Positions 1 to 64,000 of a DNA stretch of 64,000 bases are shown here, piece after piece (the first letter of the stretch is position 1; each line of letters starts with the position of its first letter). The notes under the pieces are model-generated. The model saw only the letters and a list, made by a program, of their open reading frames with translations, was not told where the DNA came from and made no database searches. The position numbers were made by a program, and so were the translations under genes. This DNA comes from Ophioderma brevispina (Eukaryota; Echinodermata; Ophiuroidea; Amphilepidida; Ophiodermatidae): NCBI GenBank assembly GCA_023653785.1, contig JAMKCH010002869.1:1-64000 (forward strand), read 5' to 3'.

Positions 1-1127
1 ATAAATCATGGATTTCCATGTACGATCCGACTTTTCAGCTTCGATAACTTTAAGCATGTTACCTTGGACAACCAATGGCCAAATATAGTCTCTCCACTGT
101 CATATTGGTCATTTGTGAAGATTTGTTTGATGTTACATTTAATCTCACTCCATTTAGATTTTGGTGATTAGACTTGGAAGGCATTCTGGAAGATGTTACC
201 GCGTACTACCAACGTGTTCATCTTTGTTTCAGACTGATTCATCTCAGATTATACGTGAGAGGGCATGGACGACCCTATCATTCTCCCTTCATAAACTTCT
301 AGCATAAGGACATGGTATGGTTTCCAGGTATATATACTGAGTCTTGGTATTGACAAACCATCAAGACTGTGGATAAAGGCTGGTGTGGTACCCGTAACCG
401 ATAGGCCCAACCATGTCTTGATAATACTATTAGTATGGATATGGTCCAGACACGTTAGCTGCGGTGTCTGTTAATTCATGCACCAAGTAAAATAGTACAC
501 ACGAAGAAGTTTGAATTATCCTCGTTGGCCACGTATTAAATTACTAATATGTCATTTACCTTTACTCTGAATGATATCAAATACATCCTTACCTTTATAC
601 CCATATTAGAAGTGTTTTCCAAGAACTTGCGGGGAGCTTAGTTGTTTTTAAAACAATTCCCCTAAATAAATTGACACGTATTTGGCTCCCGCTACATATT
701 GACATAGACTTGCATTTGGACGGCTTTAAAGTAAGATTCATGGATTTGGTTATATGGTTAATATCATTTCATATTTTTTGATGTTTTCGTTTGTCGGCCG
801 TAATAAGGCCGAACCAATCTGCAAAGCTAAAGTTACATACCGCTCACCTTCCATGTTGTACCCGCAAGTAATTCTCCTGTTGTTTTAAAACCTGAATAAT
901 AGCTAGGGTTAAATACTAGGACAGAACACTACTTGGGGTATAAGGGGTCCACCTTGAAGACACCCTCTTTAAATGGAGGTGTTACTTCTCCAGCCAGGGC
1001 CCTTCTAACTGTACCTCAAGTTGACAGAGGGTACAGTACTCACCTGGTAGAGGAAAGGACTGGAATCGTAGCTAAAAATATCTAGTTTCAGTACCAAGTT
1101 TAGTGTATATATAGGTGGGGTATAGAA
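1..1127. other. Intergenic DNA, no feature recognised
   Basis: I see no open frame of useful length, no recognisable repeat and no RNA gene on either strand. The sequence is moderately AT-rich and ends where the inverted terminal segment of the first Penelope-like copy begins. Confidence 0.5.
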
Positions 1128-1132
1128 AAATG

Positions 1133-1215
1133 AGTCACTCTTAAGTCAGTGGTAAATGTCCAATGCCGAAATAGATAATTTATTGGAGAAAACAACAGTT
1201 TCGGGCAATTCCCAA
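1133..1215 (-). repeat. Inverted terminal segment, left end of Penelope copy A
   Basis: Read on the minus strand, this segment repeats the element's right end: the hammerhead 3' half (GCCCGAAACTGTTGTTTTC region), the AT-rich ATAAATTAT stretch, and TTTCGGCATTGGACATTTAC followed by the TGACTC motif. Matching sequence on the plus strand lies at about 2935-3008. Penelope-like elements often carry such partial terminal repeats in inverted orientation. Confidence 0.75.
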
Positions 1216-1329
1216 CATAAAGCATCAGCCGATTATCTTTTACAGTCTTCTGGCCACCCATCTTTTCAGACACTCCCACGTATGTTAAGACACGTACCAC
1301 AACCCCCGCTCTTCCGATCGTTAATGAAT

Positions 1330-1770
1330 TCAGCTTCAATCACGGACATCACGCTATTCGATTTTCACCATGAACGTCAATTCTCTATACACTTCCATTC
1401 CAATCAACGATGCCTCATCGCCCTCCAGCATTTTCTAGACTTGCACAACGCATCCTCATCTCTCCTACCACTCTTCTCAGACTAGCCGAACTATTCTCAA
1501 CACCCCGCCACCTTCGAGTTTTCGACGGCACCTTCTACAGCCAATCAGGGGGATAGCAGGGGGTCCAACCCATGGGTGGGAGCTTGCCTGTTTAATTTCA
1601 TCGGTACCACCTTGAGAAAAAAATCCAACTCGTCACCGGTACCAAACCCGACCTCTTCAAGGCGATACAAAGATCGAGGACTGTGTCGGTGCTTGCCTCT
1701 TGCTCCTCTGAAGAACTGGAAGAATTCATCACTTTACTTCACACATTTTTCATCATCCATCTAGCATCTA
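1330..1770 (+). pseudogene. Reverse transcriptase fragment, Penelope copy A
   Basis: Short in-frame stretches separated by frameshifts encode the middle of a Penelope-type reverse transcriptase. The segment corresponding to the DVKFLYTSIP region of copy B is recognisable near 1360-1400. The FDGTFYSQ block lies near 1515-1545 and is followed by a Gly/Met-rich MGSS-type motif. The catalytic box is damaged: where copy B encodes IDDC, this copy reads IEDC near 1671-1685. The upstream half of the domain is missing. It aligns with about 5990-6440 of copy B. Confidence 0.65.
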
Positions 1771-2469
1771 TCCAATTTACTTATGATATCCCCTCCACCC
1801 ACCTTCCATTTCTTCTCGACATTACCTCTATCGCCGACAGTCATCTATCAACTAGCATCTATTACAAAGACACTGACTCTCACAGGCTACCACCTCACTT
1901 ACAACTCTTCACACCCTCAGCATGCAAAAATAACATACCGTACTCACAAGCCCTACGACTACGGGGCCGCGCCTGTGCCAAGATGAGATGACTTTCAAAC
2001 CAACAGCACTCATATGTCATTCTTCCACGATCGTGGATATCCCTCCACTGTACTGATGCTGCTATCCCAGAGCCAGCCGCATCATCGCATGACGCCTGGA
2101 GCCCAGCACGTCAATTCATGATAGATCGTCCCTCTAGTAGCTCTCACTTACCATCCCCTTACTGCCCAGTTTCTAAAGTTATCAAAAGAAACAGCAGAAC
2201 CTAGATGCCGACCCTTGGAACGAAGCCTCTTTCCATCCATCATCCAAGCCCCTTTGCGCCTTACCGTAAAGACCGTAACTTACGTGACAGTGTGTTGCCT
2301 TCATCACAACACATCACACCATAAGCCTGGCTTCCAACACACCGGATTCAACCACACCATGCAGACGAAAACCTGCCACACATGCGCTCAATTTTCCTCT
2401 TCTGACAGCATCACAGGCCCAAAGTAACATTATTTGTCCATCAGGTATCATTCTCCTTCAAAACCACTA

Positions 2470-2770
2470 ACGTGTTTTATGCCATCGAATGCACCAAATG
2501 TCATCTGCTATAGCTATTGGTGAAACAACGTCGTATAGCTGACCGGTTTACTGAACAACCTACGTTCGATCCAACTTCATCAACCCGGCCTCCCTATTGC
2601 CAAGCACTTCGGGAAAAACCACTCTAAGGATGACATTCGTGTTCCTGTAATCACACAGTGTGAGGAAGACGACCACCAACGCCATCTAACTGAACAACGC
2701 ATCATATATAAACTAGGGACTCTTCACCCGGCTGGACTGAATGCTACTTTCAATGCTTTCCGGCTATAAC
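2470..2770 (+). pseudogene. GIY-YIG endonuclease fragment, Penelope copy A
   Basis: After a degenerate linker, this stretch encodes a GIY-YIG-like nuclease broken by indels. A Cys-x-x-Cys element (CTKCH) at about 2490-2505 precedes the YIGET signature. Residues equivalent to RSNFINPAS follow near 2565-2595. The C-terminal block EQRIIYKLGTLHPAGLN (about 2690-2740) is intact in one frame. Penelope-like elements join such a nuclease to the C-terminal side of their reverse transcriptase and use it for target cleavage. The same block recurs at about 7365-7435. Confidence 0.7.
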
Positions 2771-2910
2771 TGTTTTTTGCGCGTCTCTCCATTGCGCACA
2801 TCCGCACGCACTGCTGTGCGCCCCACTTCATACGCTTCATAGTTCACGCTTCATCTAATATAATGCGCACTTCAGTTAGTTCCCATTCTGTTTTGTAAAC
2901 AAACTATTTC

Positions 2911-2950
2911 TCTACTTAACCTGATGAAGGGCGATGCCCGAAACTGTTGT
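2911..2950 (+). ncRNA. Hammerhead ribozyme-like core in Penelope copy A tail
   Basis: The sequence CTGATGA, a 4-bp stem (GGGC-gat-GCCC), then GAAAC matches the conserved core of a hammerhead: CUGAUGA, stem II, GAAA. Hammerheads are documented in the terminal repeats of Penelope-like elements, often with a very short stem III. Only the ACUGU segment could form stem III here, and I find only about three pairs for stem I, so activity is uncertain. The plus-strand orientation matches the element. Confidence 0.5.
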
Positions 2951-3060
2951 TTTCTTCTAATAAATTATATATTTCGGCATTGGACATTTACCACTGACTC
3001 ATATTGACTCATTTTTTCTAATCATACCATGCCTACGCAGCCAACTTTATTATTTATTAT

Positions 3061-4440
3061 CATATCTACTTATCTGATACTGCTGCGACCTACTTCTGAA
3101 ACTACCGACATGTCTCAACCAAGATATGTTCTTCTTAAGGGGTTTGGGTCATATATACTTCCCGCCATAATTTTCCTTTCAAAATTCGCATAAATACGGT
3201 TTCATCGATATGATCGAAAAATTCCAAAAAAAAATCGGGGGTCACCGATGTCACTTTTGAGGTAAAACCATTACAAAATACACATTTTTCGCCAAAATTA
3301 ACTACATAAGTTTATGGAAAAATCATTTTTTCGAGGACATTTTTGGTTATAGCTAAAAATTTAGCCATAATTTTCTTGTGATATTTATATAAGTTGCGCA
3401 CTCATGAGAGCTTTCTAATAAAACAAAAAAATCATGGGGTCACCGAGTCCCCTTTTGAGATATTCATGTGAAAATCCTTATTTTGCTTGAAAAATAAACC
3501 CTTGCGACATCTTAGTGCGTACAGCTCCGACAAAAAACGCAGAATAATACGCAACGTGTTGAGCGCGTGTCTCTGAATGTTGCGTGACCAGCGAGATCGA
3601 TTCTTTCGACTTAGGCTTATAACATTCGCTTTCACTTTTTTATCTTTTATGTTCTGAATCCGAGTTTCGTGTTATCATACTTTTTGTTAAATCCTATATT
3701 CTGCAGTTTGTGACAGGAGAGGTGGCATCACTCCCTGTTTAGACCTATTATATTAGGATTTTGATAGATTTTGTCTTAAAAGACAGACAATAAGGATTCT
3801 TCACATGACCCCTCGAATTTAACAGAATATTTCAAATAAAATAACTATATGGGAAAGGCAACACTATTCGAAGGACCCACCCTCCCCACAAATAAGCAGC
3901 AAACATTTTTCCAGCACAAATGAATACCGAACCCAAATTCGGAACATTGGGTAAGCTAAAAGCTTTTTTTCTATCTGATTATAAAGTACGAATTACCAAA
4001 ATTAATAAAAAAAATTATGCATAGGCACCATTTGCGCATATAGAGGTCTCGTATCAGGCTTGACTCGCATATATCTACATATTACGCATTGATAATCAAT
4101 ATATATTATTTTCCAAACAGTGAAAGCACCAGAAATTATATGTTTTGGAGGAAATGGGGGACTAACAATAATCACGAAATTCATGTAGGCCTAAATTTGG
4201 GTAATTTTACTGCTGAGACTAAGGGGACAGCCACAAGTCTCTGTTCGAGACAAATGTGCGGACAACGCTCTAATGGGGAGGGCCAATTTCCCCTCCCCCA
4301 TTCCTCACTGCCTCCAAGATGCCAGGGAGAAACACAAAGAAGAAACCGTGTTGAAAAGACATAAAGTGAAGAAGGGTTCTGCCTTTGTAAATTTGATGAT
4401 AATAAATCAGGCATTAACACCATGGCTGTCGAAAGTTAAA
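3061..4440. other. Intergenic DNA with a diverged about 200-bp repeat
   Basis: No gene is seen. Two related blocks begin with GCCATAATTTTC at about 3164 and 3364 and share the later motif GGGGTCACCGA followed by CCTTTTGAG (about 3238 and 3436). This is an old tandem duplication with a period near 200 bp. The rest is AT-rich and featureless. Confidence 0.5.
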
Positions 4441-5159
4441 AAAAAACAATAAGGAAGATTTGGTTCAATGTTCAACGGTCCCGTGCATCCACCATACTCG
4501 CGCGCTCGGCGTGAAGAATGTTTTTATTTGGGCGTAAAAACTCTTGCTAACGCGGGATTGCGCTCTTGCTTGTTAAGCCGCGGGGCAATCGACGCTTCAC
4601 AGTGCTGCGGAAGACATGTCGAAGATATTGAGGCTTGGAACGGATTCAAAGTTGATATTGACCCAAACTCCGATCCTTATCAACCGTCTTCAACCTCTCC
4701 AGTTTCCTGGGAACGTTTCCTCCCTCCAGTCGTTGAAGCTGCTGCATTCAAATTTGCCACATCCACATTTAACAGAACAGGTTTTTTTGTCAACCATGTT
4801 TCTTTCATTTCTACCTGACCATACCTCTCAACCTCATCCTCATGGCTTTCCGTCGGAAATTCAACCCTACGTTCAACAACATTCGCTGTGAAACTGTGAC
4901 TTTTCACATGAACAAATGTGTTCCAGACGTCCGAGGCATCTCGCCATTTCTTCTTTCAGCAAGAACAGCCACTTCCACAGCCATAATATGCACTATCACC
5001 GTGAACACCCGCCAGGCATCTTGTTCTGATCAGATTTCTCAATGATCGAATCATTTGGTTCACAACTTAAATAGGACATATTACGAATGCGTAACAGTAA
5101 ACAGATTCCAATCTTCGAGTACTCCGTCAAGAAATTTCGCAATCCAAGAACAATAACAT

Positions 5160-6450
5160 TAACAACGGTAAGAATAAACGCCTTATTGTTACCATTCCTC
5201 CGACCCTTGAACTTACTGATGAACAGAGATCCGTACTCTCCAAAGGATTTACGTTCCTCCCGTCACAGCCCAAAGATTGATCGAATTTCAAATGCTTTTG
5301 GTTTGAGATGTTTACGACAATGCGTCTCAAGGCTGCACTCCATGATAAAGAGAACAATGATGTCATCGCTGACAACAATCATGGTGATGATTTTTTTGCT
5401 TTCACAAGAATGCAAATCCAATTGGAACCCTGCCCTGCACAGGGAATTCCGACTCTTGACCTGTTCATTGAGAAATGCCGCCATGATATTTACAAGATCA
5501 ATCTTCCAACACGGCGTAATCCTAGCAACCTCAGCGCGGGCGAAAAGTCTGCCTTCAAAGCTCTTCCGTCGCACAAAAATGATTTGATCATCAAAAAACC
5601 CGCCGATAAAGGTGGTGCTACGGTAATTTGGCGGAAGGACTTGTACCTCTTATAAGCTAACCGTCAGTTGTCCGACAACAAACTCATACCTACCTTCTAT
5701 CAGAACGCGCCCATGGATGAACAACAAGCTAATATCTCTGAAAACCAGCAATGAACTCATTCAAGATAAGGAAACTTCCAGCCGGCGCTACAAAAACTCA
5801 TCCAAACGTAAACCCACGACTAGTGACGATTATACATACTTCCCCAAAAATACACAAAAACCTGATTACACCCTGGTTCGTCCTGTCGGTTTTCCAACTG
5901 CAATTTGCCCAACAGAAATCACAGGGAGTTATCTATTGACATATTCTGGCAACCATCGTTCAGAAATTTCCCACGATGTAAGGACACTACCCACGCTCTT
6001 CAGATCTTTATGATGAATCAGCTTCACGGGACATCACCGATATATCTTCACCATTGGGGACGTCAAGTTCCTATACACTTCAATCCAATCAACGATGGCG
6101 GACCTCATCGCCTCCAGCATTTTCAGCCTTTGCATAACGCATCATCATGCTCTACTACCAGCTCTTCTCGACTAGACGAACTAGTTTCAACACCCGCCAC
6201 ATGTCGAGTCGACGGAACCTTCTACAGCCAAATCAGGGGGAATCGCCATGGGGTCATCCATGGGTGGAGTTTGCGTTTATTCATCGGCTACCTTGAAGAC
6301 AAATATTCAACTTGTTCCACCGGTACCAAACCCGAGGACCTCTTCAAGCGATACCATCGATGACTGTGTCGCGTTGCGTGCTCTTGCTTCTGAAGGAAAC
6401 TGGAAAGAAAGAATTCTTCAACTTTACTTACAGTTTCATCCATATATCAA
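5160..6450 (+). pseudogene. Reverse transcriptase remnant, Penelope copy B
   Basis: The frame-broken coding stretch begins near a DEQRSVLSKGFTFLP-type block (about 5215-5265). It continues through an open segment at 5308-5655 that ends in PADKGGATVIW, a signature of Penelope reverse transcriptases. DVKFLYTSIP-like and NGTFYSQIRG blocks follow near 6055-6080 and 6205-6240. The catalytic box reads RY, one extra base, then IDDC (6349-6367), so the YIDD-type aspartates are present but out of frame with their upstream context. At least six frame changes are needed across the domain, so it is a pseudogene as assembled. Some breaks may be sequencing error, because copy A breaks at different places. 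Confidence 0.75.
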
Positions 6451-7104
6451 TTTACGTTGATATCTCCTCCACCCACCTTCCATTTCTTGACATTACTCTC
6501 TCTATCGCCGACGTCATCTATCAACTCTAGCATTCTATTACAAAGACACTGACTATCACAGCTACCTCACTTACAGCTTTCACCACCCCTACAAGAAGGG
6601 CAAAAAACAACATAAAGTACATCCACAAGGCCTACGACTACGCCCGGTGTACAAGATGATGATGGAATTTCAAACCACGGCAACTTCTGATGTTTCATTC
6701 TTCCACGATCGTGTAATCCATCCATCGTAAATGATGCTCTATCCACAGGCCAGCCGCATGCAGTCGCATGGACGCCATGGAGCCCAGCACAATTCATGGA
6801 TAGATCGTGTTCCTCTAGTACTCACTTACCATCCACCTACTGCCCAAGTTTCTAAAGTTATCAAAAGAAAACAGCAGAAGCCTAGATGCCGACCCTGGAA
6901 CAAGGCCATACTTTTCATCCAAGCCCATTTTCGCTTTAACGAAAAGACCGTTAACTTACGTGACAGTTTGGTTCATTCATCACACCATAAGAGCCTGCCT
7001 TCAACACCGGATTCAAACCACACCATGCAGAAGAAAACGCTTGCCACACATGCGCCCATATTTTCTCTGCTGACAGGCATCACAGGCCAAGGACAGTATT
7101 TCCA

Positions 7105-7440
7105 CCAAGGGATATTCTCCTGCAAAAACCACTAAACGTGATTTATGCCATTCAGAATGCACCAAATGTCATCTGCTATACATTGGTGAAACCAAACGTT
7201 CTAGCTGGACGGTCCGGTTTACTGAAACACCTACGTTCGATCAACTTCATCAACCGGGCCTCCCTGTTGACAAGCCACTCGGGAAAAACCACTCTAAGGA
7301 TGAAAACCTTCGTGTACTGTGTTAATCACACAGTGTGAGAAGACGACCACCAACGCCCTCTAAGAAAACGCCATCATATATAAACTAGGGACTCTTCACC
7401 CGGCTGGACTGAATGCTACTTTCAATGCTTTCCGGCTATG
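7105..7440 (+). pseudogene. GIY-YIG endonuclease remnant, Penelope copy B
   Basis: The open segment at 7138-7338 contains the VIYAIQ-type start, a frame-shifted YIGET signature near 7178-7200 and HLRSINFINRASLL. A second frame then carries IIYKLGTLHPAGLNATF (about 7371-7430). These are the N- and C-terminal landmarks of the nuclease also seen in copy A at 2470-2770. The domain belongs to the same polyprotein as the reverse transcriptase. It is broken by at least three indels. Confidence 0.7.
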
Positions 7441-7591
7441 ATAAAAATGTTTTTCGCGCGTATCTCAGCGCAAATCCGCACCGCTCTGCTGTGCGGGCCC
7501 ACTTCATACGCTTCATAGTTTCACGCTTCATTCTAATGCGCACTTCAGTTCCCCATTCTGTTTTGTAAACCACCTTATTTCTCTACTTAAC

Positions 7592-7616
7592 CTGATGAAG
7601 GGGCGTGCCCGGAAAA
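7592..7616 (+). ncRNA. Degraded hammerhead-like core in Penelope copy B tail
   Basis: CTGATGA followed by a GGGC/GCCC stem and GGAAAA lies at the position equivalent to the core in copy A. The stem II loop has lost bases and GAAAC has become GGAAAA, so this copy looks inactive or misassembled. Its conserved position supports the core as part of the element's tail. Confidence 0.4.
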
Positions 7617-7714
7617 TTTGTTCTTCTAATAAATTATATATTTCGGCATTTGCCATTTGACCTAGGACTCATAATTGACTCATTTTCTAATGATACCATG
7701 CCTACGCAGCCAAC

Positions 7715-7777
7715 TTTATCTTTATTATATATATATAATATATAGGTAATATATCTATATAATATTATACTCAAATT
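7715..7777. repeat. TA-rich microsatellite between Penelope copy B and the hammerhead dimer
   Basis: Irregular TA/TAT repeats separate the Penelope tail from the first hammerhead unit. A similar TA tract ends each unit (about 7945-7990 and 8155-8235). Confidence 0.7.
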
Positions 7778-7821
7778 CTGCAGACAGTAACGTTTCGAAT
7801 TGTGTTCTCATCAGTGCAGCA
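7776..7821 (-). ncRNA. Type I hammerhead ribozyme, unit 1
   Basis: On the minus strand the order is CTGCA (stem I), CTGATGA, a GAA/TTC stem II with loop CACAA, GAAAC, a short stem III (ACG/TGT with loop TTAC), then the cleavage triplet GTC and TGCAG, which closes stem I. All invariant core bases (CUGAUGA, GAAA, and UC before the cut) are present. The five stem I pairs join 7778-7782 to 7815-7819. Confidence 0.8.
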
Positions 7822-8165
7822 AAGAGCTAAATGCAATCCACAAATGAAGTGAATCAATGACCCGTTACGCCACTGACCCAATCCATCACCCGCACATTGT
7901 TTATGATACTGGAGTGCTCAAACTCAAGAGTGAGCTATGCAAATATAATATATATATATATATTATTATATATTATACTTATATAGATCAATCTGCAGAC
8001 AGGACCGTTTCGAACTTGGTGTTCTCATCAGTGAGCACAGAGCTAAAGGCACTCCACCATGAAGGGGAATCAATGACCCGGTAAGCAATGACCCACTCAA
8101 GCACGCCGACATTGTTCATGAATAGGAGTGATCAAACTCAATGAGTGAGCTTATGCAAATATATA
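7778..8165 (-). mobile_element. Retrozyme-like tandem dimer with hammerhead ribozymes
   Basis: Two direct units with a 215-bp period start at CTGCAGACAG (7778 and 7993). They share nearly all their sequence, including TCAATGACCCG, the GAGTGAGCT motif and a terminal TA tract. Each unit carries a complete minus-strand hammerhead fold. Tandem repeats of a few hundred bases with a type I hammerhead in every unit define retrozymes in plants and animals. They are transcribed, self-cleave to monomers and circularise, and in animals Penelope-like elements are the suspected source of mobilisation. Cleavage at the two predicted sites (between 7782/7783 and 7997/7998) would release a 215-nt RNA. There is no open frame of note. 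Confidence 0.75.
7991..8040 (-). ncRNA. Type I hammerhead ribozyme, unit 2
   Basis: On the minus strand this repeats the unit 1 fold: CTGATGA (8025-8031), a GAAC/GTTC stem II of four pairs (8012-8015 with 8021-8024), GAAAC, a short stem III, GTC and TGCAG. Stem II has changed by a compensated pair extension relative to unit 1. The 5' strand of stem I reads GTGCTCA instead of GCTGCA and pairs less well, possibly because of indel noise. Confidence 0.7.
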
Positions 8166-8235
8166 ATTATATAGAGATTTATATATATATATATATATAG
8201 CTAGATTTATATAGATTATTATATATAATCTATGA

Positions 8236-9771
<1,536 letters not shown>

Positions 9772-10139
9772 GGATATAGAGTGGAAATTAATACTTTGCC
9801 ATTTACTGACTCAGAAGCACCATTGTAGCCTTAAAACATTGAGTATATAGAACTAGTCATTTTCCATCATGTAGAGCCAAAACCCGCATAAATTACGCGG
9901 AGCAGCCGCGTATCTTACTGTGTTCTTACCGTTTCTTGCACAGTCGAGGGACTCGACTGCGATTTTCTTCTGTACGGTTTCTTTTTTCTTTCTGTCAACA
10001 TTCATATCTCAAACATTTCGCTTTAGACCTGATTTGGACACAATAACAAGTACCCGTATGCGCACATGTCACATGATCAAATTGGTGCTAAAGCTCACGA
10101 TAGAGTCACATGGGTCAACAACGTTGACCGTGCAATAAA

Positions 10140-10445
10140 AATCTAAAATTAGCTCAAATCTCAAAACGAACCCTGTCATCTTGTAGGGTGTAAGACTTGG
10201 TTAACACTACAAAAACGTCAATTACGACTTTGTCATATGACGCATGCTTTAGGGGTCAAAGGTCAAAATCTAATCCTACAGATTGTGACATGATCGTCTG
10301 GCTTTATGCATATGAATTGACTCGAGACTCTCTACAAAGGTTACTGGTCGAGGTCAATCTGGGGTCATCTGGGGTCACTAAAGTCAAACTCATTTACTGT
10401 CTAAAATTTAAAACAAGGTCAAATGGAAAATCTTGTTAGCCCATC
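10140..10445. repeat. Dispersed repeat unit (about 330 bp family)
   Basis: Landmarks in order are CATCTTGTAG, a GGGTCAAAGGTCAAAAT block, TATGCATATGAATTG, CTACAAAGGTTACTGGTCGA, GGGGTCATCTGGGGTCACTA and CTCATTTACTGT. The same order recurs near 11790-12000 (partial), 14460-14770 and 16215-16500. I do not recognise the family. Confidence 0.6.
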
Positions 10446-11789
10446 TTGTAGAGCTTGGTGAGAGATAAATCGTTGCCCACATCACATACTGTCGTATTTT
10501 ACAAAACACGTGTTCCGAGAAAATCGCAATTCAAAATCTACCGCGACATTTCATGTCTATACGGTAAAACGAAGCATAAAAGAAACATCTAGACTTTACT
10601 GTTTTGAAGAAAACATTTTAAAGTCTAATATTAACCATAAATCCAACTTAAAACTGCAATTATATTATCTTAATTAGGCTACAAAGTTATAAGTCTGTAT
10701 GTGAAATCACAAATAATGTATATTGCAAAATACGACGCATCACACTGTAACTTGTCAATGAAAAATTCATTCTGCACACAAAGAAGTTTAGCCAATCAGC
10801 ATTTGCAACAGAAGACACACCTCCACTGATTGCTTTGTCTCATTGCTTCTGACCTCAAATGACACCAAATTTCACTTATTTCTTCTGAAGTTGTTAGCCT
10901 TCCGTTTTCCATGAAAAGCCTTCCATATTAAACTTCAAAATTTCATCTTTCTGGCAGTACCACTCTTTTATGTCGACTTTTTCTGTACACTGTCGACTTT
11001 AAGTTTATATTTTGTGTATAAATTTAGTATCTGTAAAGTTCACACTAACATTTTACTGCATGGCTGTTAGTATTGATTATTCACCATCCCATTCAACACC
11101 CAATTACGTCCTATTGAAAAGGGATTAAGAGCGGGTCATAAACCGTTGAAGATTGTGGATTTGAATTGAGTGCTGTGAGGTCAATTGAACTTTTGACCTA
11201 CTGGTCACTATTATAAAATTTTAAATACAGAAAAATATTCATTGAAATTAATTACAATGATTTGTATATGTTTTCATTGATTACTTAATATATGACTGTT
11301 TATTGTCTATTTATATTATCATATACTGATAACAAATATAGAGTTGTGTAATATTTAACATTTCATAGTCAAAAAGTAGTTGTGCACGAGCCTAATGAAT
11401 TTCTTTACAGAGAGCATTGAGGATAGTTACGCCGTAATTACACCGTTGTTTTCAATGTGCGTAAAATAGATCACTATGTGAAAAGCTTGTTTACGAAATA
11501 ACGATGGAAATACGTCAAAATAGGTCTGTATGTGAAATCCTTTATTTTAGGATCGGCAAAATAGAACGCTATATCAAACACGTGTAAATGAATGGCGATT
11601 TTAAAATACGACAGTATGTGAAATTCGCATATGATGATTTTCAGGAAAATGACAAAAATCTGTAATTATAAACTAATTAATTAGGCATCCTCACATTTTG
11701 AAACTTTATGGATGGCAAGAACTCGATGAACTAAGTAAGTAGGCGGAATTTCGCAAAAACCTCAAAAATGTGAAATACGACAGTATGTG

Positions 11790-12000
11790 ATGCGGGCGAC
11801 GAAATAAAAGTCAATCATGACCCATGGCTTTATGGGTCAAAGGATAAAATACTTCAAATTACGTTACAATTCAATTCACTTCTCCTTCTACAGATTATGT
11901 AACAATGATCGTATGACTTATGCATATGAATTCACTTGAGACTCTATAAAAGGTATGGGTCGATAGATCAAGCTGAAGTCACTAAGCCATATTGTACCGT
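11790..12000. repeat. Dispersed repeat unit, partial
   Basis: This copy of the family described at 10140-10445 retains GACCCATGG, GGGTCAAAGG, CTACAGATTATGTAACA, TTATGCATATGAATTCAC and the GGTCGATAG region, then stops before the CTCATTTACTGT landmark. Confidence 0.55.
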
Positions 12001-12256
12001 GTAATATCATAATCGGTATTTGTTTGAAACTGCCAACACTTAGTTTACCGCATCATACACCAGCATGCACCTGTACTCTTAAATCTAAACCCCGTTTTTA
12101 TGCTGTCATTTTACTTAACGAACCATGAAGTCATTCGACTGTGCTTAGATCTGTTCTCAGATCGATCTAGTTTCGTCCTCTTCTTCTTCTCATCCTCACA
12201 AATTGCTTCTTCCACATTCTTGATTCGATTGACCTATTGTTTTGAGCCAATAATTA

Positions 12257-13149
12257 CAGGGTGTACCAGAATGATTAGTACCCAAAAAAATCTAGAATAT
12301 ATTAATTTTTTTTATAATAAAATGGATGATATGGGGGTTTTTGCTGCAATCATCAACTTAGGCATACTTTAAAATTTCAAAAGTATTTTAGATCACAAAA
12401 ATCGGGCTATCCAAAGTGTAGAAACAGTCCAAAGTGTCAGAGGTGGTGATTTCGTCCTTACGACAAAGTGCTAAAATAGTGTATAGAACTTGTTAAAAGG
12501 AAACAAACAAATATTTTGTTCTCTCTTGCTTTTCAACTATTTTGTTCCCTCTTCTTAGCAACTGTAAAAGCTGTAAGTTTAACTCAATATTGACTATCCA
12601 TGCATACAAAGGTTTGGTCATGCTTTGTTACACATAAAACACATGCTTATCTTGGATTTTGGAGGGAGTTTTTGAATAGCTAATGATGTTGTACTGGTAG
12701 GCTATTGCAGGCAAATCCAATGATTACATTGGTAGAGAGTGAGGACCTAACAAAATGGCTCGCCACTTTACTGTGCAGCAGAGGTCTTTCATTGCAAAAA
12801 GCTACTGGGAGACCAAAAATTACTTAGAAGTTAAGAGACGATTTGCTGCGAGATTCCCTAGTATAGAGAGCGCCGAGTCCCTTCTAAATGTGCCATTGCC
12901 TACAACGTGAGAAAGTGGGATAATCCTTTTTTTTTCACTTTGCCAAAAGTACGAAATCACCATGTCTGCAAAATTGGTACGTATCATCGGTTTGCAAAGC
13001 CCGAATTTCAAGATCTAAAATTCTTCCGCAAGCTGAAATTATGCCAAATCTAATTTAAATACCAGATAACCCAATACCATTTGTTTTCATGGCCAAAAAA
13101 AATAATAATTTTGGATATTTTTGGGTACTAATCATTCTGGGACACCCTG
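12257..13149 (+). mobile_element. Tc1/mariner-type element, internally deleted
   Basis: The ends are inverted repeats of 27 bp matching at 26 positions (12257-12283 and 13123-13149), starting CAGGGTGTNCCAGAATGATT. A TA dinucleotide flanks each side (12255-12256 and 13150-13151), the target duplication expected for Tc1/mariner elements. At 893 bp it is shorter than an autonomous element of about 1.3 kb or more. It keeps only the transposase N-terminus. The right end is reused as the left edge of the following tandem duplication. Confidence 0.85.
12755..12910 (+). pseudogene. Transposase N-terminal fragment
   Basis: A 51-codon frame begins MARHFTVQQRSFIAKSYWET and continues with RRFAARFPS. This is the helix-turn-helix start typical of Tc1/mariner-like transposases, where a FT-x-x-Q-R-x-F-I-x-K-x-Y-W pattern precedes RF-x-x-x-FP. 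The frame ends early, and no DDE catalytic domain follows before the right inverted repeat. The element would be non-autonomous. Placement inside perfect inverted repeats supports the call. Confidence 0.65.
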
Positions 13150-13910
13150 TATGTAATGTGTAAAGGGTTTTGCTAATATCTAAAATTAAATTTGATTAAT
13201 TTTAATCACACTTTAAAGATGCTTGTTCCGATTTATGTCTATCGTGTTCTCTACATGATATGAGAGCCTGGCACTTGCACGTACGCCCTATCAAGTACCG
13301 TGGGAAACAAGCTTGCGGTTTTGACGGTAGAAGCAATAATGCATATTACAAAGTCCTATTCAATACTGTGCTAATATTGATGGTTAACCACTAAAACGTC
13401 GGTTTTTCGTTTATATTTTGAGAATGAAATGGATTTGAGGGCTGAAATTTCAGGACGACAATGAGAAAAATACAGCCTTTCATCCGATATCAAATTCGAT
13501 ACTACTTCTGGGTAAATCAGGGGGGTCCTAAAGACGATCGGAACAAGCACCTTTAAAATGAAAATTAACGTGCAAGAATGAAAATCCATGTATTTCAAAA
13601 ATATTCCGACAGCTATTTCTAAAAGTGGTTTAACTTTCTTACTAAGTTGTGAATATTACGACAATGGCTTTAAAAGATATAGATGTTGGCGATCCTATCA
13701 TGCGATTTTCTTTTTGTTAGGCCATTTTTCTTGGCATGAAACCAAGGTTCAAAAATAGACAAGATTCACCATAATTTGACGGTATTCATGCTTTCCCCTA
13801 AGCACCCTATACGCTTAAAGGTCCCAGGAAATGAGATGATAAACCTACTCCAAATCTTTTATGGGACATTCCATTCCATAAACAGGGCAAGAAAAAAGAA
13901 TACACTACCA

Positions 13911-14026
13911 GTGACATCATTAGTGAAACTATTGATTTTCAGTCAGTGTCATGAATGGATTGACACCAATCACCTGGAATTTTCTATTACTCCCTGAAAA
14001 ATCAATAGTTTCACTAATGATGTCAC
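13911..14026. repeat. Hairpin-forming inverted repeat
   Basis: The 32-bp arm starting GTGACATCATTAGTGAAACT (13911-13942) is repeated in reverse complement at 13994-14026 with one extra A, separated by 51 bases. The equivalent in unit 2 (about 15653-15770) is degraded. The size and compact arms fit a small fold-back or MITE-like element. Confidence 0.75.
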
Positions 14027-14459
14027 CACCAACCCAAATATTGAATGCTTTCTAGTCCCTCCTTGTAGACTTGATACAAACTACATTAATTGTATTTGCA
14101 TTTCCTAGGACCTTTTAAAGCACACGAAAAACAAAAAGTCGAGCGCGCCGTCGTGCATTACGTGCCATTACGCAGCACACGCTGTACACGCGCACATTAT
14201 AAGACCTATTCGTCACGCTTCAAAGAACTAGAAGGCTACTTTTACGTCACTAAAATGCTACTTTTACGTCACTTCCGGGTTCGCGGCCAGCGCGATAATC
14301 ACTTTCAAAGCTTGTCTGAAACCCATGATGTTATGCCCAATTTTTATCAAATCTACGGTTTCTCAAATACTGCTTCATGCAGATTTCACATTGATACCAA
14401 TACATACTGTGAATGAAACTGTTTTGGGGAGGTATTATAAGTATTTTTAAAGCATGTCC

Positions 14460-14770
14460 ATGGACCTTTAAAACCAACTCAAATAGAAAATCTTTTTAGT
14501 CCTTCTTGTAGGAATTCATGAGAGATGAGAGATAATAAAAGACCCATCACGTGACCCATGGTTTACGGGTGGAAGTGGTCAAAATACTTCAAAATACGTT
14601 ACATTTCAAATAACTTACTCCTTTCTGCAGATTATGCAACATGGTTCGCGTGAATGATGCATATGATTGCCTTGATGAAATCTTTACAACGGTTATGGAT
14701 CGAGAGGTCAATCTGGGGGTAATCTGGGGTCACTAAAGTCCAAGACTCATTTACTGTTGTGTAAAATTTT
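14460..14770. repeat. Dispersed repeat unit within tandem unit 1
   Basis: This carries the same ordered landmarks as 10140-10445, beginning near CTCAAATAGAAAATC and ending at CTCATTTACTGT. A second, truncated unit starts directly after it (AAACCTCTTTGTCC), suggesting a tandem period of about 310-330 bp. Confidence 0.6.
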
Positions 14771-14868
14771 AAGCAGGATAAAATAAGGGAAACCTCTTTG
14801 TCCATACGACAGGACTTGACGAGAGCTCAATAAAAAGTCAAGTATGACCCATCATTTGGACCTCATGA

Positions 14869-16598
14869 TACTAATCATTCTGGGACAACCTGTATGTAAT
14901 GTGTAAAGGGTTTTGCTAATACTAAAAAATTAAATGTGATTAATTTAATCACACTTTAAAGATGGTGTTCCGAGTTAGGTCTATTGTGTTCACTCTACTG
15001 ATATGAGAGCTGGCACTGAACGTACGACCTATCAAGTACCGTGGGAAACAAGCTTGCGGTTTGACGGTAGCAAGCACTAGCAGATTACAAAGTCCTAGTC
15101 AATTAGTGCTAATATTGATGGTTAACCACTAAAACGTCGTTGTTCGTTTATAGTTTGAGAATGAAAATGGATTTGAGGGCTGAAAAATTTCAGGCGAAAG
15201 GAGAAAAATACCGCCTTTCATCCGATATCACAATTCGATTACTACTTCTGGGTAAATCAGGGGGGTTCCGAAGACGATCGGAACAAGCACCTTTAATATT
15301 TGAAAATTAACGTGCAAGAATGAGAATCCTTATTTCAAAAATATTCCGACAGCTATTTCTAACAAGTGGTTTAACTTCTTACTAAGTTGTGAAATTACGA
15401 CAATGGCTTTAAAAGATATAGATGTTGGCGATCCTATCATGCGATTTTCTTTTTGTTAGGCCATTTTCTTGGCATGAAACCAAGGTTCAAAAATAGACAA
15501 GATTCACCATAAATTGGACGGTATTAAGGCTTTACCCTAAGCACTCCTATACGCTAAAAGGTCCCAGAAATGAGATGATTAAACCTACTCCAAATCTTTT
15601 ATGGGACCTGCCAGGTCCATAAACAGGGCAAGAAAAAAGAGAACACGACCAGTGACATCATAGTGAAACTATTGATTTTCAGTCAGGTGTCATGAATGGA
15701 TTGACACCAATCACCTGGAATGTTCTATTATCCCTGAAAAATCAATAGTTGCCATAATGTGTCACACCAACCCAACATATTGAATGCTTCTAGTCATCCC
15801 TTGTAGACTTGATACAAAAAACTACATTAATTGTATTTGCATTTCCTAGGACCTTTTTAAGCACACGAAAAACAAAAAAAGTCGAGCGCCGCCGTCGTGC
15901 ATTACGTGCAATTACGCAGCACATGTTGTACACGCGCACATTATAAGACCTATTCGTCACGCTTCAAAGAACTAGAAGGCTACTTTTACGTCACTAAAAT
16001 GCTACTTTTACGTCACTTCCGGGTTCGCGGCCAGCGCGATAATCACTTTCAAAGCTTGTCTGAAACCCATGATGTTATGCCCAATTTTTATCAAATCTAC
16101 GGTTTCTCAAATACTGCTTCATGCAGATTTCACATTGATACCAATACATACTGTGAATGAAAACTTGTTTTGGGGAGGTATTATAAGTATTTTTAAAGCA
16201 TGGTCCATGGACCTTTAAAACCAACTCAAATAGAAAATCTTTTTAGTCCTTCTTGTAGGAATTCATGAGAGATCAATAAAAGACCCTTATCACTTGACCC
16301 ATGGTTTAGGGGGAAGTGGTAAAATACTTCAATTACGTTACATTTCAAATAACTTACTCCTTCTGCAGATTATGCAACATGGTCGCGTGAATTATGCATA
16401 TGAATTGCCTTGAAACTCTTTACAAAGGTTATGGATCGAGAGGTCAATCTGGGTTCATCTGGGGTCACTAAAGTCAAACTCATTTACTGTGTGTAAAATT
16501 TTAAGCAAGGTAAAATAGAAAACCTCTTTGTCCCATACTGCAGGACTTGAGGAGAGCTCAATAAAAGTCAATTATGACCCTATCATTTGACTCATGGA
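14869..16598. repeat. Tandem duplication of 1.74 kb, unit 2
   Basis: This unit repeats 13126-14868 in order and orientation. The stretch at about 15933-16158 is base-for-base identical to 14190-14415, while most of the rest differs by scattered indels. The open frames at 14090-14416 and 15897-16160 are the same repeat sequence and show no protein signature. Confidence 0.85.
16215..16500. repeat. Dispersed repeat unit within tandem unit 2
   Basis: This is the counterpart of 14460-14770 in the second tandem unit, again followed by the start of another unit (about 16505-16600). Confidence 0.6.
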
Positions 16599-16693
16599 TT
16601 AGGGTCAAAGGGTCCAAAAAATACTCCAAATCCCCCTCCACCCCCCCCCTACCTGTTCAAAATCCCCACCTTAATTTGACAGAGGATGTAACA

Positions 16694-16735
16694 TGTTCAT
16701 GATTCATGAATCATGTTTCATGAATCATGATTCAT
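16694..16735. repeat. Palindromic ATGATTCATGAATCAT repeat
   Basis: The words CATGATTCATGAATCATG and TTCATGAATCATGATTCA overlap to form a nested palindrome of about 40 bases capable of a hairpin or cruciform. It matches no element I know. Confidence 0.6.
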
Positions 16736-16849
16736 TTCTTTGTAGGATACGTCCGCGTAACTTACCTCGTGCCCTTGCAAAGGGCACAGCGTTTCTAGTC
16801 CTAACTTTTTTGGGGACAAAAAAAATTCCCCTGTTCTACCCTGCGTGTC

Positions 16850-17890
16850 TATGGTAATTGACATTTTTTCTGACGTACAAATAGAGGTAGGGTATAGAAG
16901 GTCAATGTTTCAGATCACTTCGAACGCCGGTTCATTTGACTTTAATTACCCTGATCCTACTTTCGAAGAAAAAAATGAATAAAGTGCAAAACCAGAGTGC
17001 CCCATCAAAAAATCCAAAATGGCCGCCAAATTGTCAAAAATTGATTTTTGTCCATAACTCAATTATTTTTTGTTCAATTTGTTTTATTTTGGTGGCAATA
17101 GCCATGTTTTGGGGTATTAGGAAGCATACTATACACCTTTTATCTCACCATATCCTTAAAATTGAGCTCTGCGGGCGCATTCCCATAAAATGCGCATCCT
17201 ATTGAAAATGTGATTTTAACATTCAAAATGTTAAAGAGAGTATTATTATAAACACTTGCTGAAAATTTGACTTACATGGTGTTTGTGGTTTTAAAACTGT
17301 AGGCATTTTAATGTCATTGAAACCCACACATAAGAAAGTTCGTTGACCCTATATATTCCCAATATAATAAAGTTGAAAGTGATGTCACAGGAAAATGATA
17401 AGTGTTACACAGCTCTAATCTTCAGGAAATGATGAATCAACAAATCTAATAATGACCCACTAGTTAAAATTTAAACTGTTGATATTTTGTGCACTTTTGG
17501 GGAAAGCGCCCTCACAGTCCAATTTTACGCTAAAACTGCAATATTGAGAATACGAAAAGTCGTGGCGATCTGGAAGTTGCATAGAATGATTCCTTACAGG
17601 CCAAAACATGGGTACTGCCACAAATATTGCCACAAGGTGATTAAAACAAATAATTATCAAGTTATGGTCAAAAATGTGATTTTGGGCTAATATGGCGGCT
17701 ATTTTAGATTTTTCGTTGGGGCACCCTGGTTTTTGCACTTTTTTTTAATCTTTTCTTCGAAAATCGGATAAGCATCATTGAAGTTATCATTCAAGCCTGT
17801 GTTCGAAATGATTTGAAACTATGACCCAAATATAACCCTTTATAGCCCACCTCTAGTACGAACCATTATGACGTCATTCTGACGTGATGC
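16850..17890. repeat. Long diverged inverted repeat
   Basis: The left arm (about 16860-17190) carries CTTCGAACG, TTTCGAAGAAAA, GTGCAAAACCAGAGTGCCCC and AAAATGGCCGCC. The reverse complement of about 17460-17880 carries the same landmarks in the same order. The two arms translate similarly in opposite strands (for example, VAIAMFW against VAVPMFW), which comes from the repeat and is not evidence of a gene. It is probably an old fold-back element. Confidence 0.7.
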
Positions 17891-18479
17891 TAGCCATGTT
17901 GGTACTCATTTTGGTATCAATGGAAAGAGGAGGACCAGATAAATGGGAGCCATGAGCACAAAACCACGAAGTCGCATTTTGATGAGTTTCCAATGATAAC
18001 GGTGAATCGACCAACCAGGAAATTTTTAATCATAATTCAAATTTGGAAAATAAAATAAAATAATCGGGCTTTATGGTTTTGGAGATCTCTTGGTATTTAT
18101 CATTTGTGCCAATCTGCATGACCATACGATGTTTTGTTTTTGAGTTACCTTTGTTCCCGTTTCGCAAGTTTGCATAATTATTTCAGTGAAAGGAAAGGGC
18201 GCTTTTCATACCAATTATTTAAATATTTTGTTATTTTCAGTGGTATGCTGATTTATTATAATTAATATTGAAAGAAAATGCCTTTAGAGAGAAAGTGGAA
18301 GAGAAGTGCAAATCAGGTGTAAAGGAAGTTTGTGGAAAGAATGTTTAAAACAGTTGATATTGCTTTACATATCGTTTCGTTTTAAACAGTATAGTTTGCC
18401 TCATCTCCTATAATAGTGTAGGCTGTTATGTACGATTTAAAACTTGTGCATTTATTTTTTGCTAAGGATGTTTTTTTTT

Positions 18480-19180
18480 GGTGTCATTGGATAGAGTAGA
18501 CCTCCAGGTATCAGAAAAGTATTGGTCGCATTTTTTTCTGAAAAGCGTTTGGTCGCCATCTGGAATTTCAAAATGGCCGCCATTTCCAAAGGATTTTCCC
18601 CTATAACTATTGTTCTGAGCAATATTGGAAGTCATATTTGGTGGCCAAACCTATGTTTTCACTACCTGGGAGTTAAAAAATATGATAATTAACCTAGTCT
18701 TACAAAGCTGTGCTTTGCAACACCCTTACCCTTGGTGGGGGGGGGGCATCGTTGTCAAGCCGCTGTCTCTACCCAAGTCCCCCTTTGAGATTTTCTATAA
18801 TAAGGGACGTATGGTTTGGATGCTTTTTGGTGTCATTGGGTAGAGTAGACATCCAGGTATCAGAAAAGTATTGGTCGCATTTTTCTCGGAAAAGCGTTTG
18901 GCGCCATCTTGGATGTCAAAATGGCCGCCATTTCCAAAGGATTTTGCTCTATATCTTTGGTTCTGAGCAACATTGGAAGTCAAATTTGGTGGCCAAACCT
19001 ATGTCTATGTTTTCAATAACTGGGAGTTTAAAAATATGATAATTATCCTAGTCTGACCAATTTGTGCTTTGGAATACCCATCACCCATGGTGGGGGTGAG
19101 GGCAATCAATTTTACACTGCCCCTACCCCAGTCCCCCTTTGAGATGTTTTAAGGGTCGTATGATTTGGTGTTTGGTATTT
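18480..19180. repeat. Direct tandem repeat, 350-bp period
   Basis: Units start at GTGTCATTGG (18480 and 18830). They share AGAGTAGAC, CAGGTATCAGAAAAGTATTGG, AAAATGGCCGCCATTTCCAAA, TTCTGAGCAA and the CCCCCTTTGAGAT end. A third, diverged start follows near 19160. AAAATGGCCGCC also occurs in the inverted repeat at 16.9-17.7 kb, so these repeats may be related. Confidence 0.75.
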
Positions 19181-19189
19181 TACACATGT

Positions 19190-19955
19190 ATAGCTTTTGG
19201 TCTCCTCTTTCCAGAAATGTCAAATACTAACATTCCACTTGTGACGTCTCCATGATGTCATAAGCGTGCCTTACAAATGTAGCACATGGGAAACATTTTG
19301 ATCATAGCCAAAATGCTAGAAATATGATGATTTTTGCCACGTTTACATCTAAAATGTTTATGAAAACAAATGTTTTCCTAAACAATGAGTTAGAATTCTA
19401 TATCCTCATCATAAAAAACAATATTTTATGCCACCCGGGAAAAGAGATGGGTCCTTATTTTTACTTCAAGGATGTGAATGTCATACAATGTCCATTACAA
19501 ACACATATTGTCAAAAAGATGCCCTTACCATATTTTAAAATGTTGTGCTTCTTTCGCCCTCGATAGAGGTTGATATGCTCTTTTCCATAACATATTAAAA
19601 AAATTTCTTCATCTGGGTGGAGTGGACCCAGTCCAGTGCCCGAAGAGTACTTTGTTACTTGGTTCTTTTTTCAACACTTTCTAGGGCAACTTCCAATCCA
19701 TGTGCCTCGCCCCATGTGGGCTCAAAACTGGTGATAGCTTGGTATTCCATGGAGTTTTATAGGACATTCACATGCAGTATGTACAAGTGACTACTGGTTT
19801 CTTGATTCGTTTGTTAGCCAGGGTCAGAGTAAGGCTGTCCTTTGTCTTATTGCACGTCTAAACTTGCCGCAAAGTGGCTTATCCTACCGTCGTGGCTACC
19901 TATAACAGAAACCACTTTACAGTTGATTATGGGATAAACTGGCTGGATGGCTGCA
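19190..19955. other. Intergenic DNA, no gene recognised
   Basis: A few short open frames (such as 19324-19566) lack recognisable motifs. The block near 19190-19300 resembles 24560-24660 and 17870-17950 loosely, with a shared theme of CCTC and TCCA words and gacgtc sites, so it is probably repeat-derived. Confidence 0.4.
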
Positions 19956-19959
19956 TCGT

Positions 19960-20875
19960 CTAGTACTAGCTCCTGAACCTTTGGGGTCATGTTACGCCAT
20001 TCTCGCGGCGACCCTGTTAAAGTCACACATCAACCTGTTTTGTGGAACCAACTGATTCAACAACGAAGTCCAAACCTCGTGTTTTTAAAACACCACAGTA
20101 AACATCTTGAAGACCCACCCTCAGTTCTAGGCGGCTGAGCTGCTCACAGAGGAACTTTCCCTATGCTAAACGTAACATCATCTTACCACTCTCCAGGGAA
20201 ACGGAGTGAATATCATCCTCCTCCAAGAAACTCACTGCGAATCGAAGCTGAAGCTGCAAATCGAAGGTTTTGAACCTTATTTGCTTCATCCCGCCCAACA
20301 GCCATGGAATTGCTTCCTATGTGAAGCAAGGCATACAAGTGAAGATCAACCCTGCAATCTTCAATGAATTCGCCGATCAGTGGATTACATTTGAAGCAAT
20401 GGGAACCCACTTTCACCAACTATATAAGCCACCACCACCTGAGGCAGACTTCAACTCCCTCCAGCAGTTTCAGCGGAGCTCCTTCGTCTGCGTAGATTTC
20501 CAACTGTAGAAATACAGCATGGGGAAACTCCAAATTGAACAAGAAAATGGCAAAGCGGCTCTTGAATGGATTGAGCCCAATACCTCCAACTGCTGTTGAT
20601 AGTAAGGATCCACCTACTTTCTTTTCAAGCAGTCATGGGACATGGACTTTCCCCCCGACCTGTCAACAGTCCCCACCAGCGACATCCGATCCGCTGCTCC
20701 GAATGGTCCTCCCTAGATTTCCATATCAAATGTCCTTGCCCCTATCCTGGTCACATTGACACAAGGTCAGATCTCCAGCCCTCTCAGAAAATATGGAATT
20801 TCAGGAAAGCCACTGGTCCAAGTTTCAAACCCTCACCCCTACGAACTGTCATCCACGCTGTCCAGACCCGGTTGT
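19960..20875 (+). mobile_element. Jockey-like LINE, 5' part (fragment A)
   Basis: The fragment encodes the endonuclease (EEP) half of a Jockey-superfamily LINE, broken by indels. Recognisable landmarks are IILLQETHCES (about 20210-20248), HGIASYVKQGI (about 20301-20337), PPPEADFNSL (about 20430-20460) and an FVC.DF-type block near 20484-20505, equivalent to the GDFN motif. Homologous segments lie at 34990-37240 and 38395-39640. Coding similarity stops abruptly near 20875, at the word CCCGGTT, and resumes at 26566. The 5' untranslated start near 19960 resembles 35000-35170 (GGCGACCCTGTTAAAGTCAC). Confidence 0.75.
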
Positions 20876-20884
20876 GAAAAGCAC

Positions 20885-21135
20885 ATAATAGTCCGGCAGA
20901 TATTATAGTCCGGTGGGCTATTGTTCCTAGGGACCGGGGTCCTTCGGACCCCTTGCCTAGGAACAATAAGCCCTAACCCGGACTATGAGAGAAATGCTCC
21001 TCCGGACTATGACTTCTGGGTACGTTGTCAACTGGGCAACTGCACCTAGATGGTAGCCCCATACTGCAATCATGTTATTTTTATCCTATGTGTATGTGAA
21101 CCGGACTATAATTCCCAGCGGACTATAGTGCCATT
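20885..21135. repeat. AGTCCGG-rich subterminal hairpin region
   Basis: Five or more copies of AGTCCGG or CCGGACT occur in both orientations within 250 bp. The centre holds a strong dyad in which TATTGTTCCTAGGGACCGG (about 20920-20938) faces its near reverse complement ending CCTAGGAACAATA (about 20957-20969). It may be a MITE or the subterminal region of the larger insertion. Confidence 0.65.
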
Positions 21136-21270
21136 TACAGTACAAGTAACAGTGTCCCGCCGATAACTATAGCCCTATCTGTAGCCTATCTGTGTACGCT
21201 CTTCTAATCACGATGCCTATTCAAAAATAATAAATAGAACACGGACAAATAGAATAAAGCGAGCGGTGGT

Positions 21271-21378
21271 TGTCAACCCCTTCCGTGGTGTAACGGCAAA
21301 GGTTTCTATGACTTGTCAAAATCTAATGACTTTTGTTTTCAATCCAATGAACCAGTTTCGAATCCTTCTGCTGGGATT
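21271..21378 (+). other. tRNA-like sequence, probably pseudogene or SINE head
   Basis: CAACCCC and GGGATTG could form a seven-base acceptor stem with one mismatch. CCGT/ACGG forms a D stem around an A-box-like TGGTGTAACGG. TTTCGAATCC resembles a B box. The middle is about 35 bases too long for a tRNA and the T stem is weak, so this is not a functional tRNA call. Confidence 0.35.
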
Positions 21379-21585
21379 GTTAGTATATTTTTTTCTCTGT
21401 TATTTTTTTAGTTGCGTAATGTTATTTGGCACAAATGATGGCTTGGTATAAATACGATCGCAGATTTTTTTCCAATGTTATTTGTTAACCGTGCAACGAT
21501 GAAGAAATGAAAAATCTATCACAATATCACGGCCTATAAACTCAGGGAAGCATCGTCCCCCGTGGAATTACAACTCCTAGTTGTA

Positions 21586-21990
21586 TAGTTTTGTCCACAG
21601 GACAATAGTATCCGTTACCAAGGTCCAGGGGACCATGGTATTCCGTGTTAGTTGTCCCCACTGGACTTAATACCAGATTAACATGGTCCAGGGGACCATG
21701 ATACGGCCAGTGTTAGTTGCCACTGGACATTAATATCAGATACCATTGTCCAGGGGACCATGGTAAACCCAGTGGTGTAATGTCCCACTGGCACTTTACT
21801 GTCCATCAATCGTGGTCCCATGGACCATGATACCCAGTGTTAAGTTGTCCACTGGACATTATATCAGATACCATGGCCAAGGACCATGATACCTCAGTTT
21901 TTAGTTGTTCACTGGACATTAATATCCGTTACCATGGTCCAGGGTACCAGAATACACAGTTTTTTAAACGTCCCCTGACCTAATGTCCAA
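21586..21990. repeat. Minisatellite, about seven units of 60-64 bp, with dyads
   Basis: Units begin near 21593, 21653, 21717, 21781, 21845, 21905 and 21970. Each contains two palindromic words: GTCCACTGGAC and ACCATGGTCCAGGGGACCAT. Between them lies AATATCAGAT. Units differ by substitutions and small indels. Confidence 0.85.
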
Positions 21991-21999
21991 GGAAAACTT

Positions 22000-24265
22000 A
22001 TTTAAGTCCCAGGCTACATACCATGTGACCTTGTATAAAATGATAAATGTTTTTTCAACGGTTTTCTAGACTATTTTACCTCCGGAAATCTGAATACCGG
22101 AGGATTCCCAGACGAAAAACCTTGAAGCATTTTTCAAAGAACGCAAACAGTCAAAATGGGCCACAAAACACTGAAAACTCATATGTGTAATTACTCAAAA
22201 GTTGTAAATTTTGGCCTGTCCCTCAAAACAACCATGTACCAATGTAAAGTATGATCATTCTAACCGTTCTAATTTAGAGATTTAATATGGCCGCCCAATA
22301 CAACAAAGCATCTGATATTTATCTACTTTTGACCGTCGAATTGTAATTTGTATAGATACACAAATGTTTTTAGCAATTAACATATTAATATATAGAAACC
22401 ATTAGAATAGCTTCAACCAATTTGAATAATCAATCAAAACTCAAAGAAACCATTTCAAGATGGCTCCAAAATGGCAAATTCATTACTACATACTCCAAGA
22501 GCTGCCATGTTTGTGTATACCACTAATAACTCATTCAAGAGCACTTGTAAATATCATAACATTAAACGTGATTGATTATCTGCAAGATGGCGAATACTTA
22601 GATTAGGCCTTCCCATATGGCTGCAAATGTCAATCAGTAAAGTTCAGTAATTCATTCACTCTATAGGCTATAGATTATATATTGTGTTGATTGTTAGTTA
22701 GATTACCACTTCAAAAATCCATCCAGTATGCCTATCTTAAGTGTCTTGGGTCATTATTCATCAATACCCCAAAATGGATTGCAATGGACGCCCCAAAACC
22801 TAAAAAAAACAAAAAAAAAAAGAGAAACAATAAACTCAGACTATTGGTGTTCGGATTTTTCGCCGCTTAGTAAGTGCATTTCCAGCCATATGTAACACCC
22901 TCTTGGATGGGGCATCTTACTGTATCGATTTCCTCCCTGATTACCTAATGATTGTAACATCTGATCTGATTGAACTTACAGGGATATACCAACAGTTTCA
23001 GTATAGGTTCGACACAGCTATCAATTATAGCCATTTATCGGAAGCCATCTTGGAGCCTATAATGAAGGAAAATTTATAATCACATTAAAAAGAAAATATT
23101 TCTTATGGTTTTATTAATTTCTTGACTGCCAAAACCCAGGATGGATTCCAATACAACCGGCCTCAAAAGTGTTTCACGAATCGCACACTTTAATTGTGAT
23201 TGACGGCCATATTGAATTAGTGATTACGTGGTTACAGAAATCATTATGTTTAATTGTCATAAGAATGTTTTAACGAGACAGGCCGAAAATTTAACACTTT
23301 TGGAGTGAACAAAGAGAATATTTTTTGTTTTGGTGGCCATTTTAGGTTTTTCCGTTTCTACAAAACTGCTTCAAGTTGGTGAGTTCTCGGTCTGGCCATC
23401 CACTCTGTATTCAGAATCAGCACAAGAAACTGGTCTAGGAACCGTTGAAAAACATATCCATCTAATAAAACAGAGGTTGATATTAGTTATCAATGAATCG
23501 GTAATCTGGACTACTTTCCCTGTGCTGAAACATGAATAAATAATGTAATGGGTAATTGGGGTGGAACCAAGGAATATAAAACCGTTATATTTGACATACT
23601 TCCCCGTCTCCAAGGGAATGCAGGCCCATGAACAGGATTGTCCTGGGGGAGGGATGGGCCATTTTTGTCCCAAATGGATTTTTCTCCAAAATTCGGCCTC
23701 CCTACCAAAACAGATGGGGGGAGGGGGTTAGCTTTTGCAAAAAAAGTAAACCGTTTTACCAAAATGTTAATTTTTTGTTCGACAACAAGCAATAAAAACA
23801 GTAGTTTTTGGGCTCGATCCGCTCGCCACATCTTCTTTGTCTATTTTGCTGGCCTTTTTAAGGCCTTTTTTCGCTTATGTTGGGCTTTTTTTTGGAATGT
23901 GGTGGGGCGTCCGCCTCCTTCGCCACCCACCCCCCACTGCTACGGGGCCTGGGGAAAATTGGATCGCTAGAACCCCCTCCCTGAATTTTTCTTGCTTTAT
24001 AACATAAAGGAAATTTTTACAGTTGTGATAAATGTATACTACGTTTGTGAAGTTGGCTTTTGCTGACCTTGAATAGAACTTTTACTGAATTCGAATATTT
24101 TGTATTTGAATTATGTGCATGCATAGGCAAATTTAAAATGTCCATAAATATCAAATGTTTATTACAATTATGTTTCTATGCTAGAAGCTTTCCACTATCA
24201 ACTGATTCCAATGTTTGGTCATTAACATATTCTCATAAGATCTCCATAATAATATAGCCGAAAAC
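22000..24265. other. Intergenic DNA, repeat-like, no gene recognised
   Basis: The stretch has scattered words such as AAGATGGC and ATGGCCGCC, common to the repeats at 16.9-19 kb. Short open frames at 23330-23970 lie on both strands, show proline/glycine runs and lack motifs. I see no RNA gene. Confidence 0.4.
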
Positions 24266-24335
24266 TATAACCCTCGTCTACCGAGGGGGGGGGGGGTACC
24301 ACCCCCTCGTCTACCGAGGGGGGGGGGGGTTATAA
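24266..24335. repeat. Duplicated hairpin plus poly(G) runs
   Basis: The 17-base hairpin CCCTCGTCTACCGAGGG occurs twice (24271-24287 and 24304-24320), each directly followed by a further G run. The surrounding words ATAACC and GGTTATAA extend the symmetry. The G runs could form quadruplexes and may be misassembled. Confidence 0.7.
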
Positions 24336-25410
24336 CCCCCTTCAGGTTTTTTTCCCCCGGCTTGCTAAAAACCCCCTTCTTGTTGCCAAATTAATGTAAT
24401 TGTCAATTGGACATGGTCCGCTCCTTTTCATCCAAAACAAACTCCACCGGGTGTGGGTAGATACAGGGTGACCCAAAATTTGGATATATTATGGGGTGGC
24501 AACCCCCCTCTTCGGGAGATAATACCACAACATCCTAGCACAACACAAAAACGTCACAGCACTTGAGTTTGGTACCAAAAGATAGAATGGTCCCTCCTCT
24601 TCCATTGATACAAAATGAGGTACAACAATGATGTCCATAAAGTTTCGCATGTTTAGTCAAACTGCCAATTTCCCCATAGCACTATGGGGAATTCCATTTT
24701 TCGCCAAAAAATGTTAGAAATATCCGATTTTCATGCGGTTTTTGGCTCTCTTGAGGAAAATGACTAGATGTATATAATGAGAGCAAGTTTAGTGCTATAA
24801 TAACTTTTTTGTTGAGGGGTTTTCGCATAAAATTGTGAAATGACATACCTCATTCAGTATTTTTGTACTTTCCTCATCATATGACGTCCATAGGGACTCA
24901 TAATGGGGATGTTTGGTACTCATTTTGAAACAATGGATAGAAAAAACTCTAAGCTACCCTGTGGTACTCAAAAATTTTCCAGTAATCGATGTTTTCAGTA
25001 ACGAAACTCACAGGCGGTGGTAAAACCCCCCCCCCCCTTGGAGTTTTTGTTAAAAAATGGCTCCAGGTAACGAGGTTAAATTTACCTCTAGCTTTACAAG
25101 AGCATTTGTAATGTATAAGATTTCCCACCACGAAATAGATTCTTGGTTTCTGGCACCCTCCTGGCCGAAAACTTTTTTTTGGGGAAAAAAAAAACGGGGG
25201 GGTTTTTTTTTTTAAAAAAAGTGACGTCTGCATTTAAATTGAATAATAGAGGTAGAAACTGGAACTTCCTGGGCCCTATTTTGTGTAGAAATTATTTTAA
25301 AGATAAAATCAGCACAATATCAAGACAAAAGGTGTGTGAGGCTTACTACTAACTTGGTAATTGCATACTAATTTTACCCCATCCCATAGGAAAATATTTT
25401 TGACTAGAAG
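24336..25410. other. Intergenic DNA, no gene recognised
   Basis: A single mariner-like end word (ACAGGGTGACCCAAAATTTGG, split here as ACAGGGTGACC then CAAAATTTGG) lies at about 24469-24489 without a facing partner nearby. C, G and T homopolymers around 25026-25215 interrupt any frame. Nothing else is supported. Confidence 0.4.
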
Positions 25411-25427
25411 CCACAGTTTCAGAGGGG

Positions 25428-25533
25428 ATTCGGAACGTCGTCGTTGTCTTCCATGCTTCAGTAGCTCGAAATCTCCGTGGTCAACTTATGGATTCCGTCT
25501 GCTGAATGGGATGCAGAGGTCTGAGCAGTCTAA
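25428..25533 (+). CDS. Possible internal exon, product unknown
   Basis: An open segment reading SERRRCLPCFSSSKSPWSTY ends in GTCTAAG followed by GTAATG, a fair splice donor. It is preceded by CCACAGTTTCAG near 25408-25419, a possible acceptor. The residue pattern is plausible for coding sequence, but I recognise no family. It could equally be chance or part of the insertion in which it lies. No partner exons were found. Confidence 0.2.
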
Positions 25534-25559
25534 GGTAATGCATAATTTAAGCAACTGAG

Positions 25560-26565
25560 TCGCGTTTTCGTTAATGATAATCTACGTTTGATTAGGGCCA
25601 TTTTGTACCTAAACCAATGGCATTTATTTGGTGGTGTGCGAAACCTAATGTTTTGATAATTATGGATTAAACATGCAGACTTCATTTTATGAAACAATTT
25701 AGTGAATAATCGAACACTAAAGCCTTATGCGTTTTTGTACTATTATGTTTGATACACTGACATCGAAAGTGAATTCAGCGAGTCAAATGTTGAACATAAT
25801 ACGAGAAACAAGAATTGTGTCCGAACCCGTCCAAATTTATTCGAACCTAGGTGTTTTGTCATATTTTGGGGAATGCTTCCCAATGTATTATATCAAACCT
25901 GAAGTGAATAAGCCGGTTACGCCGTCTTTATGTAATATATAATGATTTAGTACTTTCTGTCGTGCACGACAGAATTTCATAGCATGTTTTCCTAAGGTAC
26001 GATTAGGGATCAGCATCAAGTTTTCCAAAAAAAAATGTGTGCGGTTTCCTTCGTGCATCTGTTTGTCCATAAACCTTCGAAGTTCTCGGAAAGGTTTTCA
26101 ACAACGATCAAGTGCAATTTGAGAGAATTTGAGGTGGAGAACTGCCGATTTTAGGTAGGTCATGTAAACGTCCCGACAGTTGTTGATCAATACACTACAA
26201 CGACGGGTGTAGGTTAATTTTACATGGGGGGGGGGCAATTTCCTCCTTCCCCTCCGTGGCGCCGGCCCACTGCCTATAAAACATGATAACGAATGAAATA
26301 TTCCCCAGCTCTGAACCAGCAACACCCCAATCTCTTTTACTGAACTGATATTCCGTTCCCCTCATAATTTGGAACACTAATTCCCCGAAGGAGTGAATAG
26401 TCCTCCCCCTGACTTTGCAATCCTCCAACGTGGGGGCCGTGACCTTTCATCCCTGGTAAATTAGTCCGACGAAACTGTTTTTTTCTAGATCTTGTACATC
26501 CCCCGGACTTTAAAACCTAGGACTTAGAATCTCTCCGGACTAGAGTACGGCGGGGACAATAAACT
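25560..26565. other. Intergenic DNA, no gene recognised
   Basis: Short open frames at 25727-25942 and 26098-26428 lack motifs. The right edge carries CCGGACT words that mirror those near 20.9 kb. Confidence 0.4.
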
Positions 26566-28770
26566 TCGACCAACCGGCTTTCATCAACATCAAACGATGC
26601 TATTCTGACTTCGCTCCATACTCCACCGAGCAGCTAAACATTCCATTCCAAGGCAGAAGGAATTCCCTACACCCCCTTGGGGACAAGGGATGCGACATTA
26701 TAACAAAGTGCACTTGTGAAACCAACTGCGATACTGATAGAGATACAAATGGCAACCACTACTAGATCTGCTGGCCAAAAGAGAACGCAAACAGGTGGGA
26801 GGATGAGATATCTAATATCAACTTCACCCACTCAAGCCGCAAGGCCTGGCCTGGAACACCATCAACAATCTCACCGGGCGTAGCTTCCAGCTAAGCAGTG
26901 TCCTGTCTCTGCAAATTCCATGGCTTCAGACTTGGCACCAATGGAAATGGAAAGACCACACTCCACAGGAAGGCGAAGCCCAGTCTCGCGCTGTTAATGC
27001 AGAGATTAAACACTATTCTACAAACCTCTCCCCGTCAAGCCCCATGTCCCAACCAATCACATATGTAATGGATACCGAATCAATTCAAGTATCAAGAATG
27101 TAAAAGCTTCCTGGCATGACAACATCCATACAGAATTCTTGAAGAATCGGCACCCGAATTGTGCGATGGCTCCACGCTTCCTTTTACTTGCATGGGAAAC
27201 GTCACTATTCCCTCCAGATGGAAGACTTCAAAGGTCATTGCAATCCTTAAGCCCAAGAAACCAGTAAATGATCCCAAAGAGTTACAGAACCATCTCGCTA
27301 CTATCTCAATCTCACATCTATAAGCTCTTGAGCGACTGATAATCGGCAGGATCAATGATACGGTCGAGGCAAATTTAACCCCGACCCCGCACCCAAGCTG
27401 GATTTCGAAGAGGTAAATCAACAACAGGGCTGATCAATAGCAAGAACTAGTTTAATTCCTCGAACAGCCTTCCAGAAGAAGCAGCGTTTGGAGCAGTCTT
27501 CATAGACCTAACTGCTGCGTAAGATACAGTCTGGCATCGAGACCTCTAACCCCCTCTACCTCAAGCGACTCAAAATCTTCCCTGAAGTCAAGCTTGTCAA
27601 GTTCATTATGTCTGCCTGCCAAGAACAGATCTTTCGTCCTCGTGACATTAAATGGGCAATGTAGTAGAAAGCGCAAATTTCGGAGTGGTGTCCCACAAGT
27701 TCTGTCCTGGCACCCAGTCCTCTTTCACATCTACGTCTCAGATATGCCAAAGGGAGATTGTTCGCTGTACTCCACGCAGATGACACGGCACTTGGAATAC
27801 TGCTTATTTCCTTTGAGTCTTAGAAACAGTGTTGCAGAAAGCCCTAATCACTGTAAGCCTAATTCTTCCACCGATGGCATTGAACGCACAAACCCAAGAC
27901 CGTCATCTCTGTTTTCCACCTGCAATCGATGCGCAAAAAGAGAAGAAATGTCACGTGACCCAACACCGGAGTACCTTGGCGTCATTATGGACCCGCACTT
28001 ACTTTAAAAATCAACACACCAAGGCAGTTCTCTGCCCAACGCATTCGCGTGTCAACCTCCTCAGACGGCTTGCAGGAACGGGATGGGGTGCATCCTTTTG
28101 ACACCTTACATACAATCTGTTGCCTTGGCATACTTCCAACTTCTGAATACGCTGAAACCAGTATTGAGTCACAGTGTACATCACACAAGATTGATGTCGT
28201 TCTGAATGATGCAATGAGACTTTTTAGTGGTTGCCTTCTTGGCGACTACTGTAGAATATCTTCCACTTCTGTCTTGCATAGCTCCTGCAACCTTAGGAGG
28301 AACCTTCAATTGATCAAGCTCGCCAAGAAATGTGATGACCCTGGTAGTCTACTCCCCCCACCACCACCCTTTGATTATCAGAGAAGTTTCCACGGAATCA
28401 CTTTGCTACCCAATCCATGACACTGCAGTTGCATTGTGGAAGAGCCCCACACCATTAAGCCACATCATCGGTGAGGTCCTACGTCCGCAAGAGGAATTCC
28501 AGGCCTGATCACCCTGGTGGAGAAACTATCAGCTGGTTTAAAGACGATTCTTCCACTGTGATTTGGACACGAACGAACGTCCTAACGTAATCGCCAGGCT
28601 TGACATTTCATTTTCATGAAGCCATCCTACACGCATTAAAAAAGGCCATATATTGAATGTTGATGCTGATTAAGCCCCTAAAATAGGACCTGTTGGGCTG
28701 ATCATATTTTGCAGACTTCCCGAGCTGGGTACACAAAACACAGGATAGTCAGAGGTACAAGTTTCACCCC
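26566..28770 (+). mobile_element. Jockey-like LINE, 3' part (fragment B)
   Basis: The remnant continues where fragment A stops. It encodes the linker after the endonuclease, the reverse transcriptase and the C-terminal region. Landmarks include a KPKKPVNDPKSYR-type block (about 27250-27290) followed by ISLLS and YKLLERLI (about 27295-27345). Palm motif A reads AVFIDLTAA, stop, DTVW (27491-27540). A GVPQ-type block lies near 27687, FHIYVSDMPKGD near 27724-27760, and the catalytic ADDTAL at 27776-27793. The C-terminal EYLGVIMD, NLLRRLAGTGWGA and LRRNLQLIKLAKKC blocks match the Jockey superfamily layout. An in-frame stop in motif A and many frameshifts make it inactive. Confidence 0.85.
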
Positions 28771-28799
28771 CGCAGAAGTGTGCAACTTCAACCCATGAA

Positions 28800-30040
28800 T
28801 AATTGCGTCAAGAGATGGCTTCAGCATTGCCTTACTTCCATGCGATAATTTGGACCGGACAGACATCACAGGTGCCCCTCAAAGCTCTCCCTCAAATCAT
28901 CCTGAGCCCACAACCTGACGACAGCGTCCATCAGGCAGTTGCTGCGTCGTCTGAGGAACCAGGAGTACCACCGGGGATCAGTGCTGGCTTCCATGCTGTG
29001 TAACTTGTCTACCGGCTGATTTGCCTCAAGCGGCGTCCGGGAACGGTATGGCTGCGCCAACGGTCTTTCCCTTCTTCATTTGGAGGAGGCTGGGCTGGGC
29101 TAGAGGGTGCACTTGCTGCAAGTATGGCCCTGCCTGCGCGTATCTCAAGACCTGGAGGCTTGGGCTAAGTTGGGGCGGACCACCGCTGCCTTCCTTCCAT
29201 CTTGGCACCGGGGGAGGGCGGTGGGTGCTCTCGCTGTCTCGGACAGCCTCGGTGGAGCGCCTCTGTCATGCGTCCTGCACCGCTTTTTCTGAGCGTAAGG
29301 CTTGGTCGCAGCTTACACTTGTCGTGGCACCTCGGGTCAGTATGTGCAAAGGTATCTTGAGGGCTAACCTCCCGTGCCGCCTTACTGTATCATCATGGGG
29401 TGCTAGTCCAAACGCCCTGGACACCGCCGTCCTGGCTCTGGTCTACATCTCTTGCGAATATGCCGCCCCAGTATGGTGTAATAGCTCTCGTGCAGGGACC
29501 CGCCTGCAACCAGTGTATCGTTCGAGACCATGGGAACATTTCTGGCTGCCTTCATCCCCCTTCATCTAGGTTTCTGGCAGTGCTTTCGGGCATTGCCCTG
29601 CGGTGCGTGGGGCGGGGGCATCGCATGCATAGGCTTGTGAATCATGCTCTGTTTGACAGGAGGCGCTTGCTGCATGACGCTGTCGGAGAATCACACCGGC
29701 TCGACAGACGGGGACTGCGCCTTTCCGGTCGACGGTTTCTGTTGACGCGGCTGCTGGCTCTTCCCTGGCTCCCCCATTCGACAATCTTGCATACATGGTA
29801 GCACTGCCTTGCTGGATGCTCCCGGCCGGATCGGTTTGCTGTCATGCCTGTGAGGGGTTCCCCCTGATGGCGGTCTTCAGGGGGGGGGGTCACCTTGGGC
29901 CGGACTCGCGCAGGGGTAAGTTATTTTCGGCAGCGTGTGCGCGATGGGGGCTGCGGCCGTCTCTGGCCTGCCACTGTGGCTCTCTGTCACGGGCTGTCAA
30001 TCGCATACTCAGTGGGTGCCCTACCTTTTTTCGATAACCA
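28800..30040 (+). mobile_element. 3' fragment of a second, GC-rich LINE
   Basis: Base composition rises sharply here against the AT-rich flanks. The block WGASPNALDTAVLALVYISC (about 29395-29454) followed by EYAAPVW matches the C-terminal region of Jockey/CR1-type polyproteins. NISGCLHPP and FLAVLSGIAL (about 29532-29595) follow in another frame. A final CHCGSLSRAVNRILSGCPTF block (about 29970-30032) matches the cysteine-containing end of such proteins. The reverse transcriptase core is missing, so this is a 5'-truncated copy of a different family from fragment B. Confidence 0.7.
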
Positions 30041-30911
30041 ATGGACTTCTCGGACCCACCATTCCCAACAGTGAGCTGGCTTCCCCCGGCTTAAACATTT
30101 AGCTGCTGCCTCATACGCAGAGGTAAAAATAGTGGTGTTGGCAAGAAGGGTGCCCTCTTTAAAGTTATGATGAAAGCTCCAGCTCTTACGAGCTGGGAAA
30201 TAGAAACCCATCATACAATTTAAATTCCAAGCTGTGGAAGTATTCTGTTATTAGGCCTTATCACACAAAAATAATCTGCTGGGAGCAAAAATCCCCTACA
30301 CCCAAATGGCAGAAATTCCAGAACATTTGCAAAACCAAGTGCCGATAAGTTGCCGCCTATATATACAGAAGGAGGCCTCAACATATCTACAGCATCTCTT
30401 TAAGATCAAGACCAATGTTCTTCATCCAACAATACCAGATCCTTAGGCCTTGTATAACTAGAATGAGCAGACGCAAGACAACACTTTTTGCAGATCCTTA
30501 CCTGCAGAACTGTTGCACCTAAGGCAGTGTAGCGTGTTAGTAAGGATTTTGAATGGCATTCACATCCTACATTGTGAACAACTTGATTACAAAGTGGCAG
30601 CCATTTAAGATGACTTTTATCGCTTAAACTTGTAAGAACATTAAGACCCATCTCCTTTAATGGTGGTTGAATAAACTTTTCAAAATGGGAGGTTTTTGTT
30701 TGCAAACCATCAAACTTTTTTTATCACGAGGATATAGAAAATGTGACATAAATGGGGGTTTACAACACGGTTAGCACCAGTCTATAAATGACATGTTAGA
30801 GGTATGAAGACTATGCCCATACATCTACAGCATTCAATAGCCTTATCCGAATGACTTTCGTTGCGAATTTTAAAAAGCACAAGCCCTGCAGTGTTTTTTT
30901 TTTTAATTTTT
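30041..30911. other. Intergenic DNA with one unrecognised minus-strand frame
   Basis: The minus strand at 30406-30705 is open for 99 codons and reads plausibly (SLSDKSHLKWLPLCNQVVHN, then CECHSK), with paired cysteines (CEC, CKKCC). I recognise no domain. It could be a transposon fragment or an exon. No splice sites or partner exons are convincing. Confidence 0.3.
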
Positions 30912-30913
30912 TA

Positions 30914-30940
30914 CAGTGTGAGTCAAAATGATTGGTCCCC
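30914..30940 (+). repeat. Mariner-like inverted end, left member
   Basis: CAGTGTGAGTCAAAATGATT followed by GGTCCCC, preceded by TA, resembles the end of the mariner-type element at 12.26 kb. Its reverse complement, matching at 23 of 27 positions, lies at 40263-40289 followed by TA. Confidence 0.6.
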
Positions 30941-30944
30941 AAGG

Positions 30945-31389
30945 AACAAAAAAATCTTAAAAATATTTGTATCTTTTTAGAATATTATTATATACTTTAT
31001 ATTACAAATAATACTACTTCTTACTCATACCATGTCAAAATGCCCGAGATTCACTAGCATTCTATTTGGCAGTTCACTTCAAATTCCAATTCATTCTAAA
31101 ATTTTATTCAGCAATAACTATCGCACAGACGAAATGTAAATACAGTATAATATATGATAATACATAAAGTATCAATTGTAACTGTACTGAGATAAACTGG
31201 TGAGGTATATATAGATATGCTAGGACTCATATGGACAACCCGATAGCTATGGATATTGCTGGCCCTGTAATACATTCAAGTAAATAAAAACTCAATATTA
31301 TAAAAATATAAGATCACCACACTTAACTGGAAACGGGATACGCGATTTGGAAGAATGAGAGACTTATCAACTTGTCTTGGCTGAGGTAT
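30945..31389. other. AT-rich DNA, no gene recognised
   Basis: It lies between a mariner-like end and the 3' end of the CR1/L2-like LINE. It may be the remains of the mariner interior, but I can identify no transposase sequence. Confidence 0.4.
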
Positions 31390-33760
31390 ATAATAATATT
31401 TCATAATGAGGAAGCAGAGAAAGAAAATATATGAGGTGGATGGAAAATGTACAGGAAGAGCAGAATCGAAATAGGAATGAGGAAAAGGTGCAGAAATAAG
31501 GACTTGGGGAAATTAAAAAGAATTGTACTGGTTTGATGAAATGTCTTTTTCAGTTGAGCTTTAAAAAAAGTATTTTTTTGTTTGTGAATTTGTTGGAGTG
31601 GATTTCCTGGAAGGTTCATTCAAAGTTTTTTGCGCCGTGATACTGATAAATTGGGCTTTCAGAGGAGATTTTAGAGGGAAGATGACGTTTTTGTCAAGCT
31701 TGTCGGTGTTATAGTTGTAGGATTGGTGCTGTTTGTGGAAAGTAATTGGCTGAAGTTCGGTGAGGTAAATGGATTGTGTGTGATAGTCAAACATGAAGAG
31801 CGTTGTTTGAAGTTGGTTAAGGTGCTCTAATTTTAAGTGTGTTTCAGTGATGAAATATGGCACAGTGTGAGTTCTAGGGGGTGCAGTTTTGTGATAGTTC
31901 ATGGCCCATTCTGTGTGATTTTAGTTGGTGAGTCGGTGAGTTATAGTGGAGCCAGATGACTGTTACCGTAGCTAAGGTATGGGAGAACTAGTGTTGTTGT
32001 AAGTGATTTTAAGGTGTAGCTGGAGATGTGTTAACTCTGTAGATTGTACCAATGGCGTGAGACGCGTTTGGTAGTGACAGGATTGATGTGTTCATTCCAT
32101 AGTTTGTCGTCGATTGCAAGTGATGCCAAGAAATTTGTTTGAGTGTACCTGGGAGATTGTCTGGTTATCTATTGTTATGTTTTGGTTGTTATTATGTTGT
32201 GTGAGAAAGCATGTCGTTTAGTTTTTACACATTGAGAGAAATTTTGTTAGCCCGAAACCAGTCGTGATTTTTGCGAGTTTCCATGATTCATGTTGTTAAA
32301 AAGTGCCTTAATGGTAGGGTTTGAAAGAAAAAGGTTTGTGTCATCTGCAAATAAGAGTAGTTTAAGTGTGTAGAGATTAGTGGATCTCGTTCATGAACTG
32401 ATGCAAAAGTGGTCCTAGGATTGAGCCTTGGGGACGCCAACTGTTATAGGTTTGATGGATGATGCGGTGGAGTGTACGTATACTGATTTGAGCGGTTAGT
32501 TAGGGTAACTCCGAACCACTCCACGGCACTCCCCGGACACCGTATGATAAGCTGTGAAGAAGATGTTTTGGTCAATGGTGTCGAAGGCCTTGGAGAGAAT
32601 CCAGGAATAACCCCATGGTGTGGAGTTTTTTTATTTTTTTAGTGCAAGGTTAAGGTTGTTTGTTAGTTCGGAGTGCCATATAAGTCCGGCGTTTTGGGCT
32701 AAAACCGTAATTGTTCATCGACAAGAATGTTGTGCTTGTTGAAGACATGTCAGACAGACTTGTGTACATGACTTTTTCAATCGGTTTTGAAAAAGATGGC
32801 ATACACAGAATGGGCCTGTAATTTGCAATGTTTTATGTGCATCCTTTGTTTTTGTAAAGAGAATGACTTTGGCTGATTTGAGGTGATTCTGGGAATGTTT
32901 CCGGTGAGAAAGTGATTGGTTAAATCTGTTCATCAGAGGCGAAATGATGTTATCATATGATTCGTTAGCAATCCCAGGATCTATATTGTCGGTACCCGCA
33001 CTTTTATCAGGTTTTAACAGGTGGCGAATTTTGTGCATTTCATCACAGTGAACTGATTTCATGAACATTGAGGTGCAATGTGTTTTTTTGGAAGTTTTTT
33101 GTTAATGGGTTTACTTGAGGGTGGAATTTTTGTTCGCTAAGTTTTTGCCCAGGGGAGTGAAGTGATCGTTGAATGCGTTAGCTCTGTCAATCGGGTCAGT
33201 TATCTGCTTATTATGATGATTGAAAAGGTCAGGGTTTGTTTAGTGGATACCTTCCTACTAGAAGTTGTTGAGGCAAAATTTCCAAGGTTTTGGTGAATCA
33301 TTTTGGAGTTTCCGAATTTGTGTGTTGTGTTTTTTTCTTGGCAATACAATATGTGAGGTTAATTTGGTTTTTTTATTGTTTGTATGGTTGTTTGGTTGCC
33401 TGGGTGTTTTCTTCAGGTAGGTTTTTGTAGAGGCCGTGCTTGTGTTTGATTGACTTGTAAATTGCCGTTGTCAGCCAGGGCTGTTATGGTTTACGATTTT
33501 TTTAGGGTCCTTCTTTCTTTTCTTTTGCAAGGGGAATGATTCGTTTGTAATGTTTTTCGTATAAGTTGTAATAAGTTCCTGTACGCTATTTTGGGTCATT
33601 TTCTGTGAGTATATGTTCCCATGATTTCAGCAGTGTTGAGTCCTACGGTTAAATGTGCTAATGTTGTGATCTCCAGGTATTCACGTTTGTGATTGTTTGT
33701 TTTTGTGGCATGCTTATACTTAAGTTATCTTGCTAGATGTGCTGTAACACAAACTGCTTT
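31390..33760 (-). mobile_element. CR1/L2-like LINE fragment, minus strand
   Basis: Read on the minus strand, the order is a PWLTTAIYKSIKHKH-type linker (about 33480-33440), then LLKPDKSAGTDNIDPGI (about 33030-32965). Next come HLKSAKVI and LFTKTKDAHK (about 32890-32830), and the catalytic FADDTNLFLS (FADD codons at 32340-32351). The C-terminal block includes FMFDYHTQS (about 31800-31770). KPDKSAG-x-DNI, FADDTN and the FMFDYHTQS tail are typical of CR1/L2/Rex-type LINEs. Many indels break the frame, and the endonuclease is not seen. Confidence 0.75.
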
Positions 33761-33769
33761 TAGGTTCAA

Positions 33770-34985
33770 AGTAGAGGATGACCATTAATTGCTCATACCA
33801 TCTGTCATTGATCCAGTATGAATCGATGGGAATACTGTGAACTGCAGTGCATGGATTGGGGTTGCAAAGTGTTCCGTGGAATTCTCTATCCTCAAAGGGT
33901 GTTGGTGGAGGGATTAGGCTATCAGGTTCCTCACATTTCTTGGCGAGCTTGATCTCCGAAGGTTCCTCCTAAGGGTTGGCAAAAAAACCAGGAAAAGTAC
34001 TATGCCAACAGGATTGGAAATATTTCTACAGGCGTCGCCCAAAGGCAAACCACTACCAAGTCTATTTCATCATTCAAACGCCTCAATCTTGTGTGAATGT
34101 ACACTGTGGCTCCATACTGGTGCAAGCGCATGCAGCAGTTAAGTATGCCAAGGCAACAGTTGATGTAGGTAAGGGTGTGTCAAAAGATGCACCCAACCAT
34201 TCCTTTCCTGCTAGCCTTTCTGAGGAGGTTGTACACGAGAAAGCGTCCTTGTCAAGCGACTGCCTTGGTGTGAAAGTAAGGCTGCGGGTCCATTGTGACT
34301 CGCCAAGGTACTTCGGCCGTTGGGTCGTGTGACAGTGTATCTCCTCCATCTAGAGTGATGTTTTAGTTCTCTTTTTGCGTATCGATTTGCAGGTGTTAAA
34401 ACAGAGCTGACGGTCTGGGTTTGCTGATTTTCAAGAGCCATCGGTGAAGAATTGGCTTACAGCGATTAGGTTCCCCCCGCAACACCGCCCACAAGGACCG
34501 CCAAGGCTCAGCAGTATTCCAAGTGCCGTGTCCTCTGCGTAGGAGTACTGCGAACAATCTCCCTTTGGCAGATCTGAGACGTAGATGTTGAGACTGGGTT
34601 GCAGGACAGAACCTTGGTGGGACACCATCCGAAGTTTTTGCGCTTTCTACTGCGTTGCCCATTATGTCTCCAGGACGAAGATCTTCTTGGATGAGCAGCA
34701 TAATGACTTGACAAGCTTGACATCAGGGAAGATTTTGAGTAGCTTGAGGTAGAGACCCATCGATGCCAGACTGTATCGATCGTACGCAGCAGTTAGGTCA
34801 TGAAGACTGCTCCAAAACTTCTTCTGCTTCTCTGGAAGCTGTGTCTATTTCATTAACTATCCTTGCGCATCGATCAAGTTGTTGACCCACCTCTTCGAAA
34901 ACCAGCCCGGGGCGGGGTAAATCTGCCTCGACCGTATCAACCGATCCCCGCCGATCCCCAGTCAGCCCAATAGCTTAATTTTGTG
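33770..34985 (-). mobile_element. Jockey-like LINE fragment C, minus strand
   Basis: On the minus strand this matches the reverse transcriptase and C-terminal region of fragment B. LRPGDIMGNAVESAK (about 34685-34640) is followed by the GVPPRF block, DLPKGDCSQYSYAED, and then ILLSLGG. The catalytic box reads YAED instead of YADD (about 34541-34530), a change that would disable it. The 3' part includes the complement of AACCTTCGGAGATCAAGCTC near 33950. Its 5' edge abuts fragment D head to head. Confidence 0.75.
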
Positions 34986-34989
34986 AGAT

Positions 34990-37240
34990 AGTAGCGGATG
35001 GTTCCCTGCAACTTCTCTTGTGGTCATGTTGACGCCTTCTCGCGGCGGCCCCGTTAAAGTCACATCACCTGCTGTGGCTAACTGATTCAACACACCTTAA
35101 GTCCCACATTGTGTTTAAAACACCACAGTGAACATCGTGAAGACCCACCCTCAATTCCTAGGCGGGCTGAGCTACTCACAGAGTAACTTTCCTATGGCAA
35201 GCATAACAAAGTCTGTATCCTGCAGCTGAACGTTGAGGGTCTCACACCATGCTTAGCCTGACATCATTTACAGCTTCTCCATGGAGGTAACGGCGTGAAT
35301 ATCATCCTCCTCCAAGTAACTCACTGCGAATCTGAATAGAAGCTGCAAATCGAAGGTTTTTGACCTTATTTGGCACAACAAGCATGGGATCGCTTCCTAT
35401 GTGAAGCAAGGCATCCAATCAATCAATCATCCCTATTTATTTGTTCATCACATACAGCAAAGTACAATTTTTTACAAATTAGAAAAAATGTATTACAATG
35501 AAAAGATAAATGTGCTTATTTAAAGAAATTTTTTTATATCAGGATGATAATACAGATGAATGGAATTTATATAATTAAGACAGTGATACTGTATAGAAAT
35601 AAATCATCAATAGCAGAGTAATAATGACATAACTTCTGTCTATTGGTGAACGAGGTCACTGCTAAACGCAGGGCGTGGGGTGCAATGACCTCTTAAGATT
35701 ACACATGTATTGTATATGAACTAAGAACAAAACAACAAGAACACACAACGCACATACAACTAAACAAACAGTACACAAAGGACATTATAAATTTACAAGA
35801 CCGACTATTAGACAAAAGGATTGAACAGTAGAAGGAAAGGAAAGGAAAGCAGATGCAAAAGAATTAAAAAATTGACGACCAGCATAATATGACTGAACAT
35901 ATATTTTTTCATTTTTGTTTTTGAAGGAGATGAGTGAGGTAGGGTTTTTAGTCAGATGAAAAGTTAGACAAAGCAAGGGACTGAATTTTAGTTGTATTAT
36001 TTGCCAAGTGAGATCACCCTGCAATCTCCAATGAATTCGCCGATCCGTGGATACCATGTGAAGCTATGGGAACCCACTTCACAAACACACCACTCTATAA
36101 GTCATACCACCAGCTGAAGCAGACTTCAATTCCCTTCCAGTAGTTCACCGGAGCTCCTTCCTTCGTCTGCGGAGACTTCAACTGTAGAAATACAGCTGGG
36201 GATACTCCAACATTGACAAAGAATGGCAAAGCGGCTCTTGGATGGATTGAAGCCCAAGACCTCCAACTGCTGTTGATCGTAAGGATCTACCTACTTTCTA
36301 TTCAAGCAGTCATGGGACATGACCTTTCCCGACCTGTCCACAGTCACCAGCGACATTCGAATCCGCGCTGCTCCGGGGCGGTCCTCCCCTAGATTTCCTA
36401 GATCAGGTCATTGCCCTATCCTGGTCACCTGTGACATCAAGGTCACGATCTCCAGCAAAGAGATGAATTTCAGTAAGGCCGGCTGGTCCAAGTTCAGGCA
36501 ACTCACCAGCGAACGTCATCCCACGCTGCCAGGCCCGGCTCATCCAACCTCAACGAGCATCTTCTGACTTCTGCTCTATGCTCCACATCGGGCAGCTAAA
36601 CATTCCATTCCAAGAGGCAGACGTAATCCCTACCCCCCGTTGGGACAAGGAATGCGACGGGTTATACAAAGTGGTATTTTGTAAACATCAACTGCGATAC
36701 TGAGAGAATAGCGGGGTCGACGCAGCTACTTGATCTTCTTGCCAAGGGATACGCACGGATGGGAGGGGGAGATATCCGGTGTCAACTTTGCCCACTCAAG
36801 CCATAAGGCCTGGAACACCATCGGTGCAGCTCACCGTGCGTGGCTCTCCAGCTAGCAGTGCCTCTGTCTCTGCAAACGCCATCGCTTCATTACTGTCAAC
36901 AATGGAAATTGGGGCAAGACCACACTCCCAGCAAAGCCCCTCTCGTGGCGTTAATGAGAGATTAAACAGCTTTCTACACAAACCCTCTCCACCAGTCAAG
37001 CCCCATGTCCCAACCATTCACCTACGATGAGATCATCGAAGCAATTAAAGTTATCACGCTAAGCTCCTGGCAATGATCCAATCCATACAGAATTCTTGAA
37101 GAATATGGCACCTGAAGCTGTTGCGATGGCTCCAACTCTTCCTTTCTACTTGCACGGGAGCGTCGGCTGTTCCCTCCAGGTGGAGGACTTCAGGGGTCGT
37201 TGCGGTCCTGAAGCCCAGGGACCAGCTGGAATTACCCCAA
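34990..37240 (+). mobile_element. Jockey-like LINE fragment D, interrupted
   Basis: The 5' region (34990-35410) resembles 19960-20340 and includes LNVEGLT and NIILLQ-type blocks. Homology breaks at about 35411 inside the codons for GIQ and resumes at about 36011 with the equivalent of KINPAISNEF. The intervening 600 bp is an insertion. The second part runs through the GDFNCRNTA block (about 36168-36196), the linker and IHTEFLKNMAPEA (about 37080-37120), then leaves LINE sequence near 37240 before the reverse transcriptase palm. The part from 35485 onward lies within the tandem duplication. Confidence 0.75.
35411..36010. repeat. Insertion of about 600 bp in LINE fragment D
   Basis: The insertion begins with ATCAATCAATCAATC, a short tandem repeat of the kind left at the 3' end of some LINEs and SINEs (so it would lie on the minus strand). 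Most of it is repeated at 37865-38393. A minus-strand frame (35785-36057) has no recognisable domain. Confidence 0.6.
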
Positions 37241-37864
37241 GATTCATACCCACCTCTGGCCGCGTGTACAAATTTAGTACATTAAACCATAGAGATGAGT
37301 AAACATTGTTAACAGTGTAATTCAAACCAGGATCCATAAAAACGATATAAGGCAACGAACTTTCTGTTTGTTTGCATTATCACCATATGAAGCACAAAAT
37401 TATTTATATTTATCATGAAAGAAATTGTTCCAAAAAATTCTTACCTTTGACCCTTAGCCCAACCTGGTGTGGTTATTTGTAATATCTTTTTGTTTTGCCT
37501 TAGTTAATAGTTAAAAACGAGTTAATTTCAAAAACCTTGAAGGATTCTAAACAGTCAAATATACTTGCAATTTGTTGTTGTCATTAAGCCAACCACCTAA
37601 AACTGGCCTGTGTTATACGCCATTAGGGCATTTATTACCATTTATCCACCAGAGTTGTAAAGCACACATGAGGTATCCACTCCCACTTCAATTACGCTTC
37701 ATACCAATCAATAGAATCTGGTACAAAGGCAAATCTGAGGGCCTTTATTAAAGGAGAGTGCTGATATTGATTGCCTGAACCAAAATGAAAAAGCCAAATT
37801 CATGTGAAAGCTATTTTAAATGCACTTTTGAAGTATTTACAATTTTAAGAGCAATTGAACAATC
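35485..37864. repeat. Tandem duplication of 2.38 kb, unit 1
   Basis: The unit contains most of the 600-bp insertion, the second part of LINE fragment D and about 600 bp of non-LINE sequence. The word GTCAACTTTGCCCACTCAAG at 36781 recurs at 39158, a period of 2377 bp. The stretch from 36781 to about 37225 is identical to 39158-39602, while elsewhere the two differ by many single-base indels. Confidence 0.85.
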
Positions 37865-40240
37865 TCTGAACAAGAAAAAATGTATTAAAATGAAAGATAA
37901 ATGTGCTATGTAAAGAAATGTATTTATATCAGGATGATATACAATATGAATGGAATTTAATAATTGACCGTGAATACTGTATAGAAAAACTCATCAATAG
38001 GCAAGGACTAATGACATAACTGCTGTACTAGTGGTGAACGAGGTCACTGCTAAACCCAAGGCGTGGGGTGCAATGACCTCTTTAAGATTACACATTATTG
38101 TATAATGAACTAAGGAACAAAACAATCAGAACACAAACGCACATCACGCAACAACAGTACGAACAGGACATTAGAAATTTACAAGACCGACTATTAGACA
38201 AAAATGAGTTGAACAGTAGAAGGAAAAGGGAAGGAAAGCAGAGCAAAAGAATTAAGAATGAACACAGCAATAAGATGAACTGAACCGATATTTTTTCATG
38301 TTTTTTTTTGAGAGATGAGTGAGGGAGGTTTTAGGTGAGATACAAGTTAGACCAAAGCAAGGGACCCTGAATTTTTAAGTTGTATTATTTGCCAAGTGAG
38401 ATCAACCCTGCAATCTCCAATGATCGCCGATCCATTGGATAACCTTTGAAGCTATGGAACCCACTTCACCACATCTATAAGCCACCACCTGCTGAGGCAG
38501 ACTTCAACTTCCTTCCAGTAGTTCAGCGAAGCTCCTTCGTCTGCGAGACTTCAACTTTAGAACATACAGCATGGGATTACTCCAACATTGACAAGAATGC
38601 AAAGCGGCTCTTGAATGAATTGACGCCCCAGACCTCAACTGCTTGTTTGAAGAGTAGGGATCTTACTACCGTCTATTCAAGCAGTCATGGGACATGGACA
38701 TGTCCCCGACCTGTCAACAGTCACCATCGACATCCGATCCCGCTGCTCCGGGGCGGTCCTCCCTATATTTCCTAGATCAGGTCATTACCCTATCCTGGTC
38801 ACCATGTGACATCAGGTCACTACATCTCTCAGCAAAGAGATGGAATTTCAGGTAAGCCGCTGGGGTCCAAGTTCAAACAACATCACCGCGAAACTGTCAT
38901 CCACCGCTGCCAATGCCCGGCTTCTCCAACATCAACGATGCATATGTGAACTTCTGCTCTATGCTCCACCGGGCAGCTAAACATTCCAATTCCAAGAGGC
39001 AGAAGGAAGCCCTACACCCCTGTTGGGACAAGGAATGCGACGGTTATCAAAGGTGTATGTAACATCCAACTGCGATACTGAGAATAGCGGGGGGCGACCA
39101 GCACTGGATCTGCTTGGCCAGGGGAGGCGCACCGGATGGGAGGGGGAGATATCCTGTGTCAACTTTGCCCACTCAAGCCATAAGGCCTGGAACACCATCG
39201 GTGCAGCTCACCGTGCGTGGCTCTCCAGCTAGCAGTGCCTCTGTCTCTGCAAACGCCATCGCTTCATTACTGTCAACAATGGAAATTGGGGCAAGACCAC
39301 ACTCCCAGCAAAGCCCCTCTCGTGGCGTTAATGAGAGATTAAACAGCTTTCTACACAAACCCTCTCCACCAGTCAAGCCCCATGTCCCAACCATTCACCT
39401 ACGATGAGATCATCGAAGCAATTAAAGTTATCACGCTAAGCTCCTGGCAATGATCCAATCCATACAGAATTCTTGAAGAATATGGCACCTGAAGCTGTTG
39501 CGATGGCTCCAACTCTTCCTTTCTACTTGCACGGGAGCGTCGGCTGTTCCCTCCAGGTGGAGGACTTCAGGGGTCGTTGCGGTCCTGAAGCCCAGGGGAC
39601 CAGCGGATGACCCCAAGAGTTGCAGACCCACCTCTGCCGCGTGTACAAATTAGTACAGTAAACCATAGAAGATGAGTAAACATGTTAACAGTGTAATTCA
39701 CAAACCAGGATCCAGAAAAACGAGATAGGCAAAGAACTTTCGTGTTTGTTGCATTTATTCACCATAGTGAAGCACAAAATTATTTATATTTATCATGAAA
39801 GAAATTGTTCCAAAAAGTCTGACCTTTGACCTTTAGCCAACCTGGTGTGTATTTTTCAATATCTTTTTGTTTTGCCTTAGTTAATAGTTAAAAACGAGTT
39901 CATTTCAAACCTTGAGGAATTCTAAACAGTCAAAATATAATTGCAATTGTTGTTGCATTAATCCCAACCTAATAACTGGCCTGTGTTATACTCATTAGGG
40001 CATTTATTACCATTTATCCACCAGAGTGTGTAAAGCACACATTAGGTATCCCACTTCAAATTTACGCTTCAATTACCAAATCAATAGAATCTGGTACAAA
40101 GGCAAATCGGAGGGCCTTTATTTAAATGAGTGCAGATATTGATTGCCTGAACCAAAATGAAAAATTCAAAATTCATGTGAAAGCTATTTAAATGCACTTT
40201 TGAAGTATTTACAATTTTAAGAGCTACCTTGCACAATTTG
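37865..40240. repeat. Tandem duplication of 2.38 kb, unit 2
   Basis: This repeats 35485-37864 in direct orientation. The junctions lie at ACAAGAAAAAAT-type words. The unit ends about 20 bases before the right member of the mariner-like inverted ends. Confidence 0.85.
38395..39640 (+). mobile_element. Jockey-like LINE fragment E
   Basis: This copy of fragment D lies in the second tandem unit. It encodes the endonuclease C-terminal half (PPPAEADFNFLPVVQRSSF near 38483-38538, then a GDFN equivalent) and the linker to the start of the reverse transcriptase (MAPEAVAMAPTLPF near 39482-39522). It leaves LINE sequence at the same point as D, near 39620. It has no palm domain and is broken by indels. 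Confidence 0.75.
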
Positions 40241-40262
40241 ACAAGAAAAAATCAGGATATTT

Positions 40263-40289
40263 AGGGAACAATCTTTCTGACTCACACTG
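40263..40289 (-). repeat. Mariner-like inverted end, right member
   Basis: On the minus strand it reads CAGTGTGAGTCAGAAAGATT then GTTCCCT, matching 30914-30940 at 23 of 27 positions, and is flanked by TA. The pair would bound a 9.4-kb interval filled with LINE fragments and a duplication. Confidence 0.6.
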
Positions 40290-40507
40290 TACATGTATGT
40301 CATCTTGTCTATAGAATTCAAACTTATTGTTTTTATTAACATTTTAACCAAAACCCTGGCGAAAATCACATGTTTCTGGCATTGTTAGCTCTAGCGGAAT
40401 GTTCCCCATATTCCGCATTTTTTTCAGGGCACCAATACTACCAAAAGCAGTTATAAAAACTTTTGTTGCAATTTTTGGAGTTCAAAACATACATTTCTTC
40501 GTCTATT

Positions 40508-40805
40508 AGAGAGCACGTGCGGTGCAGTGGAAAAGCGTAGGGCTCATGATCATTAGGTTGTGAATTCGATCCCCGCCGTGGCCAACGTGTTGCGTCCCTG
40601 GGCAAGACTCTTTATCTCACTGGTCTCACTTCACCCAGGTGTAAATGGGGAGCTGTTAGGGGTAGTCATACAGTGCGCCGTTATAATTGGCTGCCGAATT
40701 TTCAGTATGTGAAAAATGTGATTTATCGTAATGACAGCGAAATAAATGTAAAGCGCTTTGAGACTTTATTGTATAAAGCGCTATACAAATACTTGCATTT
40801 ATTTT
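40508..40805 (+). mobile_element. tRNA-derived SINE
   Basis: The head resembles a tRNA: CGGTGCAGTGG (A box), an anticodon-like loop CTCATGA, and AATTCGATCCC (B box). A central domain follows with CCTGGGCAAGACTCTTTATC and TCACCCAGGTGTAAATGGG, a block seen in SINEs of many invertebrates. The tail has AAAGCGCTTTGAGA and ATAAAGCGCTATACAAATA, a type shared with CR1/L2-like LINEs that supply the enzyme. It lies in the intron upstream of the NLR exon, ending about 65 bases before the acceptor. Confidence 0.85.
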
Positions 40806-40848
40806 TTTATTTTATTGGCATTTGTCAAATATAAACTAAAACTTGGTT

Positions 40849-40871
40849 GTCTGCTTGTTTTTTTTTCACAG
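40849..40871 (+). other. Splice acceptor of the NLR exon
   Basis: A T-rich tract ending in TTTTTTTCACAG immediately precedes the coding block. The first in-frame start upstream is only TTG, with no ATG, so translation must begin in an earlier exon. The two bases AA after the AG complete a split codon (phase 1). Confidence 0.8.
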
Positions 40872-43800
40872 AAGCCCCGCCGTTTGATGTTGGATCCCTA
40901 AAGGAACACCTCAAGGAGGAATACAGAACGACGCTACGTGAGATACCTGTTCTAAGCCCAGAAATACCCAAAGATTTAAGAGATATAGAAGATATTTATA
41001 TCAATCTAGAGTTACTTGAAGAGCGAAGAAAATCAAAAATTGTTGAAAGCAAATTAAACTCTTGCAAAGGGCTTATCTCTATAAAAAGGCATGGGCATTA
41101 CTCGAAGCGTATACTTTTGCGCGGAAGTCCAGGAGTGGGAAAGACCACAGCTCTTTCGAAATTAGCTTATTATTGGGCTAATAGTAAAGATAAATCTTTT
41201 GCAGAGTATCAGCTGGTATTTAAAATCCAAATGAGAGATATTAAACAAGGGGTCGATCTTGTTGATATTATAGCCGACCAGCTTAGTTTTAATGTTTCAA
41301 AACCGGGTCTTAGAAATTACCTTCACACACACAGCAAATCAGTTATATTGTTGTTTGATGGTTACGACGAGGTAAAAAATGACTTTCAGTACGAGAATCT
41401 TGGGGAAATTGAACAAGTTTTAAAAAGTAAATGGCTAGCAGAAACTTGTGTTATTGTATCAACCCGAACAAACAAAGTTGAGGAATTTAATTGCCAGTAT
41501 AAAGGGTTTTCTCAGGTGAATTTGACAGGATTTTCTCCTCCAAATGTGGTAAAGTACGTGTTCAGATTTTTCGACATTGGAGTTTGTTTGAGTTTTCTTC
41601 TGAGTAAGTTCTACCCTGGTTTTGCGTATAAACTACTTTGCTGGTTTCTAGCATGGTTTTCCGGTTCCAGATCCAAACGTCCAATTAGTTTTGTAAAGGC
41701 ACTTCTAGATTCTAACCGCCTCCGCCTCTCAGAATTAGCTACAAAACCTTTATTTTTGTCCATGTTAAGTCTCGTATGGAAACATGATGAAAAATTACCA
41801 ACTAGTGTAACATCACTTTATAGAAAATTTATTAAGCATCTTGAAGTACACAAGCACGAAAAAAACATATCCAACCATCGGAGCAAGGGACATAAATCCA
41901 GTGTCAAGAAAACAGACGAAAGTGTTCTAAGATATATTGGTAAATTTGCACTGGAAGGATTATTTGATGACCGGGAAGAATTTCCTTCTCAGGCCGTTAA
42001 CGACTTGTTTAGTGAAGCACTTGACGTAGGAATACTTATTCCTAAATACGAGAATGATGTCATCACCCACCTGACGTTTCTGCACAAAACACTTCAGGAA
42101 CTATGCGCAGCTCTATATTGGACAAGTTTAGCAGAGAGTGTAAACCAGGAGGATAACGACAGGTTTACCAATTACCTTAGCTTCATATCTAGGAATAATG
42201 TTGACGAAAATGAATATTTGTTGCGTCTTTGTTGCGGTGACAGTTTGAAGGCAGCATCGCTTATAATTCCTCGCGTTATAACTTACATGCGGGAAGAAAG
42301 AGACGACCGAGAACACATATGTCTGTTAAGCACTGGTGATTTTAAAATACACAAGTGTCCTCTAAGAAACCCTTGGAGACTACCAATCGTGATGCTCTTT
42401 GAAGCTGATGATTCAAACTACAAAGAGAGTCAACACTTGCATTTGCTTACGGAATCTATATTTGATCAGGTTAAAGTATTTTGCAGAAATAATAAAGCCG
42501 ACCCGGAGCTATCAACAATTTTAAGCTACTATATTACTCAACCATCTGAAAGAGAAACATGGTTAAAATTGGTTAAATTTGCAGAGTTTCAGCTGTACTC
42601 AAACGTAAAGCCAAATGACCAATGCTTCAAGTTACTTTCTTGTATGTCAAAGTGTACTAATTTAACCTTGTGTTGTGATGTTCATTTTGACATAACCCCA
42701 CTAACAGAAAAATTAACTAACTTTATTTCTATTGCCAGTAATTTATCCCAACTGTGTTTATCGCGGTGTAAGATGAGCGTTAATTGTTTTATCACCATCT
42801 TTTCTATTTTGCCTTCAAAAAGTACACTAACACTTGATAAAGTTGTTATGTTAGGGACATTTGACAAAAAAGCTTCTATAGCCATTGATTCTTCACTAAA
42901 ATCAAAAGCATTGCAGGTGAAGGGTAGTTCAAGTGCGTGTAATAATTATTCGGAAGTATTTAAGAGTTTGACAGCAGAGCCCGATCTGGGCGCATCGTTG
43001 GAAGAATTGAAATGCACAGAATGTTTTGTAAAGAAACGATATCTGTTTGGTTTTTTCCGGCAAACTTCGCACTTACAGTTAACTCATCTCGAATTCAAAC
43101 AGGTCCAAATTATCAGAAGTGTGCCTCCAGTTGAACATATCCATCTGGAAGGAGATATCTTACGCGTCATTGGGTGTGCAAATCCAAAGAAACTCTTGGA
43201 CGTATCCGACTGGCTTGAATGTTTGTCTCTATGTCCTTCTGTGAAGAACATCTCGAACCTCTGTATTGAACATGCCCTAGTAAACGATTTATTATATAAA
43301 TTTTTGAACATCACACCACTTGCCTATTTGGAGCTTAAGAGTATCGCACTGACTGAAAAGACAAAATTCCGACCACATCAAACAACGTTGATTGGTCAGC
43401 CAAATTTGAGAAAAATACACTTGATTGATGTGAGAAATGAAGAGAGCTTAATCAGTGCACTCATCAGTATTGACAACTTTTACCTGAAACATCTTGAAGA
43501 GCTGTATTTGAGTAAACTCTGTGTTCGTAACCGTGTTCTAATTGAATTACTTAACGCATTACGAATACCACCACTTTTGACACTCGAATTTGATAATGTA
43601 TCCTTAACTAAAGGAATGAATCGCCAAACAGGCAACAAGGTACATTACCACGATGGAACATTGTGCATTACTGGTCCACATGAGAGTGATAACGATTGGC
43701 TTAGAGTGCAATTGTCTGGTAAATACGACTGCACTTCATGGATTGAATGTTTTCTTCAATGCCCTTTGATCATTGAATCACTGAGTGAGTTTCAATGTTA

Positions 43801-44332
43801 TAACTGTGCATTCAGTGTTAATGCATTGAAGTCATTCTTTGCCAAACTTACAAATATACATGCCATTAAACTTTCGATAAGAGTTGAAGTATTTCACAAA
43901 ATAGACTTTCAACAGAAAATATTAAAATTCAGTGGTCATACAAAGACATTGTTTAATTGTTCCAGGTGGTTAAATTGTATAAATATCTGTCCAGTTATCT
44001 GCAAATCACTTACGGAATTCCATATTTCAGGTTGCTCTGTAGACGTGAATAGGTATGTGTCATTTCTTACCTGTTCCTCTCTCAGCAGACTTGTTCTTGA
44101 AGAATTTGAATTCACAGGAGAATTATATCAAGAAACTATACGTAGAAGTACAGAAATCAGTTCTCAGAGATTGACCGAGTTGCATATTATTGGTCACAAA
44201 AACAATAACTCAACCGATTATCGAAGATACTTCAACTCCTGTAACAATATCATAGATATCCTAAGTCGCATTCCTTTGCTGACTAGATCAGTGGAGGTCT
44301 TCAGACTTACACAGACGCGTACTCACATATAG
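40872..44332 (+). CDS. NLR-type receptor, NACHT plus LRR-like exon (5' exons missing)
   Basis: This is a terminal exon of about 3.46 kb. The reading frame extends upstream only to a TTG within an intron. A polypyrimidine tract and CAG at 40869-40871 mark the acceptor, giving a phase 1 junction. Residue numbers below count from that TTG (40847). Walker A is GSPGVGKTT (93-101), Walker B LLFDGYDEV (168-176) and sensor 1 VIVSTRT (202-208): a NACHT NTPase. LSELATKPLFLSMLSLVW (295-311) and FLHKTLQELCAALY (411-424) match the winged-helix region of NLRs. Residues 622-1161 form about seven LRR-like modules. NLRs are cytoplasmic immune sensors that oligomerise through NACHT; the effector domain probably lies on an upstream exon not seen here. 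The frame is unbroken, unlike every mobile element nearby. The ligand is unknown. Confidence 0.9.
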
Positions 44333-45790
44333 TCGTAATCAATCACAATTTCTGGTGTTTGACATTCGTACCCCTTTCGGTTATAAGATATCAGAATTTT
44401 CAGCTCTCCAAAAACTTAGCAATTTCCGGAAAATGGCTGTAACGGAGAAGAAAGGGTTTTATTATTTATTTGTTTTTAATTTTCTTTTTAAAAACAGACA
44501 TCGCCCATGCTGAAAATAGCACAGAGAAAGAAACAGTCATTTAATGACATTTATCTGGCGCTCACCAAGGGAGCACCACTAGATTTTTAATACATCACCT
44601 GACGAGCATTTAAATTGGCCGTTACCTAACATCCTTCTACAACTTTTTACCAACACGCATCGCACAATTCAACCCAGTCCGAGCATTACGTATCGTTATT
44701 ATTTTAGCTGTATCAGACTTGGAATTTCCCAATCCCTGGCAATTTGGACGGATACGGCTATTTGGTAAATGCATGTAGCAATAGTACTGGTGAGCTTAGG
44801 ACTAGCCTTGAAACCGGCAATGTCCGTGTGTGTGTTGTGTGTGTTGTAGCCGGCTATCCACCGTTCTCTGGAATTTGGCAGAATCCATAAAAATTCCTTT
44901 AAAAAAAAAAGGAACGGGGCGCCCCAAGGAGTGAGTCTTTTTTGTTGTTCTATGGTGTTGGGAATACTAGTACGAAAGAACAGTATCAGATTGAATTTTG
45001 TGAAGTTTTATGGCAACTTGTCTTGAGTACAAAAGTGTTTGAAATAAGTCTAAATCTATATAATTGAAATACAAGAATAGATATGAAACAGTTTAGTAGT
45101 TGGTGAACCTTATCGACGTAACCTGGAGCAATTATTAACATGTGTCCACCTTAGGGTCCCTGTCTGACTACCGACCACCGGGTTCCTTTGTCAACTATAC
45201 CGTACCAGGTCCTTTTACTAGCTGCCCAAAAGTCCCAAGGTCCTTTTCTTCATTTCCCCAACGATCAAAGCTGTCATCTTGACAAGCTGTCACGAGCGTC
45301 CTTCCCCCAACTAACCAGATACCCCCCCTTCTCATCTCAAAGAGTGGCCGCTTTCCCTTCCCAATCCCGATCCCGGTGGCCACTTGTTATTCAAAGTGTA
45401 TGATCTACCAAGAAAACGCTAAAAAGGGTCTCTTTTTTCCAATAGGCAGTGTACGCGCGATCTATTGATTAGGGTGTCAAAAACGCAGATTTGGAAAAAA
45501 GGTAGTTTGTTTTCATAACCTGAAATTGTCATGTACTCGAGATCAACTCAACTCATCAAAAATTGTAATTTGGAAGAAAGCACATGAGCACAGCAGATAA
45601 TCGGTATATATCACACCACAATGCAGTGCTCGACTTGTTTAGGGACATAAAACTGACAAAAGGCTTGTTTATGGTAGCAAAAACAGACAAAAATGCTTGT
45701 TGTTAGGGTAATGTTTTTTAGTCGGTTGAAACACTCGTTTAGTAGGGTGATTTCGAAGTCCACCATGTTAATGCATCATATCCACTTTTT
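44333..45790. other. Region downstream of the NLR exon, no gene recognised
   Basis: The sequence is AT-rich and includes the NLR 3' untranslated region, but no canonical AATAAA lies close to the stop. A T-rich tract plus AAAAACAG near 44484-44499 could be an acceptor, yet no coding block follows. Open frames at 45188-45403 on both strands are simple shadows of a CCC-rich repeat. Confidence 0.4.
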
Positions 45791-45799
45791 GAATACAAC

Positions 45800-46200
45800 T
45801 GGCCCCCCCCCCCGGTTTTCCCCAATAACACCCAGGGTTCCTCCTTCCAACTATACCAGGGCACATTCTACATTACACCATTACCTCCACACCTTATCTT
45901 TTTTTATTATATGGACACTTCCCACTAAACCCATCCAACTACCCATGGTCCTTTTTTTGGTAGACAATTATTCCAATCATTCGCTAATATGATATTGGGC
46001 AGAACCTTGAAGACGAATATAATGGCATACCCTCATTTGCATACCATGAAACCTCTACCAATTTCCTCTCAACCGCCCAGAGTTCCATTTCCCCACTACC
46101 ATAACCCCCGGGTTCTCTTTCCAACCACGCCAGGGTTCCACATTATCGTGTGTTTTCCAATCACCCCTTCCACCAACATCACCCATCCATTCGGTTCCAT
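45800..46200. repeat. Pyrimidine-rich degenerate repeats
   Basis: Words such as CCCAGGGTTCC, CCTTCCAACTA, CACCAGGG and CCCCGGGTTC recur about every 35-45 bases with heavy divergence. Similar words appear at 45165-45250. It looks like a decayed minisatellite. Confidence 0.5.
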
Positions 46201-46204
46201 TTAC

Positions 46205-47149
46205 CCACAAATTGAAAATTGAAAAAATTAACTTAAAAAAAAAACAATATTTTTTAATTATTTTTATAAAATTAGAGGCAATGTCGTTCTGATCATTTAA
46301 CATTTTTTGTGGCTGAGGGGTTTACTTATTGTTCATAATGGAAATTTTAGATTTCCCTACCAATGCTCCTGATCATCCTCTGCCTGCCTGCGATCGAGCT
46401 TACATATTCATCTTGAAAAATTTGATTTTTTTTTTAGGAAATCTTACTTAAAAGTTCACTGTATAAATCTGATGTTTAGATTATGAAGTTACGTTTAGAC
46501 ACATCTTATACCATGACGTAACTTTATATGAATCTTGAAATAATGAAAGAATGAAAATAGTGAACCATCCGCCTTTTTCGACAGTCACCGAAACTAACAT
46601 CCATTCCCGTGGCCTTACTCGAATTGTTTGTTTTTTATTTAATCTGCTTAATATTTATGTATTTTAATTAAGTGTAATTTATGGGAAAAAAAATTTTTCT
46701 TTAAATTCTTATTTGTTTCGTCTTTTCTTTTTGATTTTGTCTTGTAGCGTTTTCTTTTTTCAACGCATTGTTCATTGTTATTCTTTTGAATTTTTATTTG
46801 TATTTTATTATATTTTCAATTATTTTCTTTTGTTTCCATTTAATTTTTTTGTTTCATTAGTTAATTATTTAACAATTAAAAAAAGAATCTTTTTATTTTT
46901 TAAAGAGTTTTTATGTTTATTTAGTTATTATTTATTTTTACTTTTGTTTATTGTGTATTTTTCTTTAGTTGCATTTGTTATTATTTTAGTAAAAAATTAA
47001 AAAAAACTTTTGTATTTTTAATTGCTTATATTATTTTATGTATTTTTTTAATTATTTTAAGTTTATATTGTTTTTCTTTAAATCTCTGTTATATGTGATT
47101 TTCTTTTTAGTTGTAATGTTGCATTTCCTTTTTTTAACTCATTGTTCAA
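46205..47149. other. AT-rich and T-rich low-complexity DNA
   Basis: From about 46620 to 47140 the plus strand is dominated by T runs and TTTTATTT words. The Phe/Leu-rich frame at 46713-47000 follows from this composition and is not a gene. Confidence 0.6.
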
Positions 47150-47432
47150 TTGTTAATTTCCGGTGAATGTTGTAGTGTGGATGTGATAGAGGTTGAAAGG
47201 GGATCTGGGGGTTCCGGGCGAATTGTGGTTCCGTTTGTAATTGGTGTCAGCATTGTTAGTGTTCAGTGGGCCTACTTAGAGTCCCAACCTTTTAGGCAAT
47301 TTAAGCTTGTAGGTGGTTACGAAACAGACAAAAAGGGGAAAGGCGGCCACACCAACGGCACATCTTTCCGGGTAACAAACAGCTCAAACCAGAAAAAAAC
47401 TAAATAACAACAATGAAAAATCAAACGTTTTC
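47150..47432. other. Unrecognised open segment
   Basis: The plus strand is open for 85 codons (47150-47407). The translation is balanced in composition (SGGSGRIVVPFVIGVSIVSV), with no domain I know. It ends just before a tRNA-like sequence, so it may be part of a retroposon. Coding status is doubtful. Confidence 0.2.
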
Positions 47433-47515
47433 TTGATTGACCGATTTCGAACCCCGGACCACCGGGGGGAAATTATACAAGTGTGTAGCTACCTCAAACC
47501 GCTGCGCTACATAGG
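47433..47515 (-). other. tRNA-like sequence on the minus strand
   Basis: On the minus strand TAGCGCAGCGG resembles an A box and GGGGTTCGAAATCGG a B box in a T arm, about 45 bases apart. The stems for a full cloverleaf do not close cleanly. It is probably a tRNA pseudogene or SINE head. Confidence 0.4.
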
Positions 47516-47519
47516 AACT

Positions 47520-48060
47520 TGCTATATAATATTATCTGCCTCATTGGTCACCAGTGATGAAGACACTCGAGGTCCACAATTGACATGCCCAATATGGCGT
47601 GGTACGTGGAGGACACCATTATAATACCTGTTTTTTTAAAAAAAGCGGTAAAATATTCCTAAATTTCCAAGGAAAAATTGAGAACTTCTGCTTGATTAAA
47701 TCTCTGCCGATAAATTAATTTTTAGTCATCGGTATCTGACAACTCACGCCTCATATATTTTCCACCATATTTGGACCATACCGCGATGTAACTATAATCG
47801 TGATGTACGTAGAAATCCCAATTTGGCTACAGTTTTCCTACGCGGCGGTCGGAAAGTGTGTAGTCTGGTCAACAGACTGCGAAAGATATTATATTAGTCG
47901 CGCGAGCGATTAACGTTATCTCGGGAAAACTAAGGGGTTCTTGGAGATTTTGGCATCAGCGGGTCCGTTCTATGTTTTGTTTTGATATCCTCGTAATTGG
48001 GGGGTCTGAACTATAGACCTCCGAGAAATTGAACGTTTTTGTCGGGTACTTACTTCGGTG
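47520..48060. other. Intergenic DNA, no gene recognised
   Basis: No open frame with a recognisable motif and no repeat pattern stands out. It precedes the 5.98-kb tandem duplication. Confidence 0.4.
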
Positions 48061-49731
48061 CTCGCAAACACGGAAAAGTCGGGCAAGCACCGCTACGGGC
48101 CGCCTCCCTTTGGGCCTTACACTTACCGACGCCGTAACGCTTTCCAAAGCCAAGCTAAGAGGTGCGCCCGTCGGCCCTAAAAATCAGAAAGCAGAGTACC
48201 AAGTATGCATTTGTCGTGATAGTGATTTATGCCGTTTACTGGCATACTCCTACTGAGCACAAATATGCCTACATTCCCGTTAATTTTCTAATGCAACGAC
48301 GGCCTGAATGGGCCATAGAGGTCGCACTGAAAACTACTTAACTTTATTGCGAGTACACACCCCAATAACCTTGACCGCGCCCTGCCCCCACCAATCACTG
48401 TTTGGTGGTTCTTAAGCGATGATACAATGACATGTTTCAACATTAATCAGAGGGAGACTGGAGATGGGAAGCATTTATAGTAGACATATAGAGGTTCCAC
48501 ATTTAGCTGAATGGTAGGTCGTCGGCCCCGCCCGTAGCCAGGATTTAATGTTGGGGGCGGACGGGGGTGGCGGATTTGCCAAGTGGACCTTTTGTGTATC
48601 AACAAACCCGATTGTTTTTCGGAATGAACATGACATCATCGCGCGTTCAAAAACGTAATAACACCAACATTCGTATTAACCGCTGCTTATTCCATTCATA
48701 TCCATGCCTCACAATCCCTCAAAAAGCGGCCCTTTTTCATTTGGGGGTGGGTGCATCGCCCCCCGCACCCCTGGCTACGGCCCCCTGTCGTCGGCTACAA
48801 CAATTTCATCTTCATTTTTATAATACCAGATTTATTTCAATCTATTGTGTCAGCAAACCAAAAGTGTGTTTTGATTGTAATTTATTGTTACTTTCTGAGA
48901 TCGATTTTCCCCTTACTCCACACCATTGAACTCCTGGCACTGCCTTGTGCACCAACTTTTCCAGTTCAAGGTCTTGAGGTTACTTTCATGATAGGCCTCT
49001 TTGACCATTCAACCCTCATGGGTGTTTTTCTGTTCTGGTTAGCAAAGACAAATTACATCCATCCTCACTTGTACCAGCAGCTATCATCATAACCATAAGT
49101 GAAAACTTCTAATTTCTACTTCAGCTGCAAGATGGGAATTATCAAAATTGCCTTTCAAGTTTACAATTTGTTAATCTTGTTACAGATCTTTATAATACTA
49201 CTCTCAATGAAAAAACAACAGTTCTCATATAGGGACCTTGGTACCATTGTTTTAACAACCGCTCTCGATTTCGCTCCACCCTTACAGACTAATTAAAACC
49301 GAGTCTGACAAAGACTAAAAAATCGAACAACCAGACTCAACCTACAAACACCGCCCTGCACCACTCCTATGCAATCCACTCACACAAAATAAGTTGTTAA
49401 TATGCTAATGATCGCGCCAAAAAAATCTTCCCAATCGTAGCTAGTCATCATGATCGGGCTATGTAAGCCAGCCCCAGTATGCAATGCAACACGAACCATA
49501 ACTCAATTAGTGGTGACAACTCCTCATAATGTCTTTTCTGCTTTTCTGCATTTTTTTATTCTGCAAATTACAGAGACCGGCTAGCCACTACCATGTTGCT
49601 GTTCACCAGCGCTGGGCTACCGCGGGTCGCTTGGTGCATTTCCGCTACTCTAGCCCCTGTCCCTACGCTACTGTTGTAGGAGGTATAGGTACAGACGACA
49701 AACGCTGACTTAGCCTGGCTAGTCTCCCATC

Positions 49732-49872
49732 ATGAACGTGAATCTGTCCATACCACAGACCACCGGTGAGTACCTGAAAGCTCAGCTTAACCACTTTTCA
49801 AACACAATTTTTCACATCTCGGCAACATCCATTGTAGATGATGAGGCCGCCTCACTCCAGACTTGTGCAGGT
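49732..49872 (+). CDS. Possible short coding exon, unknown product
   Basis: The frame starts MNVNLSIPQTTGEYLKAQLN and runs to TCAGG followed by TGATGT, giving a weak CAG/GTGATG donor at 49869-49871. The copy in unit 2 (from 55708) preserves the first ten codons, then is frameshifted. Composition is protein-like, but I recognise no domain and no promoter. It may be chance. Confidence 0.2.
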
Positions 49873-49921
49873 GATGTAAATCAGGTCAGGGATCACGGCC
49901 GTGTGTGTTTGTTGTGGTGGT

Positions 49922-49933
49922 GGGTGGGGGGGT

Positions 49934-49965
<32 letters not shown>

Positions 49966-49970
49966 GGGGG
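49922..49970. repeat. Poly(G) microsatellite
   Basis: It contains an uninterrupted run of 31 G residues (49934-49964) between G-rich and TG-rich arms. The counterpart in unit 2 has 21 G (55909-55929). Length is probably unreliable in the assembly. Confidence 0.85.
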
Positions 49971-50959
49971 TGCGTGCTTGTGTGTTGAGTGTATGTTTTG
50001 TGTGTAGTGGTGTGTGTTTGTGTGGTGTGGGTGTAATCTAAATCTTACAATTACCTTCTTATAAAGGTCCATGGCCCGATCGCCTAATAGCCTCGTCCCA
50101 GGACCCCCAGATTTTAACCGAAGTTGTCCACATTTTGGTATCATAAGAAAGCTATTATTTCCCACATTTACCATGTGCATCTTAGGAACAAATGTTTATT
50201 TGGATGTTCTGAGCGAAAATGTGCCCCATTTTGGTCGACCAATGAATTTTACACAGTACTCTCTGGGGATTACAATCATGTTTTTAGTTTTCGCATCAAA
50301 ACGGTTGAAATATCTCCGGCGCGAACTTTTACCGATAGGTTTTTTTTGGGGGAAGGTCATTCTATCAAGATGAAAGCTTTTATATTATACTTAAATCGTA
50401 ACCATCCCTCTTTAAAGAAGAGGAGGGCGTTTAAAATAAAAACGAATCACTAACAAGCCTAATAAAGGAATGATATTAGAATTTTAAAAGTTAGTTAAAC
50501 CATCCCTTTCCTTTGTTTTAACCTGTGTTATAAAATTTTCACTCGTATATATGTTCTTCTTGGGACGTCCACCAGTGGCCCATGCGTGTCTCTTTAGTGA
50601 AAACCTTGTTACACTCTACTTCTTACGCCTGTGTATTTTAGGGGCAACAATTTGTTGGCGAAATAAGGGATGTAGAAATCATATTTTCTTGTGTTGTTTT
50701 CTCTTTTATGCCTAGTCTTGATGAAAGTTTTGGTTTCTTACAAGGAAGCCGTGATAAGCTGCTTTCGAGTCCATCTTTGTTCGCTTATTTTAAGAAAACT
50801 AGAGTATCTCCAATATAAAACGCATTCTACATCACGCAGGACTGAAAGGCAGGTCCCCAGCCTTTTTGTACGGACCCCCTCATGAAGTGTGGTATTTTTT
50901 AAAAGAATTTCTTTTTTTAATTTTATAATTAACTTGTTTGAGTAATACATGGTCGAAAA

Positions 50960-53480
50960 TGTGTAACAGACGTATCTAATAACTATCTTCTAGACGCCGT
51001 AGCCGAGGTGCTGTTCACCATTTAGCGTCCACTAATGTCCTGGTTGTCATTAGTTGGGGATGTCCATTGGATCCTGCTTGATGTCTCGAGCAATCACATC
51101 AATTGTTAAAGAAAAAAGGGGCGACGACCCTGTTTTTGGCATGGTAACTTCCAACATGTTACGTCTGAGACTAACGTGGTCAATCGCACGATGACAGTGA
51201 CCGCAAATCGTGCACGCCTTGGGGCAACAGAGATGAAATTGGAGGGATTTCTCCATATATCTGTGCTTTTGGTCTTGTGCTCAACGCCCTAGTATGTTTT
51301 TGTACTCGCATTAGAAGCTTGGGGTAGGTGCCATCCAGTCCTATTCCTGTACTCGTCTTTCTTCATGGTCCATCTCAGATCCATATAACGGGATACTCTC
51401 TCTCTCTACACACGCTCTAAAGAATTTCAGCGTGGTTAATTGGAGATACCTATTTGGCCCCCATAAGGGGTGAGTTTATTGCAGGCAGTCCAGTTCTTGG
51501 CCGTAGCGTGACGGAAGTCTTTTTGCTGTTGGCAACATAGTACCCTAGTTACTTGAAGTCCTTGACCCTCTTTGAGTTGGCTAACCATCTGCTGTGCAGA
51601 CGGTTGATTATCGTCCTTCCTCATTGACCTTCATATATTTCATTCTCTGGCTTTAGATTTCGGCCGACTTTGTCTGCATCATTCCAGTGATGTTAGTAGA
51701 TCTGTGCAACCCATATCAGATCAGCTGTTAGAGCAGATCACTGCTAGTCAAGGTCTGTGAGGCGACTCCATGTGACGTCTGGAACGCTGGTTGATGGTGA
51801 GTCCTTTGCCGTTCATGAGTCAAACTCGGTCTTAGATGGTTCAACCACGACTACAAAGAGACTAGGACAAGAGTACCTCCGTTGGAGGATTCCATGTAGT
51901 TGTTATGTACTCCTTTGTGGGCCCATCCATGGGTCGCACAAAGCTACTAAATGGTTTTCATACATGATGGCAATTGCCTTGACCTTCCTCATCGGGGACA
52001 TCTAGTTGGTGAGAATAGCAGCATTCATCCCTTTAACACTGTCAAGCCTTGAAAAATCTACGAACACAATTGAATCTTTTTTCTCTTGGAAATTCTACAC
52101 TCTTCTATGATCCTTCTGGGCAAGTACTAGAGTAGTGTTGATCTGCCTTGCGAAACCGGTCCTGGTTCCGTCTGAGAAATGGATCTATGTGGAGTGATTG
52201 CGTGTTGAGCAGCATGGAGTTGTAGATCTTAGAGGCCAGTGGTGACATTGTAATTCGCTCTGTAGTTTTGAGGGGTTGTTGGAGTCCCTTTCTTTGGTAG
52301 CGGAAGATGAATGATGTTTAAAGGCAGCTGGTTTGTTCCCATGTAGGTGTTATTACAAATTTCTAACAGTTTATCATTGAATAGTGGATTCTTCGCAGAC
52401 TACGGCAGGAATGTTGTCGGACAGGTGTCTTGGTGTTCTTCAGTTTCTTAAGGCATATCTGAAGCTCCTCCATAGTGAAGGTCCAGTCTGGATGGAAGGG
52501 TGTCTTCTTATCTTGTGATTGTAGAAAGGTCATCAAGGTTAGTGTTATTCCGAACCGGCTTGCCAAGTAGATAACTAAAGTGCTGAAACGAACCATGTGT
52601 CAGTCCGCTCTCAGTTGTTTCACATTTTGGATATTCTTAGAGGTGGTAGCCTCTTTCGGTCAGCTCCCTCAAGGCCCCCCAGGCAGCATCATGCTTGTTT
52701 TCAAGATGTATGGCGTCAAGTGCTTAGCTTTTCGTAACATGCTCCTCAAGCTCCACATGGTAAGCGTCATCAAGTGCACAAGCCTTAGCAGCATCAAGGT
52801 TTCTGCTTTGAGCGTCTGGTGAATTTAGTACGGTGCTCCTCTTGCTGCAGATTCATTTTTTCCCTTGGCTTGCTGAGTTGTCGTTTGAGCAAAGGCAGTG
52901 TCTTCTTCTCCTTCTAGGTAGCAACTCCAATCCTTTCTCTTTGTTGGCTGAGTGAGGACCTATATACTGCGCTGGCTTTCTTGTCTTCACGCTCATCAAC
53001 AAAGTGTTGAACTGTTATGTACCCTACAGTATACTGCCTCACAAAGCTTGGGTATCCCCCACTAACCTTCCTCCAGTCTATGGTTTTCTGGGATCTCCGG
53101 GAGGTGGTTTACTCTGACTATAACTTATCTGGCCCTGCAGATACAATTCCTGTGATCAGACTTCACAGCTGCAAAGAGTTTGTGCTCTTGATTCTTATGC
53201 TGTTTTAATCCACTTCTTTCTTACCAGAATATAGCCCAGTTGGACAAGTTCTCCATTTGGCGTCGGGTGTCACAGTCTAACCTGAATATTTGGAATTTGG
53301 TATTAGTTTTGCAACAAGGTAAATTGTTCCATTAGTCCTTCATTACATTCCCATTTCTGTTAGACCTCGTTGTTGCAAGTGAACAGTTGCGTCCGGCAGC
53401 CCAGGCTTAGCCGTTTATCTCCAGGGATGTAACAGAAGATATGGGCTGGAACTGGACGTGGCAGTGGAAAGTTCATGGTA
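50960..53480 (-). mobile_element. RTE-like LINE in tandem unit 1, minus strand
   Basis: Read on the minus strand, the order is endonuclease C-terminus, linker, reverse transcriptase and C-terminal region, all broken by indels. TFTMEELQICLKKLKNTKTP (about 52485-52425) precedes the PKKG-type block. The terminal block includes CGHCHRAIDHVSL (about 51205-51165) and ends near DVIARDIKQDPMDIPN. These match RTE-type LINE polyproteins with the GHCxRA tail. The YADD box is damaged here but kept in unit 2. It may be a true duplicate or an unmerged haplotype of the copy at 56940-59500. Confidence 0.75.
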
Positions 53481-54009
53481 ATATAAACAATAAGGCCCAA
53501 ACAGACGAGTGAATTATCAACACTGCGAAGCGGAGGCAAGCTAGGAAAACCCTACACACAACCTATAAAAAAAGCTTTGTGTGGCATTTTACGCAATCTT
53601 ATCTCAAACATCTTCCAAAATATCGAAGAATTCAAAATTTAAATTGGCATAGACTCGCGTATGAGTGAAGATCATCAATATGCCGAAAACTATTTTTGTT
53701 TTTCAGCTTCAACCTTAGTATCCTTATTTGCAACCAAACACAAAAGTTAATGATTACAGAAAAGTTTATTTTTACATGTCCATTCAGGTTTAACACAAGG
53801 CCTACTTTGTCTCCACACCACCAATTTAATTTTAGCTAAACCCTGTAAACTGTGTGACTCAGTATTTTCGTTATTTTTCGTCTGTCATTGCTTAACTATA
53901 GCAACCGCGTGATAAATAGGAGCCTGGGGATCATACATTGGATCACGAAATTCACCTTTAAATCAAAATTGTTATTAAAACGAACGCCAAAAGCTGAAAG
54001 TAAGGCACA

Positions 54010-56930
54010 CCGCTAGGGGCCGCATCCCTTTGCCTTACACTTACCGGACCGCTGTACGCTTTCCACACCAAGCTAATAGGGGCGCCCTGTCGGCGCCCCT
54101 AAAAATGCAGAAAAGCATAGGCCCAAGTATGCGATTGTCGTGATAGTGAGTTATGCTTTTACTGCAGTCCTACTACTGTAGTCACAAATATGAACTACAT
54201 TCCCGTTAATTTTCTAATGCAATGAAGGCTTAAATGGGCCATAGAGTCGCACTGAAAAATACTAACTTTTATTGTTAATCTTGAAACAACCCTAACACTT
54301 GACACCCCTGCCCCACCAATCATTGTTGGTGGTCTTAGAGGCGGCATGATAAATGACAATGTTTCAACATTGTCAAGGGGAGACTGGAGAGGGGGATCAG
54401 TTTATAGTAAGACATAAAGTGTTCCAACAATTTATGCTGAGATTGTAGGTCGTCGCCCAGGCCCGTTTAAGCCAGGATTTAATGTTTGGGTGCCGGACGG
54501 GGGTACGGATTTGCCAGAAGTGACCTTTGTGTATCAACAAACCAATTGTTTTTTCGGAATGAACCTGCATCATCGCAGCGTTCAAAAAACATTATTAACA
54601 CCAACACTGCGTAATTAACCGCTGCTTATTCATTCACATACCATGCCACCCAATCCCTCAAACAGCGAACCTGTTTCATTTGGGGGGGGGTGCATCGCAC
54701 CCCACGCACCCCTGCTTACGGCCCTGTCGTCGCCCTACAATTTTCATCTGCATTTTTATACCATGATTATATTGCAAGCTATTGTGTGCATCAAAACAAA
54801 ATATGTGTTTTGATTGTAATTTATTGTTACTTTTCTGAGATTATAGATTTTCCCTTACTCCACAACATTGAACTTCTGGCAACTGCCTTGTGCACCAACT
54901 TTTCCAGTTTCAATGTCTTGAGGTTACTTCATGATCTAGGCCTACGTGACCAAGTTCAACCTCATGGGTGTTTTTCTGTTCTGGTTATAAAAGACAGATT
55001 ACCTCCATCCTCACTTTGTTACCAGTCAGCTCATTCATCATAACCATAAAAGTGAAACACTTCTAATTTCTACTCAAGCTAGTCAGATGGAGTTATCAAA
55101 ATGGCTTTCAAGTTTACAAGTTGGTTAATCTGTGTTACAGATCTTTATACACTCAATGAAAAATAAACTAACAGGTCTCTTTTAGTGACCTTAATGTTAT
55201 AGCTCCATGGTTTTACGAACCTCTCTCGAGTTCGCTCCACCCTTACAGACTAAGTAAACCGAGTCCTTTGAACAAAGAACTAAAATCGACAACAACACAG
55301 ACTCAACTACACACCCCCTGCACCACTCCTATTGCAATCCAATCACACAAAATAAGTTGTGTATATAGGCTAATATCGACTGCCCACGCAAATCTTTCCT
55401 CATATTCGTAGCTTAATCATGATCGGGCTATGTAAGCCAGCCCAGCATGCAGTGCAGACACTGAACCATACTCATGTATTGGTGACAACTCGCATATATT
55501 TTCTCTGCATTTTCTGCATTTTTATTTCCCCTGCAAATTACAGAGACCGGCTACAGCCACTAGCCATAGTTGCTGGGGCACCAGCGCTGGGCTGACCGCG
55601 GGGTCGCTGGTCATTTTCCGCTACTAGGCCCGCTGTTATCTACGCTACGTTTGTAGAGGTAATGGTTACAAGACGACAAACGCTGACTTAGCCTGGCTAC
55701 TCCCATCATGAACGTGAATCTGTCCATACCACAGACTCACAGTGATTAACTGAAATCTCAGCTAGGACCAACTTTTCAAACACAACTTTCAACAAATTAA
55801 AAAAACAATAAGACCACATCAAATTGTAGATGATGAGGCACGCGCACGCCAGACTTGTGCAGGTGCTGTAATCAGATCCACGGCCGTGTTTTGGTTGTGT
55901 GTGTGGGTGGGGGGGGGGGGGGGGGGGGGTGCGTGCGTGTGTGTGAGTGTATGTGTGTGTGGTGTAGGGTGTGTGTGTGTGTTTGTGGGTGTAGCTAAAT
56001 CTTACATTACCTGTCTGAAAAGGTCCATTGCCCGTCGGCTAAGTAGCCCGTCCCCAGGGACCCCAGATTTTACCGGAGTGGGCAACCATTTTGGTACAGA
56101 AGAAAGCTACATTTCCCACATTTACCATGTGAATCTTAGGACTAACAAATGTTTGATTTGGATGTTTCTGAACGAAAAATGTGCCCATTTTGGTCGACCA
56201 ATATAATTTTACACAGTACTCTATGGGGATTACAAATCACGTTTTAGCTTCGCATCAAAACGGTTGAAATATCGGCGCGAAACTTTACGATAGGGTTTTG
56301 CATTTGGGGTGAAGTCATTCTATCAAGATGAATCTTTATAATTATACTTAAATCGGACCATCCCTCTTTAAAGAGGATGTGCGTTTAAAATAAAAAAAAA
56401 CACTAGCAAAAGAACTAGTACAAGGAAGGATTAGTTATCTTTTTAAAGTTTAGTTAAACTCCCTTTCCTTTTCCTTGTTTTTACCTTTGTGATAAAAGTT
56501 TCACTCTGTGAGATATGTTCTTGGGACGTCCACCCGTGGCCCATGTTAGTCCTCGTTTAGTGAAAACCTTGTTACACTCTAACATCGTATCCTGTGTATT
56601 TTAGTGCAACAATTTGTTGGCTAATAGGGTCTTTAGAAATCAATTTTTTCTTTTGTTGTTTTTCTATTTTTATGCCTCGTTTGATGAAAGTTTGGTGTCT
56701 TAAGGAGGCCGTGATAGCTGCTTTCGAGTCCATCTTTGTTCGCTTATTTTAAGAAAACTAAGAGTATCATCCAATAAATTAAAACTCATTTCTACATCAA
56801 GCAGACTGAAATGCAATTCCCATGCTTTGTACGGACCCCCTCATGAGAGTGTGGTATTTTTTTTAAAAGAATAGGCTATATTTTAGAAATTAAACTTTTT
56901 GAGAATAATGGGTCGAAATGTGTAACAGAC
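54010..56930. other. Non-LINE part of tandem unit 2, no gene recognised
   Basis: It corresponds to 48085-50950. The open frame at 54690-55043 lacks motifs and the matching frame in unit 1 (48567-49092) differs in reading. The G-run microsatellite lies at 55905-55930. Confidence 0.4.
55905..55986. repeat. Poly(G) and TG microsatellite
   Basis: A run of 21 G (55909-55929) is followed by TGTG-rich sequence to about 55986. It is the counterpart of 49922-50035. Confidence 0.8.
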
Positions 56931-56939
56931 GTATCTAAT

Positions 56940-59500
56940 AACTATCTATCTAACGGCCGCACAGCCGAGCTGCTGTTCACCATGTAGCCCATCTATGTCC
57001 CTGTTTGTCCATTAGGTTGGGGGGATGTCCGATGATCCCCTCTGGATGTCTCGAGCAACATCAATGTAGTTAAAGGGTCGACGACCCCTGTTTTTTGGCA
57101 TGGTAACTTCCAACATGTGACGTCTGAGAGTACTACTTGGTCCATCGCACGATGACCGTGCCGGCAAAATCGTGCCACTGCGTTGGGCAACAGCTAAGAT
57201 GAAATTGGAGGGATATCTCCATATATCAATGTGCTTTGGGTCGTTGTGCTCACGCAGGATATGTTTTGTACTCGTCATTAGAAGCTTGGTGTAGGGTGCC
57301 AGCCATCTATCCTGTAGCTCTTTCTTCATGGTCCAGGTCTCAGATCCATAAACAGGATACTCTCTACACAGGCCCTAAAATTTCAGCTTGGTTGAATTGG
57401 AGATACCAGAGTGCCATTAGTGGTGTAGTTTAATGCAGACATTCCAAGCTTGGTCCTTTGGCGTGACGGAAGTCTTTCTTTGCTGTCGGCAAACATATAC
57501 CTAGAGCTTGAAGTCCGGACCTCTTTGGATTGGCTCCCATCTGCTGTCAGCAAGGTTGATGATCGTCTTCCTCATTGACAGATCCTATTTCCGTCCTTCT
57601 TGGTGGCATTTAGATGTAGGCCTACTTTGTCTGCAGCATTCTCATGTGATGTTAGTAGATCTTTTGCACCACATATCATATCACTGTTCAGCTAGAATCA
57701 TCTGCGTAGTGAAGGTCTGGAGATGCTGACCATTTGACGGTCTGGAAACGCTTCGGGTTTTGATTGGTGAGTCCTTGTCCGTCATGATGTCAAGACTCTT
57801 CCTGGGATGTATCAACCACGACTACAAAAGAGATAGGGGCAAGAGTATCTCCTTGTGGGATTCCAGAAGTTGTTAGGTACTCCTTTGTGGGTCCATATAT
57901 GGTCTGCACAAAGCTATATGGGTTATCATACATGATGGCAATTGCCTTGACAGTTCGCACTGTACAACATCGTAGTTGGTGAGAATATGCAGCATTAACT
58001 CCCATGTTTACACTGTCAAAAGCTTGGAAAAGTCTACAAACAACAATTGGAAGCTTTTCTCTTGGAAATTCTCAACTATTCTAGATCCTTCTGAGGGCAA
58101 GTATCCTTAGGTATGTTGATCTCCTTTGCGAAAACCGTTCTGGTTCCGTCCTGAGAATGGGATCTAATTTAGGAGTGATTCTGTTAGGCACTGGAGTTGT
58201 AGATCTTAGAGGCCATGGTGACAAGTGTATTCCCTTCCTCTGTAGTTTTTTGGGGTTGTGGAGGTCGCCTTTCTTTGGTAGAGTAATGATGAATGATGTT
58301 GAAAAGGCAGCTGGTTTGTTTCCATGTATGTGTTTATTACAAATTCTACACAGTTGATCAGGGAATAGTGATTCTTCCAGATTACTGCCGGAATGTTGTC
58401 GGGACCAGGTGGCTTGATGTTGTTCAGTTTCTCCAGACAGATCTGAAGCTCCTCCATAGTGCAAGGTCCAGTCTGGATGGTAAGGGTGTTCTGCTATCTT
58501 GTGAAATTGTAGAAGGTTCATCAAGTAGTAGTTATTCTTAACTGGCTTGCCAATTAGAGAACTAAAGTGCTGAAACCATGGTTCAGCGCTCCTTCATTGT
58601 TTCCACATGTGATTCTTATAGGTGGGTAGCCCTCTTGACAGTCAGCTCCCTCAGCCTCCCAGGCAGGCAGCCTGCTTGTTTTCACAAGATGTATGGGGCG
58701 TCAGTGCTTCAGCCTGGACTTAACATGCTCCTCAAGCACCACATGAAGCAGTCACAAGTGCAACGCCCTTAGCAGCATCAAGGTTCTGCTTGGAGCTTCC
58801 TGGTGAATTAGTACGGTTCTTCTTGGTCTGCAGACTTCATTTGTTCTACTGGCTTTGCGGACTTTGTCGTTTGAGGCAAAGCATTAGTCGTCTTCTTTCC
58901 CCTAGGTATCATCTCCAATGCCATTTCTTTGTTGGCTGAAGTTAGGACATTATATACTGCGCTTGAGTTCTTGTCTTCAAGCTGGTCAACTAGAGTGTTG
59001 AACCTGTTCTGTACCGCTACAGTATACTGCTCACAACGCTTTGTATCCCCCACCTACCTTCCTCCAGTCTCTTGTTTTCATGGGATCTCGGGATTTGTTT
59101 ACTCTGACGAAAACTTATCTGGCTCCTGCAATAGACAATTCTAGTATGATCAGACTTAACAGCCTTCAAAGTGTTGTAGGCTCTTGAGTTCTTAATGCTG
59201 TTAATCCACATCTTTCTTCTTTCGTGACAGAATATAGTCAGTTGGACAAGTTCTCCATTTGGGCGTCGGTGTGTCCACAGTCTACCTGAATGTTTGGAAT
59301 TTGTATTAGTTGACAACAAGGTTAAATTGTTCCATGAGTCCTTCATGTACATTCCTTTTCTGTTAGACTCGTTGTTGCAAGTGAACATGCGTCGTCAGCC
59401 CAAGCTTAGCGGTTGTCATCTCCAGGGATGTACAGAAGATTATGGGCTGGAACTGACTGGTGGCAGTGGAAAGTTTTCATGGTAAATATAAACAATACGG
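56940..59500 (-). mobile_element. RTE-like LINE in tandem unit 2, minus strand
   Basis: This is the better-preserved copy. On the minus strand the endonuclease end reads RRPNGELVQL and NSIKNSRAYNTLKAVKSDH then RIVYCRSQISFR (about 59270-59085). The linker (59053-58808) follows. MEELQICLEKLN and PPGPDNIPAV (about 58457-58385) open the reverse transcriptase. GIPQGDTLAP (about 57865-57835) and the catalytic YADD (codons at 57697-57708) follow. The C-terminal GHxHRAxDQVVLSDV block (about 57165-57110) ends the protein. Order, spacing and the GHCxRA tail fit an RTE-type LINE of about 3 kb. Frameshifts break it. Both ends lie within the duplicated unit. Confidence 0.8.
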
Positions 59501-60035
59501 CCACACAGACGCGTGATAATCCAACAGCTGCGAAAGCGGACGCAAGCTAGGAAACCCTACATCAAAACCTATAAAAAGCTTTGGTGTGGGCATTTAATCG
59601 CAAATCTTATCTCAAACATCTTCAAAAGTATTCGAAGAATTCACATTTAAATTGTTAATAGACCCGCTTATTATGACGATCATCAGATGCAGAAAACTAT
59701 TTTGTTTTCATGCTTCACAAACCCTTAGTATCCCTTATTTGCAGACCAAACACAAAAGTTAATGGAGTACAAAATTATTTTTTACAATGTCCATTCAGGT
59801 TTAAACAGACAAGGCCTACTTGGTCTCACAAACGCATTTAATTGTTAGCATAAAACCCGTAAACTGTGTTGACTCATTAGTTCGTTATTTTATCGTATGT
59901 CCTTGCTTAACTATATCACACCAAAAAAAAAGCGTGATAATATGTCATGGGTATCATACATGTAGGAATCACTAAATGCACCTTTAAATCAAAATTGGTT
60001 ATATAAAAACGAACGCAAAAGCTGATATAAGACAC

Positions 60036-60477
60036 AACTACGGCAATTACATGTGAACGAAAATTAAAAACCGCTGACTGATGCACAGGCTCGCCAGTAT
60101 TTTTTAATTAATGAGATTTAACGCAGCCGTGACCCAGCGTGCATCATCTGATGCGCAGCGTCATCATCACTAATCAATGAATACAAGATGGCTTGCCTAC
60201 ACATACTACAACCTTGGGTCGCTACGCTGTGCTGCATATTTAGCCGCCCCGTGCTTGTTGTGTTCATCTTTCTTCCTTCCGTACGGGAAAAACCGATAAA
60301 CCGATAAAACCGCCGGTGTCATAATTCTGTTCTGATAAACGCTGAAGAGGAACAGGAACAAATTTTTGTACCTTTTTTTGAAACCGTGCCCTAAACCTCA
60401 ACCGAATCTGAAAAATTGTACATGTTTAAAGATAACTCATGTTGTAGGCAGATTGAAGTAATGCACGTTTTTCGCAG
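60036..60477. other. Intergenic DNA upstream of a possible exon
   Basis: No repeat or gene is recognised. The repeated word ACCGATAAA occurs twice near 60293-60310. The region ends in a T-rich tract and CGCAG, which could be a splice acceptor. Confidence 0.4.
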
Positions 60478-60628
60478 ATGAAGCCTCTCATAGGAGCATC
60501 TGATCTATGTCAAAGATACCCAAACTACCTCATGTGCATATATTGTGAACCCAACGCAATACACATTTTATATATGGAGCCTCTTTCTGTATGTGAGGAA
60601 TTTTGTGATGCCTTTTCTCTGGATGCTG
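60478..60628 (+). CDS. Possible exon, unknown product
   Basis: An acceptor-like TTTTTCGCAG (60468-60477) precedes a frame starting MKPLIGASDLCQRYPNYLMC and continuing IYCEPNAIHILYMEPLSV. GATGCTG followed by GTGAGAAT forms a good donor at 60629. The 151-base open block is cysteine-rich and protein-like, but I recognise no family and cannot link it to the NLR gene 16 kb upstream. The plus strand downstream to about 61200 is also weakly open. Confidence 0.35.
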
Positions 60629-60663
60629 GTGAGAATGGCAACATTAAAAGGGTCGAAGATTAA

Positions 60664-62283
60664 AGATATTTAACACAAATCTGGAACTGAATTTTGTAAA
60701 AGTCTGACGATACATGTCAAGCCTCGGAACAGTGTCAGTGTTTTTACTTGGATAGTTCTTTTGAGGACAATTTGACAAATCTAATTGCCGCTCTAGTCTT
60801 GCCAGAATATACATATCTTGTGTTTGTTGCGTTTTTCTTGGGATCTGTACTTTTTCAACACAAAATTTTGTGATAAACTTATCTGCAGATTGTTAATTTG
60901 AATTCTCTGTGTGTGTTGATGAGGGATGTACAGCGCAGAAGAAAACATCAGTACATAGAGCTTTGTTGTACACATAGATATTTCATAACATGCTACAAGC
61001 TCAAATTCACATTATGTGGCATAAGATATGGTTCAATAATAATAATCTGTTGCGTAGATTTGAGGTTCAAATGTTTTTGTACATATTTTGCCAAGCAGAT
61101 TTCTATTTTAGGTCTAAAAAGGCCATAGAAATATTCATTGACGTAGCCAAAGGGGAACAGGGAGTAGAAATCACTGTAAATTCATATCACTTACGGTAAA
61201 TATTACCAAATTTTAAGTTATTTTATAGTGTTTTCCTTATTTTTTTCGAACGTGAAATAGACTTTACTACAGAATATGGTGGCAGAATAACAACACTAAA
61301 AATATTATTAGATATGATTTTAAAGTGTTTATAAATTTACGCTTTCTTACCACGCTTACTAGCAGAGCAGTCTGGATGCATCCTCAAATCGCCAATAAAT
61401 TACCATTTTTAAGGATTAAAAAACAGTCGCGAAATCAGTCTTGCTCTTAAAATACCGCTTTGAAAGTGTGTGTTTGCAAGTTTGTCCAGAGTTCCCCCAA
61501 GTTTTAAAAGATCCACAAAAAATTCCATTTGACAGCAAAGCAAGAAATTATATAACAAATAAGTAAAATTTCAAGTATTTTCTAATATAACAGTGCATCT
61601 AAATTTTCGAAGATTCCTAACACTCTAATCAGAACCAACCCCTTTCCTCAAATACTGTTCGTCCTAAAGGATTCTTCTCCCCTTGTAACTCTTTGTCCCA
61701 TTAAAAGATTGTTCAGGGCACTGCAACCCCACACTATGCGTTTAGCAGTATCCCCATCTCAATCAACATTATTGTTTATCATACATGTATATTATTGTAT
61801 AATTTGATGTTGAGATGAAATAAATTTGATTGCTTGATTGAGATACTTACTTACGCAACTGAAAAAAAGTTTTCAGATAATTTAATATATTCAATTATTT
61901 GCTCGATACTTTTGTCGAGGCTGAAGATAATTTGATAACTTTGTATGATTAGCAATTTACCTTTGCTAATAAGGACGCATGTCAGCATACTTGACATGTT
62001 GTCTTGAAACGCATGCATTTTGGCGTGATGCAAAAATGGCATTCCCTTAGGACGCAATACAAATGTATAATTTGACATCTTTATTCATAACTCTCTTATT
62101 ATTGAATATATTAAAGTACAGCTTATGTGTGAAGCGATTTGAATATGAACATGTCAATGAAATTAAACTACCCCGTTATACGCAATAAACATGCTATATC
62201 AATAGAGTAGATATTAATTAACCGAGAGTGTGAAGAATAAATTGTAATGATGAATGACTGTCAATTATTCCGCATGTATTTGG
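60664..62283. other. AT-rich intergenic DNA
   Basis: Short open frames around 60793-61199 overlap on both strands and lack motifs. AAATAAA near 61819 follows a T/A-rich block, possibly a polyadenylation site, but no gene leads to it. Confidence 0.4.
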
Positions 62284-62284
62284 T

Positions 62285-62353
62285 CAGTGTGTGTGTGCAT
62301 TTGTGTATGTGTGTGTTTGTGCGTGCGTGTGACAAACTACACACACACACATA
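62285..62353. repeat. GT microsatellite facing an AC microsatellite
   Basis: An imperfect GT tract (62285-62331) is followed by an AC tract (62338-62352), able to pair into a hairpin. The next bases, CTGTCTGCAGAT, resemble the 3' side of the hammerhead repeat at 7.8 kb, but no core follows. Confidence 0.6.
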
Positions 62354-63380
62354 ATCTGTCTGCAGATGTAGTATATATACATATACATACATGTATATAT
62401 ATAATTTGAACCGTTTGTGAGCAAATGTTTAAGTTCCATAAGCATTTTTTACAGTTTAGTTTAACAATACGAGTATAAGCTATATTTGTCATGAATTTTC
62501 GTGTTAATATTACAAGAACACAGTCCTTTATTTGTGCTTCGTAAAATGTAAATAAATTCAGGTTACTATAACCTGTACATAGAGTAATAATATAATAATA
62601 AAATTGGTGCGAAACGATGATTTTTTTTTGTTAAATGAACTTGGCAAAGCTATACTAAGAGGTGTATAACAGGATTACGCCCATATGCTGAGTAAAAGTG
62701 AAGCAAATTTTACGGGATGCTGGGTAAAATTTACTCAAATGTGACCAAGATTTTACTCCAAACATGAGGGCAATCCCCTATTTACCCTTTTTTAAATTGT
62801 ATTTTTATTGCACGCCTTTCCTGTGGTAGAAACTTACCCCATTTTCTGGAAGTAAGGAAAGGAATGTCAGATTTTATATCAACTGATCAAAGCCGATACG
62901 AATTAATAACAACATTTTTTTCTGTCAGAACAATTTGCATCCGAATTCCCAGAAAGCTAATTGATGCATGTTTCAAATTTTCACAAAAGAATTACCTTTA
63001 AAACAGACGAAAAAACAGTCTGACGAAGCCTTCAAGTTCTCTTTGAACAATCTTTCGGTGTTTTAGAGAATAAGTAAGGTACTACCTATATAGAATACTT
63101 GATAAGCCCATTTCAGAACATTAGATAGTAGTCCTAAATTACAATTTATGGTGCAATTATGTAATGTACAGTGCCTAACAAGAAACTTTGTTAACGCCTA
63201 CTTTTAAGTATTATAATATTCTTGTAATAACAATGTTTGTTCAGAATTGTTATTTGATATTGAAATCTGTTTAGTTAACCCCATATTGCGAGAGATTTTT
63301 TATTACATGTATGGAAAGAGAAACTTTTGAAACTGAACAAAACAAACTCCTCGCGTCTTGTTTTGGTTACAATGCTGTGC
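62354..63380. other. AT-rich intergenic DNA
   Basis: No gene is seen. Words such as TTTACTC and GGTAAAATTTACTC near 62690-62760 occur in direct and inverted forms and recall the interior of the inverted-repeat element that follows. Confidence 0.4.
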
Positions 63381-63610
63381 ACACAGAAAAAAAACCCAAC
63401 AATATGTAAGCATAGAACCTCATAATAAATAGGGAAAATTTACTTAATAACTATGTAGGTTTCATAGTATTATTGTAAACATTTACTTACTATAGGTAGA
63501 ATTTTACTTAATTTGGGTATTTTTGTACTTAAATATTATGAGATTCTCTGCTTACATAAGTTGCATAACTTGTGTAATTTTTACTTAAAGTGTGTATTTT
63601 TTTTCTGTGT
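63381..63610. mobile_element. MITE-like element with 14-bp inverted ends
   Basis: ACACAGAAAAAAAA (63381-63394) is repeated in exact reverse complement at 63597-63610. The 230-bp interior is AT-rich, non-coding and full of TTACTTA words in both orientations. Size and ends fit a small non-autonomous DNA transposon. I see no clear target duplication. Confidence 0.65.
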
Positions 63611-64000
63611 AAAATGTGATGCATTGAATCAATTAACTATTTAAATATTAAATGTACAGGGTTAACCATTACCTTTCTTAACATTTATTTCTCTCAAGTT
63701 TTTCTATCATTTGGATTGTGTGTTCTGGCAAAATAATCTTACATGAAATTAGATTAGCGACCGGTTGGTTGGTACGCCTCAGGCGGGACATTCTTAGCTA
63801 AGCACAACGGGCGTCGCGTCGGTTGCGATAGTTGAATCCATTAAAGGCAAAACATTTTTTTTCAATCTGTCCCGGACAAATAGAAACAAATTTGACGTGC
63901 CTTTCAGTTACTGATATTAGTATTAGATTACACATAAGATGTATGCATATTTTCACTGGGAAAAAGTAAAATATGCCATTTTGTTTAATACTAAAAGTAA
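63611..64000. other. Intergenic DNA to the window edge
   Basis: No gene, repeat or RNA is recognised in the last 390 bases. Confidence 0.4.

Follow-up and report, generated by a model that had tools for sequence, protein, structure and literature searches.

The genome of Ophioderma brevispina carries two hammerhead-bearing repeats at about 40 bp from a Penelope-like element (PLE), a position that raises the question of what these repeats are, which protein copies them and whether the neighbouring element is their helper. The window, i.e., the whole stretch of 64,000 nucleotides that was analysed (contig JAMKCH010002869.1), had been described in an earlier note as holding a dimeric retrozyme just beyond a PLE. 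This placement was correct: the 3′ end of the element, here called PLE-1 (PLE-1 to PLE-5 are our own numbering), faces the 3′ end of the retrozyme tail-to-tail across a TA-rich tract (7723..7762, bounds approximate). Both retrozyme copies lie on the minus strand. Copy 1 (7763..7943) is 5′-truncated, extends across the cut site from unit nt ~144 to 18 and is 93% identical to the family consensus, while copy 2 (7988..8159) shows the same 5′ truncation, runs from unit nt ~144 to 10 and is 88% identical. Each copy thus measures approximately 170–180 bp, breaks off at unit nt ~144 and gives way to TA-rich DNA, with one tract separating the copies (7944..7987) and another lying 5′ of copy 2 (8160..8227). 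Tandem Repeats Finder (TRF) reported the region as a repeat with a period of 215 bp, 2.2 copies and 79% matches (7729-8200). Within the copies, about one derived base is held in common and 15 and 29 columns are private, and the truncation point was found again at other loci. The two copies, now decayed, may have arisen by tandem duplication or by two insertions, and they occupy a TA tract into which a PLE inserted as well. Judged from the sequence, the locus probably comprises two decayed copies of a tiny RNA parasite with a predicted self-cutting activity. Elsewhere in the window, a ~1740-bp tandem repeat was present twice at 13126-16000 (many direct repeats 1738-1744 bp apart), and an uninterrupted run of 135 A at 9634-9768 may be an assembly feature or else belong to a retrocopy with a long poly(A) tail.

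According to the earlier note, both copies fold into type I hammerheads. Both minus-strand cores were present (CTGATGA, stem II, GAAA and GTC) at 7778-7827 in copy 1 and 7993-8043 in copy 2, with predicted cuts at 7782/7783 and 7997/7998, which are spaced 215 bp apart. Read by eye, stem I of copy 1 is complete and its stem II reduced to 3 bp, and copy 2 has an intact core and a stem II of 4 bp, with a stem I that is disrupted and consists of only an A-U and a C-G pair before mismatches follow. The cores, the GTC triplet and the cut positions could therefore be kept; however, stem I of copy 2 is broken, and the Rfam search that had been proposed as a check gave 0 matches at the gathering threshold across the whole window. 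At E<=10, 11 matches were obtained between 7400 and 8500, with no hammerhead among them. High-E matches to non-hammerhead families, many of which sit in TA tracts, were taken as chance. When five other loci were searched, hammerhead matches were found only in the array L025, both below threshold (HH9, 26.5 bits, E 0.006, cut-off 52; Hammerhead_3, 24.7 bits, E 0.19, cut-off 48.5), and Rfam reported no hammerhead in L002, the ribozyme of which is identical to the consensus. Plain minimum free energy (MFE) folding of ~65–77-nt pieces was non-discriminating, as it returned a complete hammerhead in neither the window copies nor the consensus. By reading, the consensus ribozyme comprises a stem I of CTGCA/TGCAG with an outer GCTC/GAGT, a stem II of GAAC/GTTC and a short stem III, and the type I hammerhead with conserved core and GTC cut is found in the better-kept family members. 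The fourth stem II pair in copy 2 had been regarded as a gain that argues for selection on structure. However, GAAC/GTTC is what the family has in general, and the pair went missing in copy 1 with the loss of two bases. The stem II pair is therefore no evidence of selection in the window pair, and this interpretation was rejected.

The family was then defined in the 2.51-Gb assembly (65,844 contigs). At least 141 matches were found with 40 of 795 candidates scored, and the 14-mer at the cut site had 262 exact matches in the genome compared to 3 for a reversed control. Complete units measured 301–327 bp, and the consensus, built from 18 distinct complete units (28 found; 280–330 bp filter), was 309 nt long, in agreement with the spacing within arrays. 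Tandem units of this size, which are within the ~150–450 bp range of retrozymes, are dispersed over many contigs. Among 40 of 572 candidates scored, arrays reached up to about 15 units; the longest among the matches scored lies at G000:C14766:10507-15023. In two further searches, 40 of 83 and 40 of 206 candidates were scored. Flanking long repeats were not noticed around the retrozyme copies in the locus alignments, and the unit is non-coding as far as seen. The search for further units suggested by the earlier note thus did reveal a dispersed family with tandem arrays, but its unit is ~309 nt long, so that a 215-nt circle was rejected as the family unit; no other 215-bp dimer was seen among 26 other loci.

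For 27 non-overlapping loci (L023, L027 and L030 were left out of the 3′ junction counts), the 3′ end was fixed just past the ribozyme cut: the last aligned base was nt 16 in 16 loci, fell within nt 14–18 in a further 4 and was nt 7 in a single locus, whereas in 5 loci BLAST stopped at 309, yet the printed sequence continues past the cut into the TA tract. The alignment of the remaining locus, L017, ended at nt 251, and this was also the sole exception among the 26/27 loci in which (TA)>=5 followed the 3′ junction. As background, (TA)>=5 occurred in 430/20000 segments from the locus flanks (2.15%) and 2/1391 in the window, and a TA tract accompanied 35/1015 alignment ends between other repeats (L023, L027, L030, L001, L031, L032 and L061 left out). 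On the 5′ side, the retrozyme ends were scattered from nt 12 to 303, and (TA)>=3 was found within 30 bp of the flank in 22/26 loci vs 4.4%. A cluster of 5′ truncations at consensus nt 135–144 (7/26 loci, including the window) may point to TA microhomology or to a stop imposed by structure. The first 100 of the 262 cut-site matches continued into another unit in 46 cases, into TA-rich sequence in 46 and elsewhere in 8, under thresholds that we set ourselves. A fixed 3′ end, scattered 5′ ends and TA flanks are the layout of target-primed copying from a single fixed internal start. Since the 5′ flank carries TA runs too, the TA tract belongs for the most part to the target, rather than being tail alone; the retrozyme has TATAT at its start, and slippage could therefore account for part of the tract. 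LINE 3′ ends, too, commonly have AT-rich microsatellites nearby (PMC8969392).

A second element, PLE-2, was met via its end at approximately 100 bp from the retrozyme in L002. A piece of its open frame (L062:571-1260) had 665 homologues at E<=0.001, and the reverse-transcriptase-like motifs FDIVEFYPSIS and YRDDGL were recognized in PLE-2 by eye. The predicted structure (pLDDT 79) had telomerase reverse transcriptases (TERT) as its top PDB folds, with E 0.003–0.006, probabilities of 0.97–0.99 and TM ~0.4, and none at E<=0.001. A GIY-YIG-like C-terminus was recognized by eye in L063:914-1411. Pfam returned no reverse transcriptase or GIY-YIG domain in the PLE-2 pieces, and NCBIfam returned two weak matches on the PLE proteins, far below cut-off. 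A PDB profile search with the PLE-2 reverse transcriptase gave 17 weak matches, the best of which (E 0.024) was an unrelated protein; these were taken as spurious. PLE-2 was taken to be a PLE with fair confidence. Its 3′ junction was followed by (TA)>=5 in 25/30 loci, where L068, an internal junction, was scored as a miss. L068 shows the order of parts in PLE-2, namely a hammerhead-like motif (stems by eye), a hairpin, the start site ATTGAATATAT, a second hairpin and the start of the ORF; Rfam found no hammerhead in this locus at E<=10.

The retrozyme shares with PLE-2 a hairpin that is composed of GCTC, a helix and loop, T(T/C) and GAGC, followed by ACTCT (GCTC-helix-T(T/C)-GAGCACTCT). Each retrozyme unit contains two of them, one directly after the start of reverse transcription, as in PLE-2, and a second elsewhere in the unit. 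The retrozyme start site ATTGAGTATAT corresponds to unit nt 6–16; it is followed by an inserted stem-loop and then by GCTCC...GTTGAGCACTCT, as in PLE-2. Common to the hairpins are the 4-bp GCTC/GAGC helix and the trailing ACTCT. Three of four folded hairpins have an inner helix and, on the 3′ side, a bulge of two bases, whereas the second PLE-2 hairpin is a plain 5-bp stem. The inner helix varies yet pairs (TACT/AGTA, TGC/GCA and TCC/GGA; ACTC/GAGT in the retrozyme), and both hairpins form in the MFE structure of the 309-nt unit folded as a circle, which is highly paired (−97.3 kcal/mol). The similarity of the start sites between retrozyme and PLE-2 was reached by 0/5000 shuffles with the flank and by 4/5000 for the downstream part, and that of the second retrozyme hairpin to PLE-2 by 9/5000. 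For untuned alignments over the whole region (240 nt of PLE-2), 29/1000 shuffles reached the score in one case and 3, 20 and 89 of 2000 in others; the penalties of the tuned alignments were chosen after these weaker whole-region results. The hairpin module appeared in 0/20000 shuffles of the retrozyme unit.

The distribution of the hairpin was followed by a pattern search and a covariance model, both applied without the seven loci listed above, in the case of the model to the window plus 83/90 loci. The pattern matched 42 times in the retrozyme, 20 in PLE-2, 6 in other sequences and 0 in PLE-1. One of the 6 was the second hairpin of PLE-2 and 5 lie in further elements (PLE-3, PLE-4 and PLE-5), 4/5 of which run into TA-rich sequence. 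For several of these elements, nothing beyond short non-coding units was seen, and they may themselves be retrozyme-like. The covariance model was built from 10 PLE-side hairpins of four families, without the retrozyme. All cells of its alignment (100%) were paired and its covariation score was reached by 0/500 shuffles; only one pair changes on both sides, a count that 445/500 shuffles reach. In 329 kb, the model found 93 matches at E<=1, including the sequences that built it: 42 in the retrozyme, 30 in PLE-2 and 21 in other sequences. It matched 21/26 of the retrozyme loci searched, in both hairpins, with modest scores (E 0.002–0.013 in the better copies), and it had no match at E<=1 in the retrozyme copies of the window. 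By reading, 15 of the 21 other matches are PLE-3-, 4- or 5-like and 1 is the second PLE-2 hairpin, while 5 are weak (L037, L044 twice, L058 and L066), some of them in the flanks of PLE-1 loci. Genome-wide, the pattern occurred 1345 times, a number that also takes in nested occurrences and a family lacking the inner helix, vs 9 for the reversed control. The inner helix was fully paired in 32/76 distinct strings, taken from 100 listed of the 1345 matches with nested or overlapping ones left out, vs a shuffled mean of 11.3 and a maximum of 21 in 5000. A repeated pattern variant without the inner helix, GCTCCATATAAGTTTTTTGAGCACTCT and near forms, was also seen genome-wide. These hairpin tests were not blind, because the motif was seeded by the comparison of retrozyme and PLE-2, other families were recruited via a shared 9-mer and penalties were set after weaker results, and the counts are less than independent because the sequences are related. 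The hairpin was also noted in other non-coding units of hammerhead-like character, in L052:1049-1420 (~300 bp apart), L004, L085 and L055; they are possible additional retrozyme families or multimers of PLE non-coding repeats (pLTRs).

With regards to mobilization, we consider it likely, from sequence comparison, that the retrozyme is a SINE-like passenger of PLE-2-type elements. By analogy with known retrozymes, tandem copies would be transcribed, the type I hammerhead would cut the transcripts into ~309-nt RNAs, and these would be joined into circles. A reverse transcriptase of the PLE-2 group would then start just after the cut, at ATTGAGTATAT, on TA-microsatellite target DNA, and the cDNA would run a variable length around the template, leaving insertions in (TA)n that range from a truncated monomer to a long array. 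The hairpin and ACTCT would be the start-site signal of the helper, carried by the retrozyme. Points against this model are the different order of start and hairpins in PLE-2 and the retrozyme, the missing Pfam domains, the ribozyme scores below the Rfam thresholds and the lack of hairpin-model matches in the window copies. As start site and hairpin match, the likely helper is the PLE-2 group and not the neighbour in the window. SINEs share the 3′ ends of LINEs, so that a non-coding passenger bears the recognition signal of its helper. The retrozyme would resemble such pairs in carrying the signal; it would differ in that its template is probably a ribozyme-released circle and its helper a PLE.

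The strongest competing explanation, which we regard as unlikely but worth serious attention, considers the retrozyme a multimerized fragment of a pLTR that is moved by a PLE protein and owes its hairpins and ribozyme to descent. Two loci speak for it. In L052, a C-terminus that resembles PLE-2 by eye is followed by a pair of hairpins ~300 bp from each other, which enclose a ribozyme-like core, and in L004 (minus strand), PLE-5 leads, in the order hairpin, start, hairpin, hairpin, into an ORF start that resembles that of PLE-2. However, clear similarity to PLE-2 is missing outside the start region and the hairpins in the 240 nt of PLE-2 compared, and the order of parts differs: ribozyme, hairpin, start and hairpin in PLE-2, but ribozyme, start, hairpin and, further on, hairpin in the retrozyme. 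Stem I of the ribozyme and its loops differ between the two as well.

That the adjacent PLE-1 is the helper appears improbable. The window copy (4468..7722, plus strand, bounds approximate) has many broken frames and a 3′ end at the TA tract, and stands in tandem with a partial upstream copy (1156..3060, plus strand), with direct repeats 4670-4674 bp apart. A hammerhead-like core lies in its 3′ region (7592..7615, plus strand; counterpart in the upstream copy at 2921-2944), and a GIY-YIG-like C-terminus was seen by eye near 7074-7440. Pfam showed no domain in the PLE-1 pieces tried, and a search with a PLE-1 piece gave 0 matches. In favour of PLE-1 as the helper, it uses the same target, as (TA)>=5 follows its 3′ junction in 22/30 loci, a set that includes both window copies and in which some misses have imperfect TA and one (L032) is an internal tandem junction scored as a miss. 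It also lies tail-to-tail with the retrozyme in the window and ~400 bp from it in L042; both element types occur within ~3 kb of each other in the window, L002, L042, L079 and L073. However, no covariance-model match at E<=1 overlaps PLE-1, and its similarity to the retrozyme start site was not above shuffles. Thus, the suspicion that PLEs mobilize the retrozyme is sustained by the common (TA)n target and the shared start hairpin, but it is PLE-2-type elements that carry this hairpin. The earlier picture of a helper and its passenger caught together gives way to another: the two are probably adjacent because both insert in TA microsatellites, and the neighbouring PLE-1 is probably not the helper.

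The 215-nt circular RNA predicted from the two cut sites 215 bp apart has very little to recommend it. Both window copies have suffered decay, and TA-rich DNA lies between them; with both copies truncated and TA-flanked, stem I of copy 2 broken by reading and the dimer spacing peculiar to the window among the loci compared, they do not form two working ribozymes flanking a full unit. We find it equally hard to credit that unequal crossing-over spread the arrays as it would any ordinary satellite, with TA-rich flanks by coincidence, since, the arrays of up to about 15 units notwithstanding, the 3′ end is fixed, truncated monomers are dispersed over many contigs and the TA flanks are far above background.

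A broader form of the passenger model is more tentative, and in our judgement its chances fall a little short of even. Here, the hairpin and the internal start would act as a portable RNA 'ticket' common to a guild of hammerhead elements in this genome, comprising several PLE-type families and at least one retrozyme, which would use it to recruit the reverse transcriptases of GIY-YIG PLEs to TA microsatellites. Retrozymes would have arisen from PLE non-coding repeats, and the repeated reading of ribozyme-made circles by the PLE protein would therefore give rise to the arrays.

Metazoan non-LTR retrozymes have been described from coral, mussel and axolotl (Cervera & de la Peña 2020, PMC7229834). 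Those retrozymes lack an LTR, give RNAs of ~170–400 nt and occur in genomes that contain PLEs. The present family resembles them in its tandem units with a type I hammerhead, as read from the sequence, and differs in the features described here, namely its 3′ start, a (TA)n target and the PLE-shared hairpin. PLE hammerheads are reported to act as dimers and are minimal type I motifs in tandem (Lünse 2017, Cervera 2014, as summarized in PMC7761336); those lie in pLTRs, whereas the retrozyme forms a unit of its own that, to judge from what was inspected, is non-coding. In PAc, a PLE from Anolis, reverse transcription starts internally at a stem-loop downstream of the hammerhead, the target is AT-rich and the insertions bear a tail signature (PMC11167929). 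The fixed 3′ start and scattered 5′ ends found here are like this PLE 'tail' layout, which is explained by internal initiation. In vitro, the PAc protein uses two close start sites and leaves a short 'tail' (PMC11167929); similarly, PLE-1 copies stop at either of two 3′ end points, which lie ~40 nt from each other and both run into TA-rich sequence. The PAc start, in contrast, shows no homology with the cleaved DNA, and PAc cuts most frequently at an ATT motif (PMC11167929), while in O. brevispina the target consists of (TA)n and the start module also occurs in a non-coding passenger. A search of mostly freely accessible literature found no (TA)n target or shared start hairpin for retrozymes. 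A concrete motif, a start site and a target now tie one retrozyme to one PLE group, and the question of who copies animal retrozymes can therefore be put to the test using a single purified protein together with short RNAs.
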